DNA of 45,029 bases, from positions 1 to 45,029 of the forward strand of contig CASERQ010000009.1 of NCBI GenBank assembly GCA_949290395.1, read 5' to 3'. Each line of letters opens with the position of its first letter. The stretch's first letter is position 1. A program made the position numbers and the translations under genes. Below the pieces are notes generated by a model. That model saw only the letters and a program-made list of their open reading frames with translations, did no database searches and was not told the origin of the DNA. The DNA is from an uncultured bacterium. GTDB lineage: Bacteria; Bacillota_I; Bacilli_A; RFN20; CAG-826. Below are positions 1-45,029 of the stretch, one piece after another.

Positions 1-82
1 CAACAGTATTACCACCTTTAGATAATCCTTCATATCTAATGATATGTGGACGTCTATACTTTGTTCTTTTTGGTTGTAACAT
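1..82 (-). CDS. rplP: Ribosomal protein L16 (uL16), 5' part only
   Basis: The first 27 codons of L16 are visible and the gene runs off the left edge. Reading from the ATG at 82 gives [19 protein letters not shown] followed by LSKGGNTV, the characteristic basic start of L16. L16 is a large-subunit protein near the A-site and the 5S rRNA. It follows rpsC by two bases, the standard position in the S10 operon, so it is co-transcribed and probably translationally coupled. Partial because of the window edge, not because of damage. Confidence 0.93.
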
Positions 83-84
83 AG

Positions 85-777
85 TTATTCTCCTTTCTTA
101 CGATTGTTTGTCTCTACTTCGCTATTTTTTGCGTTAATTTCTTTTTCGCCACGGCAAATCCATACTTTAACACCGAGTTTTCCATATGTTGTCATAGCTT
201 CTCTGCAGGAATAGTCAATATCACTTGTTAAAGTGTTAATTGCCATTGTTCCTTCTTTGTATCCTTCACTACGAGCGATATCAGCTCCAGCAAGTCTACC
301 AGAAACTTCAGTTTTACAACCTTTAGCACCAGCTTTTCTAACTTGAGCGATAGCTTTCTTTTGAACAATTCTGAAGGATGCACGTGCTTCGAGTTGGCTA
401 CAGATTTGATCTGCAACGATACGAGCATCAAGATATGGTTGTTTAACTTCAACAACGTCAATCTTGACTGTGCAGTGTAATAATTTAACTAAGGCATCTG
501 TAAGTTTGTTGATGTTTTCACCTTTTTGACCGATGACTGTACCAGGTTTAGCAACACAAACGATAACTCTTACAAAATTACCTTTATCGTTTTTCTTTCT
601 TTCAATTTCAATATGAGAAAGTTGTGAATCTTTACCAATCTTGTTTTCAAGAAATTCTCTGATTTTAATATCTTCAACTAAGAATTGTGAATAATTTTTG
701 TCATCAGCAAACCATCTTGAGTTCCAGTTCTTGTTAAGACCAATTCTCATTCCTACTGGATTAACTTTTTGACCCAT
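85..777 (-). CDS. rpsC: Ribosomal protein S3 (uS3)
   Basis: Small-subunit protein that lines the mRNA entry tunnel. It begins [14 protein letters not shown], the S3 hallmark, and carries a type II KH domain whose GxxG loop is GQKG at residues 83-86; the C-terminal half has the conserved [12 protein letters not shown] segment. The 230-residue length is normal, with a short polar tail (ending NNRKKGE). It lies between rplV and rplP in the canonical S10-operon order; the start is preceded by an AAGGAG-type site. Confidence 0.97.
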
Positions 778-788
778 ATCTTCACTCC

Positions 789-1397
789 TTAATTTCTTTC
801 CTTGACTGTAACATAGATATTACAGAATCTCTTGACCATTCCACTTGCGCTTCCTTTAGCACGTGGTAAGTATCTTCTCATCTTGATGCCATCACTTGCT
901 TGGATAGATGCAACATATAATTTATCTTCGTTCATATTGAAGTTATTTGTTGCGTTTGCCATTGCTGACTTAATAAGTTTTGCAACTGGTCTTGAAGCTT
1001 TGTGATTGACGTTATTAAGGATACCGATTGCTTCATCACAATCTTTACCTCTTACAAGGTCAATAACGAGTCTTGCTTTACGAGGAGTGCATTTAACACT
1101 GATTGCTTTTGCATGAGCTTCGGTGACTGTTGGTTTAACAACTTTCTTAGCTTCAGCTTTTTTGTTAGCTTTAACTTCTTTTTTAGCAGCTTTATCATCA
1201 GCCTTTTTAGCTCTTTTTGCTTTAGGAGCTTTAGCGACTTCTTCAACTTTTTCTACTTTTTCAACATTTTCTTCTACTTTCTTAGTAGTTTTCTTTGCTG
1301 TTGTTTTTCTTGTAGTTGTTTTCTTAGCTGCTGGTTTAGTTTCTTTTTCAGTTTCAGTTGCTTCTACTTTTTTAGTAGTTTTCTTTGTTTCTGCCAT
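789..1397 (-). CDS. rplV: Ribosomal protein L22 (uL22) with long Lys/Ala/Glu/Thr-rich N-terminal extension
   Basis: The L22 core occupies about residues 95-202 (from AKAISVKCTPRKARLVIDLV), about the normal length of the whole protein, and would line the peptide exit tunnel. Residues 1 to about 94 are a low-complexity extension built from KKTTKK, KVE and KAEAKK-like units, strongly charged and probably disordered. The extension is in frame, starts with an ATG behind a GGAGG site next to rpsS, and has no alternative well-placed start before the core, so it is likely translated. Extended ribosomal proteins, including L22, are known from Mycoplasma pneumoniae; here the function of the tail is unknown. 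Confidence 0.95.
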   Translation of the reverse strand: MAETKKTTKKVEATETEKETKPAAKKTTTRKTTAKKTTKKVEENVEKVEKVEEVAKAPKAKRAKKADDKAAKKEVKANKKAEAKKVVKPTVTEAHAKAISVKCTPRKARLVIDLVRGKDCDEAIGILNNVNHKASRPVAKLIKSAMANATNNFNMNEDKLYVASIQASDGIKMRRYLPRAKGSASGMVKRFCNIYVTVKERN

Positions 1398-1410
1398 AAC
1401 TTCCTCCTAC

Positions 1411-1719
1411 TTATTTCTTAACACCAGCGGCCTTCATAGCTGCTGCTTTGTCTTCAGCGTTATTTCCGAAGTGACCTTTATATGTTCTTGTTGGAGCAAA
1501 TTCACCTAATTTGTGTCCAACCATATCTTCTGTTACATAAACTGTAATGAATGTGTGTCCGTTATAAACAGCGAAGGTGTGTTCAACGAATTCTGGGAAG
1601 ATTGTACTTCTTCTTGACCATGTTTTAATGACTTGTTTTTTATTTGCTGCGTTTAATGCAACAACCTTGTCCATTAAGCTTTCATCAACGAATGGACCTT
1701 TCTTTAAACTGCGTGCCAT
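1411..1719 (-). CDS. rpsS: Ribosomal protein S19 (uS19)
   Basis: Small-subunit head protein that binds 16S rRNA together with S13. The sequence opens [19 protein letters not shown] and contains [19 protein letters not shown] and the [16 protein letters not shown] motif, all diagnostic. Its 102 residues exceed the usual ~92 by a short Ala/Lys tail ([15 protein letters not shown]). It sits between rplB and rplV as in other S10 operons, with an AAAGGAGTGAC site just before the ATG. Confidence 0.97.
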
Positions 1720-1734
1720 TTGTCACTCCTTTCT

Positions 1735-2568
1735 CTATTTATCGTTCTTTCTCTTGATGATTAATTTAGAAGAAGCTTTCTTAGCTTTTCTAGTCTTAAC
1801 ACCAAGTGCTCTCTTACCCCAAGGTGTACGAGGTGCATCTCTACCAACAGGACACTTACCTTCACCACCACCGTGTGGGTGATCTGGTGGGTTCATAGCA
1901 CTACCTCTAACGGTAGGTCTAATTCCATACCATCTATTTTTACCAGCTTTACCGAAGTTGACTAAGTTCCAATCTTCGTTACCGACAACACCGATTGTTG
2001 CTTTACATTCACCTAAGACCTTACGTGTTTCACCACTTTGAAGTCTTAAGATAATGTATTTTCCATCTTTACCTAAGATTTGAGCAGAGCAACCAGCACT
2101 TCTACAAAGTTGACCACCTTTTAAAGGTTTAAGTTCAACGTTATGGATAAATGTACCTTCTGGAATATTCTTAAGTGGTAATGCGTTACCAACTTGAATA
2201 TCAGCATTTTCACCTGAAACAATTTTATCGCCGACTTTTAATCCTTTTGGATGAATAATGTAGCGTTTTTCACCATCGAGATAGTGAATTAAAGCAATAT
2301 TTGCATTTCTATTTGGATCGTATTCAATAGCTGCAACTTTTCCAACAACTCCATCCTTATTTCTCTTAAAGTCAATAATTCTGTATTTTCTTTTGTTTCC
2401 GCCACCGATATGACGTGTAGTAATAACACCTTGTTGATTTCTACCACCGCTCTTTTTTAATGTGACGAGTAAACTTTTTTCAGGAGTTGATTTTGTAATC
2501 TCATCATAGGAGAGCGTTGTCATAGCTCTTCTTGATGGAGTATATGGTTTATAATTTCTAATTGACAT
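1735..2568 (-). CDS. rplB: Ribosomal protein L2 (uL2)
   Basis: Large-subunit protein needed for subunit association and peptidyl-transferase integrity. 277 residues, full length. Diagnostic stretches are [11 protein letters not shown] near the N-terminus, the RNA-binding [15 protein letters not shown] segment and the C-terminal [19 protein letters not shown], whose histidine is the universally conserved residue near the peptidyl-transferase centre. Located between rplW and rpsS; the ATG at 2568 follows an AGGAGAAA site. Confidence 0.98.
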
Positions 2569-2596
2569 ATTTTTCTCCTATAAGTAAGTTTATTGA

Positions 2597-2938
2597 TTAG
2601 TCAGCGAATAAATTGATTGTTTCGCCTTCTTTAACTGTAACAATAGCTTTTTTGAATCCGCTAATTGTTCCTTTATATCTTGATCCACGTGTTGTAACTT
2701 TAGCAGGAACATTAACGAGGTTAACGCCTGTAACGTTTACGTTATAGATCTTGTGAATTGCGTTTTTAATTTGAGTTTTGTTAGCTGTCTTTTTAACGAT
2801 AAATGTGAATTTATTGTTTTCTTGACTTGCTGACATACTTTTTTCAGTGATAAGAGGTTCAATAATTACATCGAAATCACTGATAGTTGCTTTCTTTGTT
2901 GCGACTTCAGCAACTACTTCTTGTTTCTTTCTAGCCAT
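2597..2938 (-). CDS. rplW: Ribosomal protein L23 (uL23)
   Basis: Large-subunit protein at the exit-tunnel rim, docking site for SRP and trigger factor. After about 20 extra residues (MARKKQEVVAEVATKKATIS) the conserved DVIIEPLITEKS core begins; later segments NKFTFIVKKTANKTQIKNAI and RYKGTISGFKKAIVTV are typical. The start codon overlaps the rplD stop by one base (TAATG), which implies translational coupling. The N-terminal addition is another small ribosomal-protein extension in this cluster. Confidence 0.95.
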   Translation of the reverse strand: MARKKQEVVAEVATKKATISDFDVIIEPLITEKSMSASQENNKFTFIVKKTANKTQIKNAIHKIYNVNVTGVNLVNVPAKVTTRGSRYKGTISGFKKAIVTVKEGETINLFAD

Positions 2939-3561
2939 TATTTAAGTTCCTCCTCAATTTTCTTAACTGTATCTTTTAATACAATAACTTTATTAAAGTT
3001 AAGAAGATCATAAACGCTAACATTGCCTTCAACTCTGTAAGCTACATTAGCAAGGTTGTGGCAAGCTTGAAGAACGACTGGATCGCTTGAGATAACAAGT
3101 GTCTTAACGTTTTCAAGTTTGAAAGCCTTAAGTAATGCAACGAATTCTCTTGTTTTTCCTGTGAGTTTTAATTCATCAAGGATTACAAGTCCGTCTTTTG
3201 CAAGAGCACTGTAAGCACTCTTTAAAGCTAATTTATGTTCTTTTTTGTTTTGTTTGATTTTGAAGTTTTGGATACCTGTTGGACCAAATACTGTTCCACC
3301 ACCAACCCAAATTGGTGATCTTGTTGAACCAGCTCTTGCTCTTCCAGTTCCTTTTTGTCTCCATGGTTTTTTACCACCACCACTTACTTCGAATCTTTTC
3401 TTTGTTTTAGCAGTTGCTTGTCTAGCATTAGCTTGGTAAGTCATAACTGCATCGAACATAGCTTGGTTGTGTGGTTCGATTCCAAAGACATCCTTTGAAA
3501 CACTTACTGTAGAAACTTCCTTACCATCTTGGGAATATACTTTAAGTTTTAAATCTGCCAT
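2938..3561 (-). CDS. rplD: Ribosomal protein L4 (uL4)
   Basis: Large-subunit protein whose loop reaches the exit-tunnel constriction; in Escherichia coli it also represses its own S10 operon. 207 residues, normal length. The tunnel-loop region KKPWRQKGTGRARAGSTRSPIWVGGG is intact (about residues 65-90), and the C-terminal VYDLLNFNKVIVLKDTVKKIEE matches the family. It lies between rplC and rplW; an AGGGAGATAA site precedes the ATG. Whether L4 acts on the leader hairpin at 4668-4721 is unknown. Confidence 0.97.
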   Translation of the reverse strand: MADLKLKVYSQDGKEVSTVSVSKDVFGIEPHNQAMFDAVMTYQANARQATAKTKKRFEVSGGGKKPWRQKGTGRARAGSTRSPIWVGGGTVFGPTGIQNFKIKQNKKEHKLALKSAYSALAKDGLVILDELKLTGKTREFVALLKAFKLENVKTLVISSDPVVLQACHNLANVAYRVEGNVSVYDLLNFNKVIVLKDTVKKIEEELK

Positions 3562-3578
3562 AGTTATCTCCCTTCAAT

Positions 3579-4295
3579 TTATTTAGTTTCTTCGGCTGTA
3601 GCTTCTGGAGCAGCTTCAACTTTCTCACTTCTATCAATTACAGGGTTAACTTTATAATTTTGAAGAGAAGGTTTTACAGCACTTCTAATTTTAACGATGG
3701 ATTTCTTTGATCCTGGAACGCCACCTCTCACAAGGATATAATTTGCGTTTGCATCAACTTTAACAATAATTTGATTTAATACTGTAGCTGATTGATTTCC
3801 CATATGACCGGACATCTTCTTACCTGGGATAACACGGTTGTTGCATCTACCATTGTTAGCGAAGGAACCTTGTTGTCTGTGGTAACCAGATCCATGTCCT
3901 TTAGGACCAATTTTGTGACCCCATCTTTTGATAACGCCAGCGTAACCTCTACCTTTGCTTGTACCGATTACGTCAACGATTTCGCCATCTTTGAATAAGT
4001 CTGCTTTGATTTCTTGGCCGACTTCATAGCCATTCATTTCGTCACCTTTGAGTTCAAATAAGAATTCTTTTGTAGCGACATTTGCTTTTTTGAAAATTCC
4101 TTTTCTTGGGTTATTTAAGGATTTTTCTTTCTTATCTTCATAACCGATTTGAATTGCATCATATCCGTCATGATCTTTTGTTTTCTTTTGTGTAACAACG
4201 TTAGGTAAGACTTCGATAACGGTAACAGCATACATTGTTCCATCTTCAGTATAGACTTGAGTCATACCCATCTTTCTACCGATGATTTCTTTCAT
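3579..4295 (-). CDS. rplC: Ribosomal protein L3 (uL3) with short acidic C-terminal tail
   Basis: Large-subunit assembly initiator close to the peptidyl-transferase centre. The start MKEIIGRKMGMTQVYTEDG and the central DVIGTSKGRGYAGVIKRWGHKIG plus GHGSGYHRQQGS are diagnostic. The family is usually about 205-210 residues; this protein has 238, the excess being a C-terminal tail that ends KVEAAPEATAEETK. The tail resembles, in composition, the extensions on L22 and L23. Second gene of the operon, start preceded by an AAGGAGG site. Confidence 0.96.
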   Translation of the reverse strand: MKEIIGRKMGMTQVYTEDGTMYAVTVIEVLPNVVTQKKTKDHDGYDAIQIGYEDKKEKSLNNPRKGIFKKANVATKEFLFELKGDEMNGYEVGQEIKADLFKDGEIVDVIGTSKGRGYAGVIKRWGHKIGPKGHGSGYHRQQGSFANNGRCNNRVIPGKKMSGHMGNQSATVLNQIIVKVDANANYILVRGGVPGSKKSIVKIRSAVKPSLQNYKVNPVIDRSEKVEAAPEATAEETK

Positions 4296-4308
4296 TTGCC
4301 TTACCTCC

Positions 4309-4620
4309 TTATAACTTGATATCGATATCTACGCCACTTGGAAGGTCTAATCTTCTTAAAGCTTCAATGGTATCACTGTTTGGATTAACGATATCGATAA
4401 TTCTCTTGTGGGTTCTAATTTCGAATTGTTCACGAGAATCTTTATATTTGTGAACAGCTCTTAAGATTGTGTAGACTTGTTTTTCCGTTGGAAGTGGAAT
4501 AGGTCCGACTACTTGAGCACCTGTTTTAGTAATTGCGTTAACAATCTTTGAAACACTCATATCAAGAATTTTGTGATCATAAGCTTGTAAACGAACTCTA
4601 ATCTTTTTAACTTTTGCCAT
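4309..4620 (-). CDS. rpsJ: Ribosomal protein S10 (uS10)
   Basis: Small-subunit protein and first gene of the S10 operon; also known as the antitermination factor NusE. 103 residues with conserved [33 protein letters not shown] and [20 protein letters not shown] segments. The ATG at 4620 follows a GAAAGGAGAATG site. A consensus promoter and a hairpin leader lie immediately upstream on the same strand, so this is where operon transcription begins. Confidence 0.97.
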
Positions 4621-4667
4621 GAATTCATTCTCCTTTCGACTACATAAACTTACAAAACGCTCTATAA

Positions 4668-4721
4668 CGAGTTACCTGATACATCATCATGACAACGCTT
4701 ATGGGTGTATCAGCAATCTCG
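4668..4721 (-). promoter_or_regulatory. Long hairpin in the S10-operon leader
   Basis: In the minus-strand transcript, about 20 bases after the predicted start, the segments CGAG-A-TTGC-TGATACA and TGTATCA-G-GTAA-CTCG pair to give about 15 base pairs with two single-base bulges and a ~20-base loop. It ends about 48 bases before the rpsJ start codon. Its position matches that of L4-responsive leaders in gamma-proteobacteria, but I cannot show homology; an autoregulatory role is inference. Confidence 0.6.
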
Positions 4722-4749
4722 CACTTCATCACTTTCCGTAAGCCCCAAA

Positions 4750-4779
4750 AGTATACTATAGGTTAAAGTTTTAAGTCAA
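4750..4779 (-). promoter_or_regulatory. Promoter of the S10 operon
   Basis: TTGACT (minus strand, 4779-4774) and TATACT (4755-4750) are separated by 18 bases, a good sigma-A-type promoter. The start point would be near 4743, about 120 bases upstream of rpsJ, leaving room for the hairpin leader. Confidence 0.8.
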
Positions 4780-4862
4780 CAATTATTTTTAAAATTTTAC
4801 ATATATTATATATAAAAGATAATAGTAAGATTTTAGGCATTTCAGGCGCCTTTAAAGACTAC

Positions 4863-5483
4863 TTACTTCACATTAAAATTTTCAGAAAATTCACAACCAC
4901 AGTAATTTTGGCGATAAATTTTCTCTAATTTTCCAATTTCAACACCTAAATCTTGGCCATTATTTTTCTTAAAATCAAAGTGTACAAATTTAATATTAGG
5001 ATATTCTTTTTCAAGTCGCTCACCAGCTTTTGATAAATAATTCACATCTTTATTTCTTGAAACACTCATTATTGTTCCAACATATTTAAAACCAAAATCA
5101 TGAGCATATCTAAAAAGACGATTCATTCTTTTTGAAATGCAAACTTTGCAGCGAGCTCCACCTTCTTTTTCTTGAGATAAAGGAAGTAAAGAGTTTCTAA
5201 AATCATCATATTCATAACTATCAACGATTAAATTGATTTTCTCGTTAAATGTTTTCTCAACAAACTCAATATGTTCTTTAACAGCACTTAATCGATGATC
5301 AAATTCTTCTTTTGGATAAATATTTGAATTCGAAAAAAGTATTGTAATATCAAAAAGATAGGTTAAAAAGATAAGCGGATAGATTGAGCAAGCTCCACAA
5401 CAAACATGGAGCAAAATTTTAGGCTTTCTATCTACTTTTTTGATTTCTTGATATTCTTTTAAAAATACTTCTGAATAATTCAT
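4863..5483 (-). CDS. queH: Epoxyqueuosine reductase QueH (DUF208)
   Basis: Reduces epoxyqueuosine to queuosine in tRNA, the last step of the Q34 modification; a non-orthologous replacement for QueG. The N-terminal KPKILLHVCCGACS holds the adjacent-cysteine pair (about residues 28-32), followed by a NSNIYPKEEFDHRL segment, a mid-protein RCKVCISKRM motif and a C-terminal NYCGCEF motif, the Cys pattern of the family's Fe-S and metal sites. I chose the ATG at 5483: it gives the usual family N-terminus and clears the upstream gene, whereas extension to a TTG at 5594 would overlap the glycosyltransferase. No SD is visible; a TAATAT box sits about 10 bases upstream, so it may be leaderless. It works with queA, tgt and queT 3-5 kb away. 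Confidence 0.9.
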   Translation of the reverse strand: MNYSEVFLKEYQEIKKVDRKPKILLHVCCGACSIYPLIFLTYLFDITILFSNSNIYPKEEFDHRLSAVKEHIEFVEKTFNEKINLIVDSYEYDDFRNSLLPLSQEKEGGARCKVCISKRMNRLFRYAHDFGFKYVGTIMSVSRNKDVNYLSKAGERLEKEYPNIKFVHFDFKKNNGQDLGVEIGKLEKIYRQNYCGCEFSENFNVK

Positions 5484-5496
5484 TTTAGTTAAAATA

Positions 5497-5517
5497 TTAG
5501 GTTTTTGCAGTGTTTTT
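5497..5517 (+). repeat. Dispersed TTTTGCARGG motif, copy 1
   Basis: Reads TTAGG-TTTTTGCAGTG-TTTTT on the plus strand, in the short gap between the glycosyltransferase gene and queH. Matches the consensus core with one extra T and T for G after GCAG; almost the same variant recurs at 39273-39292. Confidence 0.5.
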
Positions 5518-5526
5518 GAAAAAATC

Positions 5527-6486
5527 TTAGAATTTATAACTCTCGAAAACTTTAACTCCTTCGAAAAATTCTTCATCAAGAAGGAAGTTATCAAAGTTAA
5601 GTTTTTTGATGTTATTTATTTTTTTAATAACGGTTTTTGCGTTTTTCCTAAAAGAAGTTTTTGTTTGTTTTGTACCTAAATAAGTAAACCAAAGCATCAT
5701 AATTTTTTTGTAGAAAAACCAGATATTTGTACTTTCTAATAAATTCATTTGGGATGAAGAATATCTCATAAGAGCTAAACTATTCGTGTATTGTTTAACA
5801 AAATTACAGGCTTTTAGATGCAAAAAAGAATCAGGTCTATTCACGTAATAGTAATTATAAGATGAAATAAACTTAATCCTGTTAGTTAAAGCATAACAAT
5901 AATAATTAAAAATGGAATCTTCAATAAAAACATTTACATTTAAAAAAGATAAATTATGTTTTAATAAGAATTCTCTTTTATAAACTTTATTCCAAACATA
6001 ACCTCTAAAGAAAAAATCAGCTATAATTCTTTTTGCATTTTTTGTTTTATTATCAAATTTCATGAGTTTATTTGGTTTTAAAATTGGATTTCTAATTTTG
6101 CCATTATTATCTAAATAATAATTTGAGATAACAATATCATAATCTTTATCTTTAAGAGCTTGGTCAAAATTATATAAAGCTAATTCACTTAAATAATCAT
6201 CACCATCAACAAAATAAATGTATTCTCCTTTAGCAAGTTTTATTCCTTCATTTCTTACAAAACTTTGATTACGGAAGTTAACTTCAATCATTTTAAAATT
6301 AGGAAGATCTTTAAACTTAGATACCACTTCTTTATCTTCTTCTGTCGCAGCATCTAGCATCATTAAAACTTCATAATTTGTAAATTTAGCTTGGTTTTGC
6401 AAGCTTTTTAAACATTTATCAAGATATTTAGCCACGCCATGTATCGCAACAATTACTGTGAATCTGTAAGTTATATCATTCCCCAT
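5527..6486 (-). CDS. Family 2 glycosyltransferase (soluble GT-A type)
   Basis: Transfers a sugar from a nucleotide-sugar to an unknown acceptor. The start TYRFTVIVAIHGVAKYLDKCLKSL is the typical GT2 nucleotide-binding strand-helix, and the metal-binding DxD is DGDD at residues 94-97 (IYFVDGDDYLS). The C-terminal part is rich in Tyr/Phe/Asn and shows no convincing membrane helix, so it is probably cytosolic or peripheral. 319 residues, normal for wall- or lipid-glycan GT2 enzymes. No close SD precedes the ATG. It lies divergent to the membrane GT2 at 6681, which suggests a shared envelope-glycan role. Confidence 0.88.
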   Translation of the reverse strand: MGNDITYRFTVIVAIHGVAKYLDKCLKSLQNQAKFTNYEVLMMLDAATEEDKEVVSKFKDLPNFKMIEVNFRNQSFVRNEGIKLAKGEYIYFVDGDDYLSELALYNFDQALKDKDYDIVISNYYLDNNGKIRNPILKPNKLMKFDNKTKNAKRIIADFFFRGYVWNKVYKREFLLKHNLSFLNVNVFIEDSIFNYYCYALTNRIKFISSYNYYYVNRPDSFLHLKACNFVKQYTNSLALMRYSSSQMNLLESTNIWFFYKKIMMLWFTYLGTKQTKTSFRKNAKTVIKKINNIKKLNFDNFLLDEEFFEGVKVFESYKF

Positions 6487-6644
6487 AAATCAAAATAACC
6501 GCCTATCTCGCAATAATGATACCAAAGATTAATCAAGAAAGATAACTATAAAATTAGGAAAATAAAATCGCTAAAAGATTTCAATTTTTATACTTTAAAA
6601 TGGCTATAAATTTCGCCTTTCTAAGCTACTAATCTAAGTTTTTA

Positions 6645-6671
6645 TTGCTCTATTTTAATTTATGATATAAA
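6645..6671 (+). promoter_or_regulatory. Candidate promoter for a leaderless glycosyltransferase transcript
   Basis: TTGCTC at 6645-6650 and TATAAA at 6666-6671 with a 15-base spacer. The implied start lies within a few bases of the ATG at 6681, and no SD is present between them, so the mRNA would be leaderless or nearly so. The short spacer makes the -35 assignment uncertain. Confidence 0.45.
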
Positions 6672-6680
6672 TTAACTTGT

Positions 6681-7961
6681 ATGGATTATATGGCAATTTT
6701 AGGGTCTTATCTAGCGTTAATTCTAGCTCTTCTATTAATCTTATTATTAAATTCTTATTATATAAAATTTATTTATGTCTATTTAAAAAAGAAAAAAACT
6801 TTTAAAAAGGCAACTAATTTATATAAATACATAGTTTTAATTCCAGCTAGAAATGAATCTAAAGTTATTAGAGGAATTCTTTCTTCTTTAAAAAATCAAA
6901 CGTATGACTCTTCAAAGTTTGACGTTTACGTAATTACTGAAAGTGAAGATGATCCAACTAACAAGATTGCTTTAAGTTATGGCTATAAATATTTTGTTAG
7001 AACAAATTTAGAAAACAGAAGAAGAAAAGGCTACGCTATTCAAGAAGCTTATGAATATTTAAAAGAAAATAACATTGAATATGATTCACTTGTTATTTTT
7101 GATGCTGATAACATTCTCTCCGAGAATTATTTAGAGCTATTAAATGATGTTCGCGATGAAGGATATGAAATTGGGGTTGGTCTAAGAGAATCAACAAATT
7201 CCAATACAAACTTTATAAGTGCTTCTGCTTCTTTACTTTTTACTTTCCAATCAACTTTTGTTAATAAAGGTCGTTCCATTCTTTTTGATAAAGTTATGAT
7301 TTCAGGAACTGGCTACTTTATTAATAAAAAGATTATTGAAGATGCCGGAGGCTGGATCTGGGTTGGTCTTACAGAGGACGTCGATTTAACCCGCTACTCC
7401 TACATCCATGGAATTAAAATGGGCTACAACCAAGAAGCTATATATTATGATGAGCAGCCAGTTGATTTAAAAACTTTACATAAACAGCATGTAAGATGGG
7501 TTTGGGGATTTATGAACCGTTCTTACTTCGATTTGGCTCTCAATACTAAACCTTTATATAGAAAAACAAATAAACTTGGAAGATGGGAATTTTTCTTCTC
7601 GATTAATCTTTTCCAATTCTCAGAATTGATTGAAGTTGCTCATATTGTAACTTTACTTGGTTTTATAATTCACTTAGCAGTCACTCAAAACTTTATCTAC
7701 ATTCCAATTTATTTTGGATTTATCATACTTGATATTTTACTGATGCTCCTAATTTGTGATATCGCTAACTTTATCGAGCTAATCATTAGTGGATCTCATT
7801 TTAAGGTAAATAAAAAACTGAAATTTCTTTCGGTTTTACTTGGTTTTGTTTTCTGGACCGATTGGCTTCTTGCTTGGATCGATGGCTTCTTACATCCTAA
7901 GAAAAGGAAAGTTTGGGCAACCATTGAACATCAAGGTAAAAAACAAAAAACTAATAAATAA
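6681..7961 (+). CDS. Membrane-bound processive-type family 2 glycosyltransferase
   Basis: An integral membrane GT2 of the cellulose/hyaluronan-synthase-like fold. One N-terminal membrane helix (about residues 8-34) precedes the catalytic domain, which has IPARNES (54-60), the DADN metal site (141-144), the TED catalytic triplet (231-233) and the QHVRW acceptor-site motif (269-273, the QxxRW of processive enzymes). Further membrane helices follow at about 305-400, and the tail is basic. Product unknown: exopolysaccharide or glycolipid synthesis are both possible. Its 3' end overlaps queA tail-to-tail by 11 bases. Confidence 0.88.
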   Translation: MDYMAILGSYLALILALLLILLLNSYYIKFIYVYLKKKKTFKKATNLYKYIVLIPARNESKVIRGILSSLKNQTYDSSKFDVYVITESEDDPTNKIALSYGYKYFVRTNLENRRRKGYAIQEAYEYLKENNIEYDSLVIFDADNILSENYLELLNDVRDEGYEIGVGLRESTNSNTNFISASASLLFTFQSTFVNKGRSILFDKVMISGTGYFINKKIIEDAGGWIWVGLTEDVDLTRYSYIHGIKMGYNQEAIYYDEQPVDLKTLHKQHVRWVWGFMNRSYFDLALNTKPLYRKTNKLGRWEFFFSINLFQFSELIEVAHIVTLLGFIIHLAVTQNFIYIPIYFGFIILDILLMLLICDIANFIELIISGSHFKVNKKLKFLSVLLGFVFWTDWLLAWIDGFLHPKKRKVWATIEHQGKKQKTNK

Positions 7962-8976
7962 ACATTGAATCGCCAAAAGAGAAAAATCTGTATCTTTCTT
8001 CAACGGCGTGTTTATAACATTCAAGAGTAAATTCTCTTCCCATAAAAGCACTTACAAGCATTACAAGTGTTGATTTTGGAAGATGGAAATTTGTAATTAA
8101 GCAATCAATAGCTTTATATTCATAACCTGGCGAAATAAAGATATTTGTCGCACTTTTTTCAGCTTTAAATTCATTAAATTTATTGAAATTTGCTTCAAGA
8201 GTTCTTACAGCCGTTGTTCCAACGGCAATAATTCTTCTGCCTTCTTTTTTAGCTTTATTAAGTCTTGCCGCACTTTCTTCTGTAACTTCATAAGTTTCAC
8301 TATGCATTACGTGGTCTTTTGTATCTTGAACTTTAACCGGCCTAAAAGTTCCTAGACCAATATTTAAAGTAACATCAACTATCTCAACGCCTTTTTTAAT
8401 AAGTCTATCAAGTAATTCTTCTGTAAAATGAAATCCTGCCGTAGGAGCTGCCGCACTGCCTTCAGCTTTTGCATAAACTGTTTGATAATCATCATTATTT
8501 TTACAAGCTTTATGAATATAAGGAGGAAGAGGCATGGTTCCGATTTGATCTAGAACTTCAAGGAAAATTCCAGAATACTTAAATTTAATTAAACGAATTC
8601 CTTCATCTTTTACTTCAACACACTCTCCAAGCATTAAATCGTCTTTAAAATGGAGTAAAGTTCCTACCTTAATAGCTTTTGCGTTTCCACATAAACATTC
8701 CCATGTATCATCACCTTTATCTTTTAAAAGTAAAACTTCAACATGAGCCATGGTTTTATCTTTAACAGCAAAAAGTCTAGCAGGAATAACTTTAGTGTTA
8801 TTCCTAACAATGACGTCACCTGGTTTTAAATAATAAAAAATATCTTTGAAGATTTTATCTTCATAAGTTTTTGCTTCTTTATTAACAACAAGTAAACGAC
8901 ATTCATCACGAATTTTACTTGGTTCTTGAGCAATAAGCTCTTCTGGTAAATAATAATCAAATAAATTTATATCCAT
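7951..8976 (-). CDS. queA: S-adenosylmethionine:tRNA ribosyltransferase-isomerase
   Basis: Transfers the ribosyl part of SAM to preQ1 already in tRNA, giving epoxyqueuosine. 341 residues, standard length. Recognisable segments are FDYYLPEELIAQEPS at the N-terminus, RNNTKVIPARL, the GSAAAPTAGFHF motif (about residues 172-183) and LNIGLGTFRPVKV, with IVAVGTTAVRTLE-like IIAVGTTAVRTLE near residue 250. An AGGAG site precedes the ATG. It follows tgt by 20 bases in a queT-tgt-queA operon, and its product is the substrate of QueH encoded at 4863-5483. Confidence 0.96.
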   Translation of the reverse strand: MDINLFDYYLPEELIAQEPSKIRDECRLLVVNKEAKTYEDKIFKDIFYYLKPGDVIVRNNTKVIPARLFAVKDKTMAHVEVLLLKDKGDDTWECLCGNAKAIKVGTLLHFKDDLMLGECVEVKDEGIRLIKFKYSGIFLEVLDQIGTMPLPPYIHKACKNNDDYQTVYAKAEGSAAAPTAGFHFTEELLDRLIKKGVEIVDVTLNIGLGTFRPVKVQDTKDHVMHSETYEVTEESAARLNKAKKEGRRIIAVGTTAVRTLEANFNKFNEFKAEKSATNIFISPGYEYKAIDCLITNFHLPKSTLVMLVSAFMGREFTLECYKHAVEERYRFFSFGDSMFIY

Positions 8977-8996
8977 TAAAAGACTCCTATAAAATT

Positions 8997-10725
<1,729 letters not shown>

Positions 10726-10732
10726 TTGAAAA

Positions 10733-10784
10733 CCTCCCCTGTTAAATTTTACGTGTGGTTAGTCATGGGTAAGACACACGAGTC
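10733..10784 (-). promoter_or_regulatory. Candidate preQ1 riboswitch (H-type pseudoknot over the queT SD)
   Basis: In the minus-strand leader, CGTGTG (10780-10775) pairs with CACACG (10757-10752), enclosing a 17-base loop with ACCC and CTAAC. An A-rich linker (TAAAATTTAACA) follows, then the SD GGGGAGG, whose G run can pair with the loop CCC. This hairpin plus A-rich tail plus SD pseudoknot is the architecture of the small preQ1 riboswitches, and CTAACC before the 3' stem strand resembles preQ1-I. The loop is larger than usual, so I do not assign the class. Ligand binding would hide the SD. Confidence 0.55.
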
Positions 10785-10791
10785 GATTAAA

Positions 10792-10820
10792 ATTATATTT
10801 TTACACAATAAAAAAAGCAA
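10792..10820 (-). promoter_or_regulatory. Promoter of the queT-tgt-queA operon
   Basis: TTGCTT (10820-10815) and TATAAT (10797-10792) with a 17-base spacer; start near 10785, at the edge of the riboswitch stem. The -35 box lies inside the stem of the terminator of the upstream gene, so the two signals share sequence. Confidence 0.75.
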
Positions 10821-10843
10821 ATAAAATTGCGATTTATTTGCTG
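10808..10843 (-). terminator. Intrinsic terminator after the 10864-11277 gene
   Basis: Minus-strand AGCAAATAAA and TTTATTTGCT form a perfect 10-bp stem with a 7-base loop, followed by a run of T. It separates the hypothetical gene from the queT operon. Confidence 0.85.
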
Positions 10844-10863
10844 CTTTTTCGTCTTCTACTTTG

Positions 10864-11277
10864 CTATTTATTTTTAAATTTTTCTTTTTCTTCTTTTAAT
10901 AATTTAGAAATTAATTTTAGATCTTTTTTTGTTAAAACGTAGCCTGTATCAAGAATTCCGCCATTTACAGTCATGTTCTTATAAATATAATCAACAAGCC
11001 CACTATATTCAGCGATATCTTTACTTCTTATGTACATTCTTTTAGTGGTTTTGCCTTCACTCAATCTACTTTCTTCTTTAATTAATTCATCTAAAACATC
11101 CTTTGTGTTAAATTTATCATTAAAATAAATCAAAGGATCATAAACTACAAAAATTTCTTTTAAAACTTCTTCTCTAATTGCGGTGTCAAAAGATAAGTCA
11201 CTTATTGTATAAACTTTTTTCTTAGACTTTTTGATTTCAGTTATAATCTTTTGCAATCTGCTTTTTGAAACATCCAT
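10864..11277 (-). CDS. Hypothetical protein, 137 residues
   Basis: I do not recognise the family. The protein is soluble, very rich in Lys/Glu/Ile, with mostly helical segments: a basic N-terminus (KSRLQKIITEIKKSKKKVYTISDL), a middle SEGKTTKRMYIRSKDIAEYS and a C-terminal helix LKLISKLLKEEKEKFKNK. The first 70 residues could form a helix-turn-helix-like fold, but no motif proves it. No SD precedes the ATG at 11277, and the start lies only a few bases after the T run of the structured RNA at 11281-11424, so that RNA may control it. It has its own strong terminator downstream. Confidence 0.65.
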   Translation of the reverse strand: MDVSKSRLQKIITEIKKSKKKVYTISDLSFDTAIREEVLKEIFVVYDPLIYFNDKFNTKDVLDELIKEESRLSEGKTTKRMYIRSKDIAEYSGLVDYIYKNMTVNGGILDTGYVLTKKDLKLISKLLKEEKEKFKNK

Positions 11278-11280
11278 AAC

Positions 11281-11424
11281 TAATAAAAAAGAAGAGACTC
11301 ATTTTTATTTATTATACTACTCATTTTTCCTAACACTATTATCTTTTCGAGTAACTTCTACACAATTTATTTAATGAGTCTCTTCAATTTCAGTTGATAT
11401 TAAGTTTCCTTAATATCTTCTTCT
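11281..11424 (-). ncRNA. Undescribed structured RNA or attenuator with its own promoter
   Basis: A minus-strand transcript of about 145 bases can be drawn. It starts near 11424 downstream of a consensus promoter, forms a perfect 9-bp hairpin with GAAA tetraloop (11417-11396), and ends in a long-range perfect 13-bp stem, GAAGAGACTCATT complement (11385-11373 with 11303-11291), followed by CTTTTTTATT. The 5' strand of that stem can instead pair for 7 bp with a second AATGAGT at 11325-11319, so a terminator/antiterminator choice is possible. It ends next to the start codon of the hypothetical gene. It contains no motif of SRP RNA, RNase P, tmRNA, T-box or a riboswitch class I know. Independent sRNA and cis-acting leader are both open. 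Confidence 0.55.
11311..11316 (-). promoter_or_regulatory. Possible internal -10 box for the 10864-11277 gene
   Basis: A perfect TATAAT lies inside the loop of the long-range stem described at 11281-11424, about 35 bases before the start codon. No good -35 is seen. It could give the hypothetical gene a transcript independent of the structured RNA. Confidence 0.35.
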
Positions 11425-11430
11425 GATTAA

Positions 11431-11459
11431 TTTATACCATGCGAATTTTTATGTGTCAA
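11431..11459 (-). promoter_or_regulatory. Consensus promoter of the structured RNA
   Basis: TTGACA (11459-11454), a 17-base spacer and TATAAA (11436-11431) preceded by TGG, i.e. an extended -10. It is among the best promoters in the window and points at a non-coding stretch. Confidence 0.8.
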
Positions 11460-11820
11460 TACATAAAATGAAATTTTTTTACGAATTTACTTACTAAACA
11501 AAACAAATTTTCATAATGATTGAATTAAAACTTAAACTAAATTATATAATTTTTAAAATATCGCTTTCGATGCTTATTTTCATATGTAAGTTTTTATCTA
11601 AATTTGTGCTCTTTCAGAAAATTTTTGATATTTTATAATCTTTCTAACTTTCGATTAAAAAATAAAACGAAAAGAAAATGAAATTTATAGCTTCATTTTC
11701 ATATTTACATAGATTTAACCTAAGTTTTTTTCTTCGATTTATTTTAAGAATTTTCACTAATTTTTGATGTTAATTTTTCCTAGCCATAATATAATATTTT
11801 CAAAGGAGTTAAACTTAATA
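11460..11820. other. AT-rich divergent intergenic region
   Basis: No credible gene is seen here. It holds a 9-bp inverted repeat GAAAATGAA / TTCATTTTC (11674-11682 and 11692-11700), a TATAAT at 11790-11795 for the kinase gene, and an AAAGGAGTT SD at about 11802-11811. The rest is low-complexity A+T. Confidence 0.6.
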
Positions 11821-12768
11821 ATGAAAAACAAAATAATTTACGTTTCAGGGGTTGTCAATTTCGAAACCATCGTCGATGTTGATTCTTTCCCTATCTTCTA
11901 CTGCCCAATTGAATATCCATTTTTTGGAGTTAATTCTGGCATTAGTGGACAAGCTTACAATGTAGCAAAAGCTCTTAAAACACTCGGTGGTAATGATGTC
12001 GTTCTTTCAGGACTTGTTGGTAAAGATCTACTTGGAGACGTCATCATAAATCAAATTAAAAAATTAAAAATCGATACTTCTTTAATCAAAACATCACTTG
12101 AAACAACACCAAACTCAATTTCTCTTGTTGACCGTGATAATAATGTTAAAACTTACATGGATTTAAAAGAAATCCAAGAAATTGATAGAGAAATTACAAA
12201 AGCTGAAGAAGAGAAGATCGCAAGTGCTGATATTGTTGTAATCACAAACACAAACTTCAACCGTGCTGTTTTAAAGAAAGCAAAAGAATTAGGTAAAAAA
12301 GTCGCAACCGATGTTCATATTATTGGATCTGTAAACGATGATTATAATGCAGATTTTATGGCCGGAAGTGACATTTTATTTTTGTCTAAAAAAGGTCTTG
12401 ATAGAATCAATTATGAAGACTTCCTTGTTTCAATTTATGAAAAATATCATAACGAAATTATCGTACTAGGCGAAGGTAGAGAAGGCGCTATGATTCTTGA
12501 TGCTAAAAAACATGTTATCTATCATATCGATGCAATTACATTAAGAGAAATCGTTAATACAGTTGGAAGTCGTGATGCTTTACTTTCTTCATTTATTCAC
12601 TTCTATTTACGAAATGTTGATAGCTTAGAAGCCCTTGAACTCAGTGAAGTCTTTACATCTTATAAGATTGGCGAAGCTGGCGGAAGCAATGGTTACTTAA
12701 CCCAAAAAGAAGTAAAAGCTAAAGCAAAAGATATCGACTTTGACGTCTATAAAATTAAAGAATTCTAA
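11821..12768 (+). CDS. PfkB-family (ribokinase-like) carbohydrate/nucleoside kinase with altered anion-hole motif
   Basis: A ribokinase-fold kinase of 315 residues. The N-terminal GQAYNVAKALKTLGG with SGLVGKDLLGD (about residues 43-73) is the PfkB signature region. The C-terminal catalytic motif, normally DTxGAGD, reads NTVGSRDALLSSF (residues 246-258), so the catalytic Asp is kept (D252) but the anion-hole GAG is GSR. Substrate unknown. I chose the ATG at 11821 and not the upstream in-frame codons because it has an AAAGGAGTT SD and lies beyond the TATAAT at 11790. A terminator follows. Function as an active kinase is likely but the altered loop leaves doubt. Confidence 0.85.
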   Translation: MKNKIIYVSGVVNFETIVDVDSFPIFYCPIEYPFFGVNSGISGQAYNVAKALKTLGGNDVVLSGLVGKDLLGDVIINQIKKLKIDTSLIKTSLETTPNSISLVDRDNNVKTYMDLKEIQEIDREITKAEEEKIASADIVVITNTNFNRAVLKKAKELGKKVATDVHIIGSVNDDYNADFMAGSDILFLSKKGLDRINYEDFLVSIYEKYHNEIIVLGEGREGAMILDAKKHVIYHIDAITLREIVNTVGSRDALLSSFIHFYLRNVDSLEALELSEVFTSYKIGEAGGSNGYLTQKEVKAKAKDIDFDVYKIKEF

Positions 12769-12790
12769 TTTGTTTTTCTAATTAAATACT

Positions 12791-12820
12791 AAAAAATCCC
12801 TGCAAAACAGGGATTTTTTT
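12791..12820. terminator. Bidirectional intrinsic terminator (also contains a dispersed-motif copy)
   Basis: AAAAAATCCCTG and CAGGGATTTTTT form a 12-bp stem with loop CAAAA and A/T runs on both flanks. It ends the kinase transcript on the plus strand and can end the converging ABC-exporter transcript on the minus strand. Read on the minus strand it includes TTTTGCAGGGATTTTTT, the core of the dispersed motif (copy 2). Confidence 0.88.
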
Positions 12821-12843
12821 GTTTGATTTAACTTTTAGACTGA

Positions 12844-14769
12844 TTATTCTAATTCGAATGCACCAGTATAGAGTTGATAGTAAACGCCCTTTAAATTAAT
12901 GAGGTCTTCGTGAGTTCCTCTTTCAATAATTCTTCCATGATCTAAGACCATGATAACATTACTATTTTGAATTGTAGAAAGTCTATGAGCGATAACAAAG
13001 ACAGTTCTACCTTTCATTAAGTTATCCATACCTTTTGTAACAATTGCTTCAGTTCTTGTATCAATAGATGAAGTTGCTTCATCAAGAATCATAACAGGAG
13101 CGTTTGCAACAGCAGCACGTGCGATAGAAAGAAGTTGTCTTTGACCTTGAGATAAGTTAGCACCATCATTTGTTAAGTAGGTGTTATAACCTTGTGGCAA
13201 ACGAGTGATGAAGCTATCAGCATTAGCAAGTTTTGCAGCGGCGATACATTCTTCATCAGTTGCATCAAGTTTACCATAACGAATGTTATCCATAATTGTG
13301 CCACTAAAGAGGTTTGTATCTTGAAGAACCATGCCGAGTGATCTTCTTAAATCTTTCTTCGAAATCTTATTAATATTGATTCCATCATATCTGATTTTTC
13401 CATCAGCAATGTCGTAGAATCTATTAATTAAGTTTGTAATTGTTGTTTTACCAGCACCAGTTGCACCAACGAAAGCAACTTTTTGACCTGGTTTTGCATA
13501 AAGCGTAACGTTATGTAAAACAACTTTATTTGGGTTATAACCGAAGTCAACATCAAACATTCTGATATCGCCTTGTAAGAGAGTGTAAGTTATTGAGCCA
13601 TCTGCTATATGAGGATGTTTCCAAGCCCGAAGTGTTGCTTCTTTTTCAGGACATTCAACGATGTTTCCATTTTCATCATATTTTCCTCTAACAAGAGTAA
13701 CGTAACCTTCATCAACTTCTGGTTCTTCATCGAATAAGTCAGTAATTCTCTTACTACCTGCGTTTGCAAGAGCAACAGTGTTAACTTGGTTAGCCATTTG
13801 TGATGCAGAGTTAGTAAATTGTCTAACAATTGGGAGGAAAGAGACGATAATAGCAATATTAAATGGTGCTAAGCCACTCATTCCAGAGAAATTAGGAACA
13901 TCGAAGATAAAGAATAATGTACCAACGACTGCTACAACAACGTAAAGTAAGTTACCGATATTTCCTAAGACTGGCATTAAGATATTTGCATAAGAGTTAG
14001 CTTTTGTACCAGTTGTACGGAAGATTTCTGTAATATCGTGATAGTTTTTAATTGATTCTTCTTCATGGCAGAAGGATTTAATAACCTTTAAACCATTCAT
14101 CATTTCTTCAACATAACCTTCTTGTCTACCAATATTCTTTTGTTGAACAAGGAAGTTTCTAGAAGAGTGACCACCAATATGTTTAGTAGCAAGGACCATA
14201 ATAACGCCAGCAAAGATTGTAATTAAGCAAAGCCATACACTAAACATAATCATCATAGTCATAACGCTAATAAAGGTGCATAAGAAGAATTCAACTTCAC
14301 TAATAGAATTGATGATAAGTTGTCTAATTGTATCAACGTCGTTTAAGTAAACCGACATGATATCGCCTTTATCATTTTGGTCAAAGTATCTTACTGGAAG
14401 ATCTTGCATGTGGTCGAAGAGTTGTCTTCTTAAATCGTCCATATATCTTTGACCAGCAACAGCGTTAATTTGTGAATAAGTAAATCCAGCCGTAATAGAA
14501 ATCGCGTAAGCGCCAATTAAAAGATATCCATTAAAGAGAATTTCATCCCAATGCACAAAGTTAAAGTCAAAGTTTCCACCATTTAAAGAAACTTGTTTAA
14601 CAGTATCTTCAATTAAAGTTGTAACGTTTTGAAGTACAAGTGGAGCAGCAATATTTCCAAATGAAGTTAATAAGACACAAATAAGTGCGGAAATAAAAGC
14701 TAATTTGTGTAATTTAATGTAACCAAAGATAATTCTAAGAATTGGTGGAAGTTTTTTATTAGCTAACAT
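12844..14769 (-). CDS. ABC exporter half-transporter, canonical catalytic subunit
   Basis: A type IV (MsbA/BmrA-like) half-transporter of 641 residues: six membrane helices then an ATPase domain. Walker A is GATGAGKTT (about residue 438), Walker B LDEATSS with the catalytic Glu, and the switch His in AHRLST are all normal. Its signature is LSQGQ in place of LSGGQ. It starts two bases after the partner gene at 14772. Together they form a heterodimer in which the consensus ATP site uses this protein's Walker A/B and the partner's SGGQ, as in TM287/288 and BmrCD. About 60 extra residues lie between the membrane part and the ATPase (RGKYDENGNIVECPEKEA region). Likely a multidrug, lipid or peptide exporter. 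Confidence 0.92.
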   Translation of the reverse strand: MLANKKLPPILRIIFGYIKLHKLAFISALICVLLTSFGNIAAPLVLQNVTTLIEDTVKQVSLNGGNFDFNFVHWDEILFNGYLLIGAYAISITAGFTYSQINAVAGQRYMDDLRRQLFDHMQDLPVRYFDQNDKGDIMSVYLNDVDTIRQLIINSISEVEFFLCTFISVMTMMIMFSVWLCLITIFAGVIMVLATKHIGGHSSRNFLVQQKNIGRQEGYVEEMMNGLKVIKSFCHEEESIKNYHDITEIFRTTGTKANSYANILMPVLGNIGNLLYVVVAVVGTLFFIFDVPNFSGMSGLAPFNIAIIVSFLPIVRQFTNSASQMANQVNTVALANAGSKRITDLFDEEPEVDEGYVTLVRGKYDENGNIVECPEKEATLRAWKHPHIADGSITYTLLQGDIRMFDVDFGYNPNKVVLHNVTLYAKPGQKVAFVGATGAGKTTITNLINRFYDIADGKIRYDGININKISKKDLRRSLGMVLQDTNLFSGTIMDNIRYGKLDATDEECIAAAKLANADSFITRLPQGYNTYLTNDGANLSQGQRQLLSIARAAVANAPVMILDEATSSIDTRTEAIVTKGMDNLMKGRTVFVIAHRLSTIQNSNVIMVLDHGRIIERGTHEDLINLKGVYYQLYTGAFELE

Positions 14770-14771
14770 AA

Positions 14772-16622
14772 TTATTTACCTCCTCCAACTTTGTTTTGCA
14801 TATCATAAATTTCTTTATAAATCTTATTAGATTTCAAAAGTTCTTCATGAGTACCCATACCATTTATTGTTCCGTTATCCATGACAACAATTAAATCAGC
14901 ATCTTGTACGGAAGAAACTCTTTGAGCAATGATGATTTTTGTAACATCAGGTAAAGTTTTTCTAAGTCCTGCTCTAATATAAGCATCTGTTTTTGTATCA
15001 ACAGCACTAGTTGAGTCATCAAGAATTAAAACTTTAGGTTTCTTTAAGATAGCACGAGCGATACAAAGTCTTTGTTTTTGACCACCACTAACGTTTGTAC
15101 CGCCTTGTTGAATGTAAGTTTCATACTTATCAGGGAAAGTTTCAACGAAGCTATCAGCTTGAGCAATCTTACAAGCTTCTTTAATTTCTTCATCAGTTGC
15201 GTTTTTATTTCCCCATCTAAGGTTTTCGTTGATTGTTCCACTAAAGAGAACATTCTTTTGTAAAACCATTGAAACGTTATTTCTCAAAGTTTCAATATCA
15301 TATTCTTTAACGTTTTTTCCACCAACAATAACTTCACCAGTTGTTGTATCGTAGAATCTTGATATTAAGTTAACAAGAGTTGATTTTGATGAACCAGTTC
15401 CACCTACAATACCAATCATTTGCCCGCTCTTAATTTCTAAATCAATATCGCTTAAAGCATATTTCTTAGCGTTTTCTTTATATTTAAAGTTAACATTTTT
15501 GAAAATGATTGATCCATCTTTAACTTCATAAACTGGGTTTTCTGGGTTTTTGATGGTTGGTTCTTCTGTCATAACCTCGTAAACTCTTCGCATAGAAGCA
15601 GTTGACATAGAAATCATAACAAAGACCATTGAAATCATCATTAAGCTTGAGAGAATTTGTCCACCATATGTAATTAAAGAAGATAATTGTCCAACAGTCA
15701 TGTAAGTAAAACCAACAACTTCCTCGCCAGCATCATTTACAGTCCATCCAATTCCTTCTAAAATTGCATAAGATCCAATGAAGATTAAAAGAGAAATAGA
15801 AATATACATTGAAGCCATCATGACTGGGTTTGTAAGAGCCATGATTCTTTCCGCTTTTGTAAAGCCGTCTCTAATTTCAGCACTTCTGCCCTTGAATTTT
15901 TCTTTTTCATATTCTTCACGAGCATAAGTTTTAACAACTCTAATTCCTCTAACGTTTTCTTCAATTGATTCGTTTAATGCGTCATATTTTTTGAAAACTT
16001 TATCGAAAATTGGCATAACAACCCAAATAATTGCGATTAAAGCAATAGCAAGAATTGGAATTGTGATAGCATAAACCCAACAAAGTTGTGGAGTTTGAAT
16101 GCAAGCCATGACAACAGAGAATATAAGCATCAATGGCGCTCTTAAAGCAATTCTTATTGTCATCATATATGCCATTTGAATATAGAAGACGTCTGTTGTT
16201 TGTCTTGTGACTAAAGACGCAGCACTAAACTTATCAATATTATTAAAAGAAAATCCAGTAATTTTCTTAAACATATCTCTTCTTATATTAGTAGAGAAAC
16301 CAATTGCGGCTCTAGCAGAATATCTACCAGCAGTAATACCACAAATTAAAGACCCAGTGGCAAGAGCAATAAGTATAGCAGCATAAATTAAAACAACGTT
16401 TAAAACATTTTGTTCACTGATAGCTCCAGTTGAAAAACTTCCCATAGTATCGATTAATTTCGACATAACAAATGGGATAACACATTCAAAAAGAGTTTCA
16501 AGAGCAATAAAAATGACTGCAATAATTGATGGCTTTTTATACTCTCTTACAGCGGTAAGAAATTTTCTAATCATTTCACCATATTTAAATTTTGGTGGAT
16601 CGATTAAAACATCAACACTCAT
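14772..16622 (-). CDS. ABC exporter half-transporter, subunit with degenerate ATP site
   Basis: A type IV half-transporter of 616 residues with six membrane helices and a C-terminal ATPase. Walker A GGTGSSKST and signature VSGGQ are intact, but the catalytic Glu after Walker B is Asp (LDDSTSA, about residue 532) and the switch His is Gln (AQRVSS, about residue 566). These two changes define the degenerate site of heterodimeric exporters. Its start overlaps the marR stop by four bases (ATGA), and the partner follows directly, so a marR-exporter-exporter operon is clear. Substrate unknown. Confidence 0.92.
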   Translation of the reverse strand: MSVDVLIDPPKFKYGEMIRKFLTAVREYKKPSIIAVIFIALETLFECVIPFVMSKLIDTMGSFSTGAISEQNVLNVVLIYAAILIALATGSLICGITAGRYSARAAIGFSTNIRRDMFKKITGFSFNNIDKFSAASLVTRQTTDVFYIQMAYMMTIRIALRAPLMLIFSVVMACIQTPQLCWVYAITIPILAIALIAIIWVVMPIFDKVFKKYDALNESIEENVRGIRVVKTYAREEYEKEKFKGRSAEIRDGFTKAERIMALTNPVMMASMYISISLLIFIGSYAILEGIGWTVNDAGEEVVGFTYMTVGQLSSLITYGGQILSSLMMISMVFVMISMSTASMRRVYEVMTEEPTIKNPENPVYEVKDGSIIFKNVNFKYKENAKKYALSDIDLEIKSGQMIGIVGGTGSSKSTLVNLISRFYDTTTGEVIVGGKNVKEYDIETLRNNVSMVLQKNVLFSGTINENLRWGNKNATDEEIKEACKIAQADSFVETFPDKYETYIQQGGTNVSGGQKQRLCIARAILKKPKVLILDDSTSAVDTKTDAYIRAGLRKTLPDVTKIIIAQRVSSVQDADLIVVMDNGTINGMGTHEELLKSNKIYKEIYDMQNKVGGGK

Positions 16623-17056
16623 ATTTGTTTTTCCATCCTTTCGTTAAACTTTCCAAAAATCTCAAATAGTTTTTCTTTATCTTCTTCACTCAAAGAAGAT
16701 AGAAAGAAGTCCTCTGCTTCTTTTAAATATTCATCAGTCATTAAGCAGATTCTTTTGCCTTCTTTTGTTAAAGTTATACTCTTTTTCCTAGAATCTCCAT
16801 TTTTAAGAGTATTTCTTTCAATAAACCCCTTACTCTCTAAAGAAAGTAATAAATCGCTCATCGAACTTTTTGAAGCTTTAAAAACTTCTTCAAGATCTTT
16901 TTGAAACACGAGCTTATTTTCTTCAGAAACCATATTAATGTAATTAATTACTGCACATTGAAAACTCGTAAGACCAAGGTCTACCGATTTCATAGATAAA
17001 TGTTTCTTAATGTAGGCATTTACTATTCTTACAGTTCTACAAAAATAAGTTCCCAT
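16619..17056 (-). CDS. MarR-family transcriptional regulator of the ABC exporter operon
   Basis: 145 residues with the MarR winged helix: helix-turn-helix around FQKDLEEVFKASKSSMSDLLLSLESKGFIERN (about residues 50-82) and a wing with KNGDSRKKSITLTKEGKR. N- and C-terminal helices would form the dimer interface. It is the first gene of the operon and overlaps the first exporter gene. A perfect palindrome lies just before its start codon, so autorepression and release by an exported substrate are likely. No SD is apparent before the ATG at 17056. Confidence 0.9.
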   Translation of the reverse strand: MGTYFCRTVRIVNAYIKKHLSMKSVDLGLTSFQCAVINYINMVSEENKLVFQKDLEEVFKASKSSMSDLLLSLESKGFIERNTLKNGDSRKKSITLTKEGKRICLMTDEYLKEAEDFFLSSLSEEDKEKLFEIFGKFNERMEKQI

Positions 17057-17060
17057 AAAA

Positions 17061-17080
17061 TTAGTTCGGTTTCGAACTAA
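17061..17080. promoter_or_regulatory. Palindromic operator of the marR-exporter operon
   Basis: TTAGTTCGGTTTCGAACTAA is a perfect 8-bp inverted repeat with a 4-base centre, ending four bases before the marR start codon. Upstream on the minus strand TTTACA and TAAAAT with 16-base spacing place the transcription start in or next to the palindrome, as expected for an autorepressed MarR operon. Confidence 0.75.
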
Positions 17081-17165
17081 CTAATATTTTAATTATCTTT
17101 ATATAAATGTAAAGAACTTTTTAATGGAAAAAAATTGATAGCGCTTTCAGTCTTATTTTAAAAGG

Positions 17166-17195
17166 AAAAGATTAGGATAAAAACCCTAATCTTTT
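17166..17195 (-). terminator. Intrinsic terminator after the aconitase X operon
   Basis: Minus-strand AAAAGATTAGG and CCTAATCTTTT pair over 11 bp with an 8-base loop, followed by CCTTTTAA. It lies 30-60 bases beyond the stop of the small subunit gene. Confidence 0.75.
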
Positions 17196-17224
17196 AATAA
17201 AAAAGTTGCAAAACTTAAGTAAAA

Positions 17225-17665
17225 TTAAAGAATAGTTACAGTCCCGTCTTCTTTAATTTCAAGCTTGTCACCTGTTTTAACAGTATCTAAAAATTCCTTA
17301 CCAAGTTTGTCAATACAGATGACATCACTATCTTGCCAAACTTTAGCAAGAACAATTCCACTTGCTGCTAAAGAGTCAATTTCCTCGGAAAAAAGGAAAG
17401 CACGAGGATTGATTTTCATGTCGCAAACAGTTTGAATGACAAGTCCGCCTGTTGTTGATCCGATGGTAATTGGTAAACAAAGAATCTTATTTGTAATATT
17501 TACTCCAAATAAATCTTTATTATTTTGATCAGAGACCAAAACTTCTTTTTTATTCATTAAAGCTGATTTTTGAAAACTTGCTAAAGTATTGAATCCTTGA
17601 TGAGAGACTGCTGCTTCACCAGTAAAATTACCTTTAGCGATTACTCTTCCCTTAAACTCTTTCAT
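17225..17665 (-). CDS. Aconitase X small (swivel) subunit, DUF126
   Basis: The swivelling domain of aconitase X, a dehydratase family that includes cis-3-hydroxy-L-proline dehydratase and archaeal phosphomevalonate dehydratase. It begins MKEFKGRVIAKGNFTGEAAVS, with the family's LPITIGSTTGGLVI segment (usually GSTTGS) and a beta-rich C-terminus ending DGTVTIL. 146 residues, normal for DUF126. I place the start at 17665, one base after the large-subunit stop and behind an AGAAGG site; the longer frame would overlap the large gene. Substrate is not determined by sequence. Confidence 0.88.
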   Translation of the reverse strand: MKEFKGRVIAKGNFTGEAAVSHQGFNTLASFQKSALMNKKEVLVSDQNNKDLFGVNITNKILCLPITIGSTTGGLVIQTVCDMKINPRAFLFSEEIDSLAASGIVLAKVWQDSDVICIDKLGKEFLDTVKTGDKLEIKEDGTVTIL

Positions 17666-17666
17666 C

Positions 17667-18968
17667 TTAATAAACCTTCTTTCCAGCAAGAATTGCTAAT
17701 ATATCTTCATCTTTGAAGTAACGAGCCATAGAATATGTTCTTAATTTATTTGAATTAGTCATAATTGGCTTACTATGGGTTAAAGGATTATTCGTATACA
17801 TTAATGGGCAAATTGAAGAAATTGTAACTCCCATTTCATAAAGTTCTTTATACTTTTTAGGTTCTTCTTTTTTAAAGCGAGCAAGAACTTTTGGAGGAGT
17901 ATTTAAAACGCAACGTGTTGAAACTTTAGTCTTATTATTTTCTTTGAGTGCGTTTTTAATATCTTCATGCCATTTATTAAGTTGATAGTAATTTAAATGA
18001 GGGCAACCAATAAAGCAAAGTTTTGGAAGAGCTTCTTTATCTTTCCACATGATCGGATAAGAAGCATAAACTCTTTCAATTTCTTGATCATCAATTACAT
18101 AAACTTTAGCGCCTTCTTTAATTAATTTTTCTTTTTGTTCTTTGGCTTCTGGAGTTAATCCATCAATATGGAAAAGTCCAACTGCTCCATTTGATGCGCT
18201 AGCTGCACCAAAATCTTTAAGATAAGCTCCAACTTTATCGTCAATTTCAGTACCTAAAAGTTTATCAAGTCCATAAACATAAGGAACTTCTTCCATAACT
18301 TTCATGCCAATTGCGCTGCCTAAAATTTGGGCTTCAGGAAGTTTAGAAGTTTTGACTTCAACAATCCAAGTTGCTTTTCTTCCTTCATCCGTTAAAAGTC
18401 CAAATTCAGGAACATAGCCAATAATTGAGCCAAATAAATCAAGCATGCCGCTATTTCTATTACATCTTGCTCCTAAAACAGAGTTAGCAAAAACAACTGC
18501 ACTACTTTCAGCCCAGCTTAAGATATCGCCTTTTTGAGGGCGGTTACCGCATTCTTTAAGATAACTTGCGCAAGAAAATGAATCAAAATCAGTAAGTCCA
18601 GCTTTTTTAAGTTGAGCTTCATATTCTTCTTGTTTGCCATATAAAATCTTATTAAATACAATCTTTTCTAAGAAATTACATTTAACATTTTTGTAATCAA
18701 TTGGACGAGGGTCGCAGGTGAAACCACCTTCAGCTTTAATCCCTTCTTTATTTAAAGCATCCATTGTTTTAAATAATGGTTTTAATAAAGGAATACCAAA
18801 TGAAGTAACAAGATGTCCTTCATTATGAGTTACTTTAACCATTCTTTTGGCGCCAAAAATATCACCAAAAAGAACAAGTGTTTCAAGAATTTTTTGTTTT
18901 GTTTCGCCTTCTTTCCCTTCAAGAATTCCTCTTAATTCTTCATTAAGTTCCATTTTATATTCAATCAT
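17667..18968 (-). CDS. Aconitase X large (catalytic) subunit, DUF521
   Basis: Catalytic subunit of a two-subunit aconitase X, 433 residues. Family features are KMVKVTHNEGHLVTSFG-like residues near position 45, GGFTCDPRPID, AESSAVVFANSVLGARCNRNSGMLDL (active-site region) and a C-terminal ICPLMYTNN, whose Cys together with those in TCDP and ARCN could hold the Fe-S cluster. Known members dehydrate cis-3-hydroxy-L-proline or mevalonate 5-phosphate. No mevalonate gene is nearby. Instead the upstream partner (2-base gap) is an OYE-type reductase, so the operon probably dehydrates and then reduces a small acid; this is inference. Confidence 0.88.
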   Translation of the reverse strand: MIEYKMELNEELRGILEGKEGETKQKILETLVLFGDIFGAKRMVKVTHNEGHLVTSFGIPLLKPLFKTMDALNKEGIKAEGGFTCDPRPIDYKNVKCNFLEKIVFNKILYGKQEEYEAQLKKAGLTDFDSFSCASYLKECGNRPQKGDILSWAESSAVVFANSVLGARCNRNSGMLDLFGSIIGYVPEFGLLTDEGRKATWIVEVKTSKLPEAQILGSAIGMKVMEEVPYVYGLDKLLGTEIDDKVGAYLKDFGAASASNGAVGLFHIDGLTPEAKEQKEKLIKEGAKVYVIDDQEIERVYASYPIMWKDKEALPKLCFIGCPHLNYYQLNKWHEDIKNALKENNKTKVSTRCVLNTPPKVLARFKKEEPKKYKELYEMGVTISSICPLMYTNNPLTHSKPIMTNSNKLRTYSMARYFKDEDILAILAGKKVY

Positions 18969-18970
18969 AA

Positions 18971-21232
18971 TTAAATCTTTGCTCCTTTTCTAAAAGCAGT
19001 TCTTGTTGCTTCCCAGATTCTACCAGGTTTAATTGCATCACCAATCTTATAAATCTCTTTAGCTGCATGAGATTTTACAAGCTCTTCATATAATGCGTTT
19101 TCACTCTTTGAACCTAAAGCTAAAACAACAGCATCGCAATTAATTTCTCTCTTGCGCCATTCATCTTTAATAGGTTTTAAAGCATCGAGTGGATTAACAA
19201 TATTTTCTGGAAGAATTGGTGCCCAGCAAACGTATGGATTTGGTTTATTTTTAGAAGTATTTTCACTTACAAGAATTGACTTATCTTTAATTTCTAAAAG
19301 TTTAGTCATATTTAAAAGAGTAACTTTTCCTTCATCCAAATAATGAATTATGTGAGCTCTATTTGCTGTACACATATGATTCATAAAATATTTATCCATT
19401 TCAATTGCAGTTACTTTTTTATTGTATTCATAGCGTAAGAAATAGGACATTTCTGCTCCAACCATGCCACCGCCTGCAACAACAATATTCTCAAAATTCT
19501 TGAGTTTTGCAGGGTTTTCAAAAATTTCACTGGCCATAAAGACGTTTTCTTTGTCTGAACCAGGAATATTTGGCTTGCTTTCTTTGGCACCAGTTGCGCA
19601 AACTATAACATCATATTTTTGTGCAACATCTTCTACTTTAACCTCTTTTCCAAGAACTAAAGTGAACTCGCTATTGTTCTTCATTTCTTCAATTTCATAA
19701 TTTAGATAATGAAGATAATTTTTCATCTCATATTTAATCTTTGCAATTGAAGCTTCGTTAACTTGTCCGCCAATCACATTTGCTTTTTCAACAAGAGTAA
19801 CTTTATGACCTCTAGCAAGTAAAGTTTTTGCCATCATAACGCCAGAAGGGCCAGCACCAATTATTAAGCAATTTTTCTTTACATCTGATTTTATAACGCC
19901 ATTTGGGAACTCAAATTCAAATGAAGTTAATGGATTAACAGCACATTGAGGATGGCCACCTTCAACAAACTCGTTTAAACAACCTTCTTGGCAGCCAATA
20001 CAAGGAGTAATTAAATTTGTTTCTCCTCTATAAGTTTTATTTGCCCATTCAGGATCAGCTAAAAGAGGCCTTCCAAGCATTATCATGTCGGCTTTATTAT
20101 TTTTTAAAGCATCTTCTGCAAGATCTGGATAACCAAGTTTTCCTACTGCAACTACTGGGACTTCTAAACCTTTATTTGTTTTAATTCCTTTTTCTTTGAA
20201 ATATTCTTTTACGAGTTCGCTAACACGTAAAAAACATCCAGCAGGCATTGAACTTGGTGGATGTGGTAAAAACCAGTTGTCGTAACATCCAAGGTCGACG
20301 TCAAAAATATCAACACCAGCTTCAACAAGATGAGACATGAAAAGTAAAGCATCATGAACGCTTCTTTCTTTTTTGAAACGTTTAAGAGGTTTGACATTTC
20401 TCATCTTATCTTTATATGTAGCATTTAAGGCCAAAGAAAGATCGATTCTATACATTATTGGATAATCTGGCCCAACTCTTTTACGAATTTCTTTAACCAT
20501 ATCGATGGCAAATCTTTCTTTTTTAGCATATCTTCCAAGCTTACGATGGTTGAAAGCACTATTTGAAACTTGTTCTAATAAATAACCTTCGTGACCATGT
20601 AAATATACGCCATCTAGATTACACGCTTTTGCATCAGCACTTGCTTGACCAATCTTTTTAATAATCTTTTTAAGAGAATGATCACTTAATCTTAAACAAG
20701 GTACAGCACTCATATACCAGTTAGGATTGAATGAGGCTGAACGAGGTAAAGCATGTTGAGTCATCAAACATTGAGGATTGCCAACTCTTCCTAAACCTGG
20801 AGTAAGTTGAACAAAGACTTTAGCATCGTGAGCATGGCACATCATTGCTAAATCTCTCCATCCAGGGTAGACGGTTCTACTTCTATCTAAACGAGGGAAA
20901 TAGGTTAAATCACCAAGCTCAATAAGTGACTTATCAATTCCATAACTTACTGGAACAAGACCTGTAGTAATAAGTCCAACCCCACCTTTTGCTCTTGCTT
21001 CAAAATATTTGAGCATCATTTGATTTGGCCTACCGGTTTCTTCAGCCATATCAATGTTTCCCATTGGTGCCATAACAATTCTATTTTTTACTGTACAATT
21101 ATTAATTTTTATTGGAGTAAAAAGAGAAGTGTATGGGTAGTTTTTGTTGCTCATTTCTGGAACATCAAAACCTTTATCCCGCCAAGAATCATAACGGGAA
21201 AGAAGATTATAAATTTCCTTTTCGTAATCCAT
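18971..21232 (-). CDS. OYE-type NAD(P)H:flavin oxidoreductase with Fe-S cluster and FAD domain (2-enoate/dienoyl reductase family)
   Basis: 753 residues with three parts: an FMN TIM barrel (about 35-400, starting SLFTPIKINNCTVKNRIVMAPM, with YLHGHEGYLLEQ and a modified NHRKLGRYAKKERF), a 4Fe-4S motif CIGCQEGCLNE...C (about residues 408-430) and an FAD/NAD module (IGAGPSG near 459, VAGGGMVGAEMS near 585). This is the layout of 2,4-dienoyl-CoA reductase, 2-enoate reductase and bile-acid or bilin reductases, which reduce activated C=C bonds, often anaerobically. An AAGGAGAA SD precedes the ATG. First gene of an operon with aconitase X; substrate unknown. Confidence 0.88.
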   Translation of the reverse strand: MDYEKEIYNLLSRYDSWRDKGFDVPEMSNKNYPYTSLFTPIKINNCTVKNRIVMAPMGNIDMAEETGRPNQMMLKYFEARAKGGVGLITTGLVPVSYGIDKSLIELGDLTYFPRLDRSRTVYPGWRDLAMMCHAHDAKVFVQLTPGLGRVGNPQCLMTQHALPRSASFNPNWYMSAVPCLRLSDHSLKKIIKKIGQASADAKACNLDGVYLHGHEGYLLEQVSNSAFNHRKLGRYAKKERFAIDMVKEIRKRVGPDYPIMYRIDLSLALNATYKDKMRNVKPLKRFKKERSVHDALLFMSHLVEAGVDIFDVDLGCYDNWFLPHPPSSMPAGCFLRVSELVKEYFKEKGIKTNKGLEVPVVAVGKLGYPDLAEDALKNNKADMIMLGRPLLADPEWANKTYRGETNLITPCIGCQEGCLNEFVEGGHPQCAVNPLTSFEFEFPNGVIKSDVKKNCLIIGAGPSGVMMAKTLLARGHKVTLVEKANVIGGQVNEASIAKIKYEMKNYLHYLNYEIEEMKNNSEFTLVLGKEVKVEDVAQKYDVIVCATGAKESKPNIPGSDKENVFMASEIFENPAKLKNFENIVVAGGGMVGAEMSYFLRYEYNKKVTAIEMDKYFMNHMCTANRAHIIHYLDEGKVTLLNMTKLLEIKDKSILVSENTSKNKPNPYVCWAPILPENIVNPLDALKPIKDEWRKREINCDAVVLALGSKSENALYEELVKSHAAKEIYKIGDAIKPGRIWEATRTAFRKGAKI
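19500..19519 (+). repeat. Dispersed TTTTGCARGG motif, copy 3
   Basis: TTGAGTTTTGCAGGGTTTTC on the plus strand, antisense in the flavin oxidoreductase gene, where it encodes the NPAKLKN stretch. With flanking bases, 19492-19514 are identical to 28039-28061 in the unrelated permease gene (23 bases). Confidence 0.7.
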
Positions 21233-21366
21233 TTTTAAGTTCTCCTTAATTAGTTAATTTAATTATAAACTAGAGAGTATTGATTTAATAAGAGGACTTT
21301 TAAATTTACTCGATAAATATCAATAAAATTATTCATTTCTAAGTTTTTGTATGCAAAAATAAACCT

Positions 21367-22575
21367 ATGGAAAACATTATTAAGGTAAAAATTTATACAA
21401 TTCATTCAAGTTTGCACAACGAAGAAATTTTAAATGATTCAACAATCGCATTAATTAAATCATTAGAAGGCTCAAATATAAGATTCAGTTTCGAAAATGA
21501 TCTTGAAAAACTTTATAAAGATAGCGACCTATCTTTGATTCTTGTTCAAAGTGGAGGAAGCGAAAACTTATTTTTAGAAAATTTTTCAAACTTCAAGGAA
21601 CCATATTATCTTTTAACATATGGCGCAAATAATTCTTTAGCAGCCTCTTTAGAAATATTAGCTTTTCTTAAAAATAGAAATTTAGAAGGCGAAGTTCTTC
21701 ATGGAGACTCAAAATATTTAGAAGAAAGAATTAAGTTTTTAGCCAAAAAACCTGCAAAACCTTACTCAAAAATAAATTTAGGTATAATTGGAAAGCCATC
21801 AGACTGGTTAATTTCTTCTGACGTTAATAAAGAAAAAGCTTTAAATATATTTGGTATAAATCTAATTGATATTCCTATTGAAGAATTAATAATAACCTAT
21901 AACTCATTAAATGAGGTCGATAATCCAGATTATTGGAAGAAAGTTAAATTTGATAAAAAAGAAATTAGTAAGGCCGAAAAACTTTATGAAGCTATTAAGA
22001 TTATTGTCCAAAAATATGATTTAAAAGGATTTACTATAAGATGTTTTGATCTTTTAACAAGTGTTAAAACAACTGCTTGTTTAGCTCTTTCTAAGTTTAA
22101 TGATGAAGAAATTATTGCAACCTGTGAAGGCGACGTTCCTTCATTGATTGGAATGTATTTACTTAAAAATGAATTAGATTTGCTATCTTTTCAAGCAAAT
22201 CCATCAAATATTGATGTAAATCAGAACAAAATTGTATTAGCTCATTGCACAGTCCCATTAAAAATGTGTACTTCTTACTCTTTAGACACTCATTTTGAAT
22301 CTGGAATAGGTGTAGCAATTCATGGAGAAATTAAAGAAGGCGAAGCTACTATTTTTAGAATGAACTCTTCATTAAGTAAGTTCTTTGTTGAATCTGGAGC
22401 AATCAAAAAGAATACTTATTTAAACAATTTATGTCGTACTCAAATCGTTTGTAAATTTAACAACTTAGATAAAATTCTAAGATCGCCACTTGGAAATCAC
22501 GAATTAATTGTACTTGGAAATCATAAGGAAGAAATTGCAAAATTATTGCAAAAATATGGACTAGAAAATAACTAG
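21367..22575 (+). CDS. L-fucose/L-arabinose isomerase-like protein
   Basis: 402 residues resembling the C-terminal catalytic fold of fucose and arabinose isomerases. Conserved-looking stretches are GIIGKPSDWLISS, FTIRCFDLLTSVKTTACLALS, ATCEGDVPSLIGMYLL, ANPSNID, LAHCTVPLKM, DTHFESGIGVAIHGE, the CRTQI segment and SPLGNHELIV. The Glu and Asp of CEGD and the His of the late GNH motif fit a metal-dependent ketol isomerase. These proteins are often annotated only as sugar-isomerase-like, and the substrate is unknown. It is divergent from the aconitase X/OYE operon. No SD precedes the ATG; a weak TATGCA box 11 bases upstream suggests a leaderless start. Confidence 0.78.
   Translation: MENIIKVKIYTIHSSLHNEEILNDSTIALIKSLEGSNIRFSFENDLEKLYKDSDLSLILVQSGGSENLFLENFSNFKEPYYLLTYGANNSLAASLEILAFLKNRNLEGEVLHGDSKYLEERIKFLAKKPAKPYSKINLGIIGKPSDWLISSDVNKEKALNIFGINLIDIPIEELIITYNSLNEVDNPDYWKKVKFDKKEISKAEKLYEAIKIIVQKYDLKGFTIRCFDLLTSVKTTACLALSKFNDEEIIATCEGDVPSLIGMYLLKNELDLLSFQANPSNIDVNQNKIVLAHCTVPLKMCTSYSLDTHFESGIGVAIHGEIKEGEATIFRMNSSLSKFFVESGAIKKNTYLNNLCRTQIVCKFNNLDKILRSPLGNHELIVLGNHKEEIAKLLQKYGLENN
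21745..21764 (-). repeat. Dispersed TTTTGCARGG motif, copy 4
   Basis: Minus strand reads TAAGGTTTTGCAGGTTTTTT. It lies inside the isomerase-like gene and encodes the KKPAKPYS stretch. Confidence 0.6.
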
Positions 22576-22617
22576 TATCTATCCAAATATATACTAAATA
22601 CCTACTTTTAATAATTT

Positions 22618-22635
22618 AAACCCTACAAAACTCAA
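22618..22635 (-). repeat. Dispersed TTTTGCARGG motif, copy 5 (one mismatch)
   Basis: Minus strand reads TTGAGTTTTGTAGGGTTT, the consensus with T for C in GCA. It spans the stop codon of the ABC-F gene and the gap to the isomerase-like gene. Confidence 0.6.
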
Positions 22636-24518
22636 TTATTTTCTAAAATTTCAAGAATTTCAAAATATTCAGATTCAAGTTCGCTTTTCTTATCGGTGAG
22701 TTCATCTATCTTTTTGTAATCTTCAAAATCTTGTGATAATTCTTCATCGATAAAAGCGAGTTCTTCTTCTATCGCTTTTGCTTTTTCTTTATATTCTTTT
22801 ATCTTGTTATTAGATAGCTTTTCTTTCTTTTCTAATTTATCATATACAAGTTCAACCTTTTCTTTTTTAACTGGTTCTTCTTCTATTGATTCGCTTTCAC
22901 TTCCATCAATAAGAGGTTTGATATCATCATAATCACCCTCATTAACAAAAGTTTTTTCTTTAGATATATAAAGAACAAAATCAGCAAGTGAATTAATAAA
23001 ATAACGGTCGTGCGATATAAAAATTATCGCTCCTTGATATTCTTTTAAGGTTGTAAGTAAGCATTCTTTTGTTACTAAATCGAGATGGTTAGTAGGTTCA
23101 TCAAGAATTAAAACATCATATTCGCTTAAACTTAGATCACATAAAACTAAACGCATTCTTTCTCCATTAGAAAGAAGAGTGCAGTTTTTAAAAACATCTT
23201 CTTTTCTAAACAAAAATCTACCTAGCGCTGTTCTAAGTTCTCTTTCGAGTTTATTAGGATATTTTGATCTTAAATAATCTAAACAGGTATCTTTAGAAAC
23301 AAATTCATAGTCATTTTGTTTTATATAACCGATTTTTAATTCTCTAAGATATTTAACTTCACCACTTTTTAAAGGCAATTCATGAAGAATCGATTTAATT
23401 AAAGTAGTCTTTCCAATTCCATTATCACCAATTACAGCGAGTCTATCTTTTCCATAGAGAGTGAATGAAAATGGAGGGAAAAGCGCTTTATCATAGCCTG
23501 CGCCAACGTTTTCAAAAGAAATTAAACCTTTATTCTTTAAATTGCTTCCTTCAATATGAAATTTAATGTTTTTATTTTCTCTTGTAGGTTTTTCAATGTG
23601 ATTTGCTTCAAGTTTTTCAAGTTTATGAACTCTATCTTTTGCTCTTCCTACAAAACGAGGTTTTGGCATATAAAATTCTATGAATTTTTTAAGTCGCTCC
23701 ATTTCCTCTTCTTCTTTTTCATATTGAGCTAACATATTTTGATAATTAATTTCTTTTTCTTTTAAATAATTATCATAATTCATGTTATATGTTGTGACTT
23801 TATGATTTTCTAAATCCAAAATTTTCGTAGCCAGTGTATTTAAGAAATATCTATCATGAGAAATAAATAGAATTGTTCCTGTAAAATCCTTTAAAAAGTT
23901 TTCTAGCCGTTCAATTGTTGAAATATCTAAGTGGTTTGTAGGTTCATCAAGAAGTAAAACATCATAATCTACCAAAAGAAGCTTAATAAAAGCAACTTTC
24001 ATTCTTTCTCCACCACTAAGCAACTTAATCTTTTCGTTAATAAATTCTTTAGGGAAACGAAAACGAGAAAGATATTCTTCAATTTTGTTTTCAATATTAA
24101 ACGCTCCTGAAGCATTTAATTCTTCAAATAGTTCATTATATTTTTCAATCTCTTCAAAAGATGTGTTTTCGTTAATCGAAGCCCCCATTCTTTCATATTC
24201 TTTAATTTTCTTTTTAATATTTATAAAAGGAAGCTCTAATTCTTCTTTAACAGTATTATTAACATCACTTATGGCATCTTGATTTAAGTAACCAATCTTA
24301 ATGCCACTTAGTATCGAAATCTCTCCGGCTTTATCTTCTTTAGGAAGCTTAGTTGCTTCTTCCTCTTTCAAAATAAGCTTAAAAATAGTTGTTTTGCCAA
24401 CACCATTTGATCCAACTAAAGCAACCTTTTCACCTTTATTAATTTGAAAAGTTACATGATCTAGAATCATGTTAAGTGAATAATATTTTGTGACATTTGA
24501 AAAACTAATTAAAGCCAT
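22632..24518 (-). CDS. ABC-F family ATPase
   Basis: A soluble protein of 628 residues with two ABC domains and no membrane segment, so it acts on the ribosome and does not transport. First domain: VALVGSNGVGKTT, LSGGERMKVAF, LLLDEPTNHLD. Linker (P-site tRNA interaction motif region) of helical Glu/Lys-rich residues around 250-310. Second domain: LAVIGDNGIGKTT, LSNGERMRLVL, LILDEPTNHLD. A C-terminal coiled coil (about 560-628) resembles that of Uup. Members resolve stalled ribosomes or give resistance to ribosome-targeting drugs; which applies here cannot be told. No SD is seen, and a TATATT box about 10 bases before the ATG suggests a leaderless mRNA. Confidence 0.92.
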   Translation of the reverse strand: MALISFSNVTKYYSLNMILDHVTFQINKGEKVALVGSNGVGKTTIFKLILKEEEATKLPKEDKAGEISILSGIKIGYLNQDAISDVNNTVKEELELPFINIKKKIKEYERMGASINENTSFEEIEKYNELFEELNASGAFNIENKIEEYLSRFRFPKEFINEKIKLLSGGERMKVAFIKLLLVDYDVLLLDEPTNHLDISTIERLENFLKDFTGTILFISHDRYFLNTLATKILDLENHKVTTYNMNYDNYLKEKEINYQNMLAQYEKEEEEMERLKKFIEFYMPKPRFVGRAKDRVHKLEKLEANHIEKPTRENKNIKFHIEGSNLKNKGLISFENVGAGYDKALFPPFSFTLYGKDRLAVIGDNGIGKTTLIKSILHELPLKSGEVKYLRELKIGYIKQNDYEFVSKDTCLDYLRSKYPNKLERELRTALGRFLFRKEDVFKNCTLLSNGERMRLVLCDLSLSEYDVLILDEPTNHLDLVTKECLLTTLKEYQGAIIFISHDRYFINSLADFVLYISKEKTFVNEGDYDDIKPLIDGSESESIEEEPVKKEKVELVYDKLEKKEKLSNNKIKEYKEKAKAIEEELAFIDEELSQDFEDYKKIDELTDKKSELESEYFEILEILENN

Positions 24519-24737
24519 AACGTTAATAATATAAAGATATTTTCGAAGTTTTTAAAGTGTGAGTATTGTTTCTTGTTATTAAATAAAACAGAAATACAAA
24601 CCAAGTTTCTAACTTCAATGAAACTTAAAAGATTTTAAGAAATGAGTTTACACTAATTCTAAAGAAAAGTTTAAAAATTTATGTCGTTTAAAAACAAGAA
24701 TTTAGAGCAAAAAAACTTGCAAAAATAAGCTTAAATT

Positions 24738-24762
24738 TAAAAATGCCTTCTTTCGAAGACAT
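24738..24762 (-). terminator. Intrinsic terminator after prs
   Basis: Minus-strand ATGTCTTC and GAAGGCAT form an 8-bp stem (one G-U pair) closed by a GAAA tetraloop and followed by TTTTT, ten bases beyond the prs stop. The remaining gap to the ABC-F gene (24519-24737) shows only AT-rich sequence and the ABC-F -10 box. Confidence 0.75.
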
Positions 24763-24770
24763 GTTTTAAA

Positions 24771-25745
24771 TTAATGGAATCTTGCGTATTGATCTTTAAT
24801 CTTTTCGTGAGATTCGTGAGATCTAATACAATCTGCAATCATTTCAGCAATTGAAATAACTGTGATTCTCTTGCTTCCTTTAAATTCAGGATGTTCGATT
24901 GTATCGGTTGTAATAACTTCTTTGATGTAATCGCAGTTTTCAAATTTTTCAAGTGCGTTGCCATTAAATAATGCGTGAGAACAGCAAATTACAACTTCTT
25001 TAGCACCATGATCTTTTAAGGCTTTTGCACCAGCTAAGATTGTTCCGCCAGTATCAATAATATCGTCAACCATAATACAAGCTTTTCCTTCAATATCACC
25101 AACTACATTAGTAATTTCAGCAACATTTGGTTTTGGTCTTCTTTTATCGATAACAACAATTGATGTATGTGGAATAAAATTTGATAAATCTCTTGCTCTA
25201 TGCATAGCACCATGATCTGGAGCAACGATAGCAATTGTATTTTTTACAGCAGGATTTGATGTATCGTATTTGTTATTAATATATTTAGCAAATAAATAAG
25301 ATGGAGATAAGTTATCAACTGGAACACCAAAGAAACCTTGGATTTGAGGAGTATGAAGTTCAACAGTTAAAACTCTTTTAACTCCAACATTTGTGAATAA
25401 ATCAGCGACAAGTTTAGCACTAATTGGTTCATTGATATGAGCAATTCTGTCTTGTCTAGCATAACCATAATAAGGCATGATAACTGTTACTTCACGACAG
25501 TTAGCACGTTTAACACCATCAATAAATATCAAAGTTTCCATGATTCTATCATTAACTGGTCGGCAAGTTGATTGAATAATATAAACTTTTTTACCTCTAA
25601 CGTCAGCAAGAGATGTTGCAAGGCACTCACCATCAGCAAAATGATGGACTTCACTTCTACTTGCTTCAATTCCTAATAAAGCACAAACGTTTTTAGTTAA
25701 AGCAACATTTGAAGTAAGAGAGAATACTAAGATGTCTTTAATCAT
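24771..25745 (-). CDS. prs: Ribose-phosphate pyrophosphokinase
   Basis: Makes PRPP from ribose 5-phosphate and ATP for nucleotide synthesis and salvage. 324 residues, class I type. The ATP-binding region MPYYGYARQDR (about residues 92-102), the flexible-loop region with RRPKP, and the PRPP-binding loop MVDDIIDTGGT (about 220-230) are all present. An AAAGGAGTTTC SD precedes the ATG at 25745. It lies just downstream of the nucleoside importer operon on the same strand, which fits a purine-salvage role. Confidence 0.97.
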   Translation of the reverse strand: MIKDILVFSLTSNVALTKNVCALLGIEASRSEVHHFADGECLATSLADVRGKKVYIIQSTCRPVNDRIMETLIFIDGVKRANCREVTVIMPYYGYARQDRIAHINEPISAKLVADLFTNVGVKRVLTVELHTPQIQGFFGVPVDNLSPSYLFAKYINNKYDTSNPAVKNTIAIVAPDHGAMHRARDLSNFIPHTSIVVIDKRRPKPNVAEITNVVGDIEGKACIMVDDIIDTGGTILAGAKALKDHGAKEVVICCSHALFNGNALEKFENCDYIKEVITTDTIEHPEFKGSKRITVISIAEMIADCIRSHESHEKIKDQYARFH

Positions 25746-25812
25746 AAGAAACTCCTTTATAAGCCAAAATATCTTACATTATTAGTAAGATATTTTCAAA
25801 ATAATTCGAGTA

Positions 25813-26775
25813 TTAACGGCGTGATTTATCGTATGGTATACCTTCTGCTTTTGGTGCCCTCGATTTTTTTGAAGAGAATATAAGAATAATAAGAGATACA
25901 AGGAATGGAATAATTCTAAATAATTCGCTTGTAACGCCATTTTCTGCAGTTAAAGTGATACCTAATGCAGTGAATATCCCAGAGTAAACATAAGATAAAG
26001 ATAAGAAGAATGAGAAGATTAAAGATATAATTGCAATTCTAATTGGTTTCCATTGTCCAAAGATCATAATTGCAAGAGCTAAGAAACCAAATCCAGCAAC
26101 GCCCGTTGTTGCATTCCACGTAGAAGCAAGAGGAATAATATAAGCAACTGCTCCAATTCCTCCTAAAGCTCCTGAAATTAAAACACCAGCATATCTATAT
26201 CTAACAACATTAATTCCAACGCTATCTGCAGCAGCAGGATTTTCACCACAAGATCTAAGTCTTAATCCAAATCTTGTTTTATATAAAACAACAAAAGCAA
26301 GGATTAATACAACAATTCCAATAAATAAGAAGATATTGAATCTAAAACTTGTGTTGTCTCCGAAATGATAAACAAAATGTTCATTTGCATATCTTATAAC
26401 TGTATTTGCTCCACCTGACATAACCTTAGTTAAAGTTAATGTAACTGCGGTAGCAATAAGATTCATTGCTGTACCAGTTAAAGTTTGGTCAGCTTTAAAA
26501 TTAATACATACAACAGCCAGTAATAAGGAATATAATATGCCGCCAACTATCGCAAATAAAATAGTACCAATAACGACAATTGCAGGAGGACAGTTTGCTT
26601 CTGCTAAAAGATTGAGTCCAAGTAAGCCAATAAATCCACCAACAACCATTGTACCTTCAAGTCCGATATTAATAACGCCAGATCTTTCTGAGAACATTCC
26701 ACCTAATGCAACAAACATCAAGGAAACGCCAAAGATCAACATGTAGGAAATTAATAATAAAATTTGATCACCCAT
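25813..26775 (-). CDS. Nucleoside ABC importer, permease subunit (BmpA system, NupQ/YufQ-like)
   Basis: A membrane protein of about 320 residues with roughly 8-9 helices. GGMFSERSGVINIGLEGTMVVGGFIG is the classic signature of the second permease in BmpA-type nucleoside importers, and GENPAAADSVGINVVRYRY is the coupling-helix segment facing the ATPase. I start it at the ATG at 26775, which has a GAGGAAA SD and follows the partner stop by one base; the GTG at 26790 would overlap the partner. Last gene of the bmpA operon. Confidence 0.9.
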   Translation of the reverse strand: MGDQILLLISYMLIFGVSLMFVALGGMFSERSGVINIGLEGTMVVGGFIGLLGLNLLAEANCPPAIVVIGTILFAIVGGILYSLLLAVVCINFKADQTLTGTAMNLIATAVTLTLTKVMSGGANTVIRYANEHFVYHFGDNTSFRFNIFLFIGIVVLILAFVVLYKTRFGLRLRSCGENPAAADSVGINVVRYRYAGVLISGALGGIGAVAYIIPLASTWNATTGVAGFGFLALAIMIFGQWKPIRIAIISLIFSFFLSLSYVYSGIFTALGITLTAENGVTSELFRIIPFLVSLIILIFSSKKSRAPKAEGIPYDKSRR

Positions 26776-26776
26776 A

Positions 26777-28204
26777 TTATTTTTCCTCACTTTCTGTAGA
26801 TTCAGAAGTTTCCTTGGAATCTACTATTACATCGCTTGTAACGTTTTCGCCACTACCAGTTTCAAGCACTACATCTTGTGATGCGTTAGCTTTTTCTAGT
26901 AGCAACTCAGCATTTTGTCTTTTCTTTTTAAATAAATATTTATTAGCAAGAATAACAAGTAAACTTGTAAGACCACTAAAGTAAACAACAACACCTGTGA
27001 TAATATCAGCAATTTCAGCAGGGAATGAGGTTTGAAGCATAGCTCTTGAACCTTGAGAAATTAAAGATGTAAATAATGTTGCAAAGATTGTTCCGATTGG
27101 TGAAAGTTGACCAAGGAAAGCAACAACAATACCATTCCAAGGCAAAGCAGGTAAAGCACTAGAAGCTTGAACTGAATATTGTTCTAAGCCTGCTAAATAA
27201 TATAAAGATGCGCCAAGGCCAGCTAAAGCTCCGCTAATCGCTAAAGAAACAACAATATTTCTTTTATCTTTAATTCCAGCATAACGTGTAGCATCTTTAT
27301 TTAAGCCGCTAGCTTTAAGTTGGAAGCCTAAAGTTGTTTTCTTAAGAATAAATAAGACAATAAGAGCAGCAATTATTGCAATAAATATAGATATAGTGAA
27401 ATAACCACCAGTTTGTTGAGATAAACCTAAATTTGGAATTAATGCTGATGGGTTAGCGCTAGCAAGCGTGTAAGTTTTTGAACCTTGTTGAATATCAACA
27501 CATCCAGATAAATAAGTTTGAAAAGAATAATTTGTAAAGAATAAAGCAATCCAGTTAAGCATAATTCCAGATAAAACTTCGTTAACATTAAAGTGAGCTT
27601 TTAAAAATCCAGGAATGCCTCCCCAAATTGCCCCAAAAATCATAGCCATAAGTATACAAGCATACCATGGCCAGTTAAATTGAAGAGCAAACATTAAACT
27701 TCCAAAAATACCTATTGTATATTGACCAGCAACACCAATATTGAACATACCAGTTTTGTTAGCAAAAACTATAGAAAGACCACAGCATAATAAAGGAGCT
27801 GTATTTGCAATTATTGCGTAAAAATTGGTAGAACCAAAAGTCATTCCACCACTTATCAAGTTCATAAACTCAGTAAATGCTATAGAAGGGTTGATTGCAA
27901 TTAAAATAATTAAAGCAAGAAGTAAGCTCACTAAAATACAAGCTAAGGATGAATATAACTTAATTGCACCATCAGATGAAAGCAAAACTAAGGTGTCGTG
28001 AGGGAGATTTTTATAATTATAATTTTTGATTTTTAAACCAAAATTCTTGAGTTTTGCAGGGATTTCCTTGCAATAAGCAACAAATTTAGCCCATCTTTCA
28101 GGAGTCTTTTTAAACCATTTTATAGTTTTGTTATACCAACTTACAGGAACAGTTTTAAACCAATTTTTAACTCTGTTTAAAAGATCATTAAATTTCTCTT
28201 TCAT
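26777..28204 (-). CDS. Nucleoside ABC importer, permease subunit (BmpA system, NupP/YufP-like)
   Basis: Partner permease, about 475 residues from the ATG at 28204, which has an AGGAGG SD and overlaps the ATPase gene by 17 bases. The first ~85 residues are a basic cytoplasmic region (FKKTPERWAKFVAYCKEIPAKLKNFG), then about 9-10 membrane helices with the family segments ANKTGMFNIGVAGQYTIG and ASGLNKDATRYAGI (coupling helix). The C-terminus adds an acidic cytoplasmic tail ending ETSESTESEEK. The N-terminal region carries copy 6 of the dispersed motif. Confidence 0.9.
   Translation of the reverse strand: MKEKFNDLLNRVKNWFKTVPVSWYNKTIKWFKKTPERWAKFVAYCKEIPAKLKNFGLKIKNYNYKNLPHDTLVLLSSDGAIKLYSSLACILVSLLLALIILIAINPSIAFTEFMNLISGGMTFGSTNFYAIIANTAPLLCCGLSIVFANKTGMFNIGVAGQYTIGIFGSLMFALQFNWPWYACILMAMIFGAIWGGIPGFLKAHFNVNEVLSGIMLNWIALFFTNYSFQTYLSGCVDIQQGSKTYTLASANPSALIPNLGLSQQTGGYFTISIFIAIIAALIVLFILKKTTLGFQLKASGLNKDATRYAGIKDKRNIVVSLAISGALAGLGASLYYLAGLEQYSVQASSALPALPWNGIVVAFLGQLSPIGTIFATLFTSLISQGSRAMLQTSFPAEIADIITGVVVYFSGLTSLLVILANKYLFKKKRQNAELLLEKANASQDVVLETGSGENVTSDVIVDSKETSESTESEEK
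28047..28065 (+). repeat. Dispersed TTTTGCARGG motif, copy 6
   Basis: Plus strand TTGAGTTTTGCAGGGATTT, antisense in the permease gene, encoding the IPAKLKN stretch. Positions 28039-28061 equal 19492-19514. Confidence 0.7.
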
Positions 28205-29765
28205 GGTTAACCTCCTCGCTTTCTTTAAATTCATAATTTTGTTTAGCGCCAGCCATATAAAGGCCAAGTTCTTCTCTTGTGACTTCGCCTTGTTTAAATT
28301 CACCAACAATTCTGCCATTGAACATTACAAGGATTCTATCAGCTAAATTCATAACTTCATCGAGTTCAAAAGAAACAAGTAAAACACCTTTATTATTGTC
28401 TCTTTCTTTAACAATTTGCTTATGAATGTTTTCAATTGCACCAACGTCTAAACCTCTGGTTGGTTGAACTGCAATTAATAAATCTGGATTTCTTTCGATT
28501 TCTCTAGCAACGATAACTTTTTGTTGGTTACCTCCAGACATACTTCTTACAATGCTTTTTGAACCACTACCACTTCTTATATCATATTTATCAATTAATT
28601 TATTAGCGTAGTCTGTAATAGCGCGTTCATTTAAAATTATTTTGCCTTTTGTAAATTCTTTTTTATAGTAATCTTCTAAGACTGTGTTGTAACTTAAAGG
28701 ATAATCAAGAACTAAACCAAATCTATGTCTATCTTCTGGAATATGTCCGATTCCATTTGAATTCCTTGCAAAAATTGATTCTTTTGTAATATCTTCGTTC
28801 TTTAAATAAACAAAACCCGATTTAATTTTTTGAAGACCTGCGATACCAAAAACGAGTTCACTTTGGCCATTCCCATCAATACCAGCAATACAAACAATCT
28901 CGCCACGCTTTACGTCAAAAGATACACCATTAACAATATCAACACCTTTATGAATTGGGTTTTCCATTACTAAATCACGTACCTTTAAAACTGTTTCACC
29001 AGTTTTAATTTCTTTTTTATCGACCGCAAAAGAAACTTCTCTACCAACCATAAGCTCTGATAATACTTGCTTATTTGTGTCTTTGACATTTAAAGTTGCG
29101 ACAAGTTTTCCTTTTCTTAAAACACTACAAGTATCAGCAACCGCCAAAATTTCATCAAGTTTGTGAGAAATAAAAAGAATTGATTTTCCTTCAGCTGCAA
29201 GATTTTTCATAATCTTAAGAAGTTCGTCAATTTCTTGAGGAGTCAAAACTGCAGTTGGTTCATCAAAAATAAGAATGTCGTTATCTCTATAAAGCATTTT
29301 AAGAATTTCAGTTTTTTGTTGTGCGCCAACAGAGATATCTTCAATTTTTACATCTAAATCAACATGTAAATTATATTTTTCAGCAATTTCTTCAATTTTT
29401 TTACGAGCAGTTTTCTTATTTAAAAATAACTTATACTTTGAGTCTTCATGACCTAAAATAATGTTTTCTAAAACAGTAAAAACATCAACGAGTTTAAAAT
29501 GTTGATGTACCATTCCGATTCCTAATTCATTAGCATGATTTGGATCTTTAATAAATACTTCTTCGCCATTAACTTTAATAACACCTTCATCTGGTTGATA
29601 GAAACCAAAAAGGATACTCATTAAAGTTGATTTTCCAGCTCCATTTTCGCCAAGTAATGCATGAATTTCTCCTTTTTTTAATTTTAAAGAAATATCATCA
29701 TTAGCTTTAATTCCTGGAAATGATTTTGAAATATGTTCAATTTCAACTGCGTATTTTTCTTCCAT
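28188..29765 (-). CDS. Nucleoside ABC importer, double ATPase subunit (NupO/YufO-like)
   Basis: 525 residues with two ABC domains in one chain, as in RbsA/YufO. First domain: Walker A GENGAGKST, switch region VGAQQKTEIL, Walker B LIFDEPTAVL. Second domain: a degenerate Walker A (GIDGNGQSE), signature MSGGNQQK, and a Walker B region LLIAVQPTRGLDVGAIE in which the usual D-E pair is absent, normal for the second domain of this family. It energises import together with the two permeases. SD-like bases before the ATG are poor (AAGGTAAAAAAT). Confidence 0.92.
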   Translation of the reverse strand: MEEKYAVEIEHISKSFPGIKANDDISLKLKKGEIHALLGENGAGKSTLMSILFGFYQPDEGVIKVNGEEVFIKDPNHANELGIGMVHQHFKLVDVFTVLENIILGHEDSKYKLFLNKKTARKKIEEIAEKYNLHVDLDVKIEDISVGAQQKTEILKMLYRDNDILIFDEPTAVLTPQEIDELLKIMKNLAAEGKSILFISHKLDEILAVADTCSVLRKGKLVATLNVKDTNKQVLSELMVGREVSFAVDKKEIKTGETVLKVRDLVMENPIHKGVDIVNGVSFDVKRGEIVCIAGIDGNGQSELVFGIAGLQKIKSGFVYLKNEDITKESIFARNSNGIGHIPEDRHRFGLVLDYPLSYNTVLEDYYKKEFTKGKIILNERAITDYANKLIDKYDIRSGSGSKSIVRSMSGGNQQKVIVAREIERNPDLLIAVQPTRGLDVGAIENIHKQIVKERDNNKGVLLVSFELDEVMNLADRILVMFNGRIVGEFKQGEVTREELGLYMAGAKQNYEFKESEEVNHEREI

Positions 29766-29792
29766 ATTTTTTACCTTCTATTTATAAAAAAG

Positions 29793-29822
29793 GAGAAAGA
29801 GGCGAAGAATAGCCTCTTTCTC
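29793..29822 (-). terminator. Terminator-like hairpin between bmpA and the ATPase gene
   Basis: Minus-strand GAGAAAGAGGC and GCCTCTTTCTC form a perfect 11-bp stem followed by CTTTTTTATAAA. It lies inside the operon, so it probably allows partial read-through and makes the binding protein more abundant than the membrane parts. Confidence 0.8.
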
Positions 29823-29836
29823 AAAAACTTATTAAA

Positions 29837-30964
29837 TTATTCTTCTTCTGCTGGTGCAGCAAATTGGCTGTCCCAAGTAACTGTTGTGTGAGCAGCATCA
29901 ACAGTTGGAGCTTCTGTTGTACTATTTGTAATTGTAATTTCGCCAGCTTTAATATCAGCTAAAACTTCATTATATTGTGCAACAGTGAATGTTTTAAATC
30001 TCCAAGCTTTATCAGCTGTTGGGATACCAACATAATCTTTCTTTTCAACTTTTCCAAATTCAGAATCAAGACCTAAATTATAGTTTTCTCCACCAATATC
30101 AGACCATTGATCATTGAAGTAAACTTCTAATGCGGAAGTAACTGATTCTCTAAGACCTTTTGTAGCAGATGTTAAGACTTTTGGATCAACACCAGATTGA
30201 TCAACGTCAACACCAATCCATGTTCCATCAGGATTTGCTTTAACACCTTCAACAACAGAAAGATAAACTTTTCCGCCGGAAGCAAAGACAGTATCCATAC
30301 CATTTGTATACCAGGTATCCATTAATGCAGTAGCAGCAGCTGTTGCTTGGAAATCACCTGCATAATAATATCTAACAGTTGTTTGAACATCTAATTGTTT
30401 TGCAGCATAGTCAATACCTTGAACATATCCGCTACCAAATCTTTGAACAGCAGGAACTGCCATACCACCACAGAAACCTAAATCACGATTTCCATCCATA
30501 ACTGCTGCATAACCGGCTAAGAAACCAGCAATTTCTTCTTTGAAGATAATAGAAACTGTATTTTCAGCAGTTTTATAATCACTATAATCGGTTGTATGTG
30601 GAGTACCATCGATTAAAACAAATTTAACTTCAGGATATTTTGTTTGTGCTTCGTAAACTGCATCTTCGAATAAATAACCTGGGCAAACAATAATTTTTGC
30701 GCCTCTTTGAACTGCTTGGTCAATAGAATTTAATCTTGCAGGTGTAGAATCTGCTGTTGGTCTATAGTAACCATATGTTTTTTCATGAGCTTCAGCGAAA
30801 TCTCTTAAAGCTTCCCATGAAGTTTGGTTGAAAGATTCATCGTCAACATCGCCAACATCAGTAATTAATGCGTATTCAACTGGTTCATTATTACCACAGG
30901 ATGCTAAAAGGCTGACTGAACCTAAAACGGCAAGTGATAAAGCAAAAATTTTGTTTTTCTTCAT
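29837..30964 (-). CDS. BmpA-family nucleoside-binding lipoprotein
   Basis: Substrate-binding lipoprotein of a nucleoside importer (PnrA/NupN type). From the ATG at 30964 it has a signal peptide MKKNKIFALSLAVLGSVSLL and a lipobox LASC, so it is lipid-anchored at the Cys and faces outward. The mature part shows ITDVGDVDDESFNQTSWEAL, typical of purine-nucleoside-binding proteins, and FCGGMAVPAVQRFGSGYVQGIDYA. I prefer 30964 over the upstream in-frame starts (30970, 31006) because the AGGAGG SD is seven bases away. A guanine-type riboswitch and an SD-masking hairpin precede it. Confidence 0.93.
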   Translation of the reverse strand: MKKNKIFALSLAVLGSVSLLASCGNNEPVEYALITDVGDVDDESFNQTSWEALRDFAEAHEKTYGYYRPTADSTPARLNSIDQAVQRGAKIIVCPGYLFEDAVYEAQTKYPEVKFVLIDGTPHTTDYSDYKTAENTVSIIFKEEIAGFLAGYAAVMDGNRDLGFCGGMAVPAVQRFGSGYVQGIDYAAKQLDVQTTVRYYYAGDFQATAAATALMDTWYTNGMDTVFASGGKVYLSVVEGVKANPDGTWIGVDVDQSGVDPKVLTSATKGLRESVTSALEVYFNDQWSDIGGENYNLGLDSEFGKVEKKDYVGIPTADKAWRFKTFTVAQYNEVLADIKAGEITITNSTTEAPTVDAAHTTVTWDSQFAAPAEEE

Positions 30965-30973
30965 TTTCATTCC

Positions 30974-31012
30974 TCCTAAATAAGAAAACAAATTCATGTA
31001 AACCATTTAGGA
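30974..31012 (-). promoter_or_regulatory. SD-sequestering hairpin of bmpA
   Basis: TCCTAAAT (31012-31005) pairs perfectly with ATTTAGGA (30981-30974), which overlaps the bmpA SD AGGAGG. It is a plausible expression platform for the riboswitch upstream. A second hairpin, GGTATT/AATACC (31049-31031), lies between aptamer and SD hairpin. Confidence 0.65.
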
Positions 31013-31051
31013 AATTGTATTTTCTCCACTGGTATTTCCAACGAATACCTA

Positions 31052-31122
31052 GATTGTGTAGTCCTTAATAGGCTTAAGGGTAGAGACATGGTCGCCATAA
31101 CTAGACCACTTATACACAAATC
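31052..31122 (-). promoter_or_regulatory. Purine riboswitch, guanine type (C74), with variant loops
   Basis: Minus-strand leader of bmpA. P1 pairs TTGTGTA with TACACAA; J1/2 gives GTATAAG; P2 is GTGGTC/GACCAT with a loop containing TTATGG; J2/3 is GTCTCTACC (usual GTTTCTACC); P3 is CCTTAA/TTAAGG with a short GCCTA loop; J3/1 is GACTA, whose C marks guanine specificity over adenine. The longer P2 loop, short P3 loop and C in J2/3 depart from the B. subtilis xpt type; the P3 loop resembles 2'-deoxyguanosine riboswitches of Mesoplasma, but the U before ACC is retained, favouring guanine. It controls a nucleoside importer. Confidence 0.85.
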
Positions 31123-31131
31123 CCTATTGAT

Positions 31132-31161
31132 TTATCACCAATATTAAATACTTTTTGTCAA
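31132..31161 (-). promoter_or_regulatory. Promoter of the bmpA nucleoside-importer operon
   Basis: TTGACA (31161-31156), 18-base spacer, TGATAA (31137-31132) preceded by TGG, an extended -10. The start falls just before the riboswitch P1. The stretch 31162-31310 upstream holds only a T-poor inverted repeat at 31248-31266 and no gene. Confidence 0.75.
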
Positions 31162-31310
31162 AGAAAATAAAATTAATTTTACCTTAATGTTTTATGAAAA
31201 CACTTTCATATTATATTGGTATTAAGAAATGAAATAAGGTATTGAATTAGATTTTTATAAAATCTAGAATAAGCTGATTTTACGTAAATTAGAATAAACA
31301 AATAATTCTT

Positions 31311-32201
31311 CTATTTATCTAAGAATTCTAAAACATCGTTATAAACTTTTTGATTATCTTTTTCGTTTAAGATTTCATGTCTCATATTGTCATAAATTAT
31401 TAAATTAACTGATAAACCGTATTTTTTATAAAGTTTATAAAGATTTTTTAAACCTTTTGAAAAATTACCAACCGCATCTTCTTTTCCACCAATAATTAAA
31501 ATTGGTAATTTTTTAGAAATATTTTTAACGTTTTTACTTTTTTGAATTGAAACGAGACCTTTCATGAACTCTTTATAGAATCCATTTGTTGGACGATAGC
31601 CACTAAATTCATCTTCATTATACTTTTTGACATTTTCTTCGTTAAAAGAAAGCCAATCGTTATTTGTTTTCTTCTCTTTTACAGAATTTTCATAAGCGCC
31701 AATTGATAATTTATGAATAAACCCGGCTTTTTTATTGTAGTTATAATGATTTATAAAAAGTTTTGCATAGATATAGCCAAATTTTACTAAAGGATTTCTG
31801 CCATTTGTTCCGCATAAAATAACTTTATCAACTACTCTAGAATACTTTTCAATGAAACCTTGAGTGACAAAACTGCCCATTGAATGAGCAAATAAATAAA
31901 CCTTTAATCCAGTTTCTCCTTTTTTCTTTAATATATAGTCTTTGATGGTTTCTTGCATTTTAAAGAAATAATCTCTTCCTGGATTTCCAAGTTCACCATT
32001 TTTTCCAATTCCTTGACCATAGTGATCAAGACAAAAAACAGAATAGTTATATTTATTTAAAAAAGTAGCAAAATCATCATAGCGTCTAGAGTGTTCTGCC
32101 ATTCCAGTTACAATAAAAACAATAGCTTCAGGATCTTTTACTTCCCATGATGTTCCAAAAAGCGTGTCATTATATTTATTTACAAAACTAATTTCTTCCA
32201 T
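31311..32201 (-). CDS. Alpha/beta hydrolase, lysophospholipase/monoacylglycerol-lipase-like
   Basis: A serine hydrolase of 296 residues in the Hydrolase_4 (PldB-like) group. The oxyanion region is VTGMAEHSRRYDDFA, the nucleophile elbow AHSMGS (about residues 104-109), the acid lies in IIGGKEDAVG and the His in DNMRHEILNE near the C-terminus, so the triad is complete. HYGQGIGKNG matches the family's second conserved loop. No signal peptide, so probably cytosolic, acting on lysolipids or monoglycerides. It follows the glycosyltransferase at 32205 by three bases, suggesting a joint membrane-lipid role. Confidence 0.88.
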   Translation of the reverse strand: MEEISFVNKYNDTLFGTSWEVKDPEAIVFIVTGMAEHSRRYDDFATFLNKYNYSVFCLDHYGQGIGKNGELGNPGRDYFFKMQETIKDYILKKKGETGLKVYLFAHSMGSFVTQGFIEKYSRVVDKVILCGTNGRNPLVKFGYIYAKLFINHYNYNKKAGFIHKLSIGAYENSVKEKKTNNDWLSFNEENVKKYNEDEFSGYRPTNGFYKEFMKGLVSIQKSKNVKNISKKLPILIIGGKEDAVGNFSKGLKNLYKLYKKYGLSVNLIIYDNMRHEILNEKDNQKVYNDVLEFLDK

Positions 32202-32204
32202 TTT

Positions 32205-33527
32205 TTATTCCTTCTTTTTTTCGTAATATTGACTATTTCTTTTTACTTTTTTCCAGCTTGGTTTAGAAAAAATACCAATACATAATGTTAAACAATAAAT
32301 TACAACAAAAACTGGATAAAGAAGAATTCCACTTGCAAGGTCTCTTCTTCTTTTAGCACCAAGCTTTTTATAATCAGAACAAACTAAGAAGAAAGCTTGT
32401 AAAATTCCCATGAAAGCGAACATACAGCTTAAGGCAATCGCGATTACAATTAAAGTTGTATTTAAAGTTGCCATGTATTCAGCACTAGTCATCATAGTAA
32501 CTTCAATCATGCCATTTCCACAAAGAGCCAGCCAAACAATATCATAAATATAAAAAGCAGGAATCCATGTACATAAAACAGCGCAAATTAAACAGAAGAA
32601 AAATTGGAAAAATACTTCTAAATGAGAAAAATTAAATGTTGTAAAGAATTTACCAATTAATCTATAACCATATTTAAACCAAATTCGCGAAACACCATGT
32701 CCCATTCTTTTATTTCTAGCGTAAGTATCTTTAAAAGTTGATGGTAAATCTTCATAAACTACAGCATCTTCTACAAAGTGTCCATATACTTTGTTTAAAA
32801 GCCTTTTTGAAAGGTACTCAGAGTCATCAGAAATTGAAGTAACATCATAACCATATTCTTTAACAAGTCTCATTGAGAACATGCTTCCTGGACCATTAAC
32901 GTGAGCGGCAAGATGAGCTCTTTCTCTAACTCTACTTGCAAAACGTGAGTCATAAGCATAATAAAGTCCACTAGCTTTAGTATAAATATTTTGAGTTATA
33001 TTAAGTGCACTTTCATAAGGTCTAGCAAGTTCAACACCAGCATTATATGCATCATTCATTAAATCAAGATATTCATCATTAATGTAGTTATCAGCATCAA
33101 GTCTAATAATAAAAGCATAGTCTTTGCCACTATTAGCAACAGTTTCAAAACCTTTTTTGATTGCATAAGCTAAAATGTGCGTTTTTGGATCTGGGTCGCT
33201 ATATTCAACAACGATAGCTCCGCCCTTTCTAGCGTTTTCTGCTGTTTTGTCTTTACAATTATGAGCAACAACATAAACATCAAAAAGTTCACGAGGATAT
33301 TTTTGTTTTTCAATAACACTTCTAACTGTATCCTCAATGACGTCTTCTTCGTTACAAGCCGCAAAAACAACAGCGATACGATTTTTCTTTTCTGTCTTTG
33401 GGAATTTCTTCTTCTTAACCCATCCAAATAGCATGTAAAGCAATTGAATTAAAAATGGAATGCCTATCAAATTTAAAATAACAGTATTAATGGTATTTAA
33501 TACGTTATAGAGTTCTTCATACCACAT
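32205..33527 (-). CDS. Membrane family 2 glycosyltransferase
   Basis: 440 residues: an N-terminal membrane helix (about 12-36), a GT2 catalytic domain with VVFAACNEEDVIEDTVRSVI, the metal site LDADNYIND (about residues 124-128 for LDADN) and SDDSE as the second acidic site, then two or three C-terminal membrane helices (about 300-420). The acceptor motif is RNKRMGHG, not QxxRW, which distinguishes it from the enzyme at 6681 and makes a processive polymer less certain. A TTGAGGG SD precedes the ATG. In operon with the downstream hydrolase. Could act on a lipid acceptor. Confidence 0.86.
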   Translation of the reverse strand: MWYEELYNVLNTINTVILNLIGIPFLIQLLYMLFGWVKKKKFPKTEKKNRIAVVFAACNEEDVIEDTVRSVIEKQKYPRELFDVYVVAHNCKDKTAENARKGGAIVVEYSDPDPKTHILAYAIKKGFETVANSGKDYAFIIRLDADNYINDEYLDLMNDAYNAGVELARPYESALNITQNIYTKASGLYYAYDSRFASRVRERAHLAAHVNGPGSMFSMRLVKEYGYDVTSISDDSEYLSKRLLNKVYGHFVEDAVVYEDLPSTFKDTYARNKRMGHGVSRIWFKYGYRLIGKFFTTFNFSHLEVFFQFFFCLICAVLCTWIPAFYIYDIVWLALCGNGMIEVTMMTSAEYMATLNTTLIVIAIALSCMFAFMGILQAFFLVCSDYKKLGAKRRRDLASGILLYPVFVVIYCLTLCIGIFSKPSWKKVKRNSQYYEKKKE

Positions 33528-33905
33528 ATAAAACCCTCAAAAAATAAAATAAGACTAAAATCTTTATAATATAAGTTTACTAAAGTTGACGCCTTATTAA
33601 AACAAGAAAAACTCACAAAATCCCCCTAAAATGATAATTTTTCGAGTCTTTATTGTGGTAAAAAATTTATAAAGTTCTTCAACGATAAATCACTTTTTTC
33701 ACAGTATCTTACAGCCGTCAGTTTAAATTTATCTATAGAAATATTGTCTCTAAATAATAATTGAAAACAGAACTAATTTTAAGAAATCCTTGCAAAACTC
33801 AACTCTTTTTAAAAAGTATTAACTTTAAATACACTTTTTGAACTATAAATTTAACTCAATTTTGACTAAAAATTATTTCTCAAAAAAGATAAAATATTTG
33901 TAGTT
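33528..33905. other. Divergent intergenic region, 378 bases
   Basis: No gene or tRNA is seen. It holds the start signals of the glycosyltransferase (minus), a copy of the dispersed motif at 33784-33802, and near the right end a TAAAAT box at 33890-33895, ten bases before the DinB ATG. A TTGACT at 33862-33867 is too far (22 bases) from this box to be a confident -35. Confidence 0.6.
33784..33802 (-). repeat. Dispersed TTTTGCARGG motif, copy 7
   Basis: Minus strand TTGAGTTTTGCAAGGATTT, intergenic, about 100 bases upstream of the Y-family polymerase gene; flanks are not otherwise similar to other copies. Confidence 0.65.
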
Positions 33906-35153
33906 ATGGAGAACTGGATTGCTGTTATAGATTTAAAAGCATATTATGCTACTTTTGAATGTATCGAAAGAGGGCTTGACCCTTTTACAACGCCTCTTGC
34001 TGTTACCGATACTGAAAGAAAAGAAGCAACGATCGTTTTAAGTGTTTCTCCATATTTAAAATCACTTGGTGTTCCTTCTCGTCTTAGAAGGCGAGACCTT
34101 CCTAAAAATATTCCAGGCATGATTTACGCTAAGCCACAAATGGAAAAATACGTTAAAAAAAGCGCCGAGATTGTTTCTATATTTTTAGATTTTATTGGCA
34201 AAGAAGATTTACATGTTTATTCGATTGACGAATCTTTTTTAAATATTGGACCATATTTAAGACTTTATAAAACTACTCCTATTGAACTTTGCAAAAGAAT
34301 ATTAAAACGAATAAAAGATCAAACTGGCTTAATAGGAACGTGTGGGATTGGTCCAAATATGTTTTTAGCCAAAATGGCCGATGATAAAGAAGCCAAAAAT
34401 AATAAAGATTTTATAGCTTTATGGGATTATAAAGATGTTCCAACAAAACTTTGGCCAATTAAACCACTAAGTGAAATTTGGGGTATATCAAGAGGCTTTG
34501 AAGCAAGACTTAATAAACTTGGGCTTTATACAGTCTATGACGTTGCTCACTACTCAAAAGAAATTTTAATCGAACAATTTGGAATAATGGGTGAAGATAT
34601 TTATGAGCACGCTAATGGTAGGGATATTTCTAATATCCGCGAAAAATACACTCCAGTTAATAAAAATTTATCCGTTGGACAAGTTTTAATGAGAGATTAT
34701 ACTGTTAAAGAAGCGCGACTTGTTATAAAAGAAATGTGTGATGAACTTTGTATCAGATTAAGACAAACGGAGATGAAAGCAACGGGCGTTTCTTTAATGA
34801 TTCGTTACTCCTTTACAAGTAAAGAACTTCCATTTGCTCATCAACTAAAAATTAATGCCACTGATTTAAACAGCGAACTTACAAATGCCGTTTTATATCT
34901 TTATGATAATTATGTAGAAGATGCTTACATTAGACAAATTGGAATCTCTTTTGGAGGTTTAGTTAAAGAAAATTACGATCAACTTAGTCTATTTAAAAAC
35001 CTAGAAGCCATTGATAAAGAAAGAAATTTATATCGAGCACTTGATGAAATCTCCAAAAAATATGGCAAAAACAAAGTATTAAAAGGTTCAAGTTTAACAA
35101 AAGAATCAACTATAAAAGAAAGACACAATCAAATAGGAGGACATAGAAGATGA
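33906..35153 (+). CDS. Y-family translesion DNA polymerase, UvrX/YqjW (UmuC-like) type
   Basis: 415 residues. Catalytic acids are D9 (AVIDLKAYYATFE) and D108-E109 (YSIDESFLNIG); the thumb has the helix-hairpin-helix region PLSEIWGISRGFEARLNKLGL. A beta-clamp-binding motif QLSLF lies at 359-363, and the C-terminus ends HNQIGGHRR, as in Bacillus SP-beta UvrX and YqjW, so I place it there and not with DinB/Pol IV. Such polymerases are usually damage-inducible; no clear LexA box is visible to me. No SD: the TAAAAT box ten bases upstream suggests a leaderless mRNA. Overlaps the next gene by four bases (ATGA). Confidence 0.92.
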   Translation: MENWIAVIDLKAYYATFECIERGLDPFTTPLAVTDTERKEATIVLSVSPYLKSLGVPSRLRRRDLPKNIPGMIYAKPQMEKYVKKSAEIVSIFLDFIGKEDLHVYSIDESFLNIGPYLRLYKTTPIELCKRILKRIKDQTGLIGTCGIGPNMFLAKMADDKEAKNNKDFIALWDYKDVPTKLWPIKPLSEIWGISRGFEARLNKLGLYTVYDVAHYSKEILIEQFGIMGEDIYEHANGRDISNIREKYTPVNKNLSVGQVLMRDYTVKEARLVIKEMCDELCIRLRQTEMKATGVSLMIRYSFTSKELPFAHQLKINATDLNSELTNAVLYLYDNYVEDAYIRQIGISFGGLVKENYDQLSLFKNLEAIDKERNLYRALDEISKKYGKNKVLKGSSLTKESTIKERHNQIGGHRR

Positions 35154-35971
35154 TTCATGAAACTATTAAACTTAAAAGAGTTAACAAGAAAATTAAGTCA
35201 GAAGCTTTTTTAAAGACTTATGTTCCTGAAAACTCAAAAGAATTTTGCGAAAACCGCAAAAGAAAGGCTATTTTAGTTTTTCCAGGAGGCGGATATGAAT
35301 TTGTGAGCGATAGAGAAAACGAACCTATTGCTTTAAAGTTAGTGAGCGAAGATATTGCTGTTTTTACTTTAACTTATTCTATTATTAATTTTTCTTATCC
35401 ATATCCATTCATTGAAGCATTTGCTGCATTAGCTTATATCAAAGAAAATGCTGAAAAATATAATATTGATAAAGAGCACGTCGCTGTAATGGGTTTTAGC
35501 GCAGGTGGCCACCTTGCTTCGTTTGTTTCTTTAAATTCAGAAAGCGAAAAATGGGCAAAACTTATTGGGAAAGATAAAGAATTGATTAAAGTTGATGGTT
35601 GTTTACTTGGCTATCCAGTTACAATTCTTTCTTATCTTCCTAAATTTAATTCAAATTTAAAAGCTATAAAAAGAAATATTCCGGATAGAGCCGAAGAACT
35701 TGATATTCTTTCAAATGTTACAGATCAATTCCCAAAAACATTTATTTGGACTACTCAAAATGATGGCTTAGTTCCCGCTGAAAATAGCATCTTATTAGCC
35801 GAAAAGCTAACAGAACTTCGAGTTTTTTGCGAATTCCATATGTTCCCTAATGGAAACCATGGCTTAAGTCTTGCCAATGAAATAGTTAGCGAAAAAGAAA
35901 TTGATTCAATCGATCCTAAGATTAAAACTTGGATTGATTATGCAATTCATTTTGTAAAAAAATATCTCTAA
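35150..35971 (+). CDS. Alpha/beta hydrolase, acetyl-esterase-like
   Basis: 273 residues of the BD-FAE/acetyl xylan esterase-like group. Oxyanion-hole loop VFPGGGYEFVSDRENEP (about 42-58), nucleophile elbow GFSAGGH (about 118-124), acid Asp in WTTQNDGLVP and His in FPNGNHGLS give a full triad. No signal peptide, so a cytosolic esterase that may remove acetyl groups from imported sugars. It has a clear AGGAGG SD and overlaps the polymerase stop (ATGA), an unexpected pairing of a repair polymerase with an esterase in one transcript. Confidence 0.87.
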   Translation: MIHETIKLKRVNKKIKSEAFLKTYVPENSKEFCENRKRKAILVFPGGGYEFVSDRENEPIALKLVSEDIAVFTLTYSIINFSYPYPFIEAFAALAYIKENAEKYNIDKEHVAVMGFSAGGHLASFVSLNSESEKWAKLIGKDKELIKVDGCLLGYPVTILSYLPKFNSNLKAIKRNIPDRAEELDILSNVTDQFPKTFIWTTQNDGLVPAENSILLAEKLTELRVFCEFHMFPNGNHGLSLANEIVSEKEIDSIDPKIKTWIDYAIHFVKKYL

Positions 35972-35988
35972 TTTCATGAAATTTCTGT

Positions 35989-36016
35989 TTGACAAATTTT
36001 TTTCTTGAGATAAAAT
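35989..36016 (+). promoter_or_regulatory. Strong promoter of the small-protein unit
   Basis: TTGACA at 35989-35994 and TAAAAT at 36011-36016 with a 16-base spacer. Start near 36023, giving a ~60-base leader before the small ORF at 36084. Confidence 0.8.
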
Positions 36017-36023
36017 AATAAAC

Positions 36024-36077
36024 CTACCCAAAAGGACTAACCACTCCTAGCGGGTAATTATTATTAAAGGAGGCAAT
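36024..36077 (+). promoter_or_regulatory. Structured leader of the small ORF, possible SD-masking switch
   Basis: TACCC and GGGTA enclose AGGA...TCCT, a nested hairpin (about 36034-36058). The CTCCT strand can alternatively pair with the SD AAAGGAGG downstream, so two exclusive folds are possible. I do not match it to a known riboswitch or leader class. Confidence 0.45.
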
Positions 36078-36083
36078 AAACTT

Positions 36084-36221
36084 ATGATTTCTAAGTTCAT
36101 TAGAAAAATAAGTGGACGTAACTCCGATATACACGAAAGACCAAACAGAAATGAAAGTGGTATTGAAAAGATTATCGATGTTTACGTTACTTATTACGAC
36201 GCGTTAGATCATCTTAACTAA
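36084..36221 (+). CDS. Small protein, 45 residues, unknown function
   Basis: A short gene from ATG 36084 to TAA 36219-36221. It starts MISKFIRKISGRNSD, a basic amphipathic segment, and ends IDVYVTYYDALDHLN, an acidic/aromatic segment; no membrane helix. Support: a consensus promoter, a perfect AAAGGAGG SD nine bases before the ATG, a strong terminator right after the stop, and codons that favour C-ending forms (TTC, AAC, TAC, GAC), as in highly expressed genes. I do not recognise the family. It could be a regulatory small protein or the coding part of a dual-function RNA; it converges on the cation ATPase gene. Confidence 0.7.
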   Translation: MISKFIRKISGRNSDIHERPNRNESGIEKIIDVYVTYYDALDHLN

Positions 36222-36225
36222 CTAC

Positions 36226-36258
36226 AAAAAAGGATTCGCAAATTCGCGAATCCTTTTT
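36226..36258. terminator. Bidirectional intrinsic terminator
   Basis: AAAAAAGGATTCGC and GCGAATCCTTTTT pair over 9 GC-containing bp plus the A/T flanks, with a 6-base loop. It ends the small-protein transcript on the plus strand and the cation-ATPase transcript on the minus strand. Confidence 0.9.
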
Positions 36259-36276
36259 GTTTTAAATTAAGTTTTA

Positions 36277-39069
36277 TTATTTCTTATTCATTACCTTTTT
36301 ACGGATGTAATGGAATAAAACAATAACTTCATGGAGTACAAGAGGAATGAATGATAATGCAATTGTGATTCCCCATTCAGCTCCAGATAAGTTAGCTGTA
36401 TCGAATACATCTTGGACCCCTGGAGTCTCGATAACGAAGAGTTGTAAGACAACACCAACTAAGAAAGCAACAAGCATCATCCAGTTCTTATCTTTGAATA
36501 CGTGAACGAACGAACGGTTTACATCACTCATACCAACCATGTGTGCAAGTTCAGAGAAGGCAAGTGTTGTAAATGCCATTGTTTGAGCTTGATGTAACAT
36601 TAATGGATTTGAAGCATAGAATGTCTTGATATCATTAAATGCAAAGATTCCATTAAGCCATGCACAGCTAAAGTAAGCAAGTAAAACGCCAATTGTGAGA
36701 ATAGAACCATAAAGTAATGTATTTCTCATTCCACCATTTGCAAAGATTCCTTCTTTTGGATCCCTTGGTCTTTCACTCATAATGTGAGGATCACGTGGGT
36801 CCATGCCAAGAGCAATTGCAGGAAGTGAGTCAGTAAGTAAGTTGACCCAAAGCAAGTGAATTGCAATTAATGGAGCTGGAAGTCCAAGACAAATGATAAC
36901 AAACATTGCAAGAACTTCAGCAATATTGCTACTTAATAAGAAGATAACAGTTTTCTTAATGTTAGCGTAGATTCCTCTACCTTCTTCAACTGCTTTTTCA
37001 ATCGAAGCAAAGTTATCATCTGTTAAAACCATGTCAGCAGCACCTTTTGCGACATCGGTTCCAGTAATACCCATTGCAATACCAATATCAGCAGCTTTTA
37101 AGGATGGGGCATCATTAACGCCATCTCCTGTCATAGCACAGATATTTCCATTAGCTTGGAAAGCCTTAACGATTTGAACTTTATTTTCTGGAGAGACTCT
37201 TGCGAAGACTCTTGTTTTCTTACAAGCTTCTTGAAGTTCTTCAGGTGATAATTTATCAACATCACTCCCAAGCATACATTGATCGATTGTTTCAACAATT
37301 CCTAAATCACGAGCGATAGCAAAAGCTGTATCTTTATGGTCGCCAGTAATCATAACCGTTGTAATACCAGCATTTTTAAAGATTTGAACAGCAGGTTTTG
37401 CTTCTGGTCTTGCTGGGTCAATCATTGCAACAAGTCCAACGAAGACTAAATCTTCTTCATCTATCTTATCTTTATTATTATAAGAAAGAGCTAAAACTCT
37501 AAGAGCTTTATCTGAGAAATATTTATTAGCAGCATTAATTTTGTCAAAATCTTCTTGAGTGATTGGTCTTTCAACACCATTTTCTAAGATTTTAACAGTT
37601 CTTGCTAAGATTGAGTCTAAAGCACCTTTAGTGTAGGTAATTGTTTTTCCATTTTCTAAAGTATGTTTTGTACTCATCATTTTACGAACACTATCGAATG
37701 GGAGTTCGTCAATTCTAGGAGTTTTTCCTTCAATAAAGGATTTATGTAAATCAAATTCGTTAGCGAATGCAACAAGAGCAATTTCAGTTGGATCGCCAAA
37801 TAAACCTTCATCAACAGTTGCGTTTGAACATAAAGACATACCGGTTGCTAAAAGTTTAAGTCCATTTTCTTCAGTTATTTCTTTAAAGTCATCTTGAACA
37901 AAATATTTCCCATCAACATAAGCTTGAACAACTGTCATCTTATTTTGAGTTAAAGTTCCAGTTTTATCAGAGCAAACGATTTGAACAGCGCCAAGAGTTT
38001 CAACTGAATTAAGTTTTCTAACAACAGTATTAACTTTAACCATTCTTTGAACGCCAATTGAAAGAACAATTGTAACAACAGCCGCAAGGCCTTCAGGTAT
38101 TGCAGCAACAGCAAGGGCAATTGAAGATAAAACAGCTTCAATCCAAGCTTCAACGTTACTTCCGTTTCCTTCAACGAAAATCCAAATAATATCAACGATT
38201 AAAACTGCGATAACAACAATTAAAGTAATTAATCCTAAAATCTTTGATAAGTTATCAAGAGATTTTTGAAGTGGCGTTTCGCCTTCTTCTTCATCATCAA
38301 GAGCTTTAGCAATCTTACCAATTTGAGTATCCATTCCTGTTGCAACAACAACGCCCATTCCTCTTCCATAAGTAACAGGAGTTGACATGAATGCAAGGTT
38401 AACTCTATCTCCAATTGCAACAGTGTTTGAGAAAGTAATTGAAGAATCTTTTTCAACTGGAACAGATTCACCAGTTAATGATGATTCATTTGCTTTTAAG
38501 TTAACTGCTTCAATAAGCCTTAAATCAGCACCAATTGTGTCACCTTCTTCAAGAACAACGATATCGCCAGGAACTAAATCTTCTGATTTAATCTTAAATC
38601 TTTTCCCATCTCTAATAACTGTACTTTCTGGGGAAGAAAGTTTTTTAAGTGCTTCAAGAGATGTTTGCGCTTTTACTTCTTGAACAGTTCCAATAATTGA
38701 GTTCATCAAAATGACGGCAACGATAATAACAACATCTGGCCAGTCACCGACTTCTAAGAAGTCAAATCCATGAAGAACTGTTTCATAAATAGAAATGCCT
38801 ATTGTAACAGCGATAGCAGCAAACAAAACATAGATCATTGGATTCGCCATTTGTTCAAAGAAAATTTGAATCCAGGTTTTCTTTTTCTTTTCTGCTAGCT
38901 TATTAGGTCCAAATTTTTCTAAGCGAGCAAAGGCTTCTTCGCTTGTAAGACCTTTTTTGAAGTCTGTTTTAAATTCTTTTTCAATTTGCTCAATTGTTAA
39001 AGTTTCTGGAATAACATTTGAGAATTCTTTAGTAGAATTTAAGACTTCGGTTTCCTTTTTTTGTCCCAT
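36277..39069 (-). CDS. P2-type cation-transporting ATPase (Ca2+ or Mn2+ exporter)
   Basis: 930 residues with the full P-type layout: N-terminal CaATP-type region, actuator loop ESSLTGES, PEGLAAVVT in M4, phosphorylation site SDKTGTLTQ (about residue 367), TGDHKDT, and the hinge MTGDGVNDAPSLK. M6 has NLLTDSLPA, like the SERCA NxxTD calcium site. About ten membrane helices; the C-terminus is short and basic. The family pumps Ca2+ out, but close bacterial members export Mn2+ (YoaB/MgaA), and a Mn2+ riboswitch directly upstream favours manganese here. A GGAG SD lies 7 bases before the ATG, inside a masking hairpin. Confidence 0.93.
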   Translation of the reverse strand: MGQKKETEVLNSTKEFSNVIPETLTIEQIEKEFKTDFKKGLTSEEAFARLEKFGPNKLAEKKKKTWIQIFFEQMANPMIYVLFAAIAVTIGISIYETVLHGFDFLEVGDWPDVVIIVAVILMNSIIGTVQEVKAQTSLEALKKLSSPESTVIRDGKRFKIKSEDLVPGDIVVLEEGDTIGADLRLIEAVNLKANESSLTGESVPVEKDSSITFSNTVAIGDRVNLAFMSTPVTYGRGMGVVVATGMDTQIGKIAKALDDEEEGETPLQKSLDNLSKILGLITLIVVIAVLIVDIIWIFVEGNGSNVEAWIEAVLSSIALAVAAIPEGLAAVVTIVLSIGVQRMVKVNTVVRKLNSVETLGAVQIVCSDKTGTLTQNKMTVVQAYVDGKYFVQDDFKEITEENGLKLLATGMSLCSNATVDEGLFGDPTEIALVAFANEFDLHKSFIEGKTPRIDELPFDSVRKMMSTKHTLENGKTITYTKGALDSILARTVKILENGVERPITQEDFDKINAANKYFSDKALRVLALSYNNKDKIDEEDLVFVGLVAMIDPARPEAKPAVQIFKNAGITTVMITGDHKDTAFAIARDLGIVETIDQCMLGSDVDKLSPEELQEACKKTRVFARVSPENKVQIVKAFQANGNICAMTGDGVNDAPSLKAADIGIAMGITGTDVAKGAADMVLTDDNFASIEKAVEEGRGIYANIKKTVIFLLSSNIAEVLAMFVIICLGLPAPLIAIHLLWVNLLTDSLPAIALGMDPRDPHIMSERPRDPKEGIFANGGMRNTLLYGSILTIGVLLAYFSCAWLNGIFAFNDIKTFYASNPLMLHQAQTMAFTTLAFSELAHMVGMSDVNRSFVHVFKDKNWMMLVAFLVGVVLQLFVIETPGVQDVFDTANLSGAEWGITIALSFIPLVLHEVIVLFHYIRKKVMNKK

Positions 39070-39085
39070 AAACTACTCCATTTCT

Positions 39086-39168
39086 TATGGTCTCGTAAAT
39101 AAACTCACCTATATCCGGATAAGAATTCTTATCGTGTTGACGGATGTAGATTTAAACTAATCCCCATA
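39086..39168 (-). promoter_or_regulatory. yybP-ykoY (Mn2+) riboswitch upstream of the cation ATPase
   Basis: Minus-strand leader. P1 pairs TATGG with CCATA; after P1 comes GGATTAG (class loop GGGGAGTAG), then a stem ATCCG/CGGAT holding the asymmetric loop CGTCAACACG and a terminal GATAAG/CTTATC hairpin, a small GTGA/TTAC hairpin and ACGAGACC before P1 closes (class AGCAAGACC). These are the two metal-binding loops and the 3' junction of the yybP-ykoY class. The P1 3' strand CCATAA can instead pair with TTATGG at the ATPase start codon and enclose the SD, so metal binding should turn translation on. Confidence 0.85.
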
Positions 39169-39176
39169 TGAGTAAT

Positions 39177-39205
39177 ATTCTAAAAGAAATTAATATTTAA
39201 GTAAA
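39177..39205 (-). promoter_or_regulatory. Promoter of the cation-ATPase gene
   Basis: TTTACT (39205-39200) and TAGAAT (39182-39177) with a 17-base spacer; start near 39170, just before riboswitch P1. Confidence 0.65.
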
Positions 39206-39211
39206 TATTAA
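39190..39211. promoter_or_regulatory. Perfect inverted repeat over the -35 region of the ATPase promoter
   Basis: TTAATATTTA (39190-39199) and TAAATATTAA (39202-39211) form a perfect 10-bp repeat around AG. It covers the -35 box and spacer of the ATPase promoter, so a repressor site is plausible; the pure A/T sequence also allows chance. Confidence 0.5.
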
Positions 39212-39272
39212 TTGGGAAATGGGGCGACTATTTTACGCATAAAGCTCAATTTTTGTTTTAGAGAAAAAATAA

Positions 39273-39292
39273 TAAGGATTTGCAGTGTTTTT
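39273..39292 (+). repeat. Dispersed TTTTGCARGG motif, copy 8
   Basis: Plus strand TAAGGATTTGCAGTGTTTTT, intergenic, about 25 bases upstream of the nuclease -10 box. Shares the GCAGTGTTTTTG variant with copy 1 at 5497-5517. Confidence 0.55.
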
Positions 39293-39316
39293 GTTTTGAA
39301 ATTCTAGAAAATAAAG

Positions 39317-39322
39317 TAAAAT
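39317..39322 (+). promoter_or_regulatory. -10 box of a probably leaderless nuclease transcript
   Basis: TAAAAT ends six bases before the ATG at 39329; TTGAAA at 39296-39301 is a possible -35 (15-base spacer). No SD fits between, so transcription would start at or next to the start codon. Confidence 0.5.
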
Positions 39323-39328
39323 ATAGAC

Positions 39329-40903
39329 ATGAAAATGATTTTAACTTTATTAACGGCTTTTTCTTTGTCATCCACTCCTATTTTAGGAGGCTTTAATAGT
39401 ACATCTTTTAACGCTTCTAACAAAGCTTCAACTATTAACTATGATTTTCTAGAACAAGAAGAAATTTTAAATTACTATTCTACTTTAGAAGAAGGTCAAA
39501 AGGGCGATGAACTTCTTGATGATTTACAAGCAATCCTTTCAGAGAATCAAGTTAAAGTTAATTACACAACTGGCTTTACTCAAGGTAAAGGAAGTAAATC
39601 ATGGCTTGGATATTATCTTTATGAAAGAAATTGGGATCTTTCTCCTTTAGAAGAGTCTGAGAAAAATGGAGACTATAAAACAAGTGATGTTTGGTTAAAC
39701 GTCATGTATGTTAATTCTCCAATTTATATTGAAACTTCAATCAATAATAAAAGCACATCAGAAATTAACTACAAATTTTATCCAAATTACCCAGATACTA
39801 GTGAAATAAAAGAGGTCGCTTACAATAAATACACCTTTGATAGAGAACACGTTTTCCCTAAATCATATGGTTTTAATGGTGCCGATGATAAATATAAAGA
39901 TTTAACCGCCGGATGTGACGCTCATAATCTTCATATTGCTACTTCTGAAGGTAATCAACAAGGTCACGACAATTATCCTTATGGAAATGTTGTTGATAAA
40001 GAAGATGAAAGCACCGAAGTTATCAAGTCTCAATTAACTGGAGATATTTCAGGTTATTTAGGGAAAGGCAAAAACGGTAATAAAGTTTTTGAACCTCTTG
40101 ATAAAGATAAAGGAGATATCGCTCGTTCCATCTTTTATATGGCTGCAAGATATCATAATTATGAAGATCTTGGAAATGGAGATGAAACTCCTGCACTTGC
40201 TTTAGGAAATAATGTTGATAGAACAAGCACTAAAGAGCCTAGCGAAACAAAAAATAATCCAGGTGTTTATGGCGAACTCGACGATTTATTAGCTTGGAAC
40301 AAAGAAGATCCTGTTACTGAATTTGAAAGACAAAGAAATGATTTAATTTATAATAATGTTCAATATAACAGAAATCCATTTGTTGATTTTCCAAGTTGGG
40401 CTGATGCTTGTTTTGATGCTGAAAATTCTAATGGAATCACTTTTGACATGACCGATAAACCAACAGAAGAAAATCCTGATGAAGAAAAGCCAGTTTATAC
40501 TTTTAAACTTGAAGCTAAAAACGAGGAAGCGTTGTCATACCACTACTACGATAAATTCGATTCAACAAAATTTGTTACAACTTTAGAATCAAGCGCTAAA
40601 GCCAGGGATTTAGTTGTTCCAAGTGAAATCACCTATTATCTTGGTGAAAACGAAATTAAAAACGGCGACATGATTACAACTTTTGGTTCAAAAGAGTTTT
40701 ATGCAGTTGCCAAAATCGATGGACAAGAAATCAAATCAAACACTCTCACCTTGTCAGTTACTTTCTCAACAATGCAAATCATAATAGGTCTTGCTATAAT
40801 TCTTGGCATAATAATTATCTTTTTAATAATCTTCTTTAGTTTAAGTAAAACCAAGAAAAAGAAAATGATTAATAAAATCAAAAAAGGCGTTAAGAAAAAA
40901 TAA
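39329..40903 (+). CDS. Surface-anchored endonuclease I family nuclease
   Basis: 524 residues. An N-terminal signal segment (MKMILTLLTAFSLSSTPILGG) is followed by an endonuclease I domain with the His-metal motif DREHVFPKSYG (about residue 170), LTAGCDAHNLHIATSEGNQQ and DIARSIFYMAARY. After an acidic linker (TEENPDEEKP, near 380) comes a beta-rich, immunoglobulin-like region, then a C-terminal membrane helix (about 480-505, FSTMQIIIGLAIILG...) and a very basic tail, so the enzyme is anchored with the catalytic part outside. Likely degrades extracellular DNA or RNA for nucleoside uptake by the bmpA system; that link is inference. Confidence 0.85.
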   Translation: MKMILTLLTAFSLSSTPILGGFNSTSFNASNKASTINYDFLEQEEILNYYSTLEEGQKGDELLDDLQAILSENQVKVNYTTGFTQGKGSKSWLGYYLYERNWDLSPLEESEKNGDYKTSDVWLNVMYVNSPIYIETSINNKSTSEINYKFYPNYPDTSEIKEVAYNKYTFDREHVFPKSYGFNGADDKYKDLTAGCDAHNLHIATSEGNQQGHDNYPYGNVVDKEDESTEVIKSQLTGDISGYLGKGKNGNKVFEPLDKDKGDIARSIFYMAARYHNYEDLGNGDETPALALGNNVDRTSTKEPSETKNNPGVYGELDDLLAWNKEDPVTEFERQRNDLIYNNVQYNRNPFVDFPSWADACFDAENSNGITFDMTDKPTEENPDEEKPVYTFKLEAKNEEALSYHYYDKFDSTKFVTTLESSAKARDLVVPSEITYYLGENEIKNGDMITTFGSKEFYAVAKIDGQEIKSNTLTLSVTFSTMQIIIGLAIILGIIIIFLIIFFSLSKTKKKKMINKIKKGVKKK

Positions 40904-40912
40904 TTAAGTTTC

Positions 40913-42415
40913 CTATTTTATTATTTCGTTAATGGCAAAAGGAATTTTAGCACTTACATCACGAGATAAAAGTGAGTAAGTGTTTATTTCTTTTATGGCT
41001 AAATCAGCGCTTAAACCAAGAATATAGGAGGCGCTTGCTACTCTTAATAAAATATCATTATTTTTGTTGAGTAAACCTAAGGTAATTCCACTTAAAACGT
41101 CTCCACTTCCACCCTTTGCAAGTCCACTATTACCTGTAATATTTAAGTAAGAAATTTCTCCATCACTTATCACGCTTACATTACTTTTTAAGTTAACTAT
41201 AACGTGATATTTTTTAGCAAAAACCCTGCAATTCTCAACTGGATTAGATAAAATGTCCTTAATTTCTAAGCCAGATAAACGAGAAAACTCTTTGATGTGA
41301 GGTGTTAAAACAATGCTATTTGTTACACTTTCAAGTAGGACATTAACCCCATATCTAGCTAAGGAATTTAAGGCATCTGCATCTAGTAATAAATTACCTT
41401 TAAAGTTTTTTATAAGATAAGAAACAATCTTATAAACGTTTTCACTGACGCCAATTCCAGGGCCAACCAAGATAGCATTATAATGCATTAATTTATCAAG
41501 TTTTTCTTCATTAATTTTAATTGATCCATTTTCATCGTCAAAAAGAAAATAAATGTTTTCAGGATTTATTAAAGCGTAACTTGAATATAATGATTCTGGA
41601 ATGCACAAAGAAGCGTATCCTACTCCCATTCTTAAAGAAGATAAAGCATTATATGAAAGTTCAATTGCGCCAGGCGTTAACTTACTTCCGCCAATTAATG
41701 CTACTCTTCCATAATCTCCTTTATTAGAATTTTCTTTTCTACCAGGAAATAATTTTTTTATATCTTTCTTTTCTAAAATTTTAAGAAAATAGTTAGGTTT
41801 TGCAGGTTTAATTTTAGCATCTACAACTTTTAACTCTTTATGAGAGCCTTTTCCTTCATTAAGAAATAACCCACTTTTATAGTTTTGAATTGTTATAGTT
41901 AAGTCGCTTTTAAAAATTGCGCCCAGACTTAGTCCGTTTGTTGAATCGAGTCCACTATTTATATCAACACTAACTTTATAAGCATCTACTTCATTCAATT
42001 TATTAATTACATCAATATATGAATCTTTTAAATTTGATTTAACTCCAATTCCTAAAAGTGCATCAACTATAACGCTTGGTTTATTTTCTTTTAAATATTT
42101 ATCTAGGTCAGAAACAATTTCGCCCTTATATAAATTAAAATTAGTTAAAGTTTCGTTTTTAAAGTTATGAGAAATCAAAAAAACTTTAACATTATAGCCG
42201 CTTAAAAGAAGATAACGAGCAATAACAAGCCCATCTCCTCCATTTCCGCCACTTCCGCAAGCTATTAAAATTTCATCATCCTTTTTAATATGTTTAATTA
42301 TTTCTAAATAGGAGTTGTGTCCAGCTTCTTCCATAAGTTCTATTGATGGATAGAAGTTTTTAATGGTATAAGCATCATTTTCTTGTGCTTCTTCGCGAGT
42401 TAAAACATCAATCAT
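40913..42415 (-). CDS. nnr: Bifunctional NAD(P)HX epimerase and dehydratase
   Basis: Repairs hydrated NADH and NADPH. 500 residues: an N-terminal YjeF_N epimerase domain (about 1-205, EEAQENDAYTIKNFYPSIELMEEAG, LIACGSGGNGGDGLVIAR, VDALLGIG, VDINSGLD) and a C-terminal ribokinase-like ADP-dependent dehydratase (about 225-500, GDYGRVALIGGSKLTPGA, LDADALN, VLTPH, and the catalytic GLAKGGSGDVLSG). Both active sites look complete. It starts two bases after the ExoIII stop and so is co-translated. Converges tail-to-tail with the nuclease gene, nine bases apart, with no clear terminator between. Confidence 0.95.
   Translation of the reverse strand: MIDVLTREEAQENDAYTIKNFYPSIELMEEAGHNSYLEIIKHIKKDDEILIACGSGGNGGDGLVIARYLLLSGYNVKVFLISHNFKNETLTNFNLYKGEIVSDLDKYLKENKPSVIVDALLGIGVKSNLKDSYIDVINKLNEVDAYKVSVDINSGLDSTNGLSLGAIFKSDLTITIQNYKSGLFLNEGKGSHKELKVVDAKIKPAKPNYFLKILEKKDIKKLFPGRKENSNKGDYGRVALIGGSKLTPGAIELSYNALSSLRMGVGYASLCIPESLYSSYALINPENIYFLFDDENGSIKINEEKLDKLMHYNAILVGPGIGVSENVYKIVSYLIKNFKGNLLLDADALNSLARYGVNVLLESVTNSIVLTPHIKEFSRLSGLEIKDILSNPVENCRVFAKKYHVIVNLKSNVSVISDGEISYLNITGNSGLAKGGSGDVLSGITLGLLNKNNDILLRVASASYILGLSADLAIKEINTYSLLSRDVSAKIPFAINEIIK
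41219..41238 (-). repeat. Dispersed TTTTGCARGG motif, copy 9 (two mismatches)
   Basis: Minus strand TTGAGAATTGCAGGGTTTTT inside nnr; here the motif lies in the sense strand, unlike the PAK-encoding copies. Confidence 0.5.
41793..41810 (+). repeat. Dispersed TTTTGCARGG motif, copy 10
   Basis: Plus strand TTAGGTTTTGCAGGTTTA, antisense in nnr, encoding the KPAKPNY stretch at the boundary between the two enzyme domains. Confidence 0.6.
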
Positions 42416-42417
42416 AA

Positions 42418-43185
42418 TTAATCAATATCGATATCAAGTTCAATAGGACAGTGATCACTTCCAAAAACTTCATTTAAAATTTTAGAATCTTTAACTTTAT
42501 CAATAATATTCTCTGAAACAACGAAATAATCGATTCTCCAACCTGCGTTTCTTTCTCTTGCTCTCATTCTATAGCTCCACCAAGAATATTTAACAGTGTC
42601 TTTATAAAGATATCTAAAAGTGTCAACGTATCCATTATTTAATAAACTAGTAAATGCATTTCTTTCTTCATCAGTAAAACCAGCGTTATGATGATTAGTA
42701 TCAGGATTTTTTAAATCAATTTCTTCGTGAGCAACATTTAAATCACCAGCATAAACTACTGCTTTCTTTTCTTTTAAAGAATTTAAATAGTTAACTAAAT
42801 CTTTTTCAAATTCCATTCTAAAAGGAAGTCTTTTAAGTTCATCGCCACTATTTGGAACATAACACGCTACATAATAGAAGTTATTAAATTCAAGAGTCAC
42901 TGCTCTTCCTTCATCATCGTATTTTCCATCAAGTAAGCCATAATGAACTGAAAGAGGTTTGATTTTTGTAAAAACAGCAACGCCACTATATCCTTTTCTT
43001 ACTGTTGAATTTGTAAAATAAACTTCATATCCTTCTGGTAAAAAAGGAAATTCTTTATGAATATCATCGTTTAATTTAGTTTCATTTAAAGAAAAAACAT
43101 CAGCGTCTAAATTTTTAAAGTCTTTTTCAAAATCTTTTTTTAAAATTGCTCTAATTCCATTAACATTAAAAGAAATAATTTTCAT
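42418..43185 (-). CDS. Exodeoxyribonuclease III / AP endonuclease
   Basis: Removes abasic sites in base-excision repair; ExoA/XthA family. From the ATG at 43185 (SD AGGTGA) it is 255 residues. Motifs: KIISFNVNGIRA, SLNETKL (metal Glu), YAGDLNVAHEEIDLKNP (active Asp/Asn), the WWSYRMRARERNAGWRIDYF substrate loop and the catalytic GSDHCPIEL at the C-terminus. A GTG at 43194 would add three residues but lies within the SD spacing. It leads a two-gene operon with nnr. Confidence 0.94.
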   Translation of the reverse strand: MKIISFNVNGIRAILKKDFEKDFKNLDADVFSLNETKLNDDIHKEFPFLPEGYEVYFTNSTVRKGYSGVAVFTKIKPLSVHYGLLDGKYDDEGRAVTLEFNNFYYVACYVPNSGDELKRLPFRMEFEKDLVNYLNSLKEKKAVVYAGDLNVAHEEIDLKNPDTNHHNAGFTDEERNAFTSLLNNGYVDTFRYLYKDTVKYSWWSYRMRARERNAGWRIDYFVVSENIIDKVKDSKILNEVFGSDHCPIELDIDID

Positions 43186-43312
43186 AATTTTCACCTGTTA
43201 ATAATTATACTAAAAGTCATGACTTCTTGCTTAAATTTAATATTCGACATTTTGTTATTTAATCTTAAACTCTTAAATTAAATAGCATAAAATAATTTAA
43301 GAGGTAGAAAAA

Positions 43313-44182
43313 ATGGAAAAAGCAAAAGTATATTTTACAAAAGATTTATCGTCTCATAGTTTAGTTAAACTTTTTGACCTTCTTGATAAAAAATTAGAAG
43401 GAAATGTTGCTGTTAAAATTCATTCTGGTGAAGAAGGAAACCAAAATTATCTTCGTCCAGAGTATCTAAAAGAAATTGTTGAACACGTTCATGGAACTGT
43501 TGTTGAAGCAAACGCTGCCTATGAAGGAGAAAGAGATACTTCAGAAAAACATCTTAAGCTCTTAAAAGAACATGGTTGGCTTGATGCTTTTAAATTTGAT
43601 TTACTTGATGAAACAGGTCCTGATATTGAACTTAATATTCCTGATGGCACCCAAATCAAGAAAAATTACATTGGAAAAGATTTTGCAAAATACGATTCAA
43701 TGTTAGTTGTTTCTCACTTTAAAGGCCATCCAATGGGAGGCTTTGGTGGTGCACTTAAGCAACTTTCAATAGGCTGTGCTTCTGCTTATGGAAAAGCCTA
43801 TATTCATGGATCTGGTAAACCTGAATTATTATTTGATGGTGATCACGATAGCTTTTTAAGATCAATGGCTGATGCTGCAGGTAGTGTTGTTAAATATTTT
43901 GATGGCAAAATCTTATACATTAATGTTATGAGAAATTTATCAGTTGATTGTGATTGTTGTGCAATTGCTGAAGATCCTTGTATGAAAGATATAGGTATTT
44001 TAGCTTCTACTGACCCAGTTGCAATTGACCAAGCTTGTATTGATTTAGTTTATTCAAGCAAAGATCCAGGAAGAGATCATTTTGTAGAAAGAGTCGAAAG
44101 TAGAAACGGCTTACTCACTATCGAAACTGCTAATAAGATTGGTTACGGAACTAAAGAATACGAACTTATTGAAGTTAAATAA
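43313..44182 (+). CDS. DUF362 family protein
   Basis: 289 residues of the DUF362 domain: AKVYFTKDLSSHSLVKLFDLL at the start, VAVKIHSGEEGNQNYLRPEY, then VVSHFKGHPMGGFGGALKQLSIGCAS, CDCCAIAEDPCMKDIGILASTDPVAIDQACIDLV. The CDCC...C cysteine cluster may hold a metal or Fe-S centre; the extra 4Fe-4S ferredoxin domain found in many relatives is absent. Function of the family is unknown. An AAGAGGTA SD precedes the ATG, and a strong terminator follows. Single-gene unit. Confidence 0.88.
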   Translation: MEKAKVYFTKDLSSHSLVKLFDLLDKKLEGNVAVKIHSGEEGNQNYLRPEYLKEIVEHVHGTVVEANAAYEGERDTSEKHLKLLKEHGWLDAFKFDLLDETGPDIELNIPDGTQIKKNYIGKDFAKYDSMLVVSHFKGHPMGGFGGALKQLSIGCASAYGKAYIHGSGKPELLFDGDHDSFLRSMADAAGSVVKYFDGKILYINVMRNLSVDCDCCAIAEDPCMKDIGILASTDPVAIDQACIDLVYSSKDPGRDHFVERVESRNGLLTIETANKIGYGTKEYELIEVK

Positions 44183-44201
44183 TTAGTAAAATTAAGAACT
44201 T

Positions 44202-44236
44202 AAAATTCTCGTCAAATTGGCGAGAATTTTTTATTT
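44202..44236 (+). terminator. Intrinsic terminator after the DUF362 gene
   Basis: AAAATTCTCG and CGAGAATTTT form a perfect 10-bp stem with a 9-base loop followed by TTTATTTT. Confidence 0.9.
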
Positions 44237-44239
44237 TAA

Positions 44240-44259
44240 TTGAGTTTTGCAAGGTTTTT
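44240..44259 (+). repeat. Dispersed TTTTGCARGG motif, copy 11
   Basis: Plus strand TTGAGTTTTGCAAGGTTTTT, intergenic, directly after the DUF362 terminator. One of the best matches to the consensus. Confidence 0.7.
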
Positions 44260-44387
44260 GTAAAAAAACGTTCGATTATCTTAAAAATTCAAAAATTCAT
44301 TCAATAAATCACTAATAGGAGTTTTTAGTCATGCGAAACACATAAATGGAATTTAATTTATGAAACAAAACGAAACTCAATTTATTT

Positions 44388-44708
44388 TTATTTAGTGAGG
44401 TAACTAACCTCATTATAATTTTGTTTTTTATTTCTTTCAATGGCTTTTGAATACTCAATACTTGGTCTAACTTCATTTAAACCATCGAAAAATATTTTAT
44501 ATCTATTAACAAAAATCTTTTCTTTATCAATCAAAGTTTCATTATTAAGGTATCTAGCAATAACATTTACATTTGAACCATTTAAAATAGTTAAAACTTC
44601 ATCGACTTGTCTTGCAAACTCTTTAATAATTGCATCATTTTCAAGCATTGTCGCATAACTTTCATGTAATAAATCACTTAAAATTCTTATAACTTTATTT
44701 TTTCTCAC
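44388..44708 (-). CDS. Hypothetical protein, 106 residues
   Basis: I do not recognise the family. The frame opens with a GTG at 44708 (MRKNKVIRILSDLLHESYATMLENDAI) and is mainly helical, charged and soluble, ending NKKQNYNEVSYLTK. No SD is seen at either the GTG or the ATG at 44648, so the start is uncertain. Codon use is similar to neighbours, which supports a real gene, and the frame is the only long one in this stretch. Likely monocistronic. Confidence 0.5.
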   Translation of the reverse strand: MRKNKVIRILSDLLHESYATMLENDAIIKEFARQVDEVLTILNGSNVNVIARYLNNETLIDKEKIFVNRYKIFFDGLNEVRPSIEYSKAIERNKKQNYNEVSYLTK

Positions 44709-44900
44709 TTTAAAAACGTTTTATTACTTTTACAAAAGTGTTCAAATTATCTCTAAACGCTTTCTCTATATTTTATTGAGAATATAGATCATATTTTAAA
44801 TTACAACTAACCTATATTTTTGGTAAATAATATTTGATTCAATAAAATTTTGTTAAAGCTCGGAATCGCGATGGCCATACAATTGTGTTGAGAGTTTTAA

Positions 44901-44927
44901 AAAAGCTACGCGTTTTGCGTAGCTTTT
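44901..44927. terminator. Intrinsic terminator-like hairpin
   Basis: AAAAGCTACGC and GCGTAGCTTTT form a perfect 11-bp stem with loop GTTTT. On the minus strand it is followed by TTTTTTAAAAC, so it would end a transcript coming from beyond the right edge; on the plus strand the T run is short. Confidence 0.75.
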
Positions 44928-44935
44928 AAGGGCCC

Positions 44936-44986
44936 TATAAAATCTAGCGGGGTTTTAAAATTCTAACCTCCCCGTTTGATTTTATA
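44936..44986. other. Large imperfect hairpin of unknown role
   Basis: TATAAAATC and GATTTTATA (9 bp), then a 3x3 internal loop, then CGGGG and CCCCG (5 bp) enclosing 17 bases. On the minus strand the loop side includes GGGGAGG, an SD-like run partly locked in the stem. It lies directly upstream (minus strand) of the terminator at 44901-44927, so it could be part of a small RNA whose start is outside the window. Confidence 0.45.
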
Positions 44987-45029
44987 AAAAAACCTTTCAT
45001 AATTGTTCTTGGCGAAGAACATACATGAA

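Follow-up and report, generated by a model that had tools for sequence, protein, structure and literature searches.

Covariation supports a structured RNA upstream of queT in one small clade of an uncultured gut lineage

Introduction

The minus strand between a divergent pfkB-type sugar kinase gene and the queT, tgt and queA genes carries a promoter, a hairpin and a T run with a long stem, all within a window of 45,029 nucleotides (the whole stretch of DNA analyzed here) from a 1.37 Mb, 96% complete genome. Does this stretch encode a real structured RNA, and if so, does it control the gene that follows it or stand as a gene of its own? An earlier note on this DNA left both courses open, proposing either an attenuator or riboswitch or a free small RNA. 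The proposal is examined here by comparison with related genomes.

Results and Discussion

The element precedes, on the same strand, a gene for a 137-aa protein and then queT, tgt and queA; queT encodes a vitamin-like transporter. Its parts are:

11431–11459, minus strand: promoter of the RNA, by direct reading (TTGACA 11459–11454, a 17-nt spacer ending in TGG, TATAAA 11436–11431)
11283–11424, minus strand: structured non-coding RNA of about 142 nt, from its own promoter to a T run (matches to covariance models R1 and R2, covariation, fold z-score)
11396–11417, minus strand: 5′ hairpin, 9 bp, perfect, with a GAAA loop, GATATTAAG-GAAA-CTTAATATC (direct reading and covariation)
11373–11385, minus strand: 5′ strand of the long-range stem, GAAGAGACTCATT, pairing with AATGAGTCTCTTC at 11303–11291
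11285–11303, minus strand: 3′ strand AATGAGTCTCTTC and TTTTTT (11290–11285), an end resembling an intrinsic terminator (stem and U-rich tail in 5/5 species)

The consensus promoter, the capped hairpin and the 13-bp stem with its T run are present as the earlier note had described them, and the stem encloses a 69-nt loop in the window species. Transcription would be expected to start at 11424/11423, judging from the promoter position; the promoter is missing from the promoter-scan list because that scan demands T as the last base of the −10 hexamer. Dinucleotide-shuffled versions have minimum free energies of −18.5 to −21.1 kcal/mol where the RNA itself has −36 (z −4.8 to −5.9; 0/200). No ORF common to the five carrier species was found within the RNA, which marks it as non-coding. 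Between the RNA promoter and pfkB lies a long A+T-rich intergenic stretch (11460–11780) with repeated CGAAAG/CTTTCG motifs; its counterpart in G025 spans about 740 nt, with conserved ends and a middle that is not conserved.

DNA searches matched two congeners, G025 (79%) and G013 (74%), together with the 5′ end of the element at a contig edge in G001, and the same layout in quite different letters was read upstream of queT in G012. A covariance model built from the first three sequences also picked up G009 and G012 (40.5 and 28.3 bits). When five sequences went into a second model, its matches among the 26 genomes of the genus were those same five, clearly separated from the next match (73 bits against 28); the five match it by construction, and what the gap does show is the lack of any conspicuous sixth full copy. 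The RNA is thus seen in six genomes, complete in five (the window species, G025, G013, G009 and G012) and as a 5′ part running into the contig end in G001. A scan of 196 genomes of the family gave nothing beyond false positives, where absence means none seen among the candidates scored, the first-look filter of the scans scoring part of them. Family-level matches set aside were a simple hairpin lacking the long stem (G146 and G033), a match inside a protein gene (G173) and one whose 5′ helix is broken at six pairs (G096). No paralogues of the RNA were found in the same genome. In a QueT tree all carriers fall within one supported clade (97/93) of seven species, and in two genomes of that clade, G024 and G004, the RNA was not found upstream of queT. 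As far as these searches reach, the RNA is restricted to one small clade of the genus. The genus is probably Candidatus Onthovivens (Bacilli), since the sequence upstream of queT in one congener agrees with that of a Candidatus Onthovivens merdipullorum contig.

Covariation of the stems among relatives, on which the earlier note had staked its proposal, is present in both. Alignment with MAFFT failed to place the G012 stem, which the covariance-model alignment did place, and in the resulting five-species alignment 104/104 cells are paired over both helices. Two-sided changes occur in 12 of the 21 pairs, compared with 4.9 in shuffles (0/500 reach 12), and the covariation score is 0.629 versus 0.239; the sequences being few and related and the alignment fitted to the structure, these counts lean towards the structure and the shuffle figures are not probabilities. 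Sliding the partner strand reduces the two-sided changes to 0–3. They affect five of nine pairs in the 5′ hairpin, where every cell is paired (100%, five species), and 7 of the 12 modelled pairs of the long-range stem; RNAalifold recovers the same 21 pairs. Across three lineages the long stem reads GAAGAGACTCAT, GAGGGAACTCAC (G009) and AAGGATCTACTAA (G012), in every case with the exact complement standing 5′ of a U-rich run, and by eye the G009 (GAGGGAACTCAC/GTGAGTTCCCTC) and G012 (AAGGATCTACTAA/TTAGTAGATCCTT) stems are perfectly Watson–Crick paired. Such different letters, each with its exact complement, would be hard to account for without selection for pairing.

The flanking signals are kept as well. 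In every carrier −35 and −10 hexamers lie just 5′ of the 5′ hairpin, and U-rich sequence follows directly on the stem wherever the element is complete, with 5–7 U in the next 8 nt in all five species. The interior enclosed by the stem varies from 37 to 73 nt and has a loop motif of roughly TCGAAG..AATAAT. Four species share the TTGACA-17-TATAAA layout (the window species, G025, G013 and G001), and the promoter is less close to consensus in G009 (TTGACT-17-GATAAT) and G012 (weaker −35). All of this, from the fold and its conservation to the promoter and T run, is a result of computation, and it supports a real structured RNA whose fold is conserved by compensatory change.

It belongs to no known class, as the earlier note had stated: Rfam 15 gave no relevant match on the element at the gathering threshold or at E ≤ 10, and the two matches within 10700–11500 (E 4.5 and 4.6) are irrelevant and lie off it.

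The neighborhood bears on the relation between the RNA and the genes that follow. In 5/5 full carriers the next gene on the strand of the element is queT, or the 137-aa gene with queT behind it; the linkage is with queT rather than pfkB, because the upstream gene end differs in G009. A further conserved feature stands before queT itself:

10733–10797, minus strand: queT −10 (TATAAT 10797–10792) and a pseudoknot leader ending in GGGGAGG, a separate unit after the RNA (leader at 23 queT loci; P1 covaries)

The leader body (10785–10733) is conserved in 23 loci, one of them from another family (G058). Its P1 helix of 6 bp shows A-U/U-A and C-G/A-U exchanges; the loop contains an invariant CC, and loop C residues (CCC) could pair with the Shine-Dalgarno G run, forming an H-type pseudoknot predicted to be able to sequester the Shine-Dalgarno sequence. 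An inserted hairpin is found in this loop in five species (congener loci L047–L051). The leader went unrecognized by Rfam at E ≤ 10 and is missing from the matches of a genome search with the PreQ1 model (RF00522). Its loop is longer than that of preQ1-I, and its A-rich tail fits preQ1-I. An AC 5′ of the P1 3′ strand fits the description of type II preQ1-I (PMC11625349). The leader is probably a preQ1-I-like riboswitch missed by Rfam. Elsewhere in the window, a purine riboswitch aptamer (31137–31039, minus strand) matches RF00167 at 41.1 bits, above the gathering score.

The RNA looks like a separate transcription unit because in G025, G013, G009 and G012 queT has a TATAAT and leader of its own beyond the T run; queT-bearing congeners that lack the RNA keep both. 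We favor, with a probability of about 0.62, a free-standing sRNA gene of about 115–142 nt, read from a promoter of its own and ended by an intrinsic terminator. This was among the options of the earlier note, and covariation in both stems together with the conserved promoter and T run speaks for it. We infer that the RNA is transcribed, ends at the T run and acts in trans. RNA polymerase would start near 11424 at the near-consensus promoter and stop at the T run after the long stem. The product, about 140 nt long, would be protected by its 5′ hairpin, and the long stem would close off an A-rich interior that is mostly unpaired. The interior would most likely pair with a target or bind a protein. 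Counting against the sRNA reading, the loop of 37–73 nt exceeds what is usual in intrinsic terminators.

Several candidate functions were considered. Duplex energies of the RNA with queT starts and the queT leader are ordinary. Pairing with the pfkB start beats shuffles in G000 and G012 and falls below them in G025 and G013; in G000 it ranks 138/1498 among segments of the 45-kb stretch itself, and was rejected. Also set aside were a leader peptide, MSSIINKNESLLFY (11324–11280), present in the window species only, and a GGA motif of the CsrA type in the loop of the 5′ hairpin, absent by direct reading from G009 and G012.

The position upstream of queT, shared by the five full carriers, would also suit a role in cis. 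The RNA could begin at a second, upstream promoter of the queT operon, and how much transcription passes the long stem would be regulated by a factor that disturbs this stem, such as a protein or small molecule bound to the 5′ hairpin or the loop. Long-range stems are common in attenuators, and the T run is just tens of nucleotides from the queT −10 in G012 and G009. However, queT has its own promoter and pseudoknot leader across the whole genus, and a conserved antiterminator is lacking. The earlier note had seen one possible switch, a second partner for the 5′ strand of the long stem:

11319–11325, minus strand: AATGAGT, alternative stem partner, species-specific and outside the conserved structure (broken in G025 and G013; 4.6% chance)

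The sequence is indeed there, but an exclusive, conserved alternative fold does not follow from it. The pairing fails at 4/7 pairs in the closest relatives, G025 and G013, and a 7-bp partner is present in 4.6% of shuffled interiors, which is weakly significant and near chance. A TGAGT copy occurs at another place in G009, none occurs outside the terminator in G012, and RNAalifold predicts no competing helix in the consensus. A cis-acting attenuator of queT is therefore a rather unlikely reading, which keeps what weight it has because the element lies upstream of queT in every full carrier.

It is tempting to speculate on a more particular arrangement, a lineage-born regulatory RNA cooperating with the queT pseudoknot leader, for example as an upstream attenuator responsive to preQ1 or queuosine. 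This is a long shot; if true, queT would be under two layers of RNA control with two promoters.

The gene directly downstream in the window species raises the narrower proposal of the earlier note, an attenuator or riboswitch of that gene:

10864–11277, minus strand: gene for a 137-aa protein, a neighbor but no conserved partner of the RNA (no Pfam or NCBIfam match)

As the earlier note had it, the element ends beside the start codon of an uncharacterized gene, with the ATG at 11277 just past the T run, and in this species the 7-bp exclusive partner is present too. A TATAAT at 11316–11311 (minus strand) inside the RNA could be the −10 of the gene here. The protein family was found in 20/59 genomes searched (E ≤ 0.001; loci L003–L021 among them), and no homologue was detected in the full carriers G025, G013, G009 and G012 (4/5). 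Homologues elsewhere in the genus lack the RNA, so that the homologous leaders anticipated for this gene did not appear; they often have TATAAT a few bases (about 6–12 nt) 5′ of the ATG, a spacing that suggests many are leaderless mRNAs. The presence of the RNA is independent of the 137-aa gene. Four carriers have no detectable homologue and elsewhere the gene occurs without the RNA, so the two are not joined as gene and conserved leader. With the alternative partner unconserved as well, a switch specific to this gene is very improbable.

A housekeeping RNA (6S, SRP RNA, RNase P or tmRNA) too divergent for Rfam is hardly credible: size and closing stem recall 6S RNA, and a search with RF00013 gave no match in this genome (it did match the controls, E. 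coli and B. subtilis among them), but six of the genus's 26 species carry the element where a housekeeping RNA would be expected in all, its 5′ hairpin stands outside the closing stem, and it has no central-bubble architecture.

An unannotated RNA called from sequence alone in an uncultured gut lineage has in this case survived a covariation test. The RNA offers a defined target of about 140 nt for metatranscriptomics, and its analysis also points to a probable, unrecognized preQ1 riboswitch next door.

Relation to known RNAs

Bacillota attenuators and riboswitch leaders share with the element a promoter, a structured leader and a stem with a T run 5′ of a gene. In contrast to them, it has no conserved antiterminator or aptamer, it is kept without the adjacent gene, and the next operon has its own promoter. 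A long stem that closes off a large unpaired interior is reminiscent of 6S RNA (RF00013), from which the element differs in its separate 5′ hairpin, the lack of a family match and its narrow distribution. Compared with orphan intergenic bacterial sRNAs that have a sigma-70 promoter and an intrinsic terminator of their own, the terminator stem is long-range, enclosing 37–73 nt, rather than a tight hairpin; the likeness lies in the promoter, a length of about 140 nt, a structured RNA with no ORF, an intergenic position and conservation limited to one clade.
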